43,933 nucleotides of DNA from Bacteroidaceae bacterium (GTDB taxonomy: Bacteria > Bacteroidota > Bacteroidia > Bacteroidales > Bacteroidaceae). A program made the position numbers and the translations under genes. Location: NCBI GenBank assembly GCA_017464815.1, contig JAFTYI010000028.1:1-43933 (forward strand). The letters are read 5' to 3'. The notes beneath the pieces were generated by a model. The model did not search any database, was not told where the DNA came from, and saw nothing but the letters and a program-made list of their open reading frames with translations. This document shows positions 1-43,933 of this stretch, in pieces (position 1 is the first letter of the stretch; each line of letters begins with the position of its first letter).

Positions 1-98
1 ACCTTACCATGATTCACATAATAATGCTCCAATAATTCATGCAAAAGGGCATTCCGCTCCGAACGGGTCAGATTGATTTGCTTTTTTCTTGCTTTCAT
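1..98 (-). CDS. partial hypothetical protein (N-terminus only)
   Basis: An ATG at 98 on the minus strand opens a reading frame that runs off the left edge, giving about 32 residues. The visible start, MKARKKQINLTRSERN, is basic and followed by a leucine- and histidine-rich helix-like stretch. I do not recognise a family. A 21-bp palindrome lies 4 bases upstream of the start codon, which supports a real, possibly regulated 5' end. It is transcribed in the same direction as guaB but lies beyond the guaB terminator, so it is probably a separate unit. Confidence 0.45.
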   Translation of the reverse strand, partial: MKARKKQINLTRSERNALLHELLEHYYVNHGK

Positions 99-101
99 TA
101 A

Positions 102-122
102 GTTGATTCTTTAAGAGTCAAC
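102..122. promoter_or_regulatory. 21-bp palindrome just upstream of the truncated gene
   Basis: GTTGATTCTT and AAGAGTCAAC flank one central base. They pair except for a T/G position, forming a near-perfect palindrome 4 bases from the start codon at 98. It could be an operator or a 5'-UTR hairpin. No protein partner can be named from the sequence. Confidence 0.35.
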
Positions 123-184
123 CTTTTCTACAAAAAGACAACCTGATACTTATTGATTGAGGTTCAAAGATGGAATAAGAAGAC

Positions 185-222
185 AAACGCGGCCTGCATT
201 TATTCAAGTGCAGGCCGCGTTT
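185..222 (-). terminator. intrinsic terminator of guaB
   Basis: A GC-rich stem of 12 perfect base pairs (187-198 with 209-220, core GCGGCCTGCA), extended by two A-T pairs, closes a 10-base loop. On the minus strand it is followed by a T-rich run and lies 46 bases after the guaB stop codon. The A/T flanks on both sides could let it work in both directions. Confidence 0.8.
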
Positions 223-267
223 CATCTGTTTTCTAATGTTCACTTAAGAACTTTTAAAGATTCACCT

Positions 268-1749
<1,482 letters not shown>

Positions 1750-1776
1750 TTATAATGCTTTAAAATTTATTGCGTG

Positions 1777-1808
1777 CAAATTTACGCATTTTCTTGGATT
1801 TGCACAAA
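1777..1808 (-). promoter_or_regulatory. guaB promoter (Bacteroidota -33/-7)
   Basis: On the minus strand TTTG (1805-1808) is separated by 20 bases from TAAATTTG (1777-1784), matching the known TTTG/TAnnTTTG pattern of the primary sigma factor in Bacteroidota. The -7 element is 30 bases upstream of the guaB ATG. Confidence 0.7.
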
Positions 1809-1821
1809 GAATTTAATGAAA

Positions 1822-1906
1822 TTAGGCACGGATTACACGGATTACACTGGTTTTTTTTATCCCTATTGTTAGATTTATCCGTGTTATCCGCGTAATCTGT
1901 GCCTAA
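1822..1906. repeat. dispersed inverted repeat, copy A (GGCACGGATTACACGG family)
   Basis: An imperfect inverted repeat with arms starting TTAGGCACGGATTACACGG and ending in GTAATCTGTGCCTAA lies between guaB and recQ, 10 bases after the recQ stop codon. Two more copies occur at 28929-29006 and 38995-39069. As RNA it would form a long hairpin at the recQ 3' end and may act as a terminator or stabiliser. Its spread looks like a REP/MITE-type element. Confidence 0.75.
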
Positions 1907-1915
1907 AAAAACATA

Positions 1916-4096
1916 TCAGTTTGCCATCTCGGAGATGAACTTGATGCGCACGAGGCGAATCTCATCCTCGGTGTAGTCGTCGCCCAATTCATCGATGGCC
2001 TCATCGAGGCTGTCGGTGGTAGACTCCTTGAAATAGTCGTAGATGTCATCCAAGTGGTCTTCGTCCATCACTTCGTCGAGGAAATAGTCGATATTCAGTT
2101 TGGTGCCTGAGTAGACGATGGCTTCCACTTCGTCAAGCAGTTCACTGAAGTCGATGCCCTTGGCCACGGCAATGTCGTCGAGAGCCACCTTGCGGTCGAT
2201 ACTCTGGATAATGGAGACCTTCAACTTGGATTTGTTGGCCACGGTGCGTACGCGCAAATCCTCGGGACGCTCAATCTCATTCTCGTCGCAATGGCGCTTG
2301 ATCAACCGGCAGAACTCTTCACCATAGCGCTTGGCCTTGCCGGCTCCCACGCCCGGGATATTCTGAAGTTCTTCCAATGTGACGGGATAGATGGTGGCCA
2401 TCGCTTCGAGCGAGGGGTCTTGGAAGATGACGTATGGGGGAACTTCCAATTGCTTGGAGAGCTTTTTACGAAGGTCTTTCAACATGGAGTAGAGAGCAGG
2501 GTCAACGGCGCATGAGCCTCCGCCACGCAAGGGGGTCTCTTCCTCCTCTTCGTTGAAGTCGTTGTCTTCGGTTATCTTAAAGGATTTGGGAGACTTCAGG
2601 AACTTGCGCCCATCGGCCGTCACCTTCAATAATCCATAATTTTCAACTTCTTTGTTCAGATAGCCGGCAATCAAGGCTTGACGAATGACTGCATTCCAGT
2701 GCTTGTCCTCTTCACCCATGCCCGAGCCGAACACATCCAGCTCGTCGTGCTTCTGAGCAATAACCTCGGTAGTCTCCTTACCGAGCAATACATCTATAAT
2801 ATGATTGGTCTTGAAATTCTCTTTTACGGCCAAGATAGTTTCTATCACGGCACACAATGAATCTTTTGCTTCCACTTGTTTCTTGGGATTTAAACAGTTG
2901 TCACAATTTCCACAATTTGCCTCAGTGTACACTTCGCCAAAATAGTGAAGCAGCAGTTTCCTGCGACACACCGAGGATTCGGCATAAGCCGCTGTCTCTT
3001 GCAAAAGCTGGCGACCTATGTCCTGTTCGGCAACAGGCTTTCCCTCCATGAATTTCTCCAATTTCTGAAGGTCCTTGTTTGAATAGAATGTCAAGCAGAC
3101 ACCCTCTCCACCATCGCGCCCGGCACGTCCGGTCTCCTGATAATACCCCTCCAGACTTTTGGGGATGTCATAATGGATAACGTAACGCACGTCGGGTTTG
3201 TCGATTCCCATACCGAAAGCGATAGTGGCGACAATGACATCAATCTGCTCCATCAGGAAATCGTCCTGAGTGGTGGAACGGGTAGCCGAATCCATACCAG
3301 CATGGTAGGCACGGGCATTGATGTCGTTGGCTTGCAGTATTTCGGCCAACTCCTCCACCTTCTTGCGACTGAGGCAATAGATGATGCCCGACTTGCCGGG
3401 ATTGGCCTTGATGTATTTGATAATTTCCTTGTCGATATTCTTTGTCTTCGGGCGAACTTCGTAATAGAGGTTAGGACGGTTGAAGGAAGACTTGAATTCC
3501 TTGGCATCAACCATGCCCAAATTCTTCTTGATGTCACCACGCACCTTATCAGTCGCCGTTGCGGTAAGGGCAATCAGCGGCGCTTTCCCTATTTCGTTGA
3601 TGATAGGACGGATGCGGCGGTACTCGGGACGGAAGTCGTGTCCCCACTCCGAAATACAGTGCGCCTCGTCCACGGCATAGAAAGAGATTTTGATGGAGCG
3701 CAAGAACTCCACATTCTCTTCCTTTGTCAGCGACTCGGGAGCCACGTACAGGAGTTTGGTCTTTCCACTCAGGATGTCGGACTTTACCATGTCAATGGCC
3801 GCCTTATTGAGCGACGAGTTGATGAAGTGGGCCAAGCCATCCTCTTCACTCATATTACGCACGGCATCCACCTGATTCTTCATCAGAGCAATCAAGGGAG
3901 AGATGACAATGGCCGTTCCCTCCATAAGCAGGGAAGGCAATTGATAGCACAAGGACTTGCCACCACCAGTGGGCATCAGTACAAAGGTGTCGTTTCCATC
4001 AAGCAGATTACGAATGATTGCTTCTTGGTCGCCTTTGAATGTGTCAAATCCGAAATACTTTTTCAGACACTCCGTTAAATTAATCTTTTCAGCCAT
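1916..4096 (-). CDS. recQ: ATP-dependent DNA helicase RecQ
   Basis: A 3'-to-5' superfamily 2 DNA helicase acting in recombination and replication-fork repair. The Walker A motif (PTGGGKS, near residues 42-48) and the DEAH box (VDEAHCISEWGHDFRPEY, near 142-159) are intact. The helicase C-terminal block GRAGRDG follows, then an RQC zinc-binding region with the cysteine pattern C-GNC-DNC, and an HRDC domain (about 535-615) ending near NIPGVGAGKAKRYG. About 110 further residues, rich in acidic amino acids, form a C-terminal extension beyond HRDC. At 726 residues it is longer than the E. coli protein of about 610. It lies downstream of clpX in the same direction. Confidence 0.95.
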   Translation of the reverse strand: MAEKINLTECLKKYFGFDTFKGDQEAIIRNLLDGNDTFVLMPTGGGKSLCYQLPSLLMEGTAIVISPLIALMKNQVDAVRNMSEEDGLAHFINSSLNKAAIDMVKSDILSGKTKLLYVAPESLTKEENVEFLRSIKISFYAVDEAHCISEWGHDFRPEYRRIRPIINEIGKAPLIALTATATDKVRGDIKKNLGMVDAKEFKSSFNRPNLYYEVRPKTKNIDKEIIKYIKANPGKSGIIYCLSRKKVEELAEILQANDINARAYHAGMDSATRSTTQDDFLMEQIDVIVATIAFGMGIDKPDVRYVIHYDIPKSLEGYYQETGRAGRDGGEGVCLTFYSNKDLQKLEKFMEGKPVAEQDIGRQLLQETAAYAESSVCRRKLLLHYFGEVYTEANCGNCDNCLNPKKQVEAKDSLCAVIETILAVKENFKTNHIIDVLLGKETTEVIAQKHDELDVFGSGMGEEDKHWNAVIRQALIAGYLNKEVENYGLLKVTADGRKFLKSPKSFKITEDNDFNEEEEETPLRGGGSCAVDPALYSMLKDLRKKLSKQLEVPPYVIFQDPSLEAMATIYPVTLEELQNIPGVGAGKAKRYGEEFCRLIKRHCDENEIERPEDLRVRTVANKSKLKVSIIQSIDRKVALDDIAVAKGIDFSELLDEVEAIVYSGTKLNIDYFLDEVMDEDHLDDIYDYFKESTTDSLDEAIDELGDDYTEDEIRLVRIKFISEMAN

Positions 4097-4238
4097 ACGA
4101 ATACGGTTTATTGTATTTTTACATAGAAAGCACCCGTGTCGAGTTGCGAGAAAACAAAGCTATAAACAATTTCTCAAACTACCATAGTTTTTCGCCATTT
4201 TTTTTCAAAAAAAGGAAGAAAGCCTTGTTTTTGCCCTG

Positions 4239-5477
4239 TCACACGCTTTGCAAACGCGACAAATTGGCCTTGCCGAGTTGCATTTTCGCATAGTCGAGCG
4301 TCACCTCATATTCCTTCGTGTTGGCGTCGGAGGGCAGCTCGAACATGACGTCCATCATGATGGTCTCTACAATCGAGCGCAAGCCACGCGCACCCAACTT
4401 GTACTCCACCGCCTTGTCCACGATGAACTCAAACACTTCGGGTTGGAAGGTGAGTGTCACCTTATCCATCTCGAAGAGTTTCACATACTGTTTGATGATG
4501 GAGTTCTTCGGCTCGGTGAGGATGCTGCGAAGCGCGTCTCTATCCAGCGGATTGAGGTAAGTGAGCACCGGCAGACGACCGATGATTTCAGGAATCAGGC
4601 CGAAGGACTTCAGGTCTTGCGGCGCGATGTACTGCATCATGTTGTTCTTGTCGATTTGCAACGTATTGCTCACGGCGTTGTAACCCACCACGTGGGTGTT
4701 CAGGCGCTGGGCAATCTTCTTTTCGATGCCGTCGAACGCACCTCCACAGATGAAGAGGATGTTTTTCGTGTTGACGGGTATCATCTTCTGGTCGGGATGC
4801 TTGCGTCCGCCTTGAGGGGGGACATTCACCACCGAGCCTTCGAGCAACTTGAGCAATCCCTGTTGCACACCTTCGCCACTCACGTCGCGGGTGATGGAGG
4901 GGTTGTCGCTCTTGCGGGCAATCTTGTCAATTTCGTCGATGAAGACGATTCCCTTCTCGGCCTCGGCCACATTATAGTCGGCCACCTGAAGCAGACGGGT
5001 GAGGATGCTCTCGATGTCCTCGCCCACATAGCCGGCTTCGGTGAGCACCGTAGCATCCACGATGGTAAAGGGCACATCCAGCAACTTGGCTATGGTGCGT
5101 GCCAACAGGGTTTTTCCCGTGCCGGTGCTTCCCACCATGATGATGTTTGACTTCTCAATCTCCACTTCATCGGCACTTTCGGCTTGCATCAAGCGCTTGT
5201 AGTGATTGTACACCGAAACGGAGAGGAAACGCTTGGCATCATCCTGCCCGATGACATACTGGTCGAGGAAGTCCTTTATCTCCTTTGGCTTGGGAAGTTT
5301 TTTTCCCTTACTTGAAAGATTTTTTTTCCCTGTACTCTGCAAAAATTCCCTGGACATCTCTACGGCTTGCTCGGCACATTCATTGCAGATGAATCCGTCC
5401 ATACCGCTGATGAGAAGTGCCACCTCTCCATCCGTGCGGCCACAAAAACTGCATTTTCTTTTTACCTTTCCTGCCAT
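4239..5477 (-). CDS. clpX: ATP-dependent Clp protease ATP-binding subunit ClpX
   Basis: The AAA+ unfoldase that recognises substrates and feeds them to ClpP. The N-terminal zinc-binding domain has cysteines at 9, 12, 31 and 34. The Walker A motif GSTGTGKT is at 116-123, the pore loop AGYVGED follows, and Walker [11 protein letters not shown] is near 178-187. The GGRKHPDQ segment lies near the ClpP-contacting region. At 412 residues the length is normal. It starts 3 bases after clpP ends, so the two are almost certainly co-transcribed and made in matched amounts. Identification is secure. Confidence 0.97.
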
Positions 5478-5480
5478 ACG

Positions 5481-6149
5481 TTATTTCTTACGCGACAACA
5501 CTTCATCAATCATCCCATACTCCTTTGCCTCCACGGCGGTCATCCAATAGTCGCGGTCAGAGTCGGCCCACACCTTGTCAAAGTCGGTGTGAGAATGTTC
5601 GGCGATGATGGTGTAGAGTTCCTTCTTCAACTTCTGGATTTCGCGAGCCGTAATCTCGATGTCAGAAGCCTGTCCCTGTGCACCGCCCATCGGCTGGTGA
5701 ATCATCACACGCGAATGGGGAAGTGCCGAGCGCTTGCCCTCTGCACCGGCCACCAACAGGACGGCTGCCATCGAAGCGGCCATCCCCGTACAGATGGTGG
5801 CCACATCGCTGTTGATAAACTGCATGGTGTCGTAGATTCCCAATCCGGCCGACACGGAGCCACCGGGAGAGTTGATGTAAATGGAGATGTCCTTACCCGG
5901 ATCCACTGAATCGAGGTAGAGCAACTGGGCTTGCAATGTGTTGGCCGTGTAGTCATCAACCTGTGTGCCGAGGAAGATGATGCGATCCATCATCAAGCGG
6001 GAGAAGACATCGAGCTGAGTCACGTTCAACTGGCGCTCCTCCAAAATATAGGGATTCAAATAACCGGCTTGCGAACGAATCACGTCGTCAAAGACCATAC
6101 TGTTCATTCCCAAGTGTTTAGTGGCATACTTTCTAAAATCGTCCATCAT
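5481..6149 (-). CDS. clpP: ATP-dependent Clp protease proteolytic subunit ClpP
   Basis: Serine peptidase of the Clp complex in the cytoplasm. Counting from the ATG at 6149, the catalytic serine lies in GMAASMAA at about residue 126, the histidine in RVMIHQP at about 151 and the aspartate in SDRDYW at about 200. The spacing matches E. coli ClpP. The frame is open further up to a TTG at 6161, but two adjacent ATGs (6149 and 6146) fit the family start MMDDFRKYA better. It sits between tig and clpX, the classic trigger factor-ClpP-ClpX order. A -7 like CAAAAATA (6235-6242, read on the minus strand as TATTTTTG) lies upstream, without a clear -33. Confidence 0.96.
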   Translation of the reverse strand: MMDDFRKYATKHLGMNSMVFDDVIRSQAGYLNPYILEERQLNVTQLDVFSRLMMDRIIFLGTQVDDYTANTLQAQLLYLDSVDPGKDISIYINSPGGSVSAGLGIYDTMQFINSDVATICTGMAASMAAVLLVAGAEGKRSALPHSRVMIHQPMGGAQGQASDIEITAREIQKLKKELYTIIAEHSHTDFDKVWADSDRDYWMTAVEAKEYGMIDEVLSRKK

Positions 6150-6309
6150 AAAATCTGTCAATTACTTGATTAAACTTCTATTCCTTTTTCTATAGAGAAA
6201 AGAGAGGCCTCCGGCATCTCGTATTTCCGACAAGCAAAAATACAAAAAAAATACGCCCGAGACCTCCCTTTTAGGAAGTTTTAGCAAAAAAAGTGCGTCC
6301 TTGCTGTTT

Positions 6310-7659
6310 TTATTGGAACATTTTGTTGAATTCGTCCAAAGAAATGCTCTTTTCGTCCAACGTGATTTGTCCCTTCAACGCTACGGCCAACTTGGCTTCG
6401 ATAGCGCGGTTTACGAGGCCATCAACAGTCTCTTTCTTCTTCAGCATCTCCTTAGAGTAGTTTTCCAACATCTCCTCGGGCACATTCATCATGCCATACT
6501 GGGCAAACTGGGCACGAGTAGCCTCCTTGGCCATGTTCATCACATCTTCATTCTCAATCTTGATGCCATTCTTGCTCACCAACTCTTCCTTGATGAGGTG
6601 CCAAGTGAGTTCTTCGATGCTCTTGTCGTAGTTCTCGTTCACAAACTCTTCGCCCTTCTCCTCGTTGTTCATCTGCATGATGCGCTTGAGCAGTGCGTCG
6701 GGGAACTCCAACTTGCCTATCTTATTAGTAAGGTACTCGCGTACATCTATTAAGAACTTATAGTCGCTATCGGGAGCAAACTGTGCCTGCAGGCTCTCCT
6801 TCACCTTGGCGCGGAATTCCTCTTCGCTCTTCACCACGCCTTCGCCATACACCTGGTCGAAGATTTCCTGAGAAAGCTCAGCAGCTACGAAACGAGTGAT
6901 TTCCTCTACCTGGAAGCTGAAGTTTCCGGCGTGAGCGGCAACCTCCTCCTTCTGAATCTTCAGCAAAGAGGCCAACTCCACTTCGCTACCGTCATAAGCG
7001 GCATTGGGATTGAACACGAGCACGTCGTTCACCTTGGCGTTGGCAAATACGGCCTTCTGCTCGTCGTTCTTCATGTACGAGGGCATCATCACGGCACCCT
7101 CTACCTGAATGCCACCTTCCTTGGTGCTTCCGTTCTCGTCGAGCTCAGCCAAAAGGCCCTTCAACATGTCGTTGTCCTGATAAGCGTCAACCTTCTCATA
7201 CTTGCCGGCACGCTGGGTGTACATACCAATCTGGCGCTCTACGATTTCGTCGTTCACGTCGATGTTGTAGTAAGCCACCTTGTCGTCCTTGCCGAGGTTC
7301 AGTTCAAACTCGGGAGCCAAAGCAATGTCGAACACAAATTCGATATCGTCCTGAGCGGCAATGTCGATAGCCTGTCCCTCTACGGGCAGAGGCTCGCCCA
7401 ACATGTTCACCTTGTTCTCTCTCAGGTACTCATAAACCTTCTCCTGCAGGAGCTTGTTCACCTCTTCAGCCTTTACGGCAGTTCCGTATTGCTTCTTGAT
7501 GATTCCCATGGGAACCATACCCGGACGGAAACCAGGCATATTGGCCTTCTGACGGAAGGCCTTCAATGATTTTTCTACTTTTTCCTGATAGTCAGCTTTC
7601 TCAAGCTTCACGGTGAGTTTCGCGCTCACCTTGTCAATGTTTTGCAATGAAATGTCCAT
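6310..7659 (-). CDS. tig: trigger factor (ribosome-associated chaperone)
   Basis: Binds the ribosome exit tunnel and shields nascent chains. The 449-residue protein begins MDISLQNIDKVSAKLTV and carries the ribosome-binding signature as MPGFRPGMVPMGIIKKQYG, close to the GFRxGxxP motif of the family. The middle peptidyl-prolyl isomerase domain is divergent, as is usual in Bacteroidota, and the C-terminal half is helical. An in-frame TTG at 7668 would add three residues, but the ATG at 7659 is the better start. It is followed by clpP and clpX on the same strand. A TTTG-N19-TAATTTTG promoter lies upstream. Confidence 0.94.
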   Translation of the reverse strand: MDISLQNIDKVSAKLTVKLEKADYQEKVEKSLKAFRQKANMPGFRPGMVPMGIIKKQYGTAVKAEEVNKLLQEKVYEYLRENKVNMLGEPLPVEGQAIDIAAQDDIEFVFDIALAPEFELNLGKDDKVAYYNIDVNDEIVERQIGMYTQRAGKYEKVDAYQDNDMLKGLLAELDENGSTKEGGIQVEGAVMMPSYMKNDEQKAVFANAKVNDVLVFNPNAAYDGSEVELASLLKIQKEEVAAHAGNFSFQVEEITRFVAAELSQEIFDQVYGEGVVKSEEEFRAKVKESLQAQFAPDSDYKFLIDVREYLTNKIGKLEFPDALLKRIMQMNNEEKGEEFVNENYDKSIEELTWHLIKEELVSKNGIKIENEDVMNMAKEATRAQFAQYGMMNVPEEMLENYSKEMLKKKETVDGLVNRAIEAKLAVALKGQITLDEKSISLDEFNKMFQ

Positions 7660-7756
7660 TTCTGACAATTTTATTTTTTAATGAATTACTAATATTCTCT
7701 CTATTTTTCTATCCGGCAGGAAGACACAAATGTGCTTTGCCTTGAATTTGAGGGTG

Positions 7757-7787
7757 CAAAATTAGTGTTAATCTTTCAAATAACAAA
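7757..7787 (-). promoter_or_regulatory. tig promoter (Bacteroidota -33/-7)
   Basis: On the minus strand TTTG (7784-7787) and TAATTTTG (7757-7764) are separated by 19 bases. This matches the Bacteroidota housekeeping pattern and leaves a leader of about 90 bases before the tig ATG. Confidence 0.6.
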
Positions 7788-7849
7788 TTCAAGAAGCAAA
7801 AAAAGCCTTAAAACCGTTGCTTTTATCTGCTTATGTGGCACGAAAGTGC

Positions 7850-8674
7850 TCATCTGCCTTCCAATTGAAAATCTTTTCGGCGCAAAACGAAGCTGTTGCT
7901 AAGATACTTTGCACGCACGATGGGATTCTCGGCCAACTCCTCGGGCGAACCCTGGAAGAGGATTTTTCCCTCGAAGAGCATGTAGGCGCGGTCGGTGATG
8001 CTGAGCGTCTCGCCCACATTGTGGTCGGTAATCAGGATGCCGATATTCTTGTCCTTCAGCTTCCACACGATATGCTGGATGTCCTCCACGGCAATGGGGT
8101 CAACGCCGGCAAACGGTTCGTCCAGCATGATAAACTTGGGATTGATGGCCAGGCAACGGGCAATCTCCGTGCGTCGACGCTCGCCACCCGACAACTGGTC
8201 ACCTAGGTTCTTGCGCACCTTCTGCAGGCGGAACTCGGCTATCAGGCTTTCCAACTTCTCCTTCTGATACTCCTTCGTCGTCGGAGTCATCTCCAACACA
8301 CTGGCAATGTTGTCCTCCACACTCATCTTGCGGAAGACCGAAGCCTCCTGTGCCAGATAAGCAATACCGTTTTGCGCACGCTTGTACACGGGGTACTTCG
8401 TTATCTCCAGGTCGTTCAGATAGATGTGTCCCTCGTTGGGCACTACCAAACCGGTGGTCATGTAGAACGAAGTGGTCTTTCCTGCACCATTAGGCCCCAG
8501 CAGACCCACAATCTCGCCCTGCTTCACATTGAACGAAGCCTGATTCACCACCGTACGCTTGCCATATCGCTTCACCAGCCCTTCCGAACGGAGCACCATC
8601 CGGTCGTCCGACCACGTAGGAACCTCCTGAGAAACGGTGTTCACATTTTCCTCTGCACTGTTCATTTCCGTCAT
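7850..8674 (-). CDS. lptB: LPS export ABC transporter ATP-binding protein
   Basis: The ATPase that drives LptFG extraction of lipopolysaccharide from the inner membrane. It has Walker A GPNGAGKTT, Q-loop QEASVF, the LptB-type signature LSGGERRRTEIARCLA, Walker B FIMLDEPFAGVDP and the switch histidine in TDHNV. The frame extends to a TTG at 8695, but a TAnnTTTG -7 element covers that codon, so I use the ATG at 8674. This leaves about 25 residues before MVLRSEGLVKRYGKRTVV, the usual LptB start, so the protein has either an acidic N-terminal extension or a later start at 8599. No lptF/lptG gene is nearby. It diverges from mlaE. Confidence 0.9.
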   Translation of the reverse strand: MTEMNSAEENVNTVSQEVPTWSDDRMVLRSEGLVKRYGKRTVVNQASFNVKQGEIVGLLGPNGAGKTTSFYMTTGLVVPNEGHIYLNDLEITKYPVYKRAQNGIAYLAQEASVFRKMSVEDNIASVLEMTPTTKEYQKEKLESLIAEFRLQKVRKNLGDQLSGGERRRTEIARCLAINPKFIMLDEPFAGVDPIAVEDIQHIVWKLKDKNIGILITDHNVGETLSITDRAYMLFEGKILFQGSPEELAENPIVRAKYLSNSFVLRRKDFQLEGR

Positions 8675-8692
8675 ATATTCAGATTTTGGGTA

Positions 8693-8785
8693 CAAAAGTA
8701 CGAAAAAATCTCATTAAAAAAGGTTATTAAAGGAATAATCTACTTAAAGAATGCATCATTTTTTGGCCGAAAAGAGTTACCTTTG
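8693..8785. promoter_or_regulatory. divergent lptB / mlaE promoter region
   Basis: TACTTTTG on the minus strand (8693-8700) and TACCTTTG on the plus strand (8778-8785) are good -7 elements for lptB and mlaE. I could not find a well-spaced TTTG -33 for either, so both calls rest on the -7 element and its position. Confidence 0.45.
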
Positions 8786-8807
8786 CAGAAATTAACAAAC
8801 TAAAGAC

Positions 8808-9557
8808 ATGTTTCTGACCAAACCACTTCACACTTTTGGAAACTATCTGATGCTGATGGGCAAGGTTTTTGCCCGCCCCGAACGCATGAGAAGTTTCTTC
8901 AAACAATACTTCAAGGAGATGTCGCAATTGGGCGTCGACTCCATCGGCATTGTCCTGCTCATCTCGTTCTTCATCGGAGCCGTCATCTGCATCCAGATCA
9001 AGCTGAACATCCAAAGTCCCTGGATGCCCCGCTTCGTCACCGGCTACACCACCCGTGAAATCATGTTGCTCGAGTTCTCCTCGGCCATCATGTGTCTCAT
9101 CCTTGCCGGAAAGGTGGGAAGCAACATCGCTTCCGAGTTGGGCACCATGCGGGTGACCCAGCAGATTGATGCGCTCGAGATTATGGGCGTCAACTCGGCC
9201 AACTTCCTCATCTTGCCCAAGATTGCCGGCCTCGTCACCATGATTCCCTTCCTCGTCACCTTCAGCATCGGAGCGGGCATCATCGGTGCCTACGCCACGG
9301 GATGGTTTGCCGATGTCATCAATCCCGAAGACCTCACCTACGGCCTCCAGTACGAGTTCACCGAGTGGTTCGTGTGGTACGGCATCATCAAGAGTTTCTT
9401 CTTTGCCTTCATCATCGCCAGCGTCTCCTCCTTCTACGGCTACACCGTCGAGGGCGGCTCCATCGAAGTGGGCAAAGCCAGCACCGATGCCGTGGTGCAC
9501 AGCAGCATTCTTATTCTTTTCTCTGACCTCATCCTCACCCATCTGCTCTCCATATGA
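8808..9557 (+). CDS. mlaE: MlaE-family lipid ABC transporter permease
   Basis: Inner-membrane permease of an MCE-type phospholipid transporter that maintains outer-membrane lipid asymmetry. The 249-residue protein has about five hydrophobic segments and the family blocks GxVICIQIKLNIQS and GSNIASELGTMRVTQQIDALEIMGVNS, the latter being the coupling helix that contacts the ATPase. It overlaps mlaF by 4 bases (ATGA), so the two are translationally coupled. No MlaD/MCE gene follows; in this window the system is represented only by its membrane and ATPase parts. Confidence 0.92.
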   Translation: MFLTKPLHTFGNYLMLMGKVFARPERMRSFFKQYFKEMSQLGVDSIGIVLLISFFIGAVICIQIKLNIQSPWMPRFVTGYTTREIMLLEFSSAIMCLILAGKVGSNIASELGTMRVTQQIDALEIMGVNSANFLILPKIAGLVTMIPFLVTFSIGAGIIGAYATGWFADVINPEDLTYGLQYEFTEWFVWYGIIKSFFFAFIIASVSSFYGYTVEGGSIEVGKASTDAVVHSSILILFSDLILTHLLSI

Positions 9558-10324
9558 TACAAGTAAACAACCTCTGCAAATCATTCGAAGACCGCCAAGT
9601 GCTGAAGGACATCAGCACCACCTTTGAAAACGGAAAAACCAACCTCATCATCGGACAGAGCGGAAGCGGAAAGACGGTGCTGATGAAGTGCATCGTAGGC
9701 TTGCTCACTCCCGAATCGGGAGCCATCCTCTATGACGACCGCGACTTTGTGGGCATGAAGAAGAAGGAAAAGAAACTCCTGCGCCGCGAGATGGGCATGA
9801 TTTTCCAAAGTGCCGCCCTTTTTGACTCCATGAGCGTATTGGAAAACGTCATGTTTCCCCTCGACATGTTCTCCAACGACACCTACCGCGACCGTGTGCG
9901 TCGCGCCCAATTCTGCCTCGACCGTGTGAACCTCATCGACGCACAAGAGAAATACCCCGGCGAAATCAGTGGCGGTATGCAGAAGCGCGTAGCTATAGCA
10001 CGAGCCATCGCACTCAACCCCAAGTACCTCTTCTGCGACGAGCCGAACAGCGGACTCGACCCCAAGACGTCGCTCGTCATCGACGACCTCATCCACAGCA
10101 TCACCGAGGAGTACAACATGACCACCATCATCAACACCCACGACATGAACTCCGTCATGGGCATCGGCGACAAAATCTCCTTCATCTTCGAAGGCCACAA
10201 GGAGTGGGAAGGCACCAAGGACGAAGTCTTCACCTCCACCAACGAACGGCTCAACAACTTCATCTTCGCCAGCGACCTGCTCCGCAAGGTAAAGGAGGTG
10301 GAAGTAAGTAACATCGAGGGGTAA
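9554..10324 (+). CDS. mlaF: MlaF-type lipid ABC transporter ATPase
   Basis: ATPase partner of MlaE. It has Walker A GQSGSGKT, the signature ISGGMQKRVAIARAIA, Walker B YLFCDEPNSGLDP and the switch histidine in INTHDMNSV. The insertion around the Q-loop (MIFQSAALFDSMSVLENVMFPL) is typical of MlaF rather than of drug exporters. At 256 residues it has normal length. It begins inside the last codons of mlaE and converges with the helix-hairpin-helix gene, with a 95-base gap holding an 18-bp direct repeat and no clear intrinsic terminator. Confidence 0.92.
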   Translation: MIQVNNLCKSFEDRQVLKDISTTFENGKTNLIIGQSGSGKTVLMKCIVGLLTPESGAILYDDRDFVGMKKKEKKLLRREMGMIFQSAALFDSMSVLENVMFPLDMFSNDTYRDRVRRAQFCLDRVNLIDAQEKYPGEISGGMQKRVAIARAIALNPKYLFCDEPNSGLDPKTSLVIDDLIHSITEEYNMTTIINTHDMNSVMGIGDKISFIFEGHKEWEGTKDEVFTSTNERLNNFIFASDLLRKVKEVEVSNIEG

Positions 10325-10370
10325 AAACAGAGATTACAGATTAGCCATCTTTGGTGATTAAGAACACTCA

Positions 10371-10411
10371 TCTTCCAAGCAAAAGAATCGCATTCTTCCA
10401 AGCAAAAGAAT
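10371..10411. repeat. two 18-bp direct repeats
   Basis: TCTTCCAAGCAAAAGAAT occurs identically at 10371-10388 and 10394-10411, a period of 23. It lies between the convergent mlaF and helix-hairpin-helix genes. No function is evident; replication slippage is the simplest origin. Confidence 0.7.
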
Positions 10412-10419
10412 ACTATTTT

Positions 10420-11139
10420 TCAGAAAGCAACGTAGGGTTCTAACTTTTCCAACTGCTCTTTGGTGAACTCTTCGTAGAGGGAGAGTTGGGAGAGGGATTG
10501 CAAAGGGCCATGCAAACGCTTGTGGCGGAGAATGACACGGGCTTGTCTGTAAGTCAGATAGGGATGAGCGGCCATTTCGTCGGCGGTGGCGCGATTGAGG
10601 TTTATCTTTTTATGGACAGGAGTATGGATAGCAAACCAACGGAAAATGGAGTCGGGCATCCCATCAATTTCCATCAACTGACTCACCCGACTATAGCCTC
10701 CCAAGTGGCCACGAAACTCAACGATGCGCCGCGCACGCCACGAGCCGATGCCGGGCACACGCTTGAGCAGAAGGGTGTCGACCGTATTCAAATCGAGCAC
10801 CGTATCTGCGGAAATTTTTTCTACCCTACCTGGAAAAACTTTTTTCCCCGTAGGGCGGGAAAAATCTGATGTCCAATCCCCCCTTCGTTGCTTGTGTGAC
10901 CGACGACTATTGAATAAGGTATCCCGACGAGCCGACGACTCCCTATCGTCATCCTGCCGAAGGATGGATTTCCGAAAACCGGATACGGCACTACTATCGG
11001 CCGAGGTCACGAGATTCTCCCCGCCTCCCCCATCATCGGCTTTCCACCAGAGGAAAGACAACAAGCCTATCACCACCAAAGAGAGGACGAGGATAGCACG
11101 CCGGTCGCCTTTCGGGAAGAAGAACCACTCTTTATTCAT
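10420..11139 (-). CDS. ComEA-like helix-hairpin-helix protein with one membrane segment
   Basis: A 239-residue protein with a basic N-terminus, one membrane helix near residues 15-32 and a low-complexity serine/arginine-rich linker. Two or more helix-hairpin-helix units follow, seen in LDLNTVDTLLLKRVPGIGSW and INLNRATADEMAAHPYLTY. This resembles the DNA-binding part of ComEA and the helix-hairpin-helix proteins common in Bacteroidota, which may bind DNA at the membrane. No other competence gene is nearby, so a role in DNA uptake is only a guess. Its ATG overlaps the symporter stop codon by one base (TGATG), suggesting coupled translation. A TTG two codons upstream is the less likely start. 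Confidence 0.8.
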   Translation of the reverse strand: MNKEWFFFPKGDRRAILVLSLVVIGLLSFLWWKADDGGGGENLVTSADSSAVSGFRKSILRQDDDRESSARRDTLFNSRRSHKQRRGDWTSDFSRPTGKKVFPGRVEKISADTVLDLNTVDTLLLKRVPGIGSWRARRIVEFRGHLGGYSRVSQLMEIDGMPDSIFRWFAIHTPVHKKINLNRATADEMAAHPYLTYRQARVILRHKRLHGPLQSLSQLSLYEEFTKEQLEKLEPYVAF

Positions 11140-12506
11140 CACCAAAGTCCCATCTCCTTGATAAATATCAGCGCAATGGCAATGGGGGCAAAATATCGGA
11201 GGATGAAGATATAGACCTTGAAGAAGGGCACTTTCAGGCTGCCTTCATTGGAGATTTCGTCCCACACGATGCGACGGTCGAGATACCAACCGACAAAGAT
11301 GGAGACAAGCATGGCGCCCAAGGGGAGCATCACCTTGGAGGTGATTGTGTCGAGGAACTCAAAGAAGGTGAGTCCGAATATCTTCACATCGGCCAACACG
11401 CCGAATGACAAGGCAGAGAGGACACCCAAGACGGTGCAGAAAAGAGTGACGTAGCAGGCGGCCTTCTTACGGGGCACCTTCCAGTCTTCGTTCACAAAGG
11501 CGGTGACCACCTCGTGCATGGAGATGGTGGAGGTGAAGGCTGCCAAAGCTAACAACACATAGAACATCAGCGAGAAGATGTAGGCCAAGATGGGCACACC
11601 GCCGAAAGCCATCTGGAAGACGTTGGGCAGGGTGATGAATAGCAACGAAGGGCCTGCATCGGGCGAAACGCCTACGCTGAAGGCGGCGGGGAAGATGATG
11701 AGACCGGCGGTGATGGCCACCAACGTGTCAATCACGCCCACGCTCATGGCCGTCTTCGACAGGTTGGCATCCTTGCTGAAGTAAGAGGCATAGGTGGAGA
11801 GACATCCCAAACCGAGGCTGAGCGAGAAGAAGGCTTGTCCCATGGCGGCAAGGAAAGCGCTGGGAGTGACTTTGCTGAAGTCGGGTTTCAAAAGAAACTC
11901 CAACCCCTTCTCCGAATTGGGGAGCATGATAGAGCAGACGGCCAGCACCACGATGAAGATGAAAAGCATGGGCATCATGATTTTCGAGGATTTCTCGATT
12001 CCCTCCTTCACTCCTTTGATGATGACCCAGTGTGTCATGAACATGAACACCGCCATCCACAACACCGAGCGCCAGGGATTGGCCGAGAAGTCGGCAAAGA
12101 ACTGGGTGTAGTCGCCCGAACTCATGCCAGCAAAACCGTTGGCGAGCGATTGCCACGTGTACTCCAGTGTCCAACCGGCCACGACCGAATAGTAGCTGAG
12201 GATGAGGAATCCGGCCAACACGCCCATGTACCCTACACCTCGCCACGGAGTACCTGGTGCCAACACCTTGTAGGCTCCGGCCGTGTTGGCACGCGAGCGA
12301 CGACCGACGGTGAACTCGGCCATCATGATGGGGAGTCCCATAAAGGCCACACAACACAGGTAGATAAGGATGAAGGCCGCACCGCCATGATTACCCGTCT
12401 CGTAGGGGAATCGCCAAATGTTTCCCAAGCCTACGGCCGAGCCGGCGGCGGCAAGGATGGCACCTATCTTACTTCCGAAATTCACTCTGTTTTGCTTTGA
12501 TTCCAT
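11139..12506 (-). CDS. sodium-dependent transporter, NSS (neurotransmitter:sodium symporter) family
   Basis: A 455-residue LeuT-fold symporter predicted to bring in an amino acid or related amine with sodium. The family's first helix motif GSAVGLGNIWRFPYETGNHGGAAF, containing the sodium- and substrate-binding unwound region, is intact. About eleven hydrophobic segments follow, fewer than the twelve of LeuT-like eukaryotic members but common in bacterial ones. The substrate cannot be read from the sequence. Its stop codon overlaps the start of the helix-hairpin-helix gene. A -7 like TATTTTTG is upstream at 12540-12547. Confidence 0.92.
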   Translation of the reverse strand: MESKQNRVNFGSKIGAILAAAGSAVGLGNIWRFPYETGNHGGAAFILIYLCCVAFMGLPIMMAEFTVGRRSRANTAGAYKVLAPGTPWRGVGYMGVLAGFLILSYYSVVAGWTLEYTWQSLANGFAGMSSGDYTQFFADFSANPWRSVLWMAVFMFMTHWVIIKGVKEGIEKSSKIMMPMLFIFIVVLAVCSIMLPNSEKGLEFLLKPDFSKVTPSAFLAAMGQAFFSLSLGLGCLSTYASYFSKDANLSKTAMSVGVIDTLVAITAGLIIFPAAFSVGVSPDAGPSLLFITLPNVFQMAFGGVPILAYIFSLMFYVLLALAAFTSTISMHEVVTAFVNEDWKVPRKKAACYVTLFCTVLGVLSALSFGVLADVKIFGLTFFEFLDTITSKVMLPLGAMLVSIFVGWYLDRRIVWDEISNEGSLKVPFFKVYIFILRYFAPIAIALIFIKEMGLW

Positions 12507-12539
12507 ATCTGTTTATTGTTTATTAGTCATTGAAAGGCG

Positions 12540-12568
12540 CAAAAATACAAAACTTTTTTCTACTTTTG
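12540..12568. promoter_or_regulatory. divergent -7 elements for the symporter and the VanZ-like gene
   Basis: TATTTTTG on the minus strand (12540-12547) faces the symporter, and TACTTTTG on the plus strand (12561-12568) faces the VanZ-like gene. The two divergent promoters are within 30 bases of each other, so they may compete. No well-spaced -33 element was found. Confidence 0.4.
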
Positions 12569-12594
12569 CGGCAAATTAGCCATCATTCTTTGAT

Positions 12595-12981
12595 ATGAGA
12601 CATTATTTTAGCAATTATAAGTTTTCTTTATTGGTTGTAGGGGTCATTCTCTACCTCTCGTTCTTCACTCCCCCGTCGACTGAGTTGGACGACATCACGA
12701 ACATCGACAAGTTGGCTCACATCTGCATGTACGGTGGCCTGTGCTCCGTCATCTGGATAGAGTACCTGCGCACCCACGCCACCATCCGACGCCTGCGCAC
12801 ACTCATCGGCGCCGTGGTGCTTCCCATCGCGTTGAGCGGTGCTATCGAACTGCTTCAGGAGTATGCCACCACCAACCGCAGTGGCGATTGGGCGGACATG
12901 ATTGCCAACAGCATCGGCGCCCTGCTGGCCGCCCTGCTCGGATACGCGGTGTTTCCGCGATGGGTGAATCGTAAATCGTAA
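12595..12981 (+). CDS. VanZ-like small membrane protein
   Basis: A 128-residue protein with about four membrane helices. The pattern matches the VanZ-like family: a first helix, then DKLAHICMYGGLCSVIW, a middle helix, and the conserved acidic stretch ELLQEYATTNRSGDWADMIANSIGALLAALLGY. In enterococci VanZ contributes to teicoplanin resistance; most VanZ-like proteins have no known function and are not evidence of glycopeptide resistance. It converges with the CYTH gene, with 17 bases between them. Confidence 0.85.
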   Translation: MRHYFSNYKFSLLVVGVILYLSFFTPPSTELDDITNIDKLAHICMYGGLCSVIWIEYLRTHATIRRLRTLIGAVVLPIALSGAIELLQEYATTNRSGDWADMIANSIGALLAALLGYAVFPRWVNRKS

Positions 12982-12998
12982 ACTTTAAGCCTCGCTCC

Positions 12999-13475
12999 CT
13001 ATTCCGTCCAATCCTTAAACGGATTCACCGTCAGGCTGGCGTTGTAGTAGCGTCGGTCGCCCGTCACTTCACGGCCGAGGAAAGGCGGAGAGGCAAAAGG
13101 TTCATCGGCCGACTCCAACTCCACCTCAGCGATGACGAGGCCTGCATTGTCGCCAAAGAACTCGTCCACCTCGAAGGTGTGGCCTTCGTAAGGCACCAGA
13201 TAGCGCACCTTGTCGATGCTCCCCTCCTGACAGAGGCGCATCAGTTCAAGCGCTTCATCCAAAGGAATCTCGTGCTCCCACTCGTAGCGACTGATGCCTC
13301 CGTCGTGCGAAGGGCCTTTGATGGTGAGGAATCCCTTTCCGCCACGGATGCGGACACGCACCGTACGCCCGCTTGTGCGGCAGATATAGCCCTGCACAAT
13401 ATGGTCGGAGGACGACGCCATCTGTTTGTAGCCGTCATCCTCCACAAGGAATTTACGTTCAATTTCTTGAGACAT
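12999..13475 (-). CDS. CYTH-domain protein (triphosphate tunnel metalloenzyme)
   Basis: A 158-residue cytoplasmic protein beginning MSQEIERKFLV, which carries the ExERK metal-binding signature of the CYTH family. The rest shows the expected alternating charged strands (TVRVRIRGGKGFLTIKG and YEWEHEIPLDEA) that line the tunnel and bind a triphosphate group. Bacterial members are often inorganic triphosphatases, sometimes adenylate cyclases; short single-domain members of this type are more often triphosphatases. The reaction is inferred. The 46-residue membrane protein gene ends 9 bases upstream, on the same strand. Confidence 0.88.
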   Translation of the reverse strand: MSQEIERKFLVEDDGYKQMASSSDHIVQGYICRTSGRTVRVRIRGGKGFLTIKGPSHDGGISRYEWEHEIPLDEALELMRLCQEGSIDKVRYLVPYEGHTFEVDEFFGDNAGLVIAEVELESADEPFASPPFLGREVTGDRRYYNASLTVNPFKDWTE

Positions 13476-13484
13476 AACTTTTTT

Positions 13485-13625
13485 TTACGCAAACGCAGCC
13501 CAGCAAATGCCGACCAATGCCAACACTCCGAAGCCGACGAATAACCATTTCATCACCTTCTTTGCCTGCTCTTCCTGACGTTGCTCGCGGCGCTCCTGGC
13601 GCTGCATTTTTCTGTTCTTTCCCAT
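13485..13625 (-). CDS. 46-residue single-pass membrane protein
   Basis: Reading the minus strand from the ATG at 13625 gives 46 residues ending in TAA at 13485. The first 24 residues are strongly charged (repeats of RQERREQRQEE) and form a likely amphipathic or coiled-coil helix. A single hydrophobic helix (WLFVGFGVLALVGICWAAF) completes the protein. It ends 9 bases before the CYTH start, so the two are probably co-transcribed. I do not recognise a family. The clear charge/hydrophobic split and tight spacing support it being real. Confidence 0.65.
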   Translation of the reverse strand: MGKNRKMQRQERREQRQEEQAKKVMKWLFVGFGVLALVGICWAAFA

Positions 13626-13670
13626 GATTACTATTTTTAAGTTTTTCAGAATTTCTAAAGTCTTTTAAGG

Positions 13671-13733
13671 GCTTAAAGGTCTTTAAAGTCCTTAGAGTCC
13701 TTAGAAACCTTAGAGACCTTAGAGACCTTAAAG
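13671..13733. repeat. 9-bp tandem repeat array
   Basis: Consecutive 9-mers GCTTAAAGG, TCTTTAAAG, TCCTTAGAG, TCCTTAGAA, ACCTTAGAG, ACCTTAGAG and ACCTTAAAG fill the gap between the small membrane protein gene and the prfB stop codon. Seven units are visible, with more decayed copies to the left. Confidence 0.8.
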
Positions 13734-13757
13734 CTATTTAGAACCTTCAGTGAGATG

Positions 13758-14873
13758 TTACTCTCCCTCTCCGGCGAATTCCATCAAGTAGGCCTTGATG
13801 AATCCGTCAATCTTGCCATCCATCACACCGCCCACGTCGCTTGTCTGCCAGTTGGTGCGGTGGTCCTTCACACGGCGGTCATCGAAGACGTAAGAGCGTA
13901 TCTGAGAGCCCCACTCAATCTTCATCTTTCCGGCTTCCACCTTAGCCTGCTCGGCCATTCGATGCTCCAGCTCCTTGTTGTAGAGGATGGAGCGCAACTG
14001 ACGCATGGCATTCTCCTTGTTCTTGGGTTGGTCGCGCGTCTCGGTGTTTTCGATGAGGATTTCCTCCTCCTCGCCCGTGTAGGGGTCCTTATACTGATAG
14101 CGGAGGCGCACACCCGACTCCACCTTGTTTACATTCTGACCTCCGGCACCGCCCGAACGGAAGGTATCCCACGAGATGCGGGCCGTCTCCACCACCACTT
14201 CGATGGAGTCGTCGACGAGCGGAGTGACGAACACCGAAGCAAACGACGTCATGCGTTTGCCTTGGGCGTTGTAGGGGCTTACGCGGACAAGGCGGTGCAC
14301 ACCGTTTTCACCCTTCAGATAGCCATAGGCATAGGGGCCTTGGATTTCCATCGTCACCGTCTTGATACCGGCTTCGTCGCCATCCTGCAAGTTACTGATA
14401 GCCAACTTGTAGCCATTCTGCTCGGCGTAGCGCATATACATTCGCATGAGCATGCTTGCCCAGTCCTGTGCCTCGGTACCTCCGGCACCCGAGTTTATCT
14501 TCAGCACACAATCCATCTGGTCGGCCTCCTGGCGCAGCATATTCTTCAGCTCCAGTGCCTCCACGGCCTCGACGGCTTTGGCATATGCCTCGTCCACCTC
14601 CTCCTCGGTCACCAGCTCGTCCTTGCAGAAGTCGAAGGCCAACTCCAGTTCGTCGGCCAAGGTCTTCACCTCCTTGTAGCCGTCAATCCAAGCCTGCAGG
14701 CCCTTCACTTTCTTCATCTGTGCTTCGGCCTTTTTGGCATCGTCCCAGAATCCGGGGGCTTGTGTGCGGAGCTGTTCCTCCTCCACCTGTATCAGTTTGG
14801 CATCAATATCGAGGTAGCGGTTCAGTGCCTCGGTGCGTGTCTTCACGTCTTTCAGTTGTTCGATTGTTATCAT
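13758..14873 (-). CDS. prfB: peptide chain release factor 2
   Basis: Recognises UAA and UGA stop codons and triggers peptide release. The GGQ catalytic loop is present in the block RSGGAGGQNVNKVESGVRLRY. The anticodon-like SPF motif appears here as SPYNAQGKR, a Tyr for Phe variant. From the ATG at 14873 it is 371 residues, the usual length. The frame stays open to 15026, but that stretch holds both promoters and is not coding. The autoregulatory frameshift of E. coli is absent: the site reads CGC TAC CTC GAT with no in-frame UGA and no upstream AGGGGG. Two good promoters lie upstream. Confidence 0.95.
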   Translation of the reverse strand: MITIEQLKDVKTRTEALNRYLDIDAKLIQVEEEQLRTQAPGFWDDAKKAEAQMKKVKGLQAWIDGYKEVKTLADELELAFDFCKDELVTEEEVDEAYAKAVEAVEALELKNMLRQEADQMDCVLKINSGAGGTEAQDWASMLMRMYMRYAEQNGYKLAISNLQDGDEAGIKTVTMEIQGPYAYGYLKGENGVHRLVRVSPYNAQGKRMTSFASVFVTPLVDDSIEVVVETARISWDTFRSGGAGGQNVNKVESGVRLRYQYKDPYTGEEEEILIENTETRDQPKNKENAMRQLRSILYNKELEHRMAEQAKVEAGKMKIEWGSQIRSYVFDDRRVKDHRTNWQTSDVGGVMDGKIDGFIKAYLMEFAGEGE

Positions 14874-14900
14874 CGTCTTTCTCTTTTTCTTTTCGGTGTG

Positions 14901-14931
14901 CAAAGGTAGTGCAAACTGAGAGAAGAACAAA
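14901..14931 (-). promoter_or_regulatory. prfB promoter P1
   Basis: On the minus strand TTTG (14928-14931), 19 bases, then TACCTTTG (14901-14908). The -7 element is 27 bases upstream of the prfB ATG at 14873. Confidence 0.65.
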
Positions 14932-14982
14932 ATAAACCCGCGTTTATTTTTTGTTCCGAAGTGCAGCCAACCTTCGCAGATG

Positions 14983-15013
14983 CAAAGGTAGATAAAATTT
15001 CTGATACAGCAAA
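14983..15013 (-). promoter_or_regulatory. prfB promoter P2
   Basis: A second copy of the same arrangement: TTTG (15010-15013), 19 bases, TACCTTTG (14983-14990). It uses the same -7 sequence and spacing as P1, 82 bases further upstream, and would give a leader of about 100 bases. Confidence 0.6.
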
Positions 15014-15028
15014 ATAGCCCAAGCATGA

Positions 15029-15096
15029 AGCCTACATCATCCCAAGGTTAAGGTAGGCTTAACCCTAGGCTAAGCCCACATCATCCCAAGGCTAAG
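15029..15096. repeat. 44-bp-period direct repeat with inverted arms
   Basis: ACATCATCCCAAGG(T/C)TAAG occurs at 15034 and again at 15078. The first copy is flanked by AAGCCTAC (15029-15036) and GTAGGCTT (15053-15060), which pair. It lies in the gap between divergent prfB and the thioredoxin gene. No function is evident. Confidence 0.55.
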
Positions 15097-15230
15097 CAAG
15101 CCTCAACCATCCCCCCCTTTCTCTCCCTCTCTCTTCTTTAATCGACAGACTGATTCTAAATAAGGCCGACAAGGTCAGTTTCCTGCATCCGGACATGTTT
15201 TCTAAATAAATCTCAAAAAAAAAAGTCGTT

Positions 15231-15262
15231 TTTGGCAGTTTGCAATTAAATGGCTATCTTTG
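15231..15262 (+). promoter_or_regulatory. promoter of the TlpA-like lipoprotein gene
   Basis: TTTG (15231-15234), 20 bases, then TATCTTTG (15255-15262). It is 28 bases upstream of the ATG at 15291 and is the best promoter match at the start of the SusCD region. Confidence 0.7.
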
Positions 15263-15290
15263 CACCCTATTTTATCAAAACACAGTACAC

Positions 15291-16619
15291 ATGAAGAGAG
15301 TTATTTTAAGCATATTGACTATCAGCCTGATAGGATGCACAACCACCGTACAGGAAAAACAGGAGATAACCATCACCACCAATGATGCAGAGGGTCGCAA
15401 ACTGATGATTGCACCCATGGGCGGCGGTGCTGGCGCTACGGAGATGGTTGCCAACGGTTCTGTATATAGTGCGATGATACCCACCAGCCCTACAGGATTT
15501 TATGAATTGGTGTCTATCAAGGACCAATCGCAAAGCATCATCCCCTTCTACGTGCCCGTCACTGAGGCAAAGGGCGAGTCCACATTGGCCTTCGGCGAAC
15601 GTGGTGCTGTTGACATGGATGGTAGCGAAGACAACCGTACATTGGGAGCCTATGCCACCGCCTACAACGAGTATGCCCGCGCTATATGGCAATCCGAACT
15701 GGACGTCAAAAATCCTGCGATACTGAAAGCATTCATGGTGAAAGCCGACTCTGTCATCAACGCTCATGATTGTTCGGACGAGGTGAAAGAGTTTCTGAAA
15801 ATATGGAATTACATCCACATCCATAACACCTACGACATTGTTGCACGCATCCTGAAGGGCAAGCAAGAAGAAATGCCTTATAAACGTGAAGACCTGTTGC
15901 CCGAACCGCACACGGTGATGGACTCTCCGCTGGCCTCGCTGTTTACAGAAGCCCGACTCATCGTTTATGCCAGTTTGCCCAACCGAAACAACTTGGACAG
16001 TGCACTCATCTACCTGGAGGAGCATTATAGTGACACCACGTTGAAAGCCAAGGTGAAAGACCACATTGCAGGACGCTACGTCACCCGTTTCAACTACGCC
16101 GACGGCTTTGAAAAAGGGCTCGAGCGCCTGCAGAAGGCCACCGAGAAGTACGGTCTCGACCCGAGCCACGCCGAACGCTTTGCCAAACTGAAGGCCACCA
16201 TCCCCGGACAGCCTTTCCCCGAAGGCGTAGAGCTGAAGGATGCCAATGGCAACGTGGTGGACTTCGCCACCTTCCGCGGCAAATATGTCTACATCGACCT
16301 GTGGGCAAGCTGGTGCTCACCCTGTCTGAAAGAGGTGCCCGCCCTCCAAAAACTCGAGAAAGAGCTGAAGAACGACAAGGTAGTCTTCCTCTCTATCTCC
16401 ATCGACACCAAGGAGGATGCCTGGAAGAACAAGATGAAGGAGAAAAACATGCACGGCAACCAGTTGTGGGACCCCACCAACTCACTCGGTCAGGCACTGA
16501 ACGTGAAGGGAATCCCCTTCTTCGCCATCTACGACCCCGAAGGCCGCCTCTACATGCACGGTGCACCTCGCCCCAGCCAAGGTCCGGGACTGGTGATGTT
16601 GCTGGAGGGATTGAAGTAA
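15291..16619 (+). CDS. TlpA-like thioredoxin-fold lipoprotein
   Basis: A probable periplasm-facing lipoprotein disulfide reductase. The start MKRVILSILTISLIGCTTT has a basic end, a hydrophobic core and a lipobox with Cys16. The N-terminal half (about residues 20-310) resembles the DUF4369-type and helical region of Bacteroidota TlpA-like proteins. The C-terminal thioredoxin domain has the active site WASWCSPCLKE with Cys342 and Cys345, followed by FLSISIDTKEDAWK and the cis-proline region KGIPFFAIYDPEGR. A TTG at 15240 would extend the frame but overlaps the promoter. It heads a plus-strand run leading to SusC/SusD, where a reductase could open disulfides in imported peptides. Confidence 0.88.
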   Translation: MKRVILSILTISLIGCTTTVQEKQEITITTNDAEGRKLMIAPMGGGAGATEMVANGSVYSAMIPTSPTGFYELVSIKDQSQSIIPFYVPVTEAKGESTLAFGERGAVDMDGSEDNRTLGAYATAYNEYARAIWQSELDVKNPAILKAFMVKADSVINAHDCSDEVKEFLKIWNYIHIHNTYDIVARILKGKQEEMPYKREDLLPEPHTVMDSPLASLFTEARLIVYASLPNRNNLDSALIYLEEHYSDTTLKAKVKDHIAGRYVTRFNYADGFEKGLERLQKATEKYGLDPSHAERFAKLKATIPGQPFPEGVELKDANGNVVDFATFRGKYVYIDLWASWCSPCLKEVPALQKLEKELKNDKVVFLSISIDTKEDAWKNKMKEKNMHGNQLWDPTNSLGQALNVKGIPFFAIYDPEGRLYMHGAPRPSQGPGLVMLLEGLK

Positions 16620-16692
16620 TCTTATTTACAAGGATTCACGAATCATAACTATAACTTCAATTATTAATTTAAAACTTTAAAAAACAAAGAGT

Positions 16693-18708
16693 ATGAAAAA
16701 AACCACTTTTTTAAGTTTGCTTGTATGCTTGACCATGTTGGCAACAACGGTGAAAGCACAGGTGAGCAGCGTTACAGAAGTGTTCGGTAAATACCAGTTT
16801 ACCGCAACAGTGGAGGTGACCGAGTACGGTAAGCAGTTTGAGAACCTGTTTTCAGCCAACTGTGAAGTTACCATTACAGCAGCCGACCTCGATTACTATT
16901 CAGTGATGGTGCAGGGTTTTGCAGGTGGAACCGAAAACATCTACCCCAGTGACTTCGACACCGAAGCACAGGCTCTCAGCGTGCTGAATCCTAACAACGG
17001 ACAGTGGGGTACCTCCCTTGCAATGTCTTTCCCTGAGGGTGGTTATCCTTACGGAACTGCAGAAAAGGAATCGTATAGCAGCCTCCTTTGGACATACGAT
17101 GCAACAACACAGACATTCACTGTACCCGACTTCTCTATCGTAGGTAATCTGGATCACAAAGCTGGTACAGCTGAGTTGGTAGCCAAGTTCACTAATGTGA
17201 AGATGGTGTTGACCGAGGCTGAGGTCGTTGAGATTCCTAACATTGCCGGTGATTATGACTACGAACCCGTTGAAGGTTACGTAAAAAATGACTCAACATT
17301 CGCCTACACCTTCAACATGCTTGTCGAGGCTACAGACGACACCAACAAGGCTTACAACGTAACCTTTACGTGGGGCGACTTTGCTCCCTTCACATTGCCT
17401 GGTACATTCGACGGCAACATGCTTACAATCCCCTACGACAGCCTGTATCTCGTTGATGGAGAGCACAAGTATTATTTTGCTGTAGCTTCTCCCGCCACAA
17501 AGAAAACGGGTGCTTTCACTTTCCAATACCAATCAGAAACATCTCTGATGCAGTGGGATAGAATTTACGTCCGCGAAGACAGCGTTTGGACTGAAACGAC
17601 AGATGAGACTACTGGTGAAACGGTTGGCAAGTGGGGCTTCCCCATCGTACAGCGTCTGAACTGGGGTTATGCAACCCGCGAGAGCGAAGCTGTGAAGGGC
17701 TTCTCATGGGCAGGTACATTCAATGTTTCAGCCACAAAGATTGTTGCTAACGAAGAATTGGCAGCTTCATTCGGTGAATGGCCTACAGAGTTCAACATCG
17801 TTATCGAGGAGAAACTCCCCGGCTCATTCTACGTAACAGAGTTCTTGGGACACGACATCTACACAGCTAACCAGAGCAACTGCGTTATCATCCCTGCCGA
17901 TGACAACAAGTCAGCAACCATCTCATTGTCACAGTACTATGGAATGTTCTTACTGAAGAGCCTTGGTGGTGGCGAATACCTGCAAATCTTTGACGGAACA
18001 GGTGGTACCACATCTCTGACATTCACCTTGAATGATGACGGCACACTCTCTATCGGTGACTTCTTCATCCAGAAGACAGTTTATGGTGGAGCTACTGAGC
18101 CTCAACCAGTAATCTTCTATCAAGCAGTTACTGCAAAGAAGGAAGTTAAGACATTTGATTGGGTAGGTAGCTACACACTCAAAGCTGACGTAGAAGTGTT
18201 CGACACTACAAGAGAGTGGGATAACGAGTTTACTGTTAAGGTGGAATATAACGAAGGCTGGGGCTTGTATCTGCTCAGCGAGTTCTTCAACTACGACAAT
18301 GTAACTTCGCTCAACTATGGTGCAAACTCATTGACCATTGCTGACGACACACATTCTGCCACATACAAGGCTGGTGGCTACATCGGTGGAAAGAATCCCC
18401 TCTACTTCAATATATATGACGCGAACTCTTCAACAACAGACTTGAACTTCACTGTTAACGAAGATGGCACTGTTTCAATGGATGACTTCATTCTTTACGT
18501 TACTGATTTCAATGGTGATGGCACAGCCGTCAAGGGTGCTCTCTACAAGAATGTAATTCTCACAAGAGAATCAGACGGTATCGTGTCTGTAGAAAAGGAT
18601 AATGTCCCCGTTGTTGAAGGAATCTATGACCTCATGGGACGTAAGCATGACAAGATTACTGCTCCCGGTATCTATATTGTAAATGGCAAGAAGTTTATTG
18701 CCAAGTAA
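16693..18708 (+). CDS. secreted repeat protein with sorting-like C-terminal tail
   Basis: A 671-residue protein of unknown function. It has a signal peptide (MKKTTFLSLLVCLTMLATTVKAQ). Two related domains are clear, at about 337-462 and 487-602: each opens with F-W-G-x-A, includes an ADD-SAT motif and closes with L-FT-N-DGT-S--DF. A more distant copy may occupy about 30-175. The last 35 residues (GIYDLMGRK, then PGIYIVNGKKFIAK) match the short beta-strand tails common on exported Prevotella and Bacteroides proteins, related to type IX secretion sorting signals. Codon use is more AT-rich than in the M16 and pump genes. A strong terminator follows. It is probably a surface or periplasmic partner of the adjacent SusCD locus. 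Confidence 0.75.
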   Translation: MKKTTFLSLLVCLTMLATTVKAQVSSVTEVFGKYQFTATVEVTEYGKQFENLFSANCEVTITAADLDYYSVMVQGFAGGTENIYPSDFDTEAQALSVLNPNNGQWGTSLAMSFPEGGYPYGTAEKESYSSLLWTYDATTQTFTVPDFSIVGNLDHKAGTAELVAKFTNVKMVLTEAEVVEIPNIAGDYDYEPVEGYVKNDSTFAYTFNMLVEATDDTNKAYNVTFTWGDFAPFTLPGTFDGNMLTIPYDSLYLVDGEHKYYFAVASPATKKTGAFTFQYQSETSLMQWDRIYVREDSVWTETTDETTGETVGKWGFPIVQRLNWGYATRESEAVKGFSWAGTFNVSATKIVANEELAASFGEWPTEFNIVIEEKLPGSFYVTEFLGHDIYTANQSNCVIIPADDNKSATISLSQYYGMFLLKSLGGGEYLQIFDGTGGTTSLTFTLNDDGTLSIGDFFIQKTVYGGATEPQPVIFYQAVTAKKEVKTFDWVGSYTLKADVEVFDTTREWDNEFTVKVEYNEGWGLYLLSEFFNYDNVTSLNYGANSLTIADDTHSATYKAGGYIGGKNPLYFNIYDANSSTTDLNFTVNEDGTVSMDDFILYVTDFNGDGTAVKGALYKNVILTRESDGIVSVEKDNVPVVEGIYDLMGRKHDKITAPGIYIVNGKKFIAK

Positions 18709-18718
18709 ATAACAACTT

Positions 18719-18761
18719 GAATCCATAGAAGGGACTGTCAGATAAGTCCCTCTATGGATTC
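18719..18761 (+). terminator. intrinsic terminator after the secreted repeat protein
   Basis: GAATCCATAGAAGGGACT (18719-18736) pairs with AGTCCCTCTATGGATTC (18745-18761): 17 base pairs with one bulged A and an 8-base loop, 10 bases after the stop codon. The downstream T-run is weak, so it may act as a 3' end stabiliser and separate the SusC unit. Confidence 0.7.
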
Positions 18762-18830
18762 ATCTTATCATGATTTAAGAGATTTGTATACTTCTCTTTA
18801 ACAATAAAAGTAGAAACGCTATTCATATCA

Positions 18831-21800
18831 ATGCACAATAAAATGAAATCTACCAGCAAAATACTGTTCTGTCTCGTAGTATCTGCACTTATGTTCACTG
18901 GCCAAGTTGCATTTGCTTCAGAAAACGGAAGCACAAATGCCAAACAAGTGTCAGAAGAAAAAGGTTCCAGAATCTACGGTGTGGTCATTGAGAAAAAAAG
19001 TGGTGAACCGATAATAGGTGCTTCAGTTGCCCTGTGGAAGGGTGAAAAGTTGCTTATCGGAACCGTGACCGACATAGATGGAGCATTCAGTCTTACAACA
19101 ACCGAGAAAGACTTTGAGGTACAAATCTCTTTCATTGGATACGACAACGTCAAGTTTTCATCTTCATCACGTAGTCTTGCAAACATGAAGATTGAACTCA
19201 GTGAAGAGGCACACTCATTAAACGATTTGGTTGTCACAGGTTTTGTAACCAAGAATAGAGAAACGTTCACGGGTTCAGCAACAGAACTGAATGTGGCGGA
19301 ACTCAAGCAGGTATCAGGCACCAATCTCATCAGTGCCATTGCTGCCCTGACCCCGGGTATGGCCATGGTGCAGAATACCAGCCAAGGTTCTAACCCCAAC
19401 CACCTGCCCGAACTGGTGTTGCGCGGTATGAGTTCATTCTCCAACACTGGTCAGCAGGTAAATCAGCCAACCATCATCCTCGATGGTACAGAAATATCCA
19501 TGCAAGAGCTTTATGACCTCGACGTCAACGAAATTGAAAAGGTAACAGTGTTGAAAGATGCTTCGGCCACCGCTCTCTATGGTTCAAAGGCTGCAAATGG
19601 TGTGATTGTAATCACACGTAAACCGATTACTGAAAGCACGTTGCATGTGCAATACAATTTCACAGGGAATCTGCAATTTCCCGTACTCAGCGACTATGAT
19701 GTATTGAGCGCCACCGAAAAACTTGAATACGAGCGCCTTGCGGGTCTTTATAATGCAGGAAATACCATAAACCCGGAAACAGGCTTACCCGCACAATACG
19801 ATTACGACCAACTATACAACGAAAGATACAAAGCTGTGATGGCAGGTCAGAAGTCTGACTGGTTGTCGCAACCCGCACGCACTGCATTCTCACACGACCA
19901 CTCACTGCGAGTTTATGGTGGTGCTACCAACATGCGCTACGAACTTACTGGTCGCATGGGCAATACGCTCGGAGTCATGAAGGGAGACTTCCGTAAGCGT
20001 TACAGCATTGGTTTCAAACTCGACTACCACTTGGATAACTCCATCACAATCTCCAACAGAACAACTTATCAGGAGGTAGACTCAAAAGATACTCCCTACG
20101 GCTCATTCTCGCAATATGTAAAGATGAACCCATACGATAGGATGTATAACGATGACGGAACTCCAAATACCAACCTTGCTTGGGATATAAACAACCCCTT
20201 GTATGAGGCGTCCCTCGGTAGTTTCTCCAAGAGTGGTTCACACACGTTCAGTAACAGTACCGACTTCCGTTGGGACATAAACAAATCATTCTTGCTTACA
20301 GGTCACTTTAATATCTCCACCACTTCAGAGACTGGTGACATCTTCACATCGCCCAAATCTCTCGTTTATAAATATGAAACAGATTTGTCGAAGAAAGGAC
20401 AATACACCAAAAGTACAAGTGAAAAGACAAGCTACAATGGTAATCTCGTGGGGACATACAATAAATTCTTCAAGGACAAGTCGCTCGTAAGCCTTTCTGC
20501 CGGTTGGGAAATCAACCACTCAAAGGGGAAAAGTGAATCCACACAGGCAATAGGTTTTTTCAACGACGATTTGTCATTCATTGGCAACGCAGCAGGTTAT
20601 CCTACCGACAGCAATCCCTATGGCTCATTATCGGAAACCTCTGATGTCGGAGTCTTCACCACAGGTAACTTCTCATTCCGAAACCGTTATTTCGTAGATG
20701 CGACATGGCGTATGACAGGCTCTTCACAATTTGGAGAGAACAACCGTTATGGGCACTTCTGGTCAGGAGGTTTGGGTTGGAATGTCATGAACGAGTCTTT
20801 CATGAAAGAGATAAAGGAACATTTTGACATATTCAAAATCCGTAGCAGCCTTGGATACACCGGAAAAGTGAGCTTTAATCCTTTCCAAGCCATGACCATG
20901 TACAACTACTTGAACACATACGAGTATAAGAATGGTATTGGCGCAGTTCCCCTCACAATCGGAAATGTCGACCTCTGTTGGGAGCGCACCATGAACTACA
21001 ATGTCGGTCTTGATTTCAGTATGTTCGACCGTCGTTTGAACCTTGTTGTGGATGCTTACATCCGCAATACAACAGACCTGTTGCTAGACAAGGCGAAAGC
21101 TCCCTCTACAGGTGTAACCTCAGCAAAAGGCAATCTCGGAGAGATGCAGAATAGAGGTATCGAGTTCCAACTTGACGGCTATATTTTCCGCAACAACGAC
21201 TTCTATTGGCGACTTGGGACAACCGGCTACATGAACAAGAACAAGATTACCAAAATCAATAAGGCTCTTGAGGAAATAAACAAAATGAACCAACAGTATG
21301 CGAGCATGTATGATTACCCTCTGCCACAGTACGCCGAAGGTGAAAGTGTGACCGCACTCAAACTCGTGCGTTCGGGTGGCATCGACCCTGCAACGGGTAA
21401 GGAAATCTACATCAAACGAAACGGTGAGCGCACATTTGAATACAACCCCAATGACAAAGTGCTTATCGGTGACACAGAACCTGAATATACTGGAACAGCC
21501 TCTACCAACCTCTATTGGAAGGGATTCAGCCTCTATGCACTCTTCAATTTCCGCATGGGGGCTTGGGTTTACAACACTACCCGCGCAACAAAGGTGGAAG
21601 GTGCTAATCCCCGATACAATGCTGACCAACGCGTGTTTGACGACCGTTGGAAACAGCCAGGCGATGTTGCCATTTACAAAGATATTACTGACACATCCAC
21701 TCCTAAGCAAACAGATCGTTTTGCAGAGGAGGAGAACACCCTCACACTTGGTTCGCTCAATTTGAGCTACGAATTCAATGACAAGTTGTGCAAGAAGTTA

Positions 21801-21929
21801 TATTTGCGTAATATGCGTGCCGGTATCAATTTTACCGACATCCTGCGCCTCTCTTCTGTAAAGATCGAACGCGGAACTGATTACCTTTACAGCCAAGGAT
21901 TTGAACTCTATCTGAATGTTACACTCTAA
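18831..21929 (+). CDS. SusC/RagA-family TonB-dependent outer-membrane transporter
   Basis: A 1032-residue outer-membrane barrel that imports a ligand captured by its SusD partner, powered by TonB. After a signal peptide (KMKSTSKILFCLVVSALMFTGQVAFA) comes a carboxypeptidase-regulatory-like domain (about 45-130). Then comes the plug domain, with the SusC signature VLKDASATALYGSKAANGVIVITRK (about 240-265), and about 22 barrel strands ending in GFELYLNVTL, a typical aromatic-rich final strand. The ATG at 18843 (MKSTSK) is an equally good start. It is followed 14 bases later by susD. No carbohydrate-active enzyme accompanies it, so the ligand is unlikely to be inferable as a glycan. Confidence 0.95.
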   Translation: MHNKMKSTSKILFCLVVSALMFTGQVAFASENGSTNAKQVSEEKGSRIYGVVIEKKSGEPIIGASVALWKGEKLLIGTVTDIDGAFSLTTTEKDFEVQISFIGYDNVKFSSSSRSLANMKIELSEEAHSLNDLVVTGFVTKNRETFTGSATELNVAELKQVSGTNLISAIAALTPGMAMVQNTSQGSNPNHLPELVLRGMSSFSNTGQQVNQPTIILDGTEISMQELYDLDVNEIEKVTVLKDASATALYGSKAANGVIVITRKPITESTLHVQYNFTGNLQFPVLSDYDVLSATEKLEYERLAGLYNAGNTINPETGLPAQYDYDQLYNERYKAVMAGQKSDWLSQPARTAFSHDHSLRVYGGATNMRYELTGRMGNTLGVMKGDFRKRYSIGFKLDYHLDNSITISNRTTYQEVDSKDTPYGSFSQYVKMNPYDRMYNDDGTPNTNLAWDINNPLYEASLGSFSKSGSHTFSNSTDFRWDINKSFLLTGHFNISTTSETGDIFTSPKSLVYKYETDLSKKGQYTKSTSEKTSYNGNLVGTYNKFFKDKSLVSLSAGWEINHSKGKSESTQAIGFFNDDLSFIGNAAGYPTDSNPYGSLSETSDVGVFTTGNFSFRNRYFVDATWRMTGSSQFGENNRYGHFWSGGLGWNVMNESFMKEIKEHFDIFKIRSSLGYTGKVSFNPFQAMTMYNYLNTYEYKNGIGAVPLTIGNVDLCWERTMNYNVGLDFSMFDRRLNLVVDAYIRNTTDLLLDKAKAPSTGVTSAKGNLGEMQNRGIEFQLDGYIFRNNDFYWRLGTTGYMNKNKITKINKALEEINKMNQQYASMYDYPLPQYAEGESVTALKLVRSGGIDPATGKEIYIKRNGERTFEYNPNDKVLIGDTEPEYTGTASTNLYWKGFSLYALFNFRMGAWVYNTTRATKVEGANPRYNADQRVFDDRWKQPGDVAIYKDITDTSTPKQTDRFAEEENTLTLGSLNLSYEFNDKLCKKLYLRNMRAGINFTDILRLSSVKIERGTDYLYSQGFELYLNVTL

Positions 21930-21943
21930 TCGAATTGACAACG

Positions 21944-23437
21944 ATGAAGAAAATAAAATATACCATTTTATGTTTGTGTTCCGCCATAGGAATCACATTT
22001 ACATCATGCGATGACTTTCTGGACATTACCCCCGAAGGACAAGTCAAACGTGACCAACTATTAAAAACAGAGCAAGGTATAGAGGATGCTCTTTACGGTG
22101 CGTATGCACAGTTACGTTCTGCCTCACTTTACGGACGGGAGCTGTCGTTTGCAAGCCTCGAAGTCATGGCACAGTCACTATGGTGCTACGGAAACATGAG
22201 CGAGGCAAAGGGTATCAATGCACTCAGTGATTTCAACTATAAGTATTCGACCGTAGAGACTCTTTTTGAGAATGTATGGACTGACATGTATGAAAACATA
22301 TCCAATGTTAACAGTGTCATAAACTCCCCGCTCATTGAAAATGCCACGGAGTACCCCTTCACTATCTATCGTGGCGAAGCGTATGCTTTACGAGCTTTCA
22401 TGCATTTCGACCTTGTACGTCTCTTTGCCGAGCAATACACAGTGAACCCCGAGGCCGACGGAATTCCCTATGCTACAGAATTCTCATTGAACACTCCCGA
22501 CTTTGAATCGTTGGCAAAGAACTATGAGCACATTCTTGCCGACTTGCACGAAGCTGAAAGAATGCTTGAGGATGAAGACCAGTATGAAAACACCAGCAAC
22601 TTTATGCTTGACCGCCAGATTCACCTCAATAAATATGCAGTAAAAGCACTTCTTGCCCGTGTATATCTCACAATGGGCAATAAGGAAGAGGCTCTCAGAT
22701 ATGCTCTTGAGGTGATTGATGCCGGCAAATATACGTTGAAAGAGAAAACAGAGGTGCAAAACGACCTTGCAGGAGTGCTCTCACGCAAAGAGACATTGTG
22801 GGGTGTCTATTTCTCAGGATTTTATACACTGGTGAATGCCAAATTGCAACAAATGACATCTTACTATTCACTTGACCTGCGCAACGATTTCATGACCCTC
22901 TACGAGAAAGATGCTTCAGGTCTCGACTTCCGTATTACGGCCTATTTCACCGCTGTTGATCAAGGAGGTACTCCCAAATACCGACTGAGCAAACTCACCG
23001 ACATCTATGAGTTGAACAACATGGCAGGAAATCGTCCTACAGAATTGATACTCGGCATAAACATGATACGCATCCCCGAAATGTATTACATTGCAGCTGA
23101 AGCCCTGCTTGACGAGGATTACGATCTTGCACTTCACTACTACAACGAAGTGCGTATGCATCGCGGATTGGATCCGCTCGGCACGAAATCAGCCGATACC
23201 GAAACTGAGGATGACGGCTCAGGAAGTAACGCCAATGGTGCAACAACAGACAAACTGACCATCGAACGCATCAACGACGAGCGTTATAAGGAGTATATAG
23301 GTGAAGGACAGTCTTTTTTCAACATGAAGCGTCAGCACCTGCCAATACTTTCCCACGATGGAGAAACCACGTTTGCACCAAGCAAAGATATTTATGTTGT
23401 TCCCATTCCTGACATTGAAATGGAGAACCGTAACTAA
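21944..23437 (+). CDS. SusD/RagB-family outer-membrane lipoprotein
   Basis: Surface lipoprotein that caps the SusC barrel and binds the ligand. The signal peptide ends in ITFTSCDDFLDITPEGQ, where the lipobox cysteine is followed by the acidic CDDFLD and TPEG start typical of SusD. TPR-like helical repeats include AYALRAFMHFDLVRLFAEQY, a SusD hallmark. The C-terminus has ERINDERYKEYIGEGQSFFNMKR, the other family block. The ATG at 21944 is preferred over a TTG at 21935. At 497 residues the length is normal. It is co-transcribed with susC and followed by a DUF4843-like lipoprotein gene. Confidence 0.95.
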   Translation: MKKIKYTILCLCSAIGITFTSCDDFLDITPEGQVKRDQLLKTEQGIEDALYGAYAQLRSASLYGRELSFASLEVMAQSLWCYGNMSEAKGINALSDFNYKYSTVETLFENVWTDMYENISNVNSVINSPLIENATEYPFTIYRGEAYALRAFMHFDLVRLFAEQYTVNPEADGIPYATEFSLNTPDFESLAKNYEHILADLHEAERMLEDEDQYENTSNFMLDRQIHLNKYAVKALLARVYLTMGNKEEALRYALEVIDAGKYTLKEKTEVQNDLAGVLSRKETLWGVYFSGFYTLVNAKLQQMTSYYSLDLRNDFMTLYEKDASGLDFRITAYFTAVDQGGTPKYRLSKLTDIYELNNMAGNRPTELILGINMIRIPEMYYIAAEALLDEDYDLALHYYNEVRMHRGLDPLGTKSADTETEDDGSGSNANGATTDKLTIERINDERYKEYIGEGQSFFNMKRQHLPILSHDGETTFAPSKDIYVVPIPDIEMENRN

Positions 23438-23456
23438 CTGATAAATTTCTACGATT

Positions 23457-24293
23457 ATGATGACTATTAGAAATATTTGCAAATACACCATTGCATCATT
23501 GCTGTTGCCTGTTGCAACATTGTTTTCATCGTGTGATGAGGAATATCTCGTCTTTGATACCAATAATCCAGGTATCTATTTTACCAGAGATACATTGGAA
23601 TATTCGTTCAGTGTAACTCCTATTGAAGTAAAAAGATACACGTATAATGTACCTGTTAGGATTATGGCAAGCGTGAGTAACGAAACACGCCCCATTGGTT
23701 TTATGGTTGACCCCGACTCAACAACCGCAATAGAGGGTACTCACTATGAATTGGGCGAAGCCGTGATTCTGCCGGACTCTATAAATGGATATATCCCCAT
23801 TACATTCATGCGTGAGAATCTCGAGGGCACATATGCCACGGGATACACACGTTATAAAATCTGTCTGAGACTTGTGGACAACGGCCATTTTGCCCCCACC
23901 CTCGATTCATTGAGTCAGGTTCGTATGGTGAGATTCGACAATGCCATAGACCAGCCCGCCTGGTACACTGCGCATGGCGACAAGAAATGGCCCTCGCAAC
24001 TGGGAACTTGGCATCCATACACATTCATAAAGATGATAGAATTGTTCCATGAGATAGAACATGTTTTGCCCGAAACCTACTACAACATGGTAGCAGAGTA
24101 TGGCGAGAATCTTGAAAACGTACCTCAAGGAAATTTCAAGCTCTACGATGTGACAATGAGGAAGTATATATACCTTCCGTTATACACATTCATCAATGAC
24201 CCTGCAAACAAAGAAATGATTCTCAAGGAATATCCCGACTACCCGTTTGATGTTCCCAATCCGTATGAAGTCGATGATGATCCTATTAACTAA
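23457..24293 (+). CDS. DUF4843-like lipoprotein
   Basis: A 278-residue lipoprotein (signal peptide ending in LFSSCDEEYLVFD). The body matches what I know of DUF4843 proteins: an N-terminal CDEEYLVFDTNNPGIYF, a beta-sandwich-like middle with VPVRIMASVSNETRPIGFMVDP and GTHYELGEAVILPDS, and a C-terminal part with paired aromatic residues. Such lipoproteins are regularly encoded with SusCD pairs, next to a PKD-like lipoprotein. Their role is not known; they probably sit on the cell surface as part of the import complex. It starts 19 bases after susD. Confidence 0.8.
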   Translation: MMTIRNICKYTIASLLLPVATLFSSCDEEYLVFDTNNPGIYFTRDTLEYSFSVTPIEVKRYTYNVPVRIMASVSNETRPIGFMVDPDSTTAIEGTHYELGEAVILPDSINGYIPITFMRENLEGTYATGYTRYKICLRLVDNGHFAPTLDSLSQVRMVRFDNAIDQPAWYTAHGDKKWPSQLGTWHPYTFIKMIELFHEIEHVLPETYYNMVAEYGENLENVPQGNFKLYDVTMRKYIYLPLYTFINDPANKEMILKEYPDYPFDVPNPYEVDDDPIN

Positions 24294-24309
24294 GCCCTTT
24301 TACAGAATT

Positions 24310-25806
24310 ATGAAGAAATATAATTTAATATTGAGCCTGTTTGCCACACTGATGTTTGCCTCTTGCTTCGAGGATGAGACAACCATGGCCAACATGTCCT
24401 CCCTCTCCGAAATCATCATTGAAGAGGGTAGCATAAACAGCGTGTATAACATCAATAAGAACGACACGCTTGTCATCACTCCCATATTCTCACAAAGCAA
24501 CCCCAAGAAGCAACTGAGACATACATGGGAAATAAACCTTGTTGAATACTCACATGAGAAAGAGTTCCATTTCATTGGCGACAAACTGGGCGTGTACAAT
24601 TGCCGCTACATTGTGGAAAACGAAGACGGAAAAACTTTCTTCCCCTTCAAGCTTTATGTAAATTCTCCCTACGAAGAGGGTATCACAGTGCTGAGTGCCG
24701 ATACAGAAGGTCGTCCCATGCTCTCTTTCATGCAGACACCTGCCAACAAGAATGAGTGGGGAGAATTCACGACGAAAGAGTTACTGACGCTGAACAACAA
24801 AGACATCTATTTCTCATCGAATCCCGCTGACATCGTACAATCGGGCAATGTGCTTTTCCTTGTGTGTCAAGGCGGCAACGATGACCTTCCGGCCATCTAC
24901 TATCTGAATGAGAAGACGTTTGTTATCGAAAGTATGCTCAATATTTCAGGTTACGATGACTTCAGACCAACGAAGTTACTTATTCCCTCTACATGGGGAG
25001 CGTATGTCACCTATCCCGTTCTCTGTGAAAACGGCAAGGTATATGCATTCTCTCCTTATGAAGCTTCAGTAGGTCCCTCTACCAACTTGGGATATACCTA
25101 CTCACAAGCTACGTATGTAGATGATGGAGATTACTACTATGACATACTTCTATGGGACAAAGAAGCAAATGGGCTTGCCCTCATATATGGAGGTTATGGT
25201 CCGTTCTACTTCGGTGACAAATATCATCTGAGCCTTTTAGAGCCCGATTTTGCGTCATTGAACTACTTCGCAAACAGAGATTTTATCACAATGGTTCCCG
25301 TAAAAATGACCGCAGATGAAATAAAACTCAATGGTTACGAGGTTATCATACTGACAAAAAGTGGAATAATAAACAGTAGTGTAGTAGTGGGCACAAGTTT
25401 CTGGGGAAGCAATAACGATGGTTCTTACAAGCTCTACAATAACGGCGGTTTCTCAACGATTGCTTTCGGAAACTTGTCCATTGACGAGAATACTCCTGTT
25501 ATCGCAAGCAAGAAATACCAACTGATGTTGTTCGCAGAAGGCAACAAGGTGCGCAAATGGAATTATACAAGCACACAACAAATAACGTCAGCAAGCACAC
25601 ATGTGACCGTAGGCAGTGACAATGCAATAATCACCGGTTTTGAAATGAGCGCTGATCAGGAATTTACCTACATCGCCTTCTACGAACCCACCCAAAGCGG
25701 CCTCAACGGCAGTGTGTGGGTCATCGACACCGATAAGGGCACCGTGCTCAACAAGTACGACAACGTCTGCTACCAGCCGGTGAAGATTATGTATAAGAAG
25801 AAGTAG
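24310..25806 (+). CDS. PKD-like family lipoprotein
   Basis: A 498-residue lipoprotein starting MKKYNLILSLFATLMFASCFEDE, with the lipobox cysteine at residue 19. The N-terminal part resembles the PKD-like domain of SusCD-associated lipoproteins (NKNDTLVITPIFSQ, KKQLRHTWEI). The rest, rich in Tyr, Gly and Asp, looks like a beta-propeller (YYLNEKTFVIESML, IDTDKGTVLNKYDN). The frame is open to 24247, inside the previous gene, but the signal peptide fixes the start at 24310. Codon use turns sharply GC-rich over the last 40 codons, from about 25665. It is followed by the repeat that starts the M16 gene. Confidence 0.78.
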   Translation: MKKYNLILSLFATLMFASCFEDETTMANMSSLSEIIIEEGSINSVYNINKNDTLVITPIFSQSNPKKQLRHTWEINLVEYSHEKEFHFIGDKLGVYNCRYIVENEDGKTFFPFKLYVNSPYEEGITVLSADTEGRPMLSFMQTPANKNEWGEFTTKELLTLNNKDIYFSSNPADIVQSGNVLFLVCQGGNDDLPAIYYLNEKTFVIESMLNISGYDDFRPTKLLIPSTWGAYVTYPVLCENGKVYAFSPYEASVGPSTNLGYTYSQATYVDDGDYYYDILLWDKEANGLALIYGGYGPFYFGDKYHLSLLEPDFASLNYFANRDFITMVPVKMTADEIKLNGYEVIILTKSGIINSSVVVGTSFWGSNNDGSYKLYNNGGFSTIAFGNLSIDENTPVIASKKYQLMLFAEGNKVRKWNYTSTQQITSASTHVTVGSDNAIITGFEMSADQEFTYIAFYEPTQSGLNGSVWVIDTDKGTVLNKYDNVCYQPVKIMYKKK

Positions 25807-25837
25807 TAATAGAAGCCCCTCCCTACAGTCCCCAGCG

Positions 25838-25972
25838 GACCCTCCCCCTTACCCCTCCCTCTATGGAGGGGAGTGAATAGTCCGCCATCTTAAAAACATT
25901 ATGAGCAAAAAACATCATCATAGTCGAAACATTCTACTCCCCTCCATAGAGGGAGGGGTAAGGGGGAGGGTC
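25838..25972. repeat. 37-bp perfect inverted repeat around the M16 start codon
   Basis: 25838-25874 is the exact reverse complement of 25936-25972 (core ACTCCCCTCCATAGAGGG then AGGGGGAGGGTC). The 61-base loop between them holds the M16 ATG at 25901. The right arm is translated as codons 12-24 of the protease. The same family occurs at 34423-34730 and 40944-41058. Confidence 0.9.
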
Positions 25973-28768
25973 TTCCTCTTCTCCCTCTTCCTCCTTTTCC
26001 TCCCCCTCCTCACCTTTGCACAGCCCCTCCCGATGGACACGGCGGTGCGTTATGGCCGGTTGGACAATGGGCTCACCTATTACATCTGCCCCAACGCAAA
26101 GCCGGAGGGACAGGCGGAGTTCTACATTGTGCAGCGCGTAGGTTCCATTCTTGAAGAGGAGGAGCAGCGCGGATTGGCCCATTTTCTCGAGCACATGGCC
26201 TTCAACGGCACGAAGCACTTCCCCGGCAAACGGCTGATTGAGTATCTCGAGGAGAACGGCGTGCGCTTCGGCACCGACATCAATGCCTACACGGCGTTTG
26301 ACCAGACGGTCTATAACCTCTCCCGCGTGCCGACCCACCGCGATGGGTTGGTGGATTCGTGCTTGCTGATACTGCGCGACTGGAGTGGCGACATCACCCT
26401 CGACGGCAAGGAGATTGATGCCGAGCGAAAGGTCATCCACGAGGAGTGGCGCACCAAGACGGGCGCTCGCGAACGCATCTACGCACAGACGCTTCCCAAA
26501 CTCTTCCCCGACGGCAACCGCTATGCCCACCGTATGCCCATCGGCCTGATGGAGGTGGTGATGAATTTCCCCCATAAGGCACTCCGCGACTACTACCACC
26601 GCTGGTACCGCCCCGACCTGCAGGCCATCATCGTGGCCGGCGACGTGGAGGCCGACCATGTGGAGGAGCAGATAAAACGCCTCTGGGCAAACCTTCCTTT
26701 GAAAAAAGACGCGCCCGAACGGACTTACTTCACCGTGCCGGACAACGCCTCGCCCATCGTGGCCATCGGCACCGACCCCGAACTCACCTCGGGCACCCTG
26801 CGCATCAGCTACAAGTACGATGTGCCGACTCCTGAAGTCACACTGAGCAAGGCAGGACAGAAGGAGGCTCTATGCCGCAACCTGATTATCTCCCTACTCA
26901 GCAATCGGATGATGGACCAAGCCCAAGAGAGCGGCCAACATGCCAACCTTTCTTTTTTCGATGGAGACTACTCCATCTCAGGCACAAAAGATGCCTTCTC
27001 GGCCACGGCCACCTTCAGAGAAGCGGAATGGAAACCTGCCATGCGGGCATTGGTATTCCAACTCAAGCGGGTCATGGAGCATGGATTCACCGCCGAAGAG
27101 TACGAGCGCGTATGCAACCAATTGCGCCAGGCGATGATGCAAAGCAATGCTCCCGGCTATGCCGTTCCTCATAACAACACATTGGTGCAGAAGTGCATCG
27201 CCCACTTCCTCCACCATCGCCCTTTGCTCTCGCAAGCCGAAGAGGTGAAGCTCTACAACGAATTGTTGGCGGACATCACAGTGGCCGACCTCAACGCCCG
27301 ATTCAACCAGTTCGTCTATAGCCGCGGCGGTGTGGCCATCCTCCTGCAAGGTCAAGAGCGCGACGGCCACCAATGGCCGACAGAGAGTGAGGTGTTGCAA
27401 GCCTACGGCGAAGGATGGTCACAAGAGACCACCCCCTATCGCATCCCCGAGACGGAGCCTGCGCCCGAGCTGATGCCCGTGAAACCCACGCCTGGCCACA
27501 TTGTAAAGGAGAAAGAGAACAAGGCATACGCCACCCGCGAACTCCTCCTCAGCAACGGGGCGCGGGTGATACTGAAACCCACCGAATCCACCGACGGCAT
27601 CCTGCAACTGACCGCCATCAGCCACGGTGGTACTTCATTAATTGACGATGCCGAGTTTGCCAATATCCATGCTATCAATGCCCTACCTGTCATGGGCGGA
27701 TTAGCCCACCTGTCAGGACGGCAGTTGGGCCGTGCCTTAGAGGGGTCGAGCGCTTCGTATCAGACCAACGTGGGTACCCTCACCGAAACCTTCAGCGGCG
27801 GTTGCCTGAAGGCTGACACCGAAGACCTCTTGCAACTGCTCTACTTGCGCTTCACCACCGTGTATCGCGACACCACGGCCTTCCGCCGTTGGCAACAGGG
27901 TACACGGCAGAATATCAACCAACACATTGCCAATCCTCTGACGCTTTTCAGCGACACATTGCAAAACACCCTCTACGAGCCACATCCGCGCAACCGCAAG
28001 GCATCCATGGCCTTGGCCGATAGCGTGGATTACGACCGCACGTGTGCCCTCTTCCTCGAACGCTTTGCCAACGCGGCCGACTTCACCTTCATCTTTGTCG
28101 GCAGCATGGACATCGACTCCCTCCGCCCGCTCCTGTGCCAATATGTCGCCTCGTTGCCCGGCAATCCAAATAAAAAGGAAAAGGCCGACCTCAGCGCCCT
28201 GCCCCGCCTGCGTCGCGGACAGCACGTCACCCGCGTGGCCGTGCCGATGGAGAACCCCGTCACCACGGTCATCTACCAGGTGCTAGCCAAGGAGCGCTAC
28301 ACCGCCCGCAACAACGTGGCCTGCGCCATCCTCAGTGAAGTGATGAACAGCCTCTGCACCGAGACGTTGCGCGAACAGGAGGGCGGCACCTACAACGTCA
28401 GCGTCACCTCGCGCATCTCGCGCCAACCGGCCGACGAACTGACGCTGATGTTCAACTTCAACACCAACCCCCAGCAGGCACAATCTCTGCTGCAACGGGC
28501 CATCGCCCTGCTCCGTCAGGTGGCCAACGAAGGCCCGTCCGCCGAAGCCTTCAACAAGGCCAAGGAGTATCTGCAGAAGCAACACGCCTCTTATCGCGGC
28601 ACCGATGCCTTCTGGATGGCGGCACTGACCGAACGCGTGCGCTACGCCTCCGACGACATGCTGACCAACAGCGAAACTCTGCAACAGGTGACTCCCAAGG
28701 AGGTGCAACGCCTCGCCCGCAAGCTCATCCGCTCAAAGAATACGGCCGAGGTGGTGATGAATCCGTAA
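25901..28768 (+). CDS. M16 family zinc metalloprotease (PqqL-like, two-lobed)
   Basis: A 955-residue exported zinc protease in the insulinase/pitrilysin clan. The inverted zinc motif HFLEH is at residues 94-98, and the third ligand is a Glu at about 175, exactly 76 residues after the last His, as in pitrilysin. A second, inactive M16 lobe follows (about 550-955). This full-length form resembles E. coli PqqL/FusC, which degrade proteins imported by TonB-dependent receptors. The first 25 residues come from a dispersed repeat. The following hydrophobic run (VFLFSLFLLFLPLLTFAQP) gives a signal peptide. Position after SusCD and two lipoproteins suggests it cuts the imported ligand. Confidence 0.9.
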   Translation: MSKKHHHSRNILLPSIEGGVRGRVFLFSLFLLFLPLLTFAQPLPMDTAVRYGRLDNGLTYYICPNAKPEGQAEFYIVQRVGSILEEEEQRGLAHFLEHMAFNGTKHFPGKRLIEYLEENGVRFGTDINAYTAFDQTVYNLSRVPTHRDGLVDSCLLILRDWSGDITLDGKEIDAERKVIHEEWRTKTGARERIYAQTLPKLFPDGNRYAHRMPIGLMEVVMNFPHKALRDYYHRWYRPDLQAIIVAGDVEADHVEEQIKRLWANLPLKKDAPERTYFTVPDNASPIVAIGTDPELTSGTLRISYKYDVPTPEVTLSKAGQKEALCRNLIISLLSNRMMDQAQESGQHANLSFFDGDYSISGTKDAFSATATFREAEWKPAMRALVFQLKRVMEHGFTAEEYERVCNQLRQAMMQSNAPGYAVPHNNTLVQKCIAHFLHHRPLLSQAEEVKLYNELLADITVADLNARFNQFVYSRGGVAILLQGQERDGHQWPTESEVLQAYGEGWSQETTPYRIPETEPAPELMPVKPTPGHIVKEKENKAYATRELLLSNGARVILKPTESTDGILQLTAISHGGTSLIDDAEFANIHAINALPVMGGLAHLSGRQLGRALEGSSASYQTNVGTLTETFSGGCLKADTEDLLQLLYLRFTTVYRDTTAFRRWQQGTRQNINQHIANPLTLFSDTLQNTLYEPHPRNRKASMALADSVDYDRTCALFLERFANAADFTFIFVGSMDIDSLRPLLCQYVASLPGNPNKKEKADLSALPRLRRGQHVTRVAVPMENPVTTVIYQVLAKERYTARNNVACAILSEVMNSLCTETLREQEGGTYNVSVTSRISRQPADELTLMFNFNTNPQQAQSLLQRAIALLRQVANEGPSAEAFNKAKEYLQKQHASYRGTDAFWMAALTERVRYASDDMLTNSETLQQVTPKEVQRLARKLIRSKNTAEVVMNP

Positions 28769-28812
28769 CATTCACACACATTCATTAAATCTATTGTTAC
28801 TGCCAACGGGGA

Positions 28813-28884
28813 TGGCAGACGTCTGCCATTACCGTGGCAGAGTGCTGCCATTAGCTTGGCAGAGTACTGCCATCATATTGGCAG
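28813..28884. repeat. array of 16-bp palindromes with 22-bp period
   Basis: TGGCAGACGTCTGCCA at 28813, TGGCAGAGTGCTGCCA at 28835, TGGCAGAGTACTGCCA at 28857 and a half unit TGGCAG at 28879 start exactly 22 bases apart with 6-base spacers. The first is a perfect palindrome. They follow the M16 stop codon by 45 bases. Confidence 0.8.
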
Positions 28885-28928
28885 GCGACATTCATCAGTA
28901 AGACAGCTCTGAATAATATAATTGTTTT

Positions 28929-29006
28929 TAGGCACGGATTACACGGACTCCACGGATAGAAATAAAAGATGTATAAAATCCGTGTAATCCGTGCAATCCG
29001 TGCCTG
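28929..29006. repeat. dispersed inverted repeat, copy B (GGCACGGATTACACGG family)
   Basis: Arms GGCACGGATTACACGGA and its near reverse complement TAATCCGTGCAATCCGTGCC flank about 25 bases. This is the same family as 1822-1906 and 38995-39069. It lies just upstream of the displaced SLC13 fragment, as copy C lies beside the intact gene end. Confidence 0.8.
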
Positions 29007-29023
29007 AATTTACTCGCTTAATA

Positions 29024-29124
29024 CTTAATACGGGAAAAGCAAGGGAAGAGCGAATATCATCACCACAGCCATGATGAGCTGGAGGGGCAGACCCACCTTG
29101 ACGTAATCCATGAAGGTGTATTGT
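29024..29124 (-). pseudogene. displaced 3' fragment of the SLC13 permease gene (direct repeat, left)
   Basis: 101 bases match 39082-39182 at all but one position (A for G in the GGGAAAAGC stretch). They encode, on the minus strand, the last 33 residues of the permease, ending in VMIFALPLLFPY and the stop codon, with only a synonymous change. No other part of the gene is present. It marks the left edge of the efflux cassette. Confidence 0.9.
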
Positions 29125-29171
29125 GTCCGCCCTTGCACGCTAAAAGTGGACAGTGTGTCCATTTTCGGACA
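29124..29171. promoter_or_regulatory. TGTCC/GGACA half-site cluster, likely activator binding region
   Basis: Half-sites TGTCC (29124), GGACA (29148), TGTCC (29156) and GGACA (29167) are spread over 48 bases. They include TGGACAGTGTGTCCA and TGTCCATTTTCGGACA as overlapping palindromes. They lie 46-93 bases upstream of the -24/-12 promoter, where enhancer-binding proteins normally act. I propose they bind the response regulator encoded at 36272. Confidence 0.5.
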
Positions 29172-29216
29172 GTGGAAGTTTTTAAGTTTCTCCTATAAAT
29201 CAAGCAGTTGCATGTT

Positions 29217-29232
29217 TGGCACAGAAATTGTT
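29217..29232 (+). promoter_or_regulatory. sigma-54 (-24/-12) promoter of the efflux operon
   Basis: TGGCAC (29217-29222), five bases, then TTGTT (29228-29232). The GG and TG dinucleotides are 12 bases apart, the exact spacing of sigma-54 promoters; the only notable departure is T for C at -12. Transcription would start near 29243, 26 bases before the adaptor ATG. A sigma-54 activator is encoded in the same cassette. Confidence 0.7.
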
Positions 29233-29268
29233 TCCTAATATGGCAAGAAAACAAAACTTAAAAAGAAT

Positions 29269-30519
29269 ATGGACAGAGAAATCCCCAAAGAAGAGAGAAG
29301 AAAGCGCCTACGCCGTCGGGTGCTTGTCGGAGCGGGCATCGTGGCCGTGGGCTTTGCCGCCGTAATGGGTCTGACCCGTTGGGCACAAAGCGGCGTGCAG
29401 ATGGCCGACCTGAAGACGAGCACCGTGGAGCGCGGAGCCATCGAAGTGAGTGTGGCCGCCGTGGGACGCGTGGTGCCTGCGGCCGAAGAGCTGATGACCT
29501 CGCCCATCACCTCGCGCATCGTGGAGGTCTATTGCAAAGAGGGCGACAGCGTGGCGGCCGGCACCCCCATCCTGCGGCTCGACCTGCAGAGCACCGAGAC
29601 CAGCTACCGCAAACTGTTGGACGAGGAGCAGATGAAGCACTACCAACTGGAGCAGCTGCGGCTGAACAACCTGACGCGGCTGAGCGACCTGCAAATGAAC
29701 ATCCGCGTGAGCGAAATGAAGCTGAACCGCCTGGAGGTGGAGCTGCGCAACGAACGCTACCTCGACAGCCTTGGCTCGGGCACCACCGACAAGGTGCGTC
29801 AGGCGGAGCTGGCCTACAACACGGGCTGCCTGGAGCTGGAGCAACTGCGCCAACAGTACACCAACGAGCAACAGGTGCGCCAGGCCGACCTGAAGGTGAA
29901 GGAGCTGGAGCTGGAAATCTTCCGAAAGAACTTGGCTGAGACACGGCGCACACTGGAGGAGGCACAGATACGCGCACCACGGGCGGGCATCCTCACCTAT
30001 ATAAACAGTCAGATAGGCACACAGGTGTCGCAGGGCAGCCAAGTGGCTACGCTCTCCGACCTTTCGAACTTCAAACTGGAAGTGGAGATGGCCGATGCCT
30101 ACGCCGACCGTGTGCGGGTGGGAGCCAAAGCCGTCATCCGCATCGGCGCGGACGAACTGGAGGGACGGGTGACGAGCATCACCCCCTTGTCGAAAGATGG
30201 CATCATCAGCTTTGTGGTGCATCCGCTCGACCCGCGCCACCGCCGCCTGCGCTCGGGACTGAATGCCGACGTGCATGTGGTGGGCAGCGTGAAGGACAAC
30301 GCCCTGCGCATTGCCAACGGCTCCTACTACCTCGGCAGCGGACAGACGCAGCTCTTCGTCCTCTCACCTGACGGACAGACGCTCAACCGCCGCACCGTCC
30401 GACTGGGCGAAAGCAGCTACCAGTATGTGGAGGTCGTCGAAGGTCTCAACCCCGGTGAACAGGTGGTCATCAGCGACATGGCGCGGTGGAAGGAGTATGA
30501 GAAATTGAAGGTGGAATAA
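29269..30519 (+). CDS. HlyD/MacA-family efflux periplasmic adaptor
   Basis: A 416-residue membrane-fusion protein that links an inner-membrane ABC pump to an outer-membrane channel. One membrane helix lies at about residues 18-36 after a basic end (RRKRLRRR). The lipoyl-type half-motifs are around SPITSRIVEVYCKEGDSVAAGTPILRLD and RAPRAGILTYINSQIGTQVSQGSQVATLS, flanking a long coiled coil of about 110 residues. A beta-barrel and membrane-proximal domain end in LNPGEQVVISDM. The permeases, ATPase and TolC-like gene follow on the same strand. It is the first gene after the sigma-54 promoter. Confidence 0.92.
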   Translation: MDREIPKEERRKRLRRRVLVGAGIVAVGFAAVMGLTRWAQSGVQMADLKTSTVERGAIEVSVAAVGRVVPAAEELMTSPITSRIVEVYCKEGDSVAAGTPILRLDLQSTETSYRKLLDEEQMKHYQLEQLRLNNLTRLSDLQMNIRVSEMKLNRLEVELRNERYLDSLGSGTTDKVRQAELAYNTGCLELEQLRQQYTNEQQVRQADLKVKELELEIFRKNLAETRRTLEEAQIRAPRAGILTYINSQIGTQVSQGSQVATLSDLSNFKLEVEMADAYADRVRVGAKAVIRIGADELEGRVTSITPLSKDGIISFVVHPLDPRHRRLRSGLNADVHVVGSVKDNALRIANGSYYLGSGQTQLFVLSPDGQTLNRRTVRLGESSYQYVEVVEGLNPGEQVVISDMARWKEYEKLKVE

Positions 30520-30535
30520 ATCCTTAGAAGATAAA

Positions 30536-30674
30536 GGAGTTAAAGGAGTTATCGGCTCTTCGAGCCTAAGGAGTTAATGCCAAATGTAGAGCAAAACTAT
30601 CGGCTTTAACTCCTAACGAAGTGAAGCGAAGTGATAACTCCTAAGCCCAAAGGGCTGATAACTCCTTTAACTCC
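30536..30674. repeat. GGAGTTA palindromic repeat, copy 1
   Basis: Outer arms GGAGTTAAAGGAGTTATC (30536-30553) and GATAACTCCTTTAACTCC (30657-30674) pair over 18 bases. Inside are small hairpins (GGCTC-TTC-GAGCC and AGCCC-AAA-GGGCT) and more GGAGTTA/TAACTCC pairs, giving a cloverleaf-like fold. A second copy lies at 33572-33707. Confidence 0.85.
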
Positions 30675-30703
30675 CCAATAATAAAATTTAAACCAACAAC
30701 AAT

Positions 30704-32005
30704 ATGTTCAAAATCTATCTAAGACAAGCATGGAACCTGGTGAAGCAGAACAAGCTCTTCACCTCCATCTACGTGATTGGCACAGGACTGGCCATCGCGC
30801 TGACGATGATACTCTTCATCGTCCATTACATCAAGTTCGCACCCGTCTATCCCGAAGAGAATCGGGGGGAGACGCTGGTGATAAGACGACTGACCCTCCG
30901 CTACAACGACGATCAGGGGATGTATCAAAGTAATTGTTGCTCGCCCTACTTGGGAAAGTACCTGAAGGAACAAACCCGGGCAGAAGCGGTGGCGGTATTC
31001 AGCCCCAACACCGGCAAGTCCCCGGTGGGTATCGGCAAGCCCGGAGAAGCCAACCAACTGAGGGGTATCGTCAAATTGGTAAATGCCGACTTCTGGAAAC
31101 TCTTCACGTTTCAATTTATCAACGGAAAACCCTTTACGGAGGTAGATGTGGACTCCAAGCAACAGGTGGCAGTGATACAGGAGGAGATTGCCCTGCAACT
31201 GTTCGGCCGCACGGACGTGACAGGCGAACGCATTCAAGCGGAAGGCCAAGATGTGAAGATTGTAGGCGTAGTGAAGAACAGTTCTGTGGCCACTCCTGAC
31301 TCCTATGCCGCAGTATGGATTCCCATCTCGCTCGACAACAAGTATTCCACCGAGATGAAGAGAGCCGAACTGTTAGGTCGCTATCAGGTATATCTGAAAG
31401 CGACGAGCGGAAGCGAAAAAGAGATTCTGAAACAAGAGGTCATCGAAGCCTTCCGCAAATACGACGCCGACCATCCCGATGGAATCCATGAACTGAAGGG
31501 GCAACCCGTGGAGGACTGGCTCAGCTACTACCAACACGACAAGGAGGTATCCGTCAAGGAGGTTGTGTTGGAACTGCTCTACCTGCTGTTGGCCCTGCTC
31601 TTCATCCCGGCGCTGAACCTGAGCGGCATGATATCATCGCGCATGGATCAGCGGCAAGTGGAGATAGGCGTGCGCAAAGCATACGGTGCTTCCAACTGGT
31701 CCATCCTCCGGCAGGTGTTGGGCGAAAACCTAGCCCTCACCGTGGCCGGCGGCATTGTGGGACTGCTCATTGCCTACCTGATTATCGCCACGTGCAGTCA
31801 GTGGATTCTCTCCCTGTTCGATAACAGAGACCTCTATTCCTTTGCCGAAATCAGTCCGCGCATCACCCCTGAGATGCTCTTCAGCCCGTGGATTATCGGT
31901 TGCGCCTTTGGTGCCTGCCTGTTGCTGAATATCATCTCGGCACTCATCCCCACCGTGTGGGCGCTCCGGCATTCAATCATAGAGTCATTGCATAGCAAGT
32001 TATGA
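30704..32005 (+). CDS. ABC transporter permease (MacB/FtsX type), first
   Basis: A 433-residue permease with the MacB/FtsX plan: an N-terminal membrane helix (about 17-40), a large periplasmic domain of about 250 residues, then three membrane helices near the C-terminus (about 285-310, 340-365 and 400-425). The FtsX-type block ISSRMDQRQVEIGVRKAYGASNWSILRQVLGENL is the ATPase-coupling segment. It belongs to the tripartite pump with the adaptor, a second permease and the ATPase. It is separated from the adaptor by 184 bases filled by a palindromic repeat. The substrate is unknown; such pumps export peptides, lipids or antimicrobials. Confidence 0.9.
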   Translation: MFKIYLRQAWNLVKQNKLFTSIYVIGTGLAIALTMILFIVHYIKFAPVYPEENRGETLVIRRLTLRYNDDQGMYQSNCCSPYLGKYLKEQTRAEAVAVFSPNTGKSPVGIGKPGEANQLRGIVKLVNADFWKLFTFQFINGKPFTEVDVDSKQQVAVIQEEIALQLFGRTDVTGERIQAEGQDVKIVGVVKNSSVATPDSYAAVWIPISLDNKYSTEMKRAELLGRYQVYLKATSGSEKEILKQEVIEAFRKYDADHPDGIHELKGQPVEDWLSYYQHDKEVSVKEVVLELLYLLLALLFIPALNLSGMISSRMDQRQVEIGVRKAYGASNWSILRQVLGENLALTVAGGIVGLLIAYLIIATCSQWILSLFDNRDLYSFAEISPRITPEMLFSPWIIGCAFGACLLLNIISALIPTVWALRHSIIESLHSKL

Positions 32006-32030
32006 AACCTCTCTGTCATCCAATATGCCA

Positions 32031-32190
32031 TCTCTGTCATCCTGACCATACCTTACCCAAAAGAATCAAAGAGGTTTTCGATGAGCCTTTGGCGAATAAC
32101 AGCAGTGAAGGATCTGAAAACGTCAGCAAAAGAAATGAAAGGAGACCGTCAGCACACGCTCCCAGATCCTTCACTACGTTCAGGATGACA
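32031..32190. repeat. nested inverted repeat, TGTCATCCTGA / AGTGAAGGATCTG family
   Basis: AGTGAAGGATCTG (32104-32116) pairs exactly with CAGATCCTTCACT (32163-32175). Outside it, TGTCATCCTGA (32035-32045) pairs with TCAGGATGACA (32180-32190). The 248-base gap between the two permease genes is largely made of this element. A single related arm is at 34537-34558. Confidence 0.8.
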
Positions 32191-32253
32191 AGAGACCGTA
32201 AAAGCAAGAGAGTGCAAGAGTAATAATAAACAACAACAAAAACATTACCCGAT

Positions 32254-33564
32254 ATGATAAAAATGATTTTCAAACAACTGTGGAACCAGCGGCGACAAAA
32301 CGGCTGGATTCTGCTGGAACTGATTGTTATCGCGTTTTTCCTCTTCACCACATCGGCCGAGGTCGTGAGAGCCACTGCCAACTACGTGCTCCCCGACGGC
32401 TACGAGAAAGAGAAGTCTTACTTCATTGAACTGAAAGAAGGCAGCAAGTTCAGGTACGCCCGCCGGGAACGCGAGATACGCGACTCCATCTTCCAGAGCC
32501 ACTTCCGCCAACTGTTGCTCACCATCAAGCAATCTCCCGAAGTGGAGGCCGTAGCCATCGTGCGCGGAGACTCTTACCCGGGTGCCCTTTCGAGCAACGG
32601 CAACGGTTTTGTAAGCGACGACACGGCATGTGTCCGCATCAAATGTCCATGGTATCAAACCTTTGTCATCGATGGAACAACCGACTTCCTGAAAGTCTAT
32701 GGCCTGAAGGATGCCCGCACAGGCGAACCACTACAACTGGCAAAAGCAAAATTGGCATGTCCGCAAGGCATCGTGTCAGTCGCCTTTGCCCGCCAGCTGT
32801 TCGGGCGGACAGACGTGACAGGCGAAAAGGTTCACTTCGGCAAAAAGCTGCCCGAAGGTTCGGATGCGAACAACTATTTCGAAATCGTCGGAGTATATGA
32901 GGGCTACAAGCGTAGCAACTTCCATGTTCCGGGAAACAATCTTTTCGTGCTCACCAGCACCATTCGAGGCAGGAACGAATTCAACCACGTCATCGCCTAT
33001 CGCCTGAAAGAGGGGGTGGACGGCAACGCCTTCCGCGAACGGATTATGAGCGAAATCGCACCTCACTATGAGACCACGCCTACAGCCATCAAAGACATCA
33101 AAAGTTTCGGGGAAAGTCTGAAGCGGTTCAATGACCTGGCGGGTGCCTATTCCCGCTACCGCTACACCGCCGTGATGGCCTTCTTCGTGCTGCTCTGTGT
33201 CTTCCTCGGTATGACGGGAACGTTCTGGGTGCGCTGTCGGGCACGCCGACAAGAGATTGGGCTGATGCGCAGCATCGGAGCCTCGCAAGCCACCATCACC
33301 CGCCAGTTTATGACGGAGGCGTGGATGCTGGTCACCATCGGTGTTCTCATTGCCCAACCGCTCATCATCCACTACATCCACGAACTGGAGTGGGACATCA
33401 CCGACCCCACCGCCCACTATTGGCAGGACAGCAAAACGTGGATTACCCTCGCCACCGACGGCCTCATCTACATCCTGATGGTGCTGATTGCCCTGCTCGG
33501 CACATGGCTCCCCGTGAAACAGGCGGCCAAGGACCTGCCGGCGGAGGCGCTGAGGGATGAGTAA
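32254..33564 (+). CDS. ABC transporter permease (MacB/FtsX type), second
   Basis: A 436-residue permease with the same plan as its upstream neighbour: a first helix at about 18-38, a periplasmic domain, and three C-terminal helices (about 308-328, 355-375 and 405-430). The coupling block is RCRARRQEIGLMRSIGASQATITRQFMTEAWM. Both permeases carry the same periplasmic motif (QLFGRTDVTGE), so they arose by an ancient duplication and probably pair as a heterodimer. The next gene encodes the ATPase. An ATG at 32263 is a possible alternative start. Confidence 0.9.
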   Translation: MIKMIFKQLWNQRRQNGWILLELIVIAFFLFTTSAEVVRATANYVLPDGYEKEKSYFIELKEGSKFRYARREREIRDSIFQSHFRQLLLTIKQSPEVEAVAIVRGDSYPGALSSNGNGFVSDDTACVRIKCPWYQTFVIDGTTDFLKVYGLKDARTGEPLQLAKAKLACPQGIVSVAFARQLFGRTDVTGEKVHFGKKLPEGSDANNYFEIVGVYEGYKRSNFHVPGNNLFVLTSTIRGRNEFNHVIAYRLKEGVDGNAFRERIMSEIAPHYETTPTAIKDIKSFGESLKRFNDLAGAYSRYRYTAVMAFFVLLCVFLGMTGTFWVRCRARRQEIGLMRSIGASQATITRQFMTEAWMLVTIGVLIAQPLIIHYIHELEWDITDPTAHYWQDSKTWITLATDGLIYILMVLIALLGTWLPVKQAAKDLPAEALRDE

Positions 33565-33571
33565 TTTTTTA

Positions 33572-33707
33572 AGGAGTTAAAGGAGTTAGAGGAGTTAAAA
33601 GGAGTTAGCGCAGGCTCTGCCTGCTAGCCAATAGTTTTGCTATACAATTGGCTTTAACTCCTAACGAAGTGATAACTCCAAGCGAAGCGATAACTCCTTT
33701 AACTCCT
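33572..33707. repeat. GGAGTTA palindromic repeat, copy 2
   Basis: AGGAGTTAAAGGAGTTA (33572-33588) pairs with TAACTCCTTTAACTCCT (33691-33707) over 17 bases. Inside are further GGAGTTA/TAACTCC units and the sequence AATAGTTTTGCTATACAATTG, similar to the middle of copy 1. Confidence 0.85.
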
Positions 33708-33750
33708 GAGAGCAAACAACCAATTATAAACTAACAAAAAACAAGATAAT

Positions 33751-34422
33751 ATGTCAATAATCAAACTTACCGGTATCAACAAGATATACCGCACCGACGA
33801 GATAGAAACTCAGGCACTGGAAAATGTGAACCTGGAAGTAGAGAAAGGCGAATTCCTCAGCATCATGGGGCCTTCGGGATGTGGCAAATCGACATTGCTC
33901 AACATCATCGGCCTGCTGGACAAAGCCACAAGCGGCACCATCGAGCTGTGTGGCACCGAGGCCATGACGCTGAAGGACAAGGAGCTGGCCGAGTTCCGCA
34001 ACCAGCGGTTGGGATTCATCTTCCAATCGTTCCACTTGGTGAACTCGCTGAACGTCATCGACAACGTGGAGCTGCCCTTGCTCTACCGCAACGTGTCGGC
34101 AAGCGAACGCACACGGCTGGCCAAAGAGGTGCTCGAGCGCGTGGGGCTGAGCCACCGCATGCGCCACATGCCCATGCAACTCTCCGGCGGACAATGCCAG
34201 CGCGTGGCCATCGCCCGTGCCCTTATCGGCAACCCGGACATCATCCTGGCCGACGAGCCGACGGGTAACCTCGATTCAAAGATGGGTGCCGAAGTGATGG
34301 ACCTGCTGCGCCAACTGAACCGCGAAGACGGCCGCACCATCGTCATGGTGACTCACAACGAAGAGCAGGCACGCACCACCTCGCGCACCATCCGCTTCTT
34401 CGACGGAAGACAGGTGGAATGA
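33751..34422 (+). CDS. ABC transporter ATPase (LolD/MacB type)
   Basis: A 223-residue ATPase with Walker [10 protein letters not shown] (about 41-49), Q-loop [12 protein letters not shown], signature [15 protein letters not shown], Walker [13 protein letters not shown] and switch His in MVTHNEEQA. The length and the [13 protein letters not shown] block are typical of the LolD/MacB type that pairs with FtsX-like permeases. It powers the two upstream permeases. The stop codon is followed at once by the left arm of the repeat pair that ends in the TolC-like gene's first codons. Confidence 0.93.
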
Positions 34423-34730
34423 GAAGACCCTCCCCCTACCCCTCCCTCTATGGAGGGGAGTGAACACCATCCAACGAGGTTGTATCAAAATGCCGACGGT
34501 CTCTGTCATTTTTCGGGCAAAGCCCTTAACAACTCGTCTGAACGCAGTGAAGAATCTGTAAACACATTCATTTCACTAAATACTTTTATTTCTTCGCTCG
34601 TTCGGATGAGGACAGAGGCCGTCAAGAAGTATATTATTCCCACACTTATTATATTATGAACAAAAAGCATCATCACAGTCGAAACATTCTACTCCCCTCC
34701 ATAGAGGGAGGGGTAAGGGGGAGGGTCTTC
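34423..34730. repeat. inverted repeat pair around the TolC-like gene start
   Basis: 34423-34461 (GAAGACCCTCCCCCTACCCC start) is the reverse complement of 34691-34730 apart from one deleted base. The left arm begins right after the ATPase stop codon; the right arm lies inside codons 12-25 of the TolC-like gene. Confidence 0.88.
34537..34558. repeat. single arm of the GTCATTCTGAACGCAGTGAAGAATCTG family
   Basis: TCTGAACGCAGTGAAGAATC and the following bases resemble the arm at 32163-32190 read in reverse (GGATGACA, AACGTAGTGAAGGATCTG). Only one arm is present here, in the gap between the ATPase and TolC-like genes. Confidence 0.55.
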
Positions 34731-36209
34731 TTCCTACTCCTCTGCCTGCTCGCCTGCACGGCATTGACAGGACGGGCACAAGGAGACGCGTCCCACCCGC
34801 GCCCCATCACCCTTGAAGAGGCCATTCTGACGGCACGCACACAGAGCGTGGATGCGGCCGTGGCACTGAACGAGCTGAAGACGGCCTACTGGGAATACCG
34901 CACCCACCGCGCCGACCTGTTGCCTGAGATGAGCCTGTCGGCCTCGCTGCCCAGCTACAACAAGCGCTACAACTCGTATCAGCAGGAGGACGGCTCCTAC
35001 ACCTTCGTGCGCAACAACTACCTCGGCATGAACGGCGCACTGGCCATCAACCAGAAGATTTGGCCCACGGGCGGAACACTCTCGCTGCAAACGTCGCTCG
35101 ACTACATGAAGCAACTGACGGGCGACCGCACGGAGCGCTACATGTCGGTGCCCGTGGCGCTGCAACTGAGCCAACCCATCTTCGGCGTGAACAGCGTGAA
35201 GTGGGACCGCCGCATCGAACCCGTGCGCTACGCCGAAGCCAAGGCGGCCTTCCTCAGTGCCACCGAGGAGGTGACGATGAGCACCATCAACTACTTCTTC
35301 AACCTCCTTCTCGCACGCGAAAACGTGAGCATCGCCCGCCAGAACCTCGACAATGCCCGCAAGCTGCACGAGGTGGCCAAGGCCAAACGCCGCATGGGGC
35401 AGATAAGCGAAAACGACCTGCTGCAACTGGAGCTGAATGTGCTGAACGCCCAATCGGCCCTCACCGAGAATGAAAGCACGATGAAGAGCCACATGTTCAA
35501 ACTCCGCTCCTTCCTCGGATGGAACGAGCAGGAGGAACTGGAGCCGGTGTTGCCCGACACCATCCCCGGCACGTTGCTGGAGTATAACCAAGTGCTACAG
35601 AAGGCGTTGGAGAACAACTCCTTCGTGCACAACATCCGCCGTCGCCAACTGGAGGCCGACTATCAAGTGGCCAAGGCACGGGGCAACCGACGACAGATAA
35701 CCCTCTTTGCACAGGTGGGCTACACGGGCACCGACCGCACGATGGATGGAGCCTACGACCGTCTGTTGGACAACCAGGTGGTGGAGGTGGGCTTCAACAT
35801 CCCGCTCGTTGATTGGGGCAAGCGCCGCGGACAGGTGAAGGTGGCCGAGAGCAACCGCGAAGTGACAGCCAGCCGACTCCGGCAGGAGAGCATGAACTTC
35901 AATCAGAACCTCTTCATCCTGGTGGAGCAGTACAACAACCAACGCGCCCAGCTCGACATTGCACGCGAGGCCGACCGCATCGCCCAACGCCGCTACCACA
36001 CCAACGTGGAGACCTTCCTCATCGGCCGCATCAGCACCCTCGACCTCAACGATGCACAAGTGAGCAAGGACGAGGCACGACAGAAGCACATCACCGAACT
36101 GTTCTACTATTGGTACTACTACTACCAGCTCCGCAGCCTCACCCTCTGGGACTTCGACAAGCAGACGGGCATCGATGCCGACTTTGAAGCGATAGTGAAG
36201 GGAAGGTAA
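34656..36209 (+). CDS. TolC-family outer-membrane efflux channel
   Basis: A 517-residue outer-membrane channel completing the tripartite pump. The repeat-encoded N-terminus (residues 1-25, HHHSRNILLPSIEGGVRGRV) is followed by a hydrophobic core FFLLLCLLACTALTGRAQG, which looks like the rest of a signal peptide. The TolC fold is seen as two related halves with coiled-coil helices: NELKTAYWEYRTHRADLLPEMSL, NLDNARKLHEVAKAKRRMGQI, and later QYNNQRAQLDIAREADRIAQRR and TFLIGRISTLDLNDAQVSKDEA. It directly precedes the two-component pair, which has its own promoter. Confidence 0.9.
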   Translation: MNKKHHHSRNILLPSIEGGVRGRVFFLLLCLLACTALTGRAQGDASHPRPITLEEAILTARTQSVDAAVALNELKTAYWEYRTHRADLLPEMSLSASLPSYNKRYNSYQQEDGSYTFVRNNYLGMNGALAINQKIWPTGGTLSLQTSLDYMKQLTGDRTERYMSVPVALQLSQPIFGVNSVKWDRRIEPVRYAEAKAAFLSATEEVTMSTINYFFNLLLARENVSIARQNLDNARKLHEVAKAKRRMGQISENDLLQLELNVLNAQSALTENESTMKSHMFKLRSFLGWNEQEELEPVLPDTIPGTLLEYNQVLQKALENNSFVHNIRRRQLEADYQVAKARGNRRQITLFAQVGYTGTDRTMDGAYDRLLDNQVVEVGFNIPLVDWGKRRGQVKVAESNREVTASRLRQESMNFNQNLFILVEQYNNQRAQLDIAREADRIAQRRYHTNVETFLIGRISTLDLNDAQVSKDEARQKHITELFYYWYYYYQLRSLTLWDFDKQTGIDADFEAIVKGR

Positions 36210-36231
36210 AAGCATCTTTTCCCGCCTTTTG

Positions 36232-36263
36232 TTTGGAAATATAAAAAAGATAAGATACTTTTG
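36232..36263 (+). promoter_or_regulatory. promoter of the sigma-54 activator gene
   Basis: TTTG (36232-36235), 20 bases, TACTTTTG (36256-36263). The ATG at 36272 is only 8 bases after the -7 element, so the transcript would be nearly leaderless. Confidence 0.65.
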
Positions 36264-36271
36264 CACCACTT

Positions 36272-37639
36272 ATGATACTAATAATTGACGATGACCAAAG
36301 CATACGCTCGTCGCTGGGTTTCATGCTGAAGCGGGCGGGACACGAGGTGACGGCCGTGAGCACTCCCAAGGAAGCACTGGAAGTGATAAGGGAGACTGCG
36401 CCCCGACTGATGCTGATGGACATGAACTTCTCGCTCGCCACCGACGGGGAGGAGGGATTGACGCTGCTCCGCCAGGTGAAACTCTTCTGTCCGCAAGTGC
36501 CGGTCATCCTGATGACGGCGTGGGGAAGCATCCAATTGGCTGTGAAGGGAATGCAGGCGGGCGCCTTCGACTTCGTCACCAAGCCGTGGAACAACGTAGC
36601 GCTGATGCAACGCATCGAAACGGCACTCGAGCTGACCGAAGGAAAGACTTCTGACCATACGGCAGAGACGGATGACGGAGAGTTTGACCGCAGCCACATC
36701 ATCGGCCGCAGCGAGGGACTGATGAAGGTCTTAGAAATGGCAAAACGCATTGCCCACACCAACGCCTCGGTGCTCATCACCGGCGAGAGCGGAACGGGCA
36801 AGGAGCTGATAGCGGAAGCCATACACCGCAACAGCCCGCGACGGGGGAAGCCCTTCGTTAAGGTGAACTTGGGCGGCATCTCGCAATCGTTGTTCGAAAG
36901 CGAGATGTTCGGACACAAGAAGGGGGCCTTCACCGGTGCCGTGAACGACCGCGCAGGACGCTTCGAAACGGCGGACAAGGGCACCATCTTTCTCGACGAA
37001 ATAGGCGAACTGGACCTGAGTTGCCAAGTGAAGATGCTGCGCGTGCTGCAGGAGCAGACCTTCGAACGGTTGGGCGAGAGCACACCGCGCAAGACGGACA
37101 TCCGCGTGGTGAGCGCCACCAATGCCGACCTACCACAAATGGTGCGCGAAGGGACTTTCCGCGAAGACCTCTTTTACCGCATCAACCTCATCACCGTACA
37201 CCTGCCAGCCCTGCGCGAACGGCGCGACGACATCCCCCTGCTGGTGCGCCACTTCATCGACCAACAATGCCGGCTGAACGGACTGCCACCGGTAAGTGTC
37301 ACTCCCGAAGCGATGCAGTACCTGCGCACACTGCCCTACCCCGGAAACATACGCGAACTGAAGAATCTGGTGGAGCGCACCCTGTTAGTGAGCGGAAGCG
37401 AGGAACTGACGGCCGACGACTTCAAGGCCATGCACTCCCTCTCGGGTCAATCGGAAGCGACCCCGACAACCACCCCACCCCCCACCGAAGGGCTGACACT
37501 GGACGAAATAGAGAAACAGGCCATCCTACAAGCCATCAGCCGCTACCGGGGTAACCTCTCGCTCGTGGCCGTGGAGCTGGGCATCAGTCGCGGAGCACTC
37601 TACCGCCGACTGGAGAAGTATGGAATTGAGACTACATAA
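36272..37639 (+). CDS. sigma-54-dependent response regulator (NtrC type)
   Basis: A 455-residue transcription activator. The receiver domain (1-120) has the acidic pocket (DDD at 6-8), the phosphorylated Asp50 in LMLMDMNFS and Lys104. The AAA+ domain has Walker A GESGTGKE (171-178), the sigma-54-contacting loop GAFTGA (218-223) and Walker B GTIFLDEIGEL (about 237-247). A Fis-type helix-turn-helix ends the protein (LSLVAVELGISRGALYRRLEKYG). An intact GAFTGA means it should activate sigma-54 promoters such as the one before the adaptor gene. Its own promoter is of the housekeeping type, and it is followed 29 bases later by its kinase. Confidence 0.95.
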   Translation: MILIIDDDQSIRSSLGFMLKRAGHEVTAVSTPKEALEVIRETAPRLMLMDMNFSLATDGEEGLTLLRQVKLFCPQVPVILMTAWGSIQLAVKGMQAGAFDFVTKPWNNVALMQRIETALELTEGKTSDHTAETDDGEFDRSHIIGRSEGLMKVLEMAKRIAHTNASVLITGESGTGKELIAEAIHRNSPRRGKPFVKVNLGGISQSLFESEMFGHKKGAFTGAVNDRAGRFETADKGTIFLDEIGELDLSCQVKMLRVLQEQTFERLGESTPRKTDIRVVSATNADLPQMVREGTFREDLFYRINLITVHLPALRERRDDIPLLVRHFIDQQCRLNGLPPVSVTPEAMQYLRTLPYPGNIRELKNLVERTLLVSGSEELTADDFKAMHSLSGQSEATPTTTPPPTEGLTLDEIEKQAILQAISRYRGNLSLVAVELGISRGALYRRLEKYGIETT

Positions 37640-37668
37640 CCAAACTCATAATTAATAATTCCCCGTCC

Positions 37669-38976
37669 ATGCTTTCCTTCAAACGAATGTTCATCCTGTT
37701 GGCAATGCTGCTGATTGTCGTTGCCATCCTGCTGGGTCTGCTGTCAATAGATGAGCGGGGCCTGTTGTTCTATGTCGCCGAAGCCACGGTGGCCATCACG
37801 CTGGTGGGTCTGTACTACTTCTACCAAAAGGTGGTGAAGCCTGTCTATATGCTGACTGACGGATTGGACCTGTTGCGCGAACAGGACTTCAGCAGCCGGC
37901 TCAAGCGCGTGGGCCAACGGGAAACGGACCAGATTATCGACACCTTTAACCGCATGTTGGAACAACTGAAGAACGAGCGGTTGCGCGTGAGGGAGCAGAA
38001 CCACTTCTTGGACCTGCTCATCAGCGTGTCGCCCATGGGAGTGGTGTTGCAGGACTTCGACGGCCACATCACCGACATGAATCCGGCCGCCCAACGTTTC
38101 ATGGGACTGGCATCGGCCGAGGAAATCAAAGGGAAACAATTCAAGGAAATAGAGACACCGCTATCGGCCGAGATTGCAGCCATCCCACGAGGCGACACAC
38201 GCACGGTACGACTGAGCGATTCGATGGTCTATCGCCTGTCGCATCTGTCGTTCGTCGACCGGGGATTCCCCCACCCGTTCATTCTGATTGAGAGCCTGAC
38301 CAACGAGGTAATGAAGGCCGAGAAGAAAGCCTACGAGAAGGTCATCCGCATGATAGCCCACGAGGTGAACAACAGCGTGGCGGGCATCACCTCCACCCTC
38401 GACACCGTAAGCCAGGCATTGGCCGAGATGGACGACACTACGGAGCTGCGCGAAGTGATGGCCGTCTGCGTGGAGCGCTGCTACAGCATGAGTAACTTCA
38501 TCACCCGCTTTGCCGACGTGGTGAAGATTCCCGAGCCACAACTGCAGGAGGTTGACCTGAACACACTGGTACAGAACAACCTCCGCATCCTGGAAGGACT
38601 CTGCCTGCCACAGGACATCCGCCTCGGCCTGCAACTCAGTCCCACTCCGTTGCCGGTGAAGATTGACACACCGCTCTTTGCACAGGTGTTGCAGAACATC
38701 ATAAAGAATGCCGTCGAAAGCATCGGACACGATGGAGGGAAAATCACCCTCACCACCACATCGTCGCCCTACACCGCCATCGAGATAGCCGACAACGGAC
38801 GGGGCATCAACCGCGAAACAGAGCAGAAACTCTTCACCCCCTTCTTCTCCACCAAACCCGACGGGCAGGGCATCGGCCTCATCTTCATCCGCGAAGTGCT
38901 GCTGAAGCATGGCTGCACCTTCTCCCTCCGCACTTGGCCCGACGGCCTCACCCGCTTCCGCATTGAGTGGAAGTGA
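37669..38976 (+). CDS. sensor histidine kinase (NtrB/AtoS-like)
   Basis: A 435-residue inner-membrane kinase, probably the partner of the upstream regulator. Two membrane helices (about 6-26 and 32-52) are joined by about five residues, so no external sensor domain exists. A HAMP-like segment (about 55-110) and a PAS-like domain (about 112-210) follow. The phospho-accepting His231 is in RMIAHEVNNSVAGI, and the ATPase domain has NAVES, DNGRGI and FSTKPDGQGIGL boxes. It may sense membrane stress or an intracellular cue. The gene ends 18 bases before repeat copy C. Confidence 0.92.
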   Translation: MLSFKRMFILLAMLLIVVAILLGLLSIDERGLLFYVAEATVAITLVGLYYFYQKVVKPVYMLTDGLDLLREQDFSSRLKRVGQRETDQIIDTFNRMLEQLKNERLRVREQNHFLDLLISVSPMGVVLQDFDGHITDMNPAAQRFMGLASAEEIKGKQFKEIETPLSAEIAAIPRGDTRTVRLSDSMVYRLSHLSFVDRGFPHPFILIESLTNEVMKAEKKAYEKVIRMIAHEVNNSVAGITSTLDTVSQALAEMDDTTELREVMAVCVERCYSMSNFITRFADVVKIPEPQLQEVDLNTLVQNNLRILEGLCLPQDIRLGLQLSPTPLPVKIDTPLFAQVLQNIIKNAVESIGHDGGKITLTTTSSPYTAIEIADNGRGINRETEQKLFTPFFSTKPDGQGIGLIFIREVLLKHGCTFSLRTWPDGLTRFRIEWK

Positions 38977-38994
38977 GAGACCAAAGCCCATATA

Positions 38995-39069
38995 TTTAGG
39001 CGCGGATTGCGCGGATTACACGGATAGTTTATGTATAAAACCGTGTAATCCGCGCAATCCGCGCCTAAA
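38995..39069. repeat. dispersed inverted repeat, copy C (29-bp perfect arms)
   Basis: Arms 38995-39023 and 39041-39069 pair perfectly over 29 bases around a 17-base loop; the outer part reads TTTAGGCGCGGATTGCGCGG. Compared with copies A and B, GGCACGG has become GGCGCGG in both arms, so the change is compensated. It lies between convergent kinase and permease genes and may terminate both. Confidence 0.88.
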
Positions 39070-39081
39070 ACTTAACTGTCC

Positions 39082-39182
39082 CTTAATACGGGAAGAGCAA
39101 GGGAAGAGCGAATATCATCACCACAGCCATGATGAGCTGGAGGGGCAGACCCACCTTGACGTAATCCATGAAGGTGTATTGT
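39082..39182. repeat. 101-bp direct repeat, right copy (SLC13 3' end)
   Basis: This stretch is repeated at 29024-29124 in the same orientation with one mismatch. It covers the last 33 codons and stop codon of the permease gene, plus one base. Recombination between the two would remove 10,058 bp and keep the permease gene intact. Confidence 0.9.
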
Positions 39183-41002
39183 CCGGCAGGCATCACCAAG
39201 GCGTTGGGCGGTGTGCTGAAAGGCGAAGCAAAGCACATGCTGGCGGCCACGGCCACAGCGAACAGGAAGGGATAGGGACTGACACCTATCTGCACGGCCG
39301 ATGCCATGGCAATGGGCGACATCAGTACGGCGGTGGCGGTGTTGCTGATAAACATAGTCATGAGCGAGGTGGTGAAGTAGATGCCTGCCAACAGGGCAGT
39401 GGGACCATAGGCACCAAGTCCGCTGACGAGACTGCTGGAAAGGTAGTCGCTGACACCGGTCTTCTCCAATGCCAAGGACATGGGCATCATGGCGGCAATG
39501 AGGACGATGCTTTCCCAATTGATGGTCTTGTAAGCGGCTTCGACATTGCGGAAACATCCGGTGAGCACCATCAGCAAGCCGGCTATCATCACGGCCGTGA
39601 CGGGAGCCACGGGGATGAAGTCGAACATCATCATGGCAATCATCATCACCATGATAACGGCGGCCAAGGGAGCCTTGTAGTCGAGCGTCACCTTGGCGGC
39701 TTCGGCCAAGGGCTGACCCAGTACCACCCAATCCTCGTCCTCCTGACTGAGGCGGGCAATGCTTGCCCATGTGCCTTGCACGAGCAACACGTCGCCGGAG
39801 TGCATGCGCACATCCTTGAGGCCGTGTATCATATATTCTCCCTTACGACGGATGCCCACCACGTTGATGTTGTACTTCTGGCGGAAGTTGGAGTCAATGA
39901 GGGTATTATTTATCAGTTTGCTGGCAGGCATAAGCACGATTTCGGCCATACCGATGTCGTAGAAGTCGAGGACACTGCGTCCGCCCTGTTCCTTCAGCGA
40001 GGCATCGTCAAGCAGGGTGAGCTTGTATTCGCCGGCAAAGCGTTCGGCCTTCTCACGGGCACCCATCAGGTAGAGGATATCTCCTGCTTCCAAGGGTGTG
40101 GAGGGGTCGGCCATACTTTGGCTCACGTTCTTCACCAGTTTGCTGCGACGACCTTGTCCCTCGCGGCGTATCTCAAAGATGGTAACTCCGAAACGGCGGT
40201 GCACGTCCAGCTCGGCGGCGGTCTTTCCTACCAAGGCCGATCCGCTCTTCACTTGCAGACGGCTGAGGTTGGAGGCTAACTGGTACTCATCCACCAGTTC
40301 GTTAAGCGACTTGCTCTTGCGTCCGCCCACATTCTCCTTCTTTTTCTTACCCGAAAGGAACCACTTGGTAAGCGGGAGCAGCACCAGGGTGCCCACTACC
40401 ACACACACCAATCCCACGGGAGTGAAGGAGAAGAAACCCAACGGCTCGTACCCAGCCGAGGTAAGCGACTCCTGTATCACGAGGTTGGGCGGTGTACCGA
40501 TGAGGGTCATCATACCTCCCATACTGCTGGCAAAGGCCAAGGGCATGAGCAAGCGGCTGACGTTGGCTCCGGCTCCGGCGGCCATGCTGACCACGATGGG
40601 GAGCATCAGGGCAACCGTGCCCGTGTTGCTCACAAAAGCACCAATGGCGGCCGTGCCAATCATCACCAACAGGAAAAGGCGGAGTTCGCTCTTGCCGGCC
40701 AACTTCAGCAGGCTACCACCGATGATTTTGGCAAGACCCGTCTGGAAGATGGCACCACCTACGACAAACAGTCCCACCATCATGATGACCGTGGAGTTGG
40801 AAAAGCCCGACAGTGCCTCAGCAGGAGTCAGGATATTGAATACAAGAAGTAGCACCAATGCTATCAGTGCTACCATGTCGGAACGCATCCGTCCGCTTAC
40901 AAAGCCCACGACGGAGAGGGCAAGGATGAGGAGGACTATAAGAGAAGACCCTCCCCCAAACCCCTCCCAAGGGAGGGGAGTAGATAGTAAGAGATTCATC
41001 AT
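39083..41002 (-). CDS. SLC13-family permease with two TrkA-C (RCK_C) domains
   Basis: A 639-residue inner-membrane permease of the divalent anion:sodium symporter superfamily. N-terminal helices (about 20-200) include the LTPAEALSGFSNSTVIMMVGLFVV and IGTPPNLVI blocks. A cytoplasmic insert (about 235-420) contains two RCK_C domains that could bind a regulatory ligand, and C-terminal helices hold SNTATAVLMSPIA. Likely substrates are sulfate or dicarboxylates; the family does not decide. The first 19 residues (MMNLLLSTPLPWEGFGGGS) come from the GGAGGGG repeat and replace the usual short start. It is downstream of the acyl-CoA ligase gene on the same strand. Confidence 0.9.
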   Translation of the reverse strand: MMNLLLSTPLPWEGFGGGSSLIVLLILALSVVGFVSGRMRSDMVALIALVLLLVFNILTPAEALSGFSNSTVIMMVGLFVVGGAIFQTGLAKIIGGSLLKLAGKSELRLFLLVMIGTAAIGAFVSNTGTVALMLPIVVSMAAGAGANVSRLLMPLAFASSMGGMMTLIGTPPNLVIQESLTSAGYEPLGFFSFTPVGLVCVVVGTLVLLPLTKWFLSGKKKKENVGGRKSKSLNELVDEYQLASNLSRLQVKSGSALVGKTAAELDVHRRFGVTIFEIRREGQGRRSKLVKNVSQSMADPSTPLEAGDILYLMGAREKAERFAGEYKLTLLDDASLKEQGGRSVLDFYDIGMAEIVLMPASKLINNTLIDSNFRQKYNINVVGIRRKGEYMIHGLKDVRMHSGDVLLVQGTWASIARLSQEDEDWVVLGQPLAEAAKVTLDYKAPLAAVIMVMMIAMMMFDFIPVAPVTAVMIAGLLMVLTGCFRNVEAAYKTINWESIVLIAAMMPMSLALEKTGVSDYLSSSLVSGLGAYGPTALLAGIYFTTSLMTMFISNTATAVLMSPIAMASAVQIGVSPYPFLFAVAVAASMCFASPFSTPPNALVMPAGQYTFMDYVKVGLPLQLIMAVVMIFALPLLFPY

Positions 41003-41058
41003 TATATTACTTTGTCATTTTACTCCCTTCCATATAGGGAGGGGCAAGGGGGAGGGTC
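40944..41058. repeat. inverted repeat pair around the SLC13 gene start
   Basis: 40944-40981 (ending AAGGGAGGGGAGT) and 41022-41058 (starting ACTCCCTTCC, ending GGGGGAGGGTC) pair imperfectly over a 40-base loop containing the permease ATG. The first arm is translated in the permease gene; the second begins 11 bases after the ligase stop codon. Confidence 0.85.
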
Positions 41059-41069
41059 CTCCTCCCCAC

Positions 41070-42875
41070 TTACTCTTCATACATCTTATCAATCACCTCG
41101 GCGTAGTTTTTGTTCAGTGCCGGTCGCTTTATTTTCAGCGTGTTAGTGAGTTCGCCACGTGCCATGCTGAAGGGCTCGGGCAACAGGGTAAAGCGCTTCA
41201 CCTGCTCGTAGTGGGCAAACTGTTGCTGGAGGGTGTCGATGCGCTCCTTCATCATGCTGATGATGCGGGGATGGGCAAGCAGCTCCTCGAGCGAGGCGTA
41301 AGCAATACCATTCTCCTGGGCATACTGTTTGAGCAGGTCGTACTGCGGGATAATGAGGGCCGAAACGAACTTGCGCTTGTCGGCAATGATGGCCACTTGG
41401 TCGATGTAGCGGTCGACGGAGAGCTTGGTCTCCAAGGCTTGCGGTGAGACGTACTTGCCGTTAGAGGTCTTGAAGAGGTCCTTGATGCGCTCGGTCAGGA
41501 AGAGCTGGTCGCCCTTGAGGTAACCGGCGTCGCCCGTGTGGAACCAGCCCTCCTTGTCGATGGCTTCGGCCGTGGCCTCGGCCTTCTTGTAATAGCCCTT
41601 GGTGATGGTCTTTCCGCGGAGGAGCACTTCGTTGTTTTCGCCAATCTTCACCTGCACGTCGGGCATGATGGTGCCCACGGAGCCAATCTCGAAACCGGGG
41701 CTTACGAAGCACGACACGGTGGCACACGACTCGGTGAGGCCATAGCCCACAATCATGTTGATGCCCACGGCGTGGACAAACTCGCAGACTTCGTCGGGCA
41801 CGGCGGCTCCGGCCACGGGGAAGAAGTTGCCGTTCTCGAGGCCGATGGTCTTCTTCAAGAGGGCGTAGATGGTCTTTTCGTAGAACTTGTACTTCAGATG
41901 GAGCATCAGTGGCGGACGCTTGCCCAAGCGCACGTAGTTGAGGTTGTGCTCCTTGCCCACACGGACGGCGTCAATCATCAGCTTCTGCTTGATGCCCTTC
42001 TCGGAGGCTATCTTTTCGTTCACGCCCGAGTAGACCTTCTCCCAGAAGCGGGGCACACTACACATCAATGTGGGGCGCACCTCCTTGATGGTGGAGGCAA
42101 TCTCGGCGGGTTTCAAGTTGAGGCACACGACCACTCCCTTGTGGAGGCAATAGTATGTCCACGCACGCTCGAAGACATGGGTCAGGGGGAGGAAACTCAT
42201 CGACACATCCTTGTCGGACATCTGCGTCAGGCGGATGTCGTGGATGCGGATAATCTCCTCGTAGGTCGAGTGGTGGAGCAGGACGCCCTTAGGCTCGCCC
42301 GTTGTTCCGCTGGTGTAGAGGATGTTGGCCAAGTCGTCCATCGACGCACGTGCGGTGCGCTCGGCCACCACGGCGGCGTGAGGCAATCCTTCGCCCATCT
42401 GCAGGAACTCGTCGAAATAGATGCTGGTGGTGTCGCGCTCGTGCTTCTGAATCTTGCGGTCAAAGAGAATCAGCTTCTCCAACGAGGGACAGATGCCGAG
42501 CACGCTGAAAGCCGTATCATACTGATACTGTTCGCCCACGAAGAGGAAGCGGATTTGTGCATCGTCGATGATGTATTGCGCCTGAGCCGCCGAGCTGGTG
42601 GCATACAGGGGGATGGAGACCGTGCGGTTGGCATGTCCGGCAAAGTCGGCATAGAGGCACTCGGGCTTGTTTTGCGAGAAGATGCCGATGTTCTCCTCCT
42701 CCTTCACCCCCATCGCCACCATGGCATTGGAGGCCAGGTGGACGGTGTTGCTCACTTCGCGCCACGCCACTGACACCCACTGGTTGGTATCATAATCCCT
42801 GTATCTCAGGGCTTCACGGTTCTCGTACTTATCTGCCTGCTTGTGCACCAAGACGGCAAAATGATGATTTCCCAT
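41070..42875 (-). CDS. long-chain fatty acid-CoA ligase (AMP-forming)
   Basis: Activates fatty acids to acyl-CoA through an acyl-adenylate. The P-loop ILYTSGTTGEPKG is at about 185-197, the adenine-binding block GYGLTESCATV follows, the ATP-binding GWFHTGDAGYL is next and the FACS-like motif GDQLFLTERIKDLFKTSNGKYVSP is near 490-515. The C-terminal catalytic lysine lies in TNTLKIKRPALNKNY. The 601-residue length is typical of the bacterial FadD15-like group. No beta-oxidation genes are nearby, so it may serve fatty acid uptake or phospholipid supply. The stop codon is followed by the GGAGGGG repeat pair. Confidence 0.93.
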   Translation of the reverse strand: MGNHHFAVLVHKQADKYENREALRYRDYDTNQWVSVAWREVSNTVHLASNAMVAMGVKEEENIGIFSQNKPECLYADFAGHANRTVSIPLYATSSAAQAQYIIDDAQIRFLFVGEQYQYDTAFSVLGICPSLEKLILFDRKIQKHERDTTSIYFDEFLQMGEGLPHAAVVAERTARASMDDLANILYTSGTTGEPKGVLLHHSTYEEIIRIHDIRLTQMSDKDVSMSFLPLTHVFERAWTYYCLHKGVVVCLNLKPAEIASTIKEVRPTLMCSVPRFWEKVYSGVNEKIASEKGIKQKLMIDAVRVGKEHNLNYVRLGKRPPLMLHLKYKFYEKTIYALLKKTIGLENGNFFPVAGAAVPDEVCEFVHAVGINMIVGYGLTESCATVSCFVSPGFEIGSVGTIMPDVQVKIGENNEVLLRGKTITKGYYKKAEATAEAIDKEGWFHTGDAGYLKGDQLFLTERIKDLFKTSNGKYVSPQALETKLSVDRYIDQVAIIADKRKFVSALIIPQYDLLKQYAQENGIAYASLEELLAHPRIISMMKERIDTLQQQFAHYEQVKRFTLLPEPFSMARGELTNTLKIKRPALNKNYAEVIDKMYEE

Positions 42876-42920
42876 ACGTATCTGTTCTTTATTCTTTTTG
42901 TCGTTTTCTTAAATCGTTTG

Positions 42921-42928
42921 CAAAGATA
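42921..42928 (-). promoter_or_regulatory. -7 element of the acyl-CoA ligase gene
   Basis: TATCTTTG on the minus strand, 45 bases upstream of the ligase ATG. A well-spaced -33 was not found. Confidence 0.4.
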
Positions 42929-42943
42929 CAGTTTTATTTGCAA

Positions 42944-43342
42944 TTATTCGCCCAAATCCTCCGATTTTCCATATTCAACCGGTGGTTCGCTGGCCCATAT
43001 CGGCTCTGACTCGAAGTCCTTATAGCGATGCAAGAGAGATTGCGGGAGGAATTCCTCATCCCTTCTGACATCCCACAAGAGATGGATGTAGACGTACTCT
43101 GCATGCACCGTGTAGACAATCTTTGTCACCTTGTCAACCACCAATGAACGGTACTCCAACGAGGTGCAACCCACCAACATCGGCTCGACACGTCCTAAAT
43201 GGGGGTGGGATTTCAACAATTTTGCCGAATGCCTAATCCTTTCTCTTACTTCAATCGACACAATCGCCCCAAATTGCTTTTTACAATAAGCCACAATCGC
43301 ACGCTGGTCTTCGATTGCGGCCGAATTCCACTTCAATTTCAT
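42944..43342 (-). CDS. ParE/RelE-family toxin
   Basis: A 132-residue protein whose first 100 residues match the RelE/ParE fold: MKLKWNSAAIEDQRAIVAY, then KLLKSHPHLGRVEPMLVG, EYRSLVVDKVTKIVYTV and a final IHLLWDVRRDEEFL. The LW-x-xRRD ending is typical of ParE. The last 30 residues, rich in Glu, Tyr and Ser, are beyond the usual family length of about 100. It overlaps its antitoxin by 4 bases (ATGA). ParE members poison gyrase and RelE members cut mRNA; which applies is not decided by the sequence. Confidence 0.85.
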   Translation of the reverse strand: MKLKWNSAAIEDQRAIVAYCKKQFGAIVSIEVRERIRHSAKLLKSHPHLGRVEPMLVGCTSLEYRSLVVDKVTKIVYTVHAEYVYIHLLWDVRRDEEFLPQSLLHRYKDFESEPIWASEPPVEYGKSEDLGE

Positions 43343-43587
43343 AACATTGCATCAATTAACCTGTCCGCTTCCTCTTCACTCAACCCCCGTCCGGCAATAG
43401 CATCGGCTTCGGTGGCACGCAGGCGGGCCTTCACCTCGTCAAGCGTATAGCGACACGGAGGGGCCGACGTGTACTCCACCGCCTCTTCGTAGCAACGGCG
43501 CACGCGCTCTATCACCTCGGGATTCTTGCTGTTCAAAATATTGCGGGCCAGTTCGGCCTTGATGGCTTCAAACTCGAATGTATCCAT
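43339..43587 (-). CDS. antitoxin of the ParE-type pair
   Basis: An 82-residue acidic protein (MDTFEFEAIKAELARNIL) with mostly helical character and an acidic C-terminus (LSEEEADRLIDAML). It overlaps the toxin gene by 4 bases and precedes it, the standard antitoxin-first order. Similar short antitoxins of Bacteroidota accompany ParE-like toxins. No DNA-binding domain is recognised with confidence, so autoregulation is only likely by analogy. A -7 like TATCTTCG lies upstream on the minus strand without a clear -33. Confidence 0.75.
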   Translation of the reverse strand: MDTFEFEAIKAELARNILNSKNPEVIERVRRCYEEAVEYTSAPPCRYTLDEVKARLRATEADAIAGRGLSEEEADRLIDAML

Positions 43588-43806
43588 ACCGTTACACCTT
43601 ATTTATTTTTATAGATGGCGCGAAGATACTAATTTGCTGCCTATAAACCGCACATTTTCCCAAATTTGTCGCTCTGCGCCCCGTTTTTCGTCTGCTTGGG
43701 GGAAATGTTTGATTACCTATGATTGCATCATCATCAACAACCATTCAGGGGTTTATGGCCATCCGTCCACACATTTCATGCATTAAGTATGCGCAGGGCA
43801 AACGCA
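43588..43806. other. 219-base gap with no gene seen
   Basis: This AT-rich gap between the antitoxin and the truncated edge gene shows no clear reading frame longer than a few dozen codons with a plausible start, and no repeat or RNA gene. It probably holds the antitoxin promoter. Confidence 0.5.
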
Positions 43807-43933
43807 TTAAAAAGCGTTGCTTTGCAAAAGCAATGACAAATATGCTTCATCCCACCCGGCTTTAAGTCTTTTGAGGTTGATGCTCCCTTTTGTAGTTTTA
43901 TCATTCTTTAATACGGCAAGCGCCATTTTAGAC
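43807..43933 (-). CDS. partial hypothetical protein (C-terminus only)
   Basis: On the minus strand the frame is open from the right edge to a stop codon at 43807-43809, giving 41 whole codons: SKMALAVLKNDKTTKGSINL, then KRLKAGWDEAYLSLLLQSNAF. An internal ATG at the third codon could start a 39-residue peptide. A stem formed by TTGCTTT and AAAGCAA, followed by a T-run, overlaps the stop codon and may be a terminator. I do not recognise a family. The gene is truncated by the window edge. Confidence 0.4.
   Translation of the reverse strand, partial: SKMALAVLKNDKTTKGSINLKRLKAGWDEAYLSLLLQSNAF

Follow-up and report, generated by a model that had tools for sequence, protein, structure and literature searches.

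The window, by which we mean the whole stretch of 43,933 nucleotides analysed here, carries three genes whose predicted N-termini lie in repeat DNA: a gene for an M16 peptidase, a gene for a TolC-like outer membrane channel and, on the other strand, a gene for an SLC13/DASS-type permease (Table 1). In each of the three genes two arms of the repeat are inverted towards each other with the start codon in between, and the outer arm would be translated as part of the protein. A preliminary description had placed the repeat at the starts of these genes, and it is indeed present at all three, but what had been taken for single arms turned out to be facing doublets.

Table 1. Features of the three doublets and of the genes that begin within them (positions refer to the window)
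Feature	Position	Strand	Remarks
Left arm, doublet 1	25838..25881	+	GACCCTCCCCC-TTA-CCCCTCC-loop-GGAGGGG-AGTGAATAGT; pairs with the right arm in the -93.3 kcal/mol fold
AT-rich interior, doublet 1	25882..25936	+	M16 start codon at 25901; leader MSKKHHHSRNIL
M16 peptidase, 955 aa	25901..28768	+	Pfam match; N-terminus predicted to come from doublet 1
Right (outward) arm, doublet 1	25937..25972	+	would be translated as LPSIEGGVRGRV
Left arm, doublet 2	34426..34464	+	sequence
Interior, doublet 2, about 230 nt	34465..34691	+	second nested inverted repeat inside; TolC start codon at 34656
TolC-like outer membrane channel, 517 aa	34656..36209	+	NCBIfam TolC match (E 1.5e-30), below the curated cut-off; N-terminus predicted to come from doublet 2
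Right (outward) arm, doublet 2	34692..34727	+	would be translated as LPSIEGGVRGRV
SLC13/DASS-type permease, 639 aa	39083..41002	-	NCBIfam DASS match (E 6.5e-47), below the curated cut-off; N-terminus predicted to come from doublet 3
Outward arm, doublet 3 (CCAAGG loop type)	40947..40982	-	would be translated as STPLPWEGFGGGS
AT-rich interior, doublet 3	40983..41022	-	SLC13 start codon at 41002
Upstream arm, doublet 3 (diverged core)	41023..41058	-	sequence

The arm consists of GACCC(T/A)CCCCC, a short spacer, a 7-bp GC hairpin and then a stretch resembling AGTAGATAGT. With up to three mismatches allowed, a search of the 2.63 Mb genome (79% complete) gave 49 matches to the repeat but none to the reversed pattern, indicating that the repeat is not due to chance. 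In the stretches examined from this genome, 38 of the 57 arms formed 19 facing doublets, and the same 57 arms included three other close pairs that are not of the facing type. The interiors of the doublets are 25-231 nt long with a mean AT content of 73%, compared to 48.5% (51.5% GC) for the window; they differ between copies and appear unrelated when compared by eye. Folding of the doublets as RNA gave -93.3 kcal/mol for M16 (z -13.1), -66.9 for SLC13 (z -6.8) and -149 for TolC (z -13.4). The repeat is a dispersed, probably non-autonomous element in which two GC-rich palindromic arms, inverted and facing, surround an AT-rich interior.

The genes for M16 and TolC have nearly the same beginning. 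Their first 75 bases (from 25901 and 34656) differ only at positions 5, 12 and 21, two of the differences being synonymous as previously noted, and both N-termini encode SRNILLPSIEGGVRGRV. The likeness includes a 36-nt leader with the ATG, which is identical at 33 of 36 positions; when the M16 leader was compared to 261 leaders, the next best after TolC reached 22/36 and the median was 12. Because the two genes are unrelated, the likeness is most simply read as the result of start codon, leader and arm having been copied as one piece from one place to another. The SLC13 ORF uses a related arm in a frame different from that of M16 and TolC, resulting in STPLPWEGFGGGS, also in line with the preliminary description.

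Comparison with orthologues indicated what the same genes look like where the doublet is missing. All 12 full-length SLC13 orthologues from other genomes of the genus were without it, and they start with an ATG or GTG that aligns exactly or nearly with the arm's outer end (MLTTLIILALS and similar). Three of the five close M16 orthologues (64-79% identity) had the doublet, the interior ATG and the in-frame arm (L025, L026, L027), and the remaining two, without doublet, had the N-termini MRTFLLTLLFFPLLTFAQ or MRISFLSLLFVLF. The arm reads LPSIEGGVRGRV, LPSIQGGARGWV or LPSLGRGKGEGP in the M16 orthologues, with the frame open in each. All four close TolC orthologues were fused to the arm, two of them to another loop type, which is 3 nt shorter and still keeps the frame, while at 59-62% identity all five orthologues were without the arm. 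As cytosolic check genes we used SufC and LeuC, named from our reading of the Pfam matches. The arm was found in three of 13 SufC genes and the other ten start M-L-[EK]-I-[KR]-DLHA at the arm's end; the start of the SufC copy in G003 is ambiguous because a further in-frame ATG lies 2 nt behind the arm. In LeuC the arm was present in two of 14 genes, and a third has a different repeat at the same place. One of the two arm-bearing LeuC genes has AGT-AAG-TCT beside the arm where the native start is ATG-AAA-AGT (MKSLFDK). In all five sets (SLC13, M16, TolC, SufC and LeuC), orthologues without the doublet start at the outer end of the arm or adjoining it, and the native start has been lost there in the copies with the arm. 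These comparisons argue that native starts are replaced rather than merely extended. They also support the earlier suggestion that the repeat provides the start codon and the first residues of the three window genes: the family-conserved part starts directly after the repeat, the doublet-free orthologues counted above start there, past the repeat, and among the orthologues within the genus the same residues were not seen without the DNA repeat.

In a pattern scan of the genome collection, at least 115 stretches had the repeat. Among the matches listed, 78 of 80 titles were of Prevotella, Prevotellaceae, Bacteroidaceae or Bacteroidales (the other two were not), and the carriers were mostly ruminant-gut assemblies. 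A single cultured strain, Xylanibacter brevis ATCC 19188, was among them, and the arm in its locus faces no codirectional gene. Within the family the exact arm was found in 25 of 399 genomes and six of 30 genera, the genomes compared being nearly all metagenome assemblies. After identical contexts had been removed, 263 outward arms among the matches listed, with all 115 loci read, were assigned to classes by a custom script: 133 faced no codirectional gene, 53 lay in a leader with the AUG behind, 38 were fused at the N-terminus, 27 were in frames open for more than 300 nt upstream, ten were too short and two were of other kinds. Before the grouping by family, some rows were re-filed by hand: L022, L129, L138, L236 and L112 were moved to the fused class, since the script had misplaced them owing to a Met within the signal core or to an upstream frame that is open over a long distance. 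By protein family, the matches listed gave 27 fused, 37 with the arm in the 5' leader and 19 long-open families, 79 in total, with three that are fused in some members and have the arm in the leader in others, and with SufC and LolD-like ATPases clustered as one family. This count left out six of 118 rows, namely two shifted or duplicate arms (L004, L172), three of the multiply repeated L204 and the non-Bacteroidota L130. In arms facing no codirectional gene, an in-frame AUG open through the arm was found in 46 of 399 frames, and at such a chance level single fusion cases prove little.

The 27 fused families comprise, after curation, 14 secreted, five polytopic and eight cytosolic ones. GldK/PorK, outer membrane efflux channels, lipoproteins, FtsX-like permeases and an ABC-2 permease are examples of the secreted and membrane proteins, and LpxA, the acetolactate synthase small subunit, aminopeptidase P, LeuC, SufC and a GyrB-like topoisomerase of the enzymes; in a fused radical SAM protein the Pfam domain begins at the first residue past the arm. 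The idea that the repeat is confined to exported and membrane proteins was rejected in view of the fused cytosolic enzymes (SufC, LeuC and LpxA among them, together with the acetolactate synthase small subunit, the GyrB-like topoisomerase and the radical SAM protein). It arose because the six fused genes recognised in this genome are all secreted or membrane proteins. The 37 family entries of the leader class retain an AUG at a distance of 2-40 nt past the arm (in some of them 5 nt or less), and a nearby arm thus does not always kill the native start. Arms of the long-open class lie in frame inside CbiD, peptidase U32, GH92, RecG and a class I tRNA synthetase, but since these internal copies were found by asking for open frames, out-of-frame copies would be missed. 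Some N-terminal or leader cases (L124, L145, L113) are included in the long-open class.

Secreted proteins are over-represented among the fusions, and cytosolic enzymes occur as well. Using a fixed rule, in which a secreted protein has a hydrophobic core and few other membrane segments, the secreted families were divided into 11 fused and two leader families and the cytosolic into 11 and 29 (Fisher p = 6.6e-4). Curation moved L112, L138 and L247 to the secreted families and two leader families that are secreted by the rule (an NqrC-like single anchor and an AcrB-like fragment) to the polytopic ones, which gave 14/0 for secreted versus 8/29 for cytosolic families (p = 2.5e-7). Counting L173, a lipoprotein by eye and cytosolic by the rule, against the excess resulted in 14/1 versus 8/28 (p = 3e-6). 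With L190:6587 additionally removed, 26 fused families were left (14/1 versus 7/28, p = 1.5e-6); this row had been filed as a cytosolic fusion, and it is actually a lipoprotein that has a signal peptide of its own, followed by the arm. The net positive charge of the arm peptide was higher in secreted fusions (p = 0.056 by the rule, 2.5e-4 curated); as the sole rule for fusion the charge was rejected, being weak by the fixed rule, and it is retained here as a trend.

Bacteroidota appear to be without functional Shine-Dalgarno pairing. We computed the local folding from -35 to +5 around the AUG. The interior AUGs of the fused genes had a median of -1.6 kcal/mol and an AT content of 0.74 (36 of 38 rows), compared to -0.8 kcal/mol and 0.74 in the window genes without an arm (13 of 16; p = 0.17 against the interior AUGs). 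In these fused genes the median at the end of the arm, which was set 16 nt past the core, was -16.8 kcal/mol, and the leader-class AUGs behind arms had -4.5 kcal/mol (all 53 rows, before re-filing). The distance from the end of the left arm core to the interior AUG is 27 nt in M16 and 20 nt in SLC13. In a reporter study in Prevotella bryantii (PMC3155529), expression fell to 12% when the initiation region contained a structure of -5.2 kcal/mol and to 0.7% with one of -11.1 kcal/mol, and a hairpin of -9 kcal/mol at -21 was not inhibitory. Taken together, these values suggest that the interior is a normal-looking initiation region and that initiation would be poor at a native start immediately following an arm.

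It is likely that the interior AUG replaces the native start where the outer arm of a doublet sits on it, an event that could be called start-codon capture. The ribosomes of Bacteroidota would need an unstructured, AT-rich leader, which the interior of a doublet may offer and an arm at the native start would not. Many copies adjoin gene starts, and where the outer arm comes to lie at the native start codon its GC-rich structure would be expected to block initiation. The chance occurrence of an in-frame AUG open through the arm, at the level given above (46/399 frames), could be enough to seed the capture. We infer that such an interior AUG would take over and that translation would then pass out through the arm into the gene, the native AUG being either lost or destroyed by the insertion itself. 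In secreted proteins the arm residues would serve as a basic n-region before the hydrophobic core, and cleavage of the signal peptide should take them away. The extension should thus cost these proteins little, and this could be the reason why they accept the fusion most often. A wider reading is possible, although we put it forward only tentatively: the doublet may be a portable translation start, with the interior as a ready-made Bacteroidota initiation region and the outward arm as a ready-made basic n-region. Each insertion beside a gene start could then close the previous start and force another on the gene. As in a ratchet, secreted proteins and some essential ones would come to begin in mobile DNA in a group of gut bacteria, and the leader common to M16 and TolC would be a start caught moving between genes.

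The fusions could also have come about with nothing swapped: the AUG in the interior would be the native one, and a lone arm would have entered the gene some codons behind it, in a tolerant n-region. The 5' regions in the interiors do resemble ordinary leaders, the interiors differ between copies as native spacers would, and in TolC the conserved core alone fits both readings. However, in SufC, LeuC and SLC13 the native start corresponds to a position at the arm's outer end or past it, where it is mutated, and the Val at the arm end of M16 is matched in the alignment by the Met of the G007 orthologue. Moreover, the leaders of M16 and TolC are near-copies, which two independent native leaders would not be, and we regard an insertion into a native n-region as rather improbable. 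Even less credible is that the frames have been read too far upstream and that the arm is untranslated, with the true start downstream at a non-standard or overlooked codon. The leader class, in which 37 family entries have the AUG behind the arm, agrees with such an arrangement, but in the three window genes the next in-frame ATG, GTG or TTG lies 60, 36 and 37 nt past the arm, within or behind the hydrophobic core. The frames also remain open through changing arms, and arms are in frame inside CbiD, peptidase U32, RecG and the tRNA synthetase, although these were found by selecting open frames.

It is unlikely as well that the doublet serves mainly in transcription or mRNA stability between genes, for instance as a terminator or by enclosing a start codon in a hairpin loop, with a neutral overlap with coding sequence. 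The fold of the M16 doublet (-93.3 kcal/mol, z -13), with the start codon in its apical part, and the position of several left arm cores 32-49 nt past the preceding stop codon would suit this explanation, yet it leaves the arms inside genes and the excess of secreted fusions unexplained. A scan for terminators gave 13 sites in 16 kb compared to 16.4 in shuffled sequences, that is, no excess, and three of the 13 touch arms, a result that speaks neither for nor against such a role.

Start codons are commonly treated as fixed and inherited. In Prevotella-related gut bacteria many unrelated genes seem to have had their original start replaced by the repeat, and this apparently happened repeatedly, for example in SufC, LeuC, the GyrB-like topoisomerase, GldK/PorK and TolC. 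If start-codon capture is true, it would account for odd annotated N-termini in these bacteria and would provide a natural test of how Bacteroidota ribosomes choose a start without Shine-Dalgarno pairing. It would also be a route for mobile DNA to become protein at little harm, because the residues added to secreted proteins are expected to be cut off.

In the open-access literature searched, we found no paper on this repeat and none containing the five arm peptide strings, and the accessible part of a paper on Porphyromonas repeats (PMC5771137) makes no mention of it. Rfam gave 14 matches, all below the gathering score (13 to miRNA models and one to an lncRNA model). An autonomous parent was sought in an arm pair 1.4 kb apart in G001, but reading of its ORFs recognised nothing transposase-like. 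The element resembles MITEs in being short, apparently non-autonomous, bounded by inverted-repeat ends and scattered between genes. In contrast to MITEs, no parent transposon has been established and the interiors appear unrelated between copies by eye. Because the empty sites are diverged or occupied by repeats of other families, they revealed neither the exact target site nor a target-site duplication, and we do not file the element as a MITE. With REPINs (REP doublets), as characterised in the accessible part of PMC6006769, it shares two palindromic arms that are inverted and facing and occur in many copies per genome, which is seen here in the 19 facing doublets and 49 genome matches. REPINs are extragenic, whereas among the matches listed 38 of 263 arms were fused N-terminally and 27 of 263 lay in long open frames. 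The search with the PF01797 profile did not support a RAYT transposase as the mobiliser: this genome has one Y1_Tnp match, with no arm in its 3252-base locus, and a match was found in five of 15 genomes of the genus and in none of the arm-rich G002, G003, G004, G006 and G009 (65-91% complete). Since no arm-flanked RAYT was found, within the limits of incomplete genomes, we do not file the element as a REPIN. The enterobacterial RU-1, RU-2 and RU-3 elements are likewise mobile repeats of small size whose open frames can be joined to genes. For these a few cases of signal or membrane segments have been predicted, in contrast to the 14 secreted families (curated) observed here, and the loss of native starts and the initiation rationale further distinguish our element. 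The element also resembles the Rickettsia palindromic elements (RPEs), described in the accessible part of a review (PMC10969869) as dispersed palindromic repeats of about 150 bp that are translated in frame inside unrelated proteins, and the frames that run open through the arm in unrelated Pfam families point to the same trait. By description it is nevertheless set apart from RPEs, as which we do not file it: its two GC-rich arms are separate and face each other across an AT-rich interior, it occurs in Bacteroidota, and in this sample its most frequent coding outcome is a new start codon and N-terminus instead of an internal insert. The element thus seems to be a variant of the protein-coding mobile repeats, one whose recurrent outcome would be the replacement of translation starts.

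The spacers that carry the arm, a GC-rich palindromic repeat, at the N-termini of the SLC13 permease and M16 protease genes house different repeat families when compared across relatives. In some relatives, the SLC13 spacer holds a CTTTAACTCC repeat, which is similar to the dispersed repeat D7 of the window (containing TTTAACTCCTAACGAAGTGA), and in one genome of the genus (G007) the M16 spacer holds a AGCTACGAGTAACGAG repeat. The 101-nt direct repeats of the window adjoin a third dispersed family with units AATCCGTGTAATCCGTGC (families D1, D5 and D6). Within the doublet of facing arms at the TolC-like gene, a second inverted repeat, GACGGTCTCTGTC ... GACAGAGGCCGTC, is nested in the interior and belongs to the -149 kcal/mol fold of this doublet.

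Repeats of the window other than the arm
Feature	Positions	Remark
101-nt direct repeat, copy 1	29024-29124	99% identity between copies
101-nt direct repeat, copy 2	39082-39182	
D7, copy 1	30579-30624	
D7, copy 2	33627-33672	
Nested inverted repeat	within 34465-34691	interior of TolC doublet

The only match in this genome to Y1_Tnp, the transposase domain of RAYT sought as a possible mobiliser of the arm, is a 347-codon frame (L023); no arm of the present family was found at this locus, and tandem repeats of another kind flank the frame on both sides.

Among the arm-bearing loci of the genome collection, L124 (~3740) and L145 (~4386) have a TolC-like channel whose reading frame continues upstream across the arm for ~3.3 kb with no stop codon, as though it were fused to the preceding gene. 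In predicted translations, the arm at L190:6587 is read in frame immediately after the presumed lipoprotein cysteine, that is, in the mature part and not in the signal peptide, and permease genes at L172 and L175 stand in runs, each with its own translated arm at the N-terminus (of two proteins scanned from L172, one matched FtsX). At L103 and L204, the arm end has grown into short tandem units read as GGSAGAA-type repeats.
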